The notes under the pieces are model-generated. The model saw only the letters and a program-made list of their open reading frames with translations. It did no database searches and had not been told where the DNA came from. Below are positions 1 to 12,964 of a stretch of DNA of 12,964 nucleotides, piece after piece. The position numbers were made by a program, and so were the translations under genes. Each line of letters starts with the position of its first letter. The first letter of the stretch is position 1. The stretch covers positions 1 through 12,964 of the forward strand of contig MNXK01000206.1 in the NCBI GenBank assembly GCA_001872165.1, written 5' to 3'. The stretch is from Anaerolineae bacterium CG2_30_58_95. GTDB taxonomy: Bacteria > Chloroflexota > Anaerolineae > Anaerolineales > Villigracilaceae.

Positions 1-380
1 AACGGCGCGCCAGGTTTCAACACGCGGGCGGTCTCAGCCAGCACCTGCTCCACGTGCGGGATGTGCTCCAGCACCGAGTTGCTGAACGCCGAGGCGAAAT
101 AGCCATCCGGGAAAGGCATTGCCGCGCCATCTGCTTCGACCAGCAGGCGATACGTCCCTCGCCGCCTCGCCTCGTGGATGGGGGCATGTCCGGGGTCGAG
201 GCCGACTTCGATGGGGCGGTCGAAGGTCAGGCTGGCAAAGTGACCGTCGCCGCAGCCCACGTCCAGGGTCGGCGCGGGCAGGTCGAGGGTCTGGTAGAAG
301 GTCGCCTCCACCGCGCGGATGAGGGCGCGGAAGTAGGGCAAGTCAAGCAGGTGGAGATACAGGTAATCTTTTTCAGGCAT
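1..380 (-). CDS. Class I SAM-dependent methyltransferase, C-terminus cut by window edge
   Basis: The reading frame starts at ATG 378-380 and runs off the left end after about 126 codons, so the gene is partial. The product begins MPEKDYLYLHLL. It has the SAM-binding motif LDVGCGDGHF at residues 39-48 (acidic D40, glycine loop G42-x-G44-x-G46), then a post-II region with ADGAAMPFPDGYF and an SVLEHIPHVEQVLAETARVL segment. This is the usual Methyltransf_11/25 Rossmann layout, acting on a small or lipid-like substrate in the cytoplasm. The substrate cannot be read from the sequence. The glycosyltransferase, epimerase and flippase-like genes further right on the same strand suggest a role in glycan or glycolipid modification (inference). 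It is divergent from the antitoxin gene, with only 47 bases between the two starts, so the two promoters must overlap. Confidence 0.88.
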   Translation of the reverse strand, partial: MPEKDYLYLHLLDLPYFRALIRAVEATFYQTLDLPAPTLDVGCGDGHFASLTFDRPIEVGLDPGHAPIHEARRRGTYRLLVEADGAAMPFPDGYFASAFSNSVLEHIPHVEQVLAETARVLKPGAP

Positions 381-429
381 GGTATAATGATAGCAGTATT
401 TCAAAAAGTGATAGCAGGAGCGTTGCTAT
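380..429 (+). promoter_or_regulatory. Promoter and likely autoregulatory operator of the plus-strand TA module
   Basis: An extended -10 box TGGTATAAT lies at 380-388. Overlapping and following it, TGATAGCAG occurs as a direct repeat at 388-396 and 409-417, exactly 21 bases apart (two helical turns). The second copy also forms an inverted repeat, ATAGCA 411-416 with TGCTAT 424-429. Three similar half-sites around a -10 box are what a ribbon-helix-helix antitoxin would need to repress its own operon. A ribosome-binding site AGGAG lies at 416-420. No good -35 box is visible. That the antitoxin is the protein that binds here is inference. Confidence 0.5.
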
Positions 430-718
430 GATGATCCGGACGATGATTCAATTAACGGAAGAGCAAATGAAAGCACTGAAGGAAATGGCCGCGGCGCGCA
501 AAACCTCGGTGGCGAAACTGGTGCGTGAGAGCGTGGCGCAGTATGTTGTCACGGCCATAAAGGATTCAGACCGCGAAGAAAAACGCCGCCGGGCGCTGGA
601 GTTTTTGGATTACATTGATGCGCATCCCGAAGAATTCCAGGACATCGAGGGCAAGACCGATGTTTCCGTCAACCACGACGAATATTTTGTCCAGGCAATC
701 GAAGATGATCTTCGTTGA
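428..718 (+). CDS. Ribbon-helix-helix type antitoxin (VapB-like)
   Basis: A 96-residue protein. The N-terminus, MIRTMIQLTEEQMKALKEMA followed by AARKTSVAKLVRESVAQYV, matches the beta-strand plus two-helix pattern of CopG/Arc ribbon-helix-helix DNA-binding antitoxins (residues 2-45). The remaining acidic and charged half (residues 46-96) would be the segment that covers the toxin. AGGAG at 416-420 sits seven bases before ATG 428. ATG 431 is an alternative that gives the common MIRT... beginning. The stop codon lies 14 bases inside the PIN toxin gene (overlap 705-718), so the two are translationally coupled. The protein probably represses its own promoter through the TGATAGCAG sites upstream. 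The family call comes from pattern reading, not from a search. Confidence 0.82.
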   Translation: MMIRTMIQLTEEQMKALKEMAAARKTSVAKLVRESVAQYVVTAIKDSDREEKRRRALEFLDYIDAHPEEFQDIEGKTDVSVNHDEYFVQAIEDDLR

Positions 719-1100
719 TAGTTCCGCCTTCTTCGCCATCCTTTCCGCTGGCGACATCAATCATCAGCGCGCCTCGTTGATGTGGAGGCGGCTTCTCGAA
801 GATGACCGCATCCTGTTGACCAACAACTACGTCGTGGTCGAGAGCATGGCAATCGCCCAAAAACGGCTCGGCCTTGAAAAGGTGCGTGATTTCCAAGAGA
901 AGATTCTGCCGTTCCTGAAAATCGAGTGGATTGACGAAGAACAGCACAATACAGCCGTCGAATTTGTCCTTCGGATCAACCGGCGCAGATTAAGCCTGGT
1001 GGATTGTTCTGCCTTCCAAACCATGAACAGTCTGGGGATTGATACCGCCTTCACCTTCGATGAACACTTCCGTGAACAGGGTTTCAACGTGATTCCGTAG
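705..1100 (+). CDS. vapC: VapC-family PIN-domain toxin (ribonuclease)
   Basis: A 131-residue PIN domain starting MIFVDSSAFFAIL. The four acidic residues of the metal-binding active site are all present: D5, E46 (in VVVESMA), D100 (in SLVDCSAF) and D119 (in FTFDEHF). This is full length for the family. VapC toxins are Mg/Mn-dependent RNases that cut tRNA or rRNA and are blocked by the co-encoded antitoxin. A longer frame opens upstream at 615, but the start at 705 gives the conserved N-terminus and places the gene in the typical short overlap with the antitoxin. The stop codon TAG (1098-1100) lies inside a 26-bp perfect palindrome shared with the convergent glycosyltransferase gene. RNA target unknown. 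Confidence 0.92.
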   Translation: MIFVDSSAFFAILSAGDINHQRASLMWRRLLEDDRILLTNNYVVVESMAIAQKRLGLEKVRDFQEKILPFLKIEWIDEEQHNTAVEFVLRINRRRLSLVDCSAFQTMNSLGIDTAFTFDEHFREQGFNVIP

Positions 1101-1122
1101 TGCGAAATTAATTTCGCACTAC
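1097..1122. terminator. 26-bp perfect palindrome between convergent genes, candidate bidirectional terminator
   Basis: The left arm GTAGTGCGAAATT (1097-1109) is the exact reverse complement of the right arm AATTTCGCACTAC (1110-1122). The symmetry places the TAG of the PIN toxin (1098-1100) and the TAG of the glycosyltransferase on the other strand (1119-1121) as mirror images. As RNA it would form a stem of about 11 bp with a small AATT loop on either strand. No U-tract follows on either side, so it is not a textbook intrinsic terminator. A protein-binding palindrome or a small mobile repeat is also possible. Confidence 0.5.
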
Positions 1123-2270
1123 ATCAACTTCTCGAACAATTTTTCGTATTCCTGCGCCACCGAATCCGGGTCGTAGCGTTGTACCAGCGTGGCTGTATCG
1201 CAGCGGTATTTTTCTTTTTCGGCGAAGATCGCCAGCAACGCCCCGGCTAAAGCAGACGAGTCGCCGATCGGCGCCACTTTGCCCATCGCGTGCATCTGTA
1301 CCGGGCGGCGCACGCCCGGCAGGGCCGACGCCACGCACGGGACGTTGTTCATCATCGCTTCCACCTGCACCAGCCCGAAGGACTCGGTCGAGTTTAAGGA
1401 TGGGACAACCAGCACATCCATATTGGGATAAAAAGCGGCGAGTTGCTGTTGGCTGAGATTGCCCAGAAACTTCCAGCAGCCCATCTCCTCAAATTTTTTG
1501 ATGCGCGGCATCAACCGGTCGGCGTAAGCCTGCTCGCCGAGCACGTTTTGGTATTGACCGGCAAACAACACCTGCGCCTTGGGGTATTTCTCCAGCACGG
1601 ACGGCAGCGCCTCGAGCAGAACCTCGACCCCTTTCTCCGCGGCGAAGCGTGTCACCATCCCAATCACAGGACGCCGCTCGCGGGTGCGGTGCGCGGCGGC
1701 AAAGGCCTCCACCGAACCGGGTGCAGGCGGCGGCAGTTCTACCGGCGGCAGGATGGGGGTCAGCTTGTTACGGTAGCGCGAGAGGTAGGAAGAGTGATCC
1801 GCGTAATCCTGAGTATAAGTTACGATGTGATCCGCCAGAATCCCGGCCATGTTGTTCTGGAATTTGACGACCAGATTGACAAAGCGATTGAAGAGACCGG
1901 GCGGCAGGCGCAGGTCGCAGTGATAAGTCAGCACGGCGGGTTTGCCGAAGAGACGGGCGCGGAAGGCCACGCCAGGCGCGTCGAACTGCGGCAGGTGGAG
2001 CTGGATCACGTCGTGCTCCCAGACCAGTTTGGTGGCGACCAGGCCGAAGGTCGGGGCGATAACGCCCTTGCTGACGCGCACCGCTACCGGCACGCGGATG
2101 ACGCGCACGCCATCCATCATTTCTTCGCGCGGCAAGGACTGGTCGTACTGCGCCGTCATCACCGTGATCTGGTGACCGCGCCGGGCAAAGGCGCGTGCCA
2201 GCCGTTCGGCGTAGATGGTCAGGCCGGAGGTGTGGGGACGGTAGTAAGTGAGGACGGTGAGGATTTTCAT
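1119..2270 (-). CDS. Glycosyltransferase family 4 (GT-B fold)
   Basis: A 383-residue protein, full length for GT4. The N-terminal domain starts MKILTVLTYYRPHTSGLTIYA, with the flexible loop between the first strand and helix that is typical of GT-B acceptor domains. The C-terminal nucleotide-sugar domain begins near residue 202 (PVIGMVTRFAAEKGVEVLLEAL). It carries the E-x7-E signature at E296-SFGLVQV-E304, which contacts the donor sugar nucleotide. The enzyme probably transfers a hexose from a nucleotide sugar to a lipid- or glycan-linked acceptor at the inner face of the membrane, with retaining chemistry as in the family; the exact sugar is unknown. The start ATG (2268-2270) has no clear ribosome-binding site. 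The gene lies 34 bases after the cation transporter, with an ACTG-rich repeat in the gap, and ends inside the shared palindrome at 1097-1122. Confidence 0.93.
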   Translation of the reverse strand: MKILTVLTYYRPHTSGLTIYAERLARAFARRGHQITVMTAQYDQSLPREEMMDGVRVIRVPVAVRVSKGVIAPTFGLVATKLVWEHDVIQLHLPQFDAPGVAFRARLFGKPAVLTYHCDLRLPPGLFNRFVNLVVKFQNNMAGILADHIVTYTQDYADHSSYLSRYRNKLTPILPPVELPPPAPGSVEAFAAAHRTRERRPVIGMVTRFAAEKGVEVLLEALPSVLEKYPKAQVLFAGQYQNVLGEQAYADRLMPRIKKFEEMGCWKFLGNLSQQQLAAFYPNMDVLVVPSLNSTESFGLVQVEAMMNNVPCVASALPGVRRPVQMHAMGKVAPIGDSSALAGALLAIFAEKEKYRCDTATLVQRYDPDSVAQEYEKLFEKLM

Positions 2271-2284
2271 AAGAGATCGGTTGT

Positions 2285-2309
2285 CAGTGATCAGTAATCA
2301 GTGTTCAGT
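2285..2309 (-). repeat. ACTG-rich 25-base dispersed repeat, copy A
   Basis: Read on the minus strand this is a run of near-tandem ACTG units (ACTGAACACTGATTACTG, then ATCACTG). It matches copy B at 7472-7496 (plus strand) at 23 of 25 positions. It supplies the TGA stop codon of the cation transporter (2305-2307) and fills most of the gap before the glycosyltransferase start. Function unknown. Confidence 0.7.
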
Positions 2310-3225
2310 GGGCGTGATTGTTGGCGATGTCGCAGTAGAGATCAGCCGGGACGCAGCCCTCGCATTCCAGTTGCAGCGTGGCGTGGGTGATACCGTACTT
2401 ATGACTGAGCAACTCGCTGACAGCCGCCTGGATGGCCGCGCCTTCGCTGATGGGGATGTCGCCGGTCAAGATGTGAGCGGAGAGCGTGCGCAGCCCTTGC
2501 GAGATGCTCCACACGTGCAGGTCGTGGACGCCGCTCACCCCATCCACGCCCATAACATCCGCCACCAGCTTGGGCAGGTCAATATCGTTGGGCGTGCTTT
2601 CCATCAGGATGTCCACCGACTCGCGCACAATGCCCCAGGCGTTCCACAGGATGAGCAGGCCAATAAAGAGGCTGACCAGCGGGTCTATCCAATCCAGACC
2701 GGTGAAACGGATGAGGATGCCGGCTGCGACCGCACCGACTGTCGAGAGAACGTCACCCATCAGATGCAGGAAAGCGCTCTTGAGATTGAGATCGTGCTCC
2801 GCCCCGCGCCGGACCAGGAGGGCTGTACCCAGATTCACGACGACGGCCACGGCGCCGACGCCGATCAGCACATCAGCTTTCACGACCGGCGGCTCGATGA
2901 AGCGCTTGTAGGCCTCGTAGAAAATGCCCAGGGCGATGAGCGCCAGCGTGGTCGAGTTGACCAGCGCGACGAGGATCCCGGCGCGGTGATAGCCATAAGT
3001 CTTCCCGGCGTGGGCTGGTTTGGTCGTGACCCACAGCGCCCATCCGGTCAGCGCCAGGGCCAGCACGTCGGTGAAGTTGTGCGCCGCATCGGTCAGCAGG
3101 GCCAGGGAGTTGGCAAAAACCCCAGCGAGGATTTCGACGACAACGAAAGCAAGCGTAATGCCGAGGGAGAGCGCCAGGCGGCGGGCAGTGGAACGGGTGA
3201 GGTTGGTGAGGTGTTCGCGAGTCAT
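2305..3225 (-). CDS. Cation diffusion facilitator, zinc-type (CzcD/ZitB-like) efflux transporter
   Basis: A 306-residue protein from ATG 3223-3225. It has six predicted membrane segments followed by a cytoplasmic C-terminal domain (about residues 205-306). The metal site shows the H-x3-D motif twice: H49-NFT-D53 in helix 2 and H154-LMG-D158 in helix 5. This His/Asp set is typical of zinc transporters of the family (for iron/manganese members the first motif is D-x3-D). It would export Zn(II), perhaps Cd(II) or Co(II), by proton antiport from the cytoplasm. The C-terminal part, with HDLHVWSISQG and LQLECEGC, is the usual dimerising metal-sensing domain. An upstream in-frame ATG at 3273 is unlikely, because a perfect TATAAT (3242-3247) would then lie inside the gene. 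Confidence 0.93.
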   Translation of the reverse strand: MTREHLTNLTRSTARRLALSLGITLAFVVVEILAGVFANSLALLTDAAHNFTDVLALALTGWALWVTTKPAHAGKTYGYHRAGILVALVNSTTLALIALGIFYEAYKRFIEPPVVKADVLIGVGAVAVVVNLGTALLVRRGAEHDLNLKSAFLHLMGDVLSTVGAVAAGILIRFTGLDWIDPLVSLFIGLLILWNAWGIVRESVDILMESTPNDIDLPKLVADVMGVDGVSGVHDLHVWSISQGLRTLSAHILTGDIPISEGAAIQAAVSELLSHKYGITHATLQLECEGCVPADLYCDIANNHAH

Positions 3226-3241
3226 AGGACAGGACTGCCAG

Positions 3242-3247
3242 ATTATA
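3242..3247 (-). promoter_or_regulatory. -10 box (TATAAT) of the cation transporter gene
   Basis: A perfect TATAAT on the minus strand ends 16 bases before ATG 3225, so the predicted mRNA leader is only about ten bases. No ribosome-binding site is visible between the two, and no convincing -35 box is found at 16-18 bases. The site supports the shorter start of the transporter gene. Confidence 0.45.
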
Positions 3248-3372
3248 ACCCAACGGCGATTTTCACTGCGCACGCAGTCGCAAAGTTACCTGGTCAAAGC
3301 CCAGAAGCGGCTGAAAATCCTGGATGTCTTTCTTTTAGAATAAACTCTTAACCGAGCCGTGGTTTGTGTTCG

Positions 3373-3787
3373 TCATTCTCCCAGCCCAATGATTTCACGA
3401 ACCAAGAAAGGCAAATTTAGGCGCTCGAAACCCATCTCCGGCGCAGGAAGGCGATGATGCTTGATATCGGGCGGAAGATGTTTATGATGCGGATACGTGA
3501 CTGCCAGTTCAGGGTCTTTGGGGTGAGGAAAGTCATCGTACCAGTAGAGCCGTTCCACGCCGCGATAGACTTCGTATCCGTAAGATGCAATGATCCCCGC
3601 TTCGAAATCCAACTCTTCATGAATGCGCAGACGGACGCCATTCGAGAAGAAAACTTCCCCCTCGGCTATGCCTGTAAAGGGGCTGTCAGACCAAACCGCG
3701 ACCGTCGAACGCTCCACCTCGACGGTCAAATACCTGCGCCACAAAATGGCTGTAGGCCTCCAACGGTTGGAGCGGGTTGCCTTTCAT
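3373..3787 (-). CDS. TumE-family (DUF6516) toxin, apparent frameshift near the 5' end
   Basis: The main frame (3373-3744) encodes ...[19 protein letters not shown]... through [15 protein letters not shown] to the end. The PHHKHLP block and the length fit the TumE/DUF6516 toxin family (recognised by eye). In this frame the only usable start is TTG 3742-3744, with no ribosome-binding site. In another frame an ATG at 3785-3787, just two bases after the stop of the partner gene, opens [15 protein letters not shown] and then runs out of frame. The two frames join if the TTTT run (minus strand, 3743-3746) loses one T. That gives [20 protein letters not shown]..., a smooth 138-residue protein. So the gene is either frameshifted, contains a read error, or uses the TTG. 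Toxin activity of the family is known only in outline; the target is not evident here. Confidence 0.72.
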
Positions 3788-3789
3788 GA

Positions 3790-4059
3790 CTAATAAGACG
3801 GTTGGATCCGCAAAGCGTCTGTGAATTCGCGTCTTTTGAGTTGTTCGGTATAGGCCTTCTTCCGGCGCAGCCAGGTTTCATAAACACCTTTCCAGCGGCT
3901 GAAATCGGCGCGCGTCTCGTCGAACGCATCATAACGGGACAGTTTGCCGGCCATGAGCGCCTGATAGAAATCGTCGCTCAAGACGCCATATTTTTCTTCG
4001 TAAAGGGTCAAACGGCGTTCGAGCAACTTCATTTCGATTACCAATTCATGGGTTTCCAT
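3790..4059 (-). CDS. Small helical partner (probable antitoxin) of the TumE-family toxin
   Basis: An 89-residue, charged, almost fully helical protein: METHELVIEMKLLERRLTLYEEKYGVLSDDFYQAL... then DFSRWKGVYETWLRRKKAYTEQLKRRE. There is no helix-turn-helix or other DNA-binding fold that I can recognise. Small proteins with the pattern E-x-KYG-x-S-x-DFY and a DF-x-W-x-G-x-YE segment are commonly found directly before DUF6516/TumE genes, so an antitoxin role is likely (family memory plus context, not proven). ATG 4057-4059 has a strong ribosome-binding site GGAGG (4065-4069) five bases upstream. The stop codon is two bases before the toxin's likely original ATG, suggesting coupled translation. A TACAAT box at 4087-4092 may be the promoter. 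Confidence 0.75.
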   Translation of the reverse strand: METHELVIEMKLLERRLTLYEEKYGVLSDDFYQALMAGKLSRYDAFDETRADFSRWKGVYETWLRRKKAYTEQLKRREFTDALRIQPSY

Positions 4060-4064
4060 TTTGG

Positions 4065-4092
4065 CCTCCGAATAGCGGCTGGCAGTATTGTA
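4065..4092 (-). promoter_or_regulatory. Ribosome-binding site and candidate -10 box of the TumE partner gene
   Basis: On the minus strand, GGAGG (4065-4069) is five bases from ATG 4059 and fixes the start. TACAAT (4087-4092) is a one-mismatch -10 box at a sensible distance. No clear -35 box is seen. The short gap to the ATPase gene end (4133) would still allow read-through transcription. Confidence 0.45.
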
Positions 4093-4132
4093 CTACGGTT
4101 GCCAGTGCTGAAGAGGTCATGACGGGGTGGGA

Positions 4133-5281
4133 TCACTGGTTTCTCAATGGCAATTCCATGACCCGGGCAAGCGGCCAGACAGTGATGCGTTCACTTACAG
4201 GATATTCGTGCTGGCCCGGGTACAGCACCCATAGATGTTCCAGGTCCAAGATCTGCAAAGCCGTGCGCATGGAAGGCGTCATTCGGGGCGCCTCGTTGAA
4301 TTTGACTTCCACACCATAGCGCTTCCCCGAATGGATGATAATCAGGTCGAGTTCTGCGCCTCCATACGTCCCCCAGTAATAGGCCTGTGAAGGCCGCAGC
4401 GCCTGTAAGATTTGTTCGAGCGCAAATCCCTCCCACGAAGAACCCACCTTTGGGTTTCCCAGCAACGTGTGCTGGTCATGAATATCCAGCAAACTATGCA
4501 AGAGGCCGCTATCACGAAAATAAACTTTCGGGGCTTTGACCTGCCGCTTGCTGATATTCTCGTACCAGGGCTGGAGCTGCCGCACCATGAAGGTACTGGT
4601 CAGGATGTCCAGGTACGAGCGGACAGTTTTATCCGACAGTCCCATCGAGCGTGAAAGTTCGGCAGCATTCCAGGTCTGTCCATGATAATGAGCCAGCATG
4701 GTCCAGAAACGACGCATGGCGGCCGCCGGAATGCTGATGCCCAATTGAGGGATGTCGCGCTCCAGGAAAGTCCGGATAAAGCCTTCCCGCCAGGCAAGAC
4801 TATCCTCCTCGCTCTCAGCCAGGAACGAGCGCGGGAACCCGCCGCGCACCCATAGTTGACGCCAGGTATCCGCGCCGGTTTCGGAAAGGGAAAAACCGGA
4901 GAGTTCCACGAACTCCACCCGGCCGGCCAGCGTCTCGGAAGCATTTTTGACCAACGCAGGCGAGGCGCTGCCCAAAACGAGGAAACGCGCCTTGTTTTCA
5001 GGCCGGTCCACCAAAACGCGCAGCACCTGGAAAAGTTCGGGCAAGGTTTGAATCTCATCCAGGATGACCAGTCCCTCCAGCGCGCCCAGGACGAGTTCGG
5101 GATTTTGCAGGCGGCGCTGGTCGGGGAGCGACTCCAGGTCGAAGAAGGTGGCCGTCTTGTCTTCGATGAACTGCCGCGCCAGCGTTGTTTTACCGCACTG
5201 ACGCGGGCCAAGCAGGGCGGTCACAGGTGAGCGCCGGGTGGCTGTTTCGAGCCGCTCGAGATGATCTTTTCGTAGCAGCAT
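4133..5281 (-). CDS. AAA-type ATPase with C-terminal DUF4143 domain
   Basis: A 382-residue protein from ATG 5279-5281. The N-terminal ATPase has Walker A GPRQCGKTT (residues 25-33), Walker B LVILDE (71-76) and a sensor-like LVLGSASP. A winged-helix-like stretch follows (WNAAELSRSMGLSDKTVRSYLDILT), then the DUF4143 domain. Its end has E310-L-D312 and E325-V-K327, resembling the acidic-and-lysine core of PD-(D/E)xK nucleases. These ATPases are abundant in genomic islands of bacteria and archaea and are often paired with TA or mobile genes; their true function is not established. A longer frame begins at TTG 5296, but TATAAT (5288-5293) would then lie inside the gene, so the ATG is preferred. 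It reads into the TumE pair 73 bases downstream. Confidence 0.9.
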   Translation of the reverse strand: MLLRKDHLERLETATRRSPVTALLGPRQCGKTTLARQFIEDKTATFFDLESLPDQRRLQNPELVLGALEGLVILDEIQTLPELFQVLRVLVDRPENKARFLVLGSASPALVKNASETLAGRVEFVELSGFSLSETGADTWRQLWVRGGFPRSFLAESEEDSLAWREGFIRTFLERDIPQLGISIPAAAMRRFWTMLAHYHGQTWNAAELSRSMGLSDKTVRSYLDILTSTFMVRQLQPWYENISKRQVKAPKVYFRDSGLLHSLLDIHDQHTLLGNPKVGSSWEGFALEQILQALRPSQAYYWGTYGGAELDLIIIHSGKRYGVEVKFNEAPRMTPSMRTALQILDLEHLWVLYPGQHEYPVSERITVWPLARVMELPLRNQ

Positions 5282-5287
5282 AAGCCG

Positions 5288-5293
5288 ATTATA
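5288..5293 (-). promoter_or_regulatory. -10 box (TATAAT) of the ATPase gene, predicted leaderless mRNA
   Basis: A perfect TATAAT on the minus strand is only six bases before ATG 5281. The usual distance from a -10 box to the first transcribed base would place the mRNA start at or next to the A of the ATG. No ribosome-binding site can fit in such a leader. A leaderless transcript is therefore inferred. Confidence 0.45.
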
Positions 5294-5324
5294 CAACGAA
5301 AATTCGGGGTTGAACTCCGAATTA

Positions 5325-7355
5325 TTACAGCATTTCCAAGAACGAGTTTTTGTTCTTCCTTACCCACTCGAACAGCCTCCCCACCCCCTCCTCCACGCCG
5401 ATTCTCGGCTTCCAGCCCAATTCTCGCTCCGCCTTGCGGATGTCGGCCACGAAGACCTTCTGGTCGCCGGGACGCCAGTCGCCGCGCGCCATCGGGATAT
5501 GCTCGCCGAGTAGCTTTTCCAGCAGCGGCCCAAACTCCGCCCAGATGGACATAATGTTTTCCGGCCCGCCGCCCACGTTATAGACCTGTCCCTGTGCCGT
5601 GTCAATCCTGGCAATGGCAGCATCGTAGGCATCCAGCAAGTCATCTATATACAACACGTCGCGCACCTGTTTGCCATCCCCGTAAATGGTGATCGGACGA
5701 CCGGTCACGGCGGCGATGGTCATCCAGGCCACCCAGCCCTGGTCTTCGATACCAAATTGTCTCGGTCCATAGATGCACGACTGGCGGAAGACCACCGTTG
5801 GCAAACCGTAAATGCGGAAGTAATCGCGCACGTACTGGTCGCCCGTCCCTTTGGAGTTCCCAGAAAAATAAGCATATCCATCTTGACGGACCATTACAAC
5901 AGAGTTTGGTACTTCCACACAATAGGTCATTCCATCGTAGTCAATCCATTCGCTGCGGTCTGCCCCCAGATTGCATTGGGCCGTCCTGGTCGTGCAAAGA
6001 TTGACTCTGTAAAACCCCTGCCTGTCCAGAGAAACCGAGGAGGCCATTCCACACTTGAGAGCGATTTCCTGGACGTCATCTGCCAACCGTCGGGAAACAG
6101 TGGTGTATCTCCAACTATTTTTGCTCTGTTGATTGCCGTCGCCATCAAGTAAAGATTTTAGCAAGATGCCAAGATGGTTTCGACTCAATTTCTTAATGTC
6201 CTGAGGGATGTACTTATCATGACTCTTGCCAAGGAGTTTAACGTACTCGTATAACTGCCGCGACGTTGCAGTAACATGATGCTTGTCCACAACAGGCGAT
6301 AAACCCACGGCACGCATCACAGTCAGCGCTTCGTCGGTTCGATAATAGGTCGTCAATGTGACGGTGCAATTGCCGGTCTTCTGACTTTCGTAGCAATGTC
6401 CCTCAGCAATATACCATCCTAAGAATCTCAACCAGTCATCCATTGGGATTGTTCGAGACGGAAAATAATGTTTATGTTTTCCTGCCTTGACCTCGGGCAA
6501 GACGAAATATTCACGTTCTTCGCCTCCATCCATTTCTGCTGCAAGGAGATAAGCCATCGGCTTCCCCTTCAGTGATTGCGCCTCAACCAGACGGGGATTT
6601 TCGAGTTCATTATGATTGCAATCCCATGACACTAGTATTTTATGATTGGGCGTCACACATGTTTTCAGGCGGCGGTTATTTTGCACATACATTTTTCCCT
6701 TATAAGGATATGCAAAATGAGCCGTGGGCTTCTGGTATTCCGCAATCTTTCGCTCCAAGTTATATGTCAAAACTTCATCTTCTGGAACTAGATCATAAAG
6801 CCTTTTCCATCCTCCGCGCGTTAGGATGTCTGTCTCAGCAGAATAACAACACCCGTAGGGACTGTGGAAATCCAGCGGCTGGGTCTCAGGGCAGCCGAAG
6901 GGCAGGTTCTCATATTCCCAGCGCGTCGCCCGCTCGACCACCGGCACATCCTCCATCCCGCCATACACTTTGTTCGTCGAAGCATAGATCACCATCGGCC
7001 TGCGCTCCGAGAGCCGCGCCGCCTCCAGCACATTGAACGCGCCGAGGGCGTTGGCCTCGAAATCTTCTCTTGGATGTGTGACGGATGTCGTGACTGCGAC
7101 TTGCCCCGCCAAATGGACGATGACCTCCGCCTCACGGCCGGCTGCCGTTAAAAGGGCCGCGTCGCGCACGTCCCCGACGATGAGCCTGAACGCGTTTTCC
7201 CCGAACGTTTCCTGCAGCCAGGCCAGGTTGCGCGGCGCGCCGCCGCGGCTGAGATTATCGTAGATGGTCACCTTCTCGCCGCGCGCCAGCAGGCGATGAA
7301 CGTAGTTCGAACCAATAAAGCCGGCCCCACCGGTGATGAAATAATTCTTCGGCAT
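5325..7355 (-). CDS. NAD-dependent sugar-nucleotide epimerase (CDP-paratose 2-epimerase-like) interrupted by an intein
   Basis: The 676-residue precursor is an extended SDR enzyme of about 345 residues plus a 331-residue intein. The N-extein has the NAD site GGAGFIG (residues 9-15), HLAGQVAVTTSVTHPREDF and ASTNKVYG. The C-extein continues SKGTGDQYVRDY, YGDGKQVRDVLY, VYNVGGG and DQKVFVADIRKA. AGQVA-TTS, STNKVYG, HSPYGCSKG and DQKVFVADI match CDP-paratose/tyvelose 2-epimerases best; UDP-glucose 4-epimerase or a dehydratase of the same superfamily is possible. The catalytic Tyr167-x-x-x-Lys motif is split by the intein (Cys170 to Asn500); splicing restores Tyr-Gly-Cys-Ser-Lys. The enzyme would act in the cytoplasm to make a nucleotide sugar for surface glycans, in line with the nearby glycosyltransferase. 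ATG 7353-7355 is preferred over the upstream TTG at 7364. Confidence 0.93.
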   Translation of the reverse strand: MPKNYFITGGAGFIGSNYVHRLLARGEKVTIYDNLSRGGAPRNLAWLQETFGENAFRLIVGDVRDAALLTAAGREAEVIVHLAGQVAVTTSVTHPREDFEANALGAFNVLEAARLSERRPMVIYASTNKVYGGMEDVPVVERATRWEYENLPFGCPETQPLDFHSPYGCCYSAETDILTRGGWKRLYDLVPEDEVLTYNLERKIAEYQKPTAHFAYPYKGKMYVQNNRRLKTCVTPNHKILVSWDCNHNELENPRLVEAQSLKGKPMAYLLAAEMDGGEEREYFVLPEVKAGKHKHYFPSRTIPMDDWLRFLGWYIAEGHCYESQKTGNCTVTLTTYYRTDEALTVMRAVGLSPVVDKHHVTATSRQLYEYVKLLGKSHDKYIPQDIKKLSRNHLGILLKSLLDGDGNQQSKNSWRYTTVSRRLADDVQEIALKCGMASSVSLDRQGFYRVNLCTTRTAQCNLGADRSEWIDYDGMTYCVEVPNSVVMVRQDGYAYFSGNSKGTGDQYVRDYFRIYGLPTVVFRQSCIYGPRQFGIEDQGWVAWMTIAAVTGRPITIYGDGKQVRDVLYIDDLLDAYDAAIARIDTAQGQVYNVGGGPENIMSIWAEFGPLLEKLLGEHIPMARGDWRPGDQKVFVADIRKAERELGWKPRIGVEEGVGRLFEWVRKNKNSFLEML
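5856..6848 (-). mobile_element. Class 1 intein with LAGLIDADG homing endonuclease, in the epimerase gene
   Basis: This is an in-frame 331-codon insert. Numbered on the precursor, block A is Cys170 (CYSAETDILTRGGW), block B has T235-x-x-H238 (CVTPNHKILV), block F is TYCVEVPN, and the end is YFSGN, with terminal Asn500 followed by Ser501 of the host. The residue before the Asn is Gly instead of the usual His. In the middle are two LAGLIDADG-type helices: FLGWYIAEGH (acid E318) and LLKSLLDGDG (acid D406). The endonuclease therefore looks intact. Cys170, not Cys169, is taken as the first residue, because only this choice restores Tyr-x-x-x-Lys. One 60-base line inside the intein (6121-6180) has 25 G/C, against 39 in a flanking line (7141-7200), suggesting recent transfer. 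Protein splicing should release the intein and join the exteins. Confidence 0.93.
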
Positions 7356-7389
7356 CGTTCTCAACTCACTAAAAACTGACTTGAACTTG

Positions 7390-7463
7390 TCTCAAAAATC
7401 CGCGGGGATGGCTCCCACGCCGTCCGATAGCGGGCATGGGAGCCCGCTCAACAATTTTTGAGA
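7390..7463 (+). repeat. REPIN-like double-hairpin repeat, copy 1
   Basis: Hairpin 1 has arms GGATGGC (7406-7412) and GCCGTCC (7419-7425) around loop TCCCAC, with one wobble pair. After a four-base spacer, hairpin 2 has arms GCGGGC (7430-7435) and GCCCGC (7442-7447) around loop ATGGGA. An outer perfect 10-bp inverted repeat, TCTCAAAAAT (7390-7399) and ATTTTTGAGA (7454-7463), encloses both. The two units are in inverted orientation and share the core GGCTCCCAYGCC. The layout (7-6-7-4-6-6-6 bases) is identical to copy 2 at 11292-11333. It lies in the gap between the flippase-like gene and the epimerase gene and may also act as a transcription terminator or mRNA stabiliser. Confidence 0.75.
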
Positions 7464-7471
7464 TGATTTAT

Positions 7472-7496
7472 ACTGAAAACTGATTACTGCTCACTG
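7472..7496 (+). repeat. ACTG-rich 25-base dispersed repeat, copy B
   Basis: ACTGAAAACTGATTACTG followed by CTCACTG matches copy A (2285-2309, minus strand) at 23 of 25 positions. It overlaps the end of the flippase-like gene and supplies its TGA stop codon (7491-7493, minus strand). It is next to the double-hairpin repeat 7390-7463. Function unknown. Confidence 0.7.
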
Positions 7497-8507
7497 TCCA
7501 CTGTCTCTTCCTGGCTCTTCCTGCCTCTTCCGCAACTGGCGGTAGACACCCATCAGGGTCTCGCCCTCCGTAGAGAGCGCGTACGTCCCCAGGATGCCAT
7601 AAACCAAATAACTGAACAGGTGAACGATCAAGGCCGTCGCCAGGGAGGTGGCCTGATCGCCAGTCACCAACGCCAGCGCGCCGCCCAACGCGCCTTCATA
7701 AGTCCCGACCGCGCCAGGGAGGGAAGGGATCGCGCCGCCGAAAGCCGCCGCTCCCAGCCCGAACATGGCCCACATCGGCTGGGCGTGTGGAAAGAAAGCC
7801 AGCAGCGCGAGATAGAACTGGAGGATGGCAATTGCCCAGTTGAGGGTCATCCAGAATAGGGCGCGGACGAAGAGCCAGCCATCCATCAGGATAGTCAACC
7901 CGGAGAACATGGACTCCAGGAAATTCCCGCCGCGCTTATGCAGCCTCGGCCAGCGTTTGCTGAGACGGTCGAACTGGCGCATCGCCCAGTCGCGGTAACG
8001 CGCCAGGAAGTAGAGGGCAACCAGCCCCACGAGCATGACTCCCCCCACGATATAGGCGACCTGTTCTGCCCCGGCTGCGCCCACCACGAACGGCACCGCG
8101 CTGAGCAGAATGGCCGCCGAAAATGCCAGGTCGAGGACGCGCTCGATGACGATGGTCGGCAGGATTTCCATGAAACCCAGGCCGGATTTGCGTCCCAGCA
8201 AAAAGGCGCGGCCGAACTCCCCCAGTCGGAACGGGAGGAAGTTGTTCAAGAGGTAGCCTTCGCACAGGGTCAGGAAAACGTCCCGGTAGGAGGCTCTCTC
8301 TCGCAGCAGGGTGCGCCAGACCAGGCCGCGCACGGCCAGCCAGCCCACCGAAATCGTTAAAGAGGCCAGCAGCAGGCGATAATCCGCTGAGCGGATCGCC
8401 TCCGCCAGGCGGCGCAGGTCAACGAAGTATAAAATCACAGCAATGACTGCCAGGCTGATGAGCACCCCCGGCAGCCAGCGTCGGGCTGATTTCCAGAAAT
8501 TTGACAT
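7491..8507 (-). CDS. Flippase-like integral membrane protein (lysylphosphatidylglycerol synthase TM region family)
   Basis: A 338-residue hydrophobic protein from ATG 8505-8507, with about seven to eight membrane segments starting at WLPGVLISLAVIAVILYFV. The blocks LPFRLGEFGRAFLLGRKSG, ILPTIVIERVLDL and AIPSLPGAVGTYEGALGGALAL are hallmarks of the COG0392/UPF0104 family. This family contains the membrane domain of lysylphosphatidylglycerol synthases and many proteins encoded beside glycosyltransferases. The synthetase domain is absent, so a lipid- or glycolipid-flipping role is more likely than aminoacylation (inference). It lies upstream of the epimerase on the same strand. The frame is open to 8762, but the extra N-terminus is translated repeat (with the CACPEPVEG string) and antisense of lepA, and was rejected. 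No good ribosome-binding site is visible. Confidence 0.9.
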   Translation of the reverse strand: MSNFWKSARRWLPGVLISLAVIAVILYFVDLRRLAEAIRSADYRLLLASLTISVGWLAVRGLVWRTLLRERASYRDVFLTLCEGYLLNNFLPFRLGEFGRAFLLGRKSGLGFMEILPTIVIERVLDLAFSAAILLSAVPFVVGAAGAEQVAYIVGGVMLVGLVALYFLARYRDWAMRQFDRLSKRWPRLHKRGGNFLESMFSGLTILMDGWLFVRALFWMTLNWAIAILQFYLALLAFFPHAQPMWAMFGLGAAAFGGAIPSLPGAVGTYEGALGGALALVTGDQATSLATALIVHLFSYLVYGILGTYALSTEGETLMGVYRQLRKRQEEPGRDSGQ

Positions 8508-8516
8508 AGAATTTTT

Positions 8517-8621
8517 CACCACGGAGAACCCTTCGACAGGCTCAGGGCAGGCACAGAGCACACAGAGTTTCTTCTCTGTGAGAGAAATGAACTCTCTGTG
8601 CTCTCTGTGTGCTCTGTGGTG
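8517..8621. repeat. CACAGAG-type inverted repeat between lepA and the flippase-like gene
   Basis: A 16-bp perfect inverted pair, CACAGAGCACACAGAG (8552-8567) and CTCTGTGTGCTCTGTG (8603-8618), is flanked by CACCACGGAG (8517-8526) and CTCTGTGGTG (8612-8621), which pair with one mismatch. A small hairpin TTCTCT-gtg-AGAGAA (8572-8586) sits in the centre. The element fills the whole gap between the lepA stop codon and the next start. It can fold on either strand and may work as a terminator, although no U-tract follows. Confidence 0.7.
8529..8547 (+). repeat. CCCTTCGACAGGCTCAGGG repeat nested in the CACAGAG element
   Basis: The 19-base sequence CCCTTCGACAGGCTCAGGG is the kind of short dispersed repeat seen in many bacterial genomes and recognisable by its translation PEPVEG. 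Here it interrupts the left arm of the CACAGAG element: the right arm reads straight from CACCACAGAG into CACACAGAG, while the left arm has about 25 extra bases after CACCACGGAG. It therefore appears to have been inserted later. Confidence 0.55.
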
Positions 8622-8623
8622 AT

Positions 8624-10423
<1,800 letters not shown>

Positions 10424-10435
10424 AATAGCCCCGAA

Positions 10436-10441
10436 AGTATA
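10436..10441 (-). promoter_or_regulatory. Candidate -10 box (TATACT) of lepA
   Basis: TATACT on the minus strand ends 12 bases before the lepA ATG (10423), predicting a leader of only a few bases. No good -35 box or ribosome-binding site is visible. It agrees with the short-leader pattern of the cation transporter and ATPase genes. Confidence 0.35.
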
Positions 10442-10485
10442 ACTCATTTTTTACCGTATCATGAAAAAACAGAATCGATCAACCC

Positions 10486-10575
10486 CTATAATTCGACAAT
10501 ATCGCCCCCCACCTCCAGCCACGCCAGGAACTCCACATTCCCCTTCGGCCCCAGCAGCGGGCTAGTCGGTATCGC
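10486..10575 (-). pseudogene. tlyA: 3' remnant of tlyA (rRNA 2'-O-methyltransferase/hemolysin A family)
   Basis: About 29 codons on the minus strand read AIPTSPLLGPKGNVEFLAWL, then EVGGDIVEL and a stop (TAG, 10486-10488). The S-P-L-x-GPKGNVEFL-x-WL block is the conserved C-terminus of TlyA-type methyltransferases. The rest of the gene (normally about 250 residues) is missing: upstream there are the PIN toxin and its antitoxin in other frames. The remnant shares its first bases with the last codons of the PIN toxin gene (overlap 10562-10575), so the module's end is fused to the tlyA tail. The recognition is by motif memory; a short chance match is unlikely given the in-frame stop just after the family's usual end. 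Confidence 0.68.
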
Positions 10576-10972
10576 ACACCAGCCGCTTGAACATGGATAC
10601 CGAGAGGATAGTGGTATTCATGATTTTCTTCGCATCCTTGAAATCGCGATCACCCGTGATGAAATAATCCGCGTTGGCGGAGATTGCACAGGCAAGAAAC
10701 ATGGCATCTTTTTGGTCACGCGGAAATTGAACTCGAATATCCACATCCACAAGTGCGGTCAATCCGGTAATAATCATTTCCCACCGTTCGATGGTTTCTG
10801 ACTGCAACCCAAATTTTTCCCGTCGCAGAACTTCGCGATATTCCGTCAGAATTTCATCTGAAACGATCCATTTCCAATCGCGATGGCTGGCAATCCAAAG
10901 AATAACCGCCTCGGGGGATTTGTCCCGCCAGGCGGCTGAGAGCAATACGTTGGTGTCAATGACAACTTTCAT
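10562..10972 (-). CDS. PIN-domain toxin of the COG1569 type
   Basis: A 136-residue protein starting MKVVIDTNVLLSAAW. The PIN active-site acids are D6, E44 (in ILTEYREVL), D89 (in DQKDAMFLACA) and D108 with D110 (in TGDRDF). The domain is complete and matches the subgroup called 'putative toxin-antitoxin toxin component, PIN family'. Such proteins are metal-dependent RNases held inactive by a co-encoded antitoxin. Its ATG overlaps the antitoxin's stop by four bases (ATGA, 10969-10972), so translation is coupled. Its last codons (MFKRLVCDTD) lie where an upstream part of tlyA should be, and the stop TAG (10562-10564) overlaps the tlyA remnant. The C-terminal tail may therefore be read from former tlyA DNA. 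Confidence 0.9.
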   Translation of the reverse strand: MKVVIDTNVLLSAAWRDKSPEAVILWIASHRDWKWIVSDEILTEYREVLRREKFGLQSETIERWEMIITGLTALVDVDIRVQFPRDQKDAMFLACAISANADYFITGDRDFKDAKKIMNTTILSVSMFKRLVCDTD

Positions 10973-11226
10973 CCGGCTTTGGAGGCGCGGTATGCGGCGA
11001 TTTCAGCGGCAATATCTGCTTCGGTAATAGTTCTGGCCTGAGGAAGAGACCGGATTTCTTTGAACAAGGATTTCAGTTCACCGGCCAGCGCCTGTCGTTG
11101 CTTCGCAGATTTTTGGGCTTCCGCGCTCACAGTCACCTCGACCTTTGCGCCCGGGCGGAAAGGCAGGCCTTTGATGGACAATCTCCCATCTTTGGATACA
11201 GTTGTTGATATACGAAAAGTTTCCAG
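10969..11226 (-). CDS. AbrB-like antitoxin of the second PIN toxin; start codon uncertain
   Basis: The conserved part reads ETFRISTTVSKDGRLSIKGLPF, then RPGAKVEVTVSAEAQ, a swapped-hairpin AbrB/MazE-like DNA-binding fold. It is followed by a long helix and ...ITEADIAAEIAAYRASK, a tail typical of antitoxins that wrap around PIN toxins. Homologous antitoxins usually start M-x-(S/T)-F-(R/K). Here that position is CTG (11224-11226), with AGAGAG a few bases upstream and a TATAGA box at about 11236-11241. The frame is open to ATG 11304, but that ATG lies inside hairpin 1 of a REPIN-like repeat and the added residues look like translated repeat. So either CTG is used, or the gene lost its ATG, or it starts at the TTG near 11181. 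The stop overlaps the toxin start by four bases. Confidence 0.72.
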   Translation of the reverse strand: METFRISTTVSKDGRLSIKGLPFRPGAKVEVTVSAEAQKSAKQRQALAGELKSLFKEIRSLPQARTITEADIAAEIAAYRASKAG

Positions 11227-11249
11227 AAGACACTCTCTATATTTATTAA

Positions 11250-11365
11250 ACCTCTTGCATAAGTGCCAGCCTATGATGAAAATTTCTGCGGGACGGGCTC
11301 CCATGCCCGTCTTTCGGCGGCGTAGGAGCCGCCTCTACAAAATCCTGGAGACTTTTGCAAGAGGT
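11250..11365 (+). repeat. REPIN-like double-hairpin repeat, copy 2
   Basis: Hairpin 1 has arms GACGGGC (11292-11298) and GCCCGTC (11305-11311) with loop TCCCAT. After spacer TTTC, hairpin 2 has arms GGCGGC (11316-11321) and GCCGCC (11328-11333) with loop GTAGGA. The 42-base plan is the same as in copy 1, although the stem bases differ, so pairing has been kept by compensating changes. An outer 10-bp inverted repeat, ACCTCTTGCA (11250-11259) and TGCAAGAGGT (11356-11365), encloses it. It lies between the Rieske gene and the antitoxin gene and may have displaced the antitoxin's own promoter or start. Confidence 0.75.
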
Positions 11366-11375
11366 CTACTATGCG

Positions 11376-11810
11376 TCATACCTTTTCGCCTATATATATT
11401 TCACCATCCACAATGTTCACTGGGATGGATGCAAGAGGCCTTGGCGGCGGGCCTGAAATTACATGACCATCAATTGGATCGTAAAAGCCAGCATGACAGG
11501 GGCAAGCAAACTGGCCTATCTTCTTATTCCACTTAACGATGCAAGCAAGGTGTGTACACACCGCTGAGTATGCCCGTAAACCTTGGGATGTATTTACCAC
11601 GATAGCGGGGTAGCGTCCGTATTGGACAACCCCGCCTTCGTTTTCTGGTAATTCATCAACTTTACCAACCCGCACCGGTTCAGGGGGTGTTTCCTCCAGC
11701 GTCGAGGGGTAAAAGTATGCCACAATCGGTGCGACAATGACGCCTACACCGGTTGCCGAAAGAACCTGGCTGACGATCTTGATAAAATCGCGGCGGGTGA
11801 TTTTACTCAT
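11376..11810 (-). CDS. Rieske [2Fe-2S] protein with Tat-type N-terminus
   Basis: A 144-residue protein. The N-terminus MSKITRRDFIKIV followed by a hydrophobic stretch (about residues 14-33) is a twin-arginine signal anchor, so the iron-sulfur domain faces outside. Cluster ligands C85-T-H87 and C103-P-C105-H106 are present, and C90 and C105 would form the disulfide. The GFYDPIDGHVISGPPPRPL loop is typical of bc1/b6f Rieske proteins and of similar small ferredoxins. The usual partner, cytochrome b, is not next to it in this window, so it may be an orphan subunit or work with an alternative complex. A strong ribosome-binding site AGGAGG (11821-11826) lies ten bases before ATG 11810. A TATATT box at 11845-11850 may be the -10 element. 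Confidence 0.94.
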   Translation of the reverse strand: MSKITRRDFIKIVSQVLSATGVGVIVAPIVAYFYPSTLEETPPEPVRVGKVDELPENEGGVVQYGRYPAIVVNTSQGLRAYSAVCTHLACIVKWNKKIGQFACPCHAGFYDPIDGHVISGPPPRPLASIPVNIVDGEIYIGEKV

Positions 11811-11820
11811 ATTTGCTCAA

Positions 11821-11850
11821 CCTCCTGGGAATGTTGTGGCGATTAATATA
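11821..11850 (-). promoter_or_regulatory. Ribosome-binding site and candidate -10 box of the Rieske gene
   Basis: On the minus strand, AGGAGG (11821-11826) is a perfect Shine-Dalgarno site. TATATT (11845-11850) is the best -10 candidate in the AT-rich gap 11811-11904. A weak hairpin TCCCC/GGGGA further upstream, just after the lipoprotein gene, could slow transcription but has no U-tract. Confidence 0.4.
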
Positions 11851-11904
11851 ATTATGAGTATTTGGGAATCCCCGTGGAAAAGGGGAAAAAGTACCACTAC
11901 CCCA

Positions 11905-12402
11905 TCACGGCAAATCCCAAGTGAAGACTCGTTCCGGCGCGTCCAGGTTGACAATTTTGATGGTGATCTGCTTTGCGCCTTCCAGTACGGATTTCCCATC
12001 CACACTGGCGGGGAATTGGAGTGTGCCCGCCACGTGATGCCCGCCATGCGGTGCATCCCACAGGCTGGCCGGGAGGGTGGTGACGCCGGTATCAGTGGTC
12101 AGGGTGGCCAGGGTCGCCAGGTCCATGCTCAAGTCAACCGAGTGGGTGTTGAGCGACACGTCGAAATCCAGGGTTTCAGCGGTGAAATTCTTGGGGGTGA
12201 TGTCCACAATCACCGCGCCCTGGCTGTCGCTGACGGTCTCTGTCGGCAGGGAGACGCCTGTCGAAACGGTGACAGGTTCGGGAGTCGAAGGAAGCAGCGA
12301 AGGAAGCGCTGGGAGAGTCGGTTCGGGGGCGGCGGCGGCAGAACAAGCGGCGAGGGTCAGAACAAAGGCGAGAGTTGCAAAAGTCAAAATGATCTTACGC
12401 AT
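11905..12402 (-). CDS. Small secreted lipoprotein of unknown function, His-rich motif
   Basis: A 165-residue protein. A type II signal peptide MRKIILTFATLAFVLTLAAC has its lipobox LAAC ending at C20, so the mature protein is anchored outside the membrane. A Pro/Thr/Ser linker (about 21-60) leads to a beta-rich domain (about 62-165) with THSVDLSMDL, LWDAPHGGHHVAGTLQFP and an immunoglobulin-like ending FTWDLP. The H119-GG-H122-H123 cluster and H87 could bind a metal. I do not recognise a named family. GGAG (12409-12412) lies six bases before ATG 12400-12402, and the start overlaps the upstream gene by eight bases, so the two genes are translated together. A longer frame to 12465 was rejected because the signal peptide would no longer be at the N-terminus. 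Confidence 0.83.
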   Translation of the reverse strand: MRKIILTFATLAFVLTLAACSAAAAPEPTLPALPSLLPSTPEPVTVSTGVSLPTETVSDSQGAVIVDITPKNFTAETLDFDVSLNTHSVDLSMDLATLATLTTDTGVTTLPASLWDAPHGGHHVAGTLQFPASVDGKSVLEGAKQITIKIVNLDAPERVFTWDLP

Positions 12403-12871
12403 GAGAGTCTCCGGGTTGTAGAATTTTTTGCCTTTCGCGGTAAAGGGTGTAGGACATGAACGCAATTCCGAACAGGTTCATTCCCAGCCCGACCAGCATG
12501 AACGGGATGCGGTAACGGGCAAGGAAAGTGGCGGCGGCGGTCAGGCCGAGGATGGGCAGTACGTCGGTGACGTGATGAATGCAGCAGGCGACCATGGCCA
12601 GGCTGGAGGTCGCGCCGCTGGCGCCGGTGAGAGCGGCGGGGGCGGCAGTGCTGTGAACGGGCACGAACGGGCGGAAGCGCAAGATGCTGTAGAGCGCGGC
12701 CTGAACGCCAAAGCCGATGATGATGGGGAACACGATCCAGCGGTCCTGCCAGAACAGGCTGGCGGCATACTGGAAACCCTGCGCCCAGGAGACGATGCCA
12801 AAATAGATGCCGGTAAGCAGGGCCGAGCCGGTCAGCCCGGCGGCGAGGGGGATCAAGATGCGTCGCTTCAT
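12395..12871 (-). CDS. Four-helix membrane protein with CCxHH motif, unknown function
   Basis: A 158-residue protein with four predicted membrane segments (about residues 7-29, 45-65, 92-118, 124-146). The third begins with MVACCIHHVTDVLPILGL, where C96-C97, H99-H100 and D103 are grouped on one helix. This looks like a metal- or redox-active site. The arrangement recalls small mercury- or copper-related membrane proteins, but I cannot assign it to a named family. Its stop overlaps the start of the lipoprotein by eight bases, implying a functional link. ATG 12869-12871 has no strong ribosome-binding site. A near-perfect palindrome about 58 bases upstream (12929-12946) may be an operator. Confidence 0.82.
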   Translation of the reverse strand: MKRRILIPLAAGLTGSALLTGIYFGIVSWAQGFQYAASLFWQDRWIVFPIIIGFGVQAALYSILRFRPFVPVHSTAAPAALTGASGATSSLAMVACCIHHVTDVLPILGLTAAATFLARYRIPFMLVGLGMNLFGIAFMSYTLYRERQKILQPGDSHA

Positions 12872-12928
12872 GCGCGTATGGTATCGCAGGGGCGGGAGGA
12901 TGTCATCCGCAAACCGGCGCGAAACTGC

Positions 12929-12946
12929 ATAAGCAAAATTGCTTAT
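12929..12946. promoter_or_regulatory. 18-bp palindrome upstream of the CCxHH membrane gene, candidate operator
   Basis: ATAAGCAAAATTGCTTAT has two 8-base arms (ATAAGCAA and TTGCTTAT) around a two-base centre. It lies 58 bases before the start of the membrane protein gene, where a dimeric repressor such as an ArsR/SmtB-type metal sensor could bind. It could also be a short terminator of a gene beyond the window edge. The class of the binding protein is inference. Nothing else recognisable lies in 12872-12964. Confidence 0.35.
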
Positions 12947-12964
12947 TCGGGAATGGGGGTATAT

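What the first reader, a model, noticed from the sequence alone, without database searches (positions are those of the whole stretch)
5856..6848. Intein splits the catalytic Tyr-x-x-x-Lys motif of a sugar-nucleotide epimerase
Directly visible: the epimerase frame runs to S-P-Y-G-C, then a 331-residue insert with intein blocks A, B, F and G and two LAGLIDADG helices, then S-K-G-T-G-D-Q-Y. Without splicing, the catalytic Tyr167 and its Lys are separated by over 300 residues, so the enzyme must be inactive until the intein leaves. Inteins in replication and nucleotide metabolism proteins are common, but one in an extended SDR epimerase of surface-sugar synthesis is unusual as far as I know. Splicing could act as a switch on surface glycan composition (inference).
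Basis: partly seen in the sequence, partly recalled or inferred. Interest (0 to 1): 0.85.

Follow-up and report, generated by a model that had tools for sequence, protein, structure and literature searches.

The report
Mobile intein splitting sugar epimerase active site
A self-removing, mobile protein insert sits exactly between two key catalytic residues of a bacterial sugar-nucleotide enzyme, and it belongs to a widespread, apparently undescribed group of such inserts that repeatedly sit in the active sites of this enzyme superfamily.

Summary

It looks like a mobile element. 11 of 11 orthologues read from relatives have an empty site; 5 of 396 genomes of the class carry the intein; intein and host-enzyme trees reject each other; intein GC3 is 0.47 against 0.77 in the enzyme. 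Of 110 epimerase inteins at this site, eight have a damaged endonuclease yet keep all six splicing residues checked, so splicing is very probably needed (not shown).

It is not a one-off. 110 listed epimerases share the site; related inteins sit at YxxxK or the catalytic Thr motif of other SDRs in bacteria, archaea and two viral contigs. In a tree of 96 hand-chosen inteins, 46 of 48 SDR inteins form one clade (97.5/99) with two RNA-polymerase inteins. Most SDR inteins lack both histidines that usually assist C-terminal cleavage.

The proposed "glycan switch" has no support. My literature searches found no report of inteins in SDRs; that library is incomplete.

The parts
5325..7355 (-). Whole precursor gene: CDP-tyvelose/paratose-type 2-epimerase (extended SDR) interrupted by one intein; ATG at 7355, stop at 5325-5327
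6849..7355 (-). N-extein: Rossmann part, GGAGFIG, STNKVYG (catalytic Ser/Thr by recall of the SDR motif), ends SPYGC with catalytic Tyr
5856..6848 (-). Intein, 331 residues, Cys1 to Asn331, +1 Ser
6819..6848 (-). Block A, CYSAETDILT (Cys1)
   Evidence: Cys1 in 116 of 116 inteins
6633..6662 (-). Block B, TCVTPNHKIL (T66-x-x-H69)
   Evidence: T66 and H69 in 116 of 116
6396..6425 (-). First LAGLIDADG helix, FLGWYIAEGH (acid E149)
   Evidence: E149 in 112 of 116
6132..6164 (-). Second LAGLIDADG helix, LLKSLLDGDGN (acid D237)
   Evidence: D237 in 109 of 116; PF14528 match 230-283
5889..5930 (-). Block F, MTYCVEVPNSVVMV: Cys at F:4 (C310); the PNH histidine of many related inteins is Ser here
5856..5879 (-). 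Block G, GYAYFSGN: penultimate Gly, terminal Asn
   Evidence: G330 and N331 in 116 of 116
5325..5855 (-). C-extein: starts S-K-G (+1 Ser, catalytic Lys), second half of the epimerase

Best explanation
The insert is a class-1-type intein with a LAGLIDADG homing endonuclease domain. The precursor is translated whole; the intein very probably excises itself and joins the Cys before it to the Ser behind it (Cys1 N-S shift helped by T66-x-x-H69, transfer to Ser+1, Asn331 cyclisation), restoring Y-G-C-S-K and an active CDP-tyvelose/paratose-type 2-epimerase. Its endonuclease very probably cuts intein-free epimerase genes at the conserved YxxxK codons and so spreads the element horizontally. Anatomy, predicted fold, empty sites, tree conflict and foreign base composition are shown; splicing, cleavage and enzyme activity are inferred.
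Against: No splicing or cleavage data exist. The penultimate His is Gly and the block F His of related inteins is Ser, so the usual helpers of Asn cyclisation are missing; splicing could be slow. Pfam's Hint and intein models do not reach their cut-offs on this protein. One search used 1000 resamplings, fewer than the program advises for the AU test. Part of the history is shared: 26 of 94 splits are common to both trees, 14 of 24 well-supported intein splits are in the extein tree, and only 6 of 24 are contradicted by a well-supported extein split. Of the three named genomes with the intein one (L042) shows no GC3 gap (0.819 against 0.804). Among the eight 'decayed' inteins P0006 differs only by D237N.
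Confidence: 0.93

Rival explanations
1. The intein is a host-tamed switch: splicing responds to a signal (for instance redox, through the adjacent Cys-1/Cys1 pair) and controls activated-sugar supply and surface glycans.
For: The intein blocks the catalytic YxxxK; the -1 Cys next to Cys1 is present in 110 of 110 epimerase inteins. A review (PMC10663303, passages read) reports conditional splicing by temperature, redox and metals in other inteins.
Against: The -1 Cys is also in intein-free orthologues (11 of 11), so it is not an intein adaptation. Presence is sporadic and horizontal, relatives do without it, and both endonuclease acids and full length are kept in 102 of 110, as for a selfish element. 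Related inteins at the YxxxK site of other SDRs have other -1 residues.
Confidence: 0.05
2. The insert is inactive: a dead intein that leaves a broken epimerase.
For: Both helper histidines are absent; no experiment.
Against: Nucleophiles and block B residues are invariant across 116 inteins, including those with damaged endonucleases; the frame has no stop or shift and the catalytic Tyr and Lys are invariant in the 56-protein alignment (Y166, K501). A phage RDF intein with penultimate Gly was reported to splice (PMC5050341, passages read).
Confidence: 0.04
3. The insert is a normal domain of the enzyme, not an intein.
For: It lies at one site in 110 database epimerases.
Against: The 120 listed homologues of the joined enzyme are 341-358 residues long, with no room for it (7999 proteins scored, candidates limited to about 190-600 residues by the tool); the fold is that of endonuclease-bearing inteins.
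Confidence: 0.01

Closest known systems
LAGLIDADG-bearing class 1 inteins (TliVMA 7qsu, PI-PkoII 2cw7, PI-SceI)
   Same: Hint fold plus two-motif LAGLIDADG domain; Cys1, TxxH, terminal Asn, nucleophilic +1 residue
   Different: Host is an SDR epimerase; penultimate Gly, Cys at F:4, no block F His; only 9-19% identity to these structures
Class 3 inteins (AceL NrdHF 6zgq, MchDnaB1)
   Different: Has Cys1, which class 3 lacks; Ile71, not Trp, two residues after the block B His, and Ser329 instead of Thr at G:5 (motif as described in PMC7664689, passages read; residues)
Penultimate-Gly phage inteins (mycobacteriophage RDF intein, PMC5050341, passages read)
   Same: Gly-Asn C terminus, class 1; homologous inteins lie in many viral-contig genes (119 stretches)
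   Different: Block F His is lost as well; the host here is a cellular sugar-nucleotide enzyme
Inteins of other hosts in uncultured bacteria and archaea (L045-L083 without L047, L048, L050, L054; hosts look like NrdD, MCM and radical-SAM proteins, judged by eye from flanking motifs)
   Same: Homologous full-length inteins, 27-37% identity, same CYxxxTE..GN layout
   Different: Most have the block F His (30 of the 41 in A3, which also holds SDR members)

Membership tests
Intein (class 1) | In-frame insert in a gene whose homologues lack it | tested here: met
   11 of 11 fetched relatives have the empty site
Intein (class 1) | N-terminal Cys/Ser nucleophile, block B TxxH, C-terminal Asn, +1 Ser/Thr/Cys | tested here: met
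Intein (class 1) | Hint fold | tested here: met
Intein (class 1) | Penultimate His (usual, not essential) | tested here: not met
   Gly in 116 of 116; known exceptions splice
Intein (class 1) | Protein splicing shown | not testable with these tools
   needs expression
Class 3 intein | No N-terminal nucleophile and W-C-T triplet | tested here: not met
   Cys1 present; I71, C310, S329 at the three places
LAGLIDADG homing endonuclease | Two LAGLIDADG helices with acidic residues, family profile match | tested here: met
   PF14528 above cut-off; E149, D237
LAGLIDADG homing endonuclease | Cuts the empty host site | not testable with these tools
   needs cleavage assay
CDP-tyvelose/paratose 2-epimerase | Extended SDR fold, YxxxK, closest to solved CDP-tyvelose 2-epimerases | tested here: met
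   9rl0 E 6.5e-93, 1orr E 9.4e-75, 1orr TMt 0.93, HSPYGCSKG shared by an intein-free homologue and both structures
CDP-tyvelose/paratose 2-epimerase | Substrate | not testable with these tools
   assignment by similarity only; NCBIfam equivalogs such as dTDP-glucose dehydratase stay far below cut-off

The most novel reading that the evidence does not exclude
SDR enzymes are an undescribed intein hot spot with their own intein lineage: homologous endonuclease-bearing inteins home on the codons of the catalytic machinery (YxxxK, the catalytic Thr motif, and just behind it) of several SDR families in bacteria, archaea and viral contigs, one of which has both catalytic motifs of the same enzyme interrupted. 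Having lost both the penultimate and the block F histidine, they splice with a reduced C-terminal apparatus, perhaps leaning on the conserved Cys at F:4.
Probability: 0.55. Interest if true: 0.65.

Novelty: new variant of a known kind. Interest (0 to 1): 0.5.

Why it matters
Inteins are described mainly from replication, recombination and repair proteins, with many in ATP-binding domains (PMC10663303, passages read). Here 110 epimerases, plus at least 75 other SDR proteins among those read, carry inteins at the catalytic residues of the SDR superfamily. This gives a natural experiment on how inteins follow active-site motifs across host families, a case where endonuclease decay with intact splicing residues can be watched, and a set of inteins lacking both C-terminal helper histidines for mechanism studies and engineering. 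It is also a caution for annotation: many such precursors are named GDP-mannose 4,6-dehydratase, SDR oxidoreductase or nucleoside-diphosphate-sugar epimerase without mention of an intein; a few JGI names do mention one (P0070, P0106; P0243, P0287, P0334).

Tried and rejected
Class 3 membership was considered because of Cys at F:4 and the fold match to a class 3 split intein; rejected since Cys1 is present and the W-C-T triplet is not. A Cys at F:4 is not new in itself: a review says F:4 is most commonly Asp, then Cys (PMC4031507, passages read).

A redox switch through the Cys-Cys junction was considered; the -1 Cys belongs to the intein-free enzyme as well.

A viral carrier of exactly this epimerase intein was sought. 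119 viral stretches encode a relative, 80 loci were kept. I read the junctions of 60 of the 80 by script and at first saw no YxxxK site there; on checking, a motif scan of all 80 showed that I had missed L087, where the match start was misplaced. L087 (from a 110,776-base contig) has an SDR with one intein at SYYHA|SK and a second, short one at TIG|SMGEY; L099 has one after TMGEYG. Best identity to ours in viral contigs is 38% (tblastn), so no recent donor was found.

A shared nucleotide signature at the insertion site (TGT|TCC in 4 of 4 distinct intein-bearing sequences, 1 of 11 empty ones) could be target preference or co-conversion; too few sequences, not pursued.

The tree claim has limits. 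In one search I chose 48 SDR and 48 other inteins by hand (P0341 was dropped because its ends could not be set), and the SDR inteins were partly found with SDR-intein queries. Two SDR inteins (P0340, P0348) fall outside the main clade, and the node of SDR inteins alone has no support (13.3/16). In the smaller tree of 57 25 SDR inteins plus L065 (looks like a radical-SAM protein) formed a clade with 98/99, SDR alone 60/69; in the larger tree L065 lies outside and two RNA-polymerase inteins lie inside. The block F His was scored by a text pattern, which counts a misplaced His in P0314 as present.

The count of empty sites comes from a truncated listing; by hand I count at least 60 of 100 relatives with both halves side by side and no insert. 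Only the 11 fetched ones were read as DNA.

Full report
WHAT IS THERE. The window is one whole contig (C222) of an unnamed, 67% complete genome bin. Intein-bearing homologues of its protein carry names of Chloroflexota/Anaerolineae bacteria in the databases. On the minus strand, 7355 to 5325, one frame stays open: a precursor of 676 residues with Met. The outer parts are an extended SDR enzyme; the middle, 5856-6848, is a 331-residue insert. With the insert left out the enzyme aligns over 99% of its length to an intein-free protein named CDP-paratose 2-epimerase (P0122, 88% identity, 341 residues), which aligns to the solved CDP-tyvelose 2-epimerases 9rl0 and 1orr with HSPYGCSKG conserved. The insert lies between Cys and Ser of Y-G-C-S-K. 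No second copy close to this enzyme was found in the bin: other matches have at most 51% identity over short pieces; the bin is incomplete.

IS IT MOBILE. (a) In 100 relatives (same genus, family, order) the only uninterrupted full-length match listed was the window itself (listing truncated), and 11 of 11 orthologues that I read as DNA have the empty site. (b) 5 of 396 genomes of the class have this intein at E <= 1e-40, in five different families of bacteria, one of them a fragment at a contig end; 179 of 396 have the epimerase at E <= 1e-90 (intein-split copies can miss that threshold, so the two sets are not nested). In the phylum sample 46 of 400 have some match at E <= 0.001, at 45% identity or less apart from the window's own. 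(c) Between 97 precursors, inteins are more alike than their host enzymes in 4075 of 4656 pairs, with Spearman 0.28. Each tree is rejected by the other partition, although 26 of 94 splits are shared. (d) GC3 is 0.474 in the intein and 0.770 in the enzyme; two of three named genomes show such a gap (L040 0.495/0.660, L041 0.429/0.613), one does not (L042 0.819/0.804). (e) A contig binned as Parcubacteria (L043) carries the intein at 70% identity over residues 52-331, in an epimerase whose C-terminal part is 54% identical to ours, so it seems to cross phyla; mis-binning is not excluded.

DOES IT SPLICE. Not shown. The best indirect evidence is decay: of 110 epimerase inteins, 102 keep both endonuclease acids and a length of 325 or more; 8 do not (P0006, P0103, P0105, P0106, P0111, P0112, P0113, P0116; the last four are 317, 317, 294 and 254 residues long). 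In those 8, endonuclease identity to consensus averages 0.64 (0.78 in the others) while the splicing part stays at 0.80 (0.83), and the six splicing positions checked are kept in 8 of 8. That is the pattern expected if splicing is needed for enzyme function and the endonuclease is not.

A PECULIAR SPLICING CENTRE. The penultimate residue is Gly in 116 of 116 inteins and in 41 of 41 of the wider set. In the wider set 30 of 41 have a His in block F (mostly VPNH), which the literature says can stand in for the penultimate His (PMC5050341, passages read); that this His equals position F:13 is my reading. The inteins mostly have Ser there (106 of 116). By a text pattern, 47 of 48 SDR inteins lack the block F His, against 8 of 48 others. 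So the SDR group seems to lack both helpers. F:4 is Cys (114 of 116), the place of the class 3 nucleophile, but Cys1 is present and the class 3 triplet is not.

BEYOND THE WINDOW: SDR ENZYMES AS A HOST GROUP. Other SDRs carry related inteins at the same YxxxK place: P0114, P0115, P0118 and the SQD1-like P0117 and P0121, Argonema (L044) and two contigs binned as haloarchaea (L047, L050). A search with the P0121 intein gave 1849 proteins, 120 listed; I read the junctions of the 111 new ones: 55 have FYHx|SK-type (YxxxK) sites, 8 have LG|[TS]MGE (at the catalytic Thr), 12 have TxGxYG|[STC]P (just behind it), 36 are other hosts or fragments. The label SQD1-like and the name catalytic Thr are recalled from motifs and come from no call; the tools say NAD-dependent epimerase/dehydratase. 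A viral contig (L087) has both the Thr and the Tyr-Lys site of one SDR filled. In a tree of 96 inteins (48 SDR, 48 other; chosen by hand) 46 of 48 SDR inteins form one clade with two RNA-polymerase inteins (97.5/99); the SDR/other label needs 2 changes, against at least 25 in 500 shuffles. P0340 and P0348 lie outside, so the Thr site was probably reached at least twice. Some epimerases hold a second, different intein: at RQS|C(I/F)YG in P0022 and P0113 (sequences read), with matching breaks in P0070, P0105, P0106 and P0116, and after AAQ in P0084, with a matching break in P0066.

HOW IT MOST LIKELY WORKS. Established steps for class 1 inteins (family knowledge): N-S shift at Cys1, transfer to Ser+1, Asn331 cyclisation, O-N shift, giving SPYGCSKG. 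The endonuclease would cut intein-free alleles at the YxxxK codons, which a functional SDR must keep, so the target cannot easily be lost without losing the enzyme. This would explain why several SDR families are hit at the same motif. Shown: anatomy, predicted fold, empty sites, horizontal history. Inferred: splicing, cutting, enzyme activity.

LITERATURE. Ten searches of an open-access full-text library gave no paper on inteins in epimerases or other SDRs. For 'intein' with 'epimerase' 39 papers matched, 30 were listed, and none of those titles concerns such an intein; the nine unlisted ones were not seen. Most subscription journals and intein databases such as InBase are not held, so a prior listing is possible. 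From recall only: an intein in a UDP-glucose dehydrogenase of Methanocaldococcus jannaschii is known; it is not an SDR. Of the five papers that I opened I saw passages only (PMC7664689, PMC10663303, PMC5050341, PMC5222942, PMC4031507).

VERDICT. The single case is a mobile intein of known mechanism in a kind of host that I found unreported; the added value is the SDR-wide intein lineage with its altered splicing centre.

Noticed in passing
P0022, P0113 (read); P0070, P0105, P0106, P0116 (matching breaks): Second, different intein in the same epimerase at RQS|C...SN|C(I/F)YG; precursors of 1040-1135 residues with two inteins.
   Followed up: partly
P0084 (read), P0066 (matching break): Another intein site in the NAD-binding half, AAQ|S...HN|TTMVTSV, together with the YxxxK intein.
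   Followed up: partly
L087:4236-6890: Viral-collection contig of 110,776 bases: an SDR gene with two inteins, a short one at the catalytic Thr motif (TIG|SMGEY) and a full one at YxxxK (SYYHA|SK).
   Followed up: partly
L099:3859-4860: Viral-collection contig whose SDR-type gene carries a related intein right after TMGEYG.
   Followed up: partly
P0330, P0337, P0343, P0349 (database proteins): Related inteins in short proteins with a PF13385 domain, site SFDG[VI]DDY|C; an odd host for an intein.
   Followed up: no
window 3373-4059, minus strand: TumE-like toxin gene (PF20126, E 2e-11) next to a small ORF (3790-4059) that could be its partner, downstream of an AAA/DUF4143 gene (4133-5296).
   Followed up: no
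window 428-1100 plus strand and 10562-11304 minus strand: Two likely toxin-antitoxin pairs; 10562-10972 is a PIN domain, the pair at 428-1100 was judged by eye only.
   Followed up: no
window 6849-6851 and 5853-5855 (junction codons) against L009-L019: Intein-bearing alleles read TGT|TCC at the junction in 4 of 4 distinct sequences, empty ones in 1 of 11: possible target preference or co-conversion.
   Followed up: no
database names: Many precursors are annotated as GDP-mannose 4,6-dehydratase, SDR oxidoreductase or sugar epimerase without mention of an intein; a few JGI names mention one. Pfam's intein model reaches 16 of 41 of the wider set.
   Followed up: no
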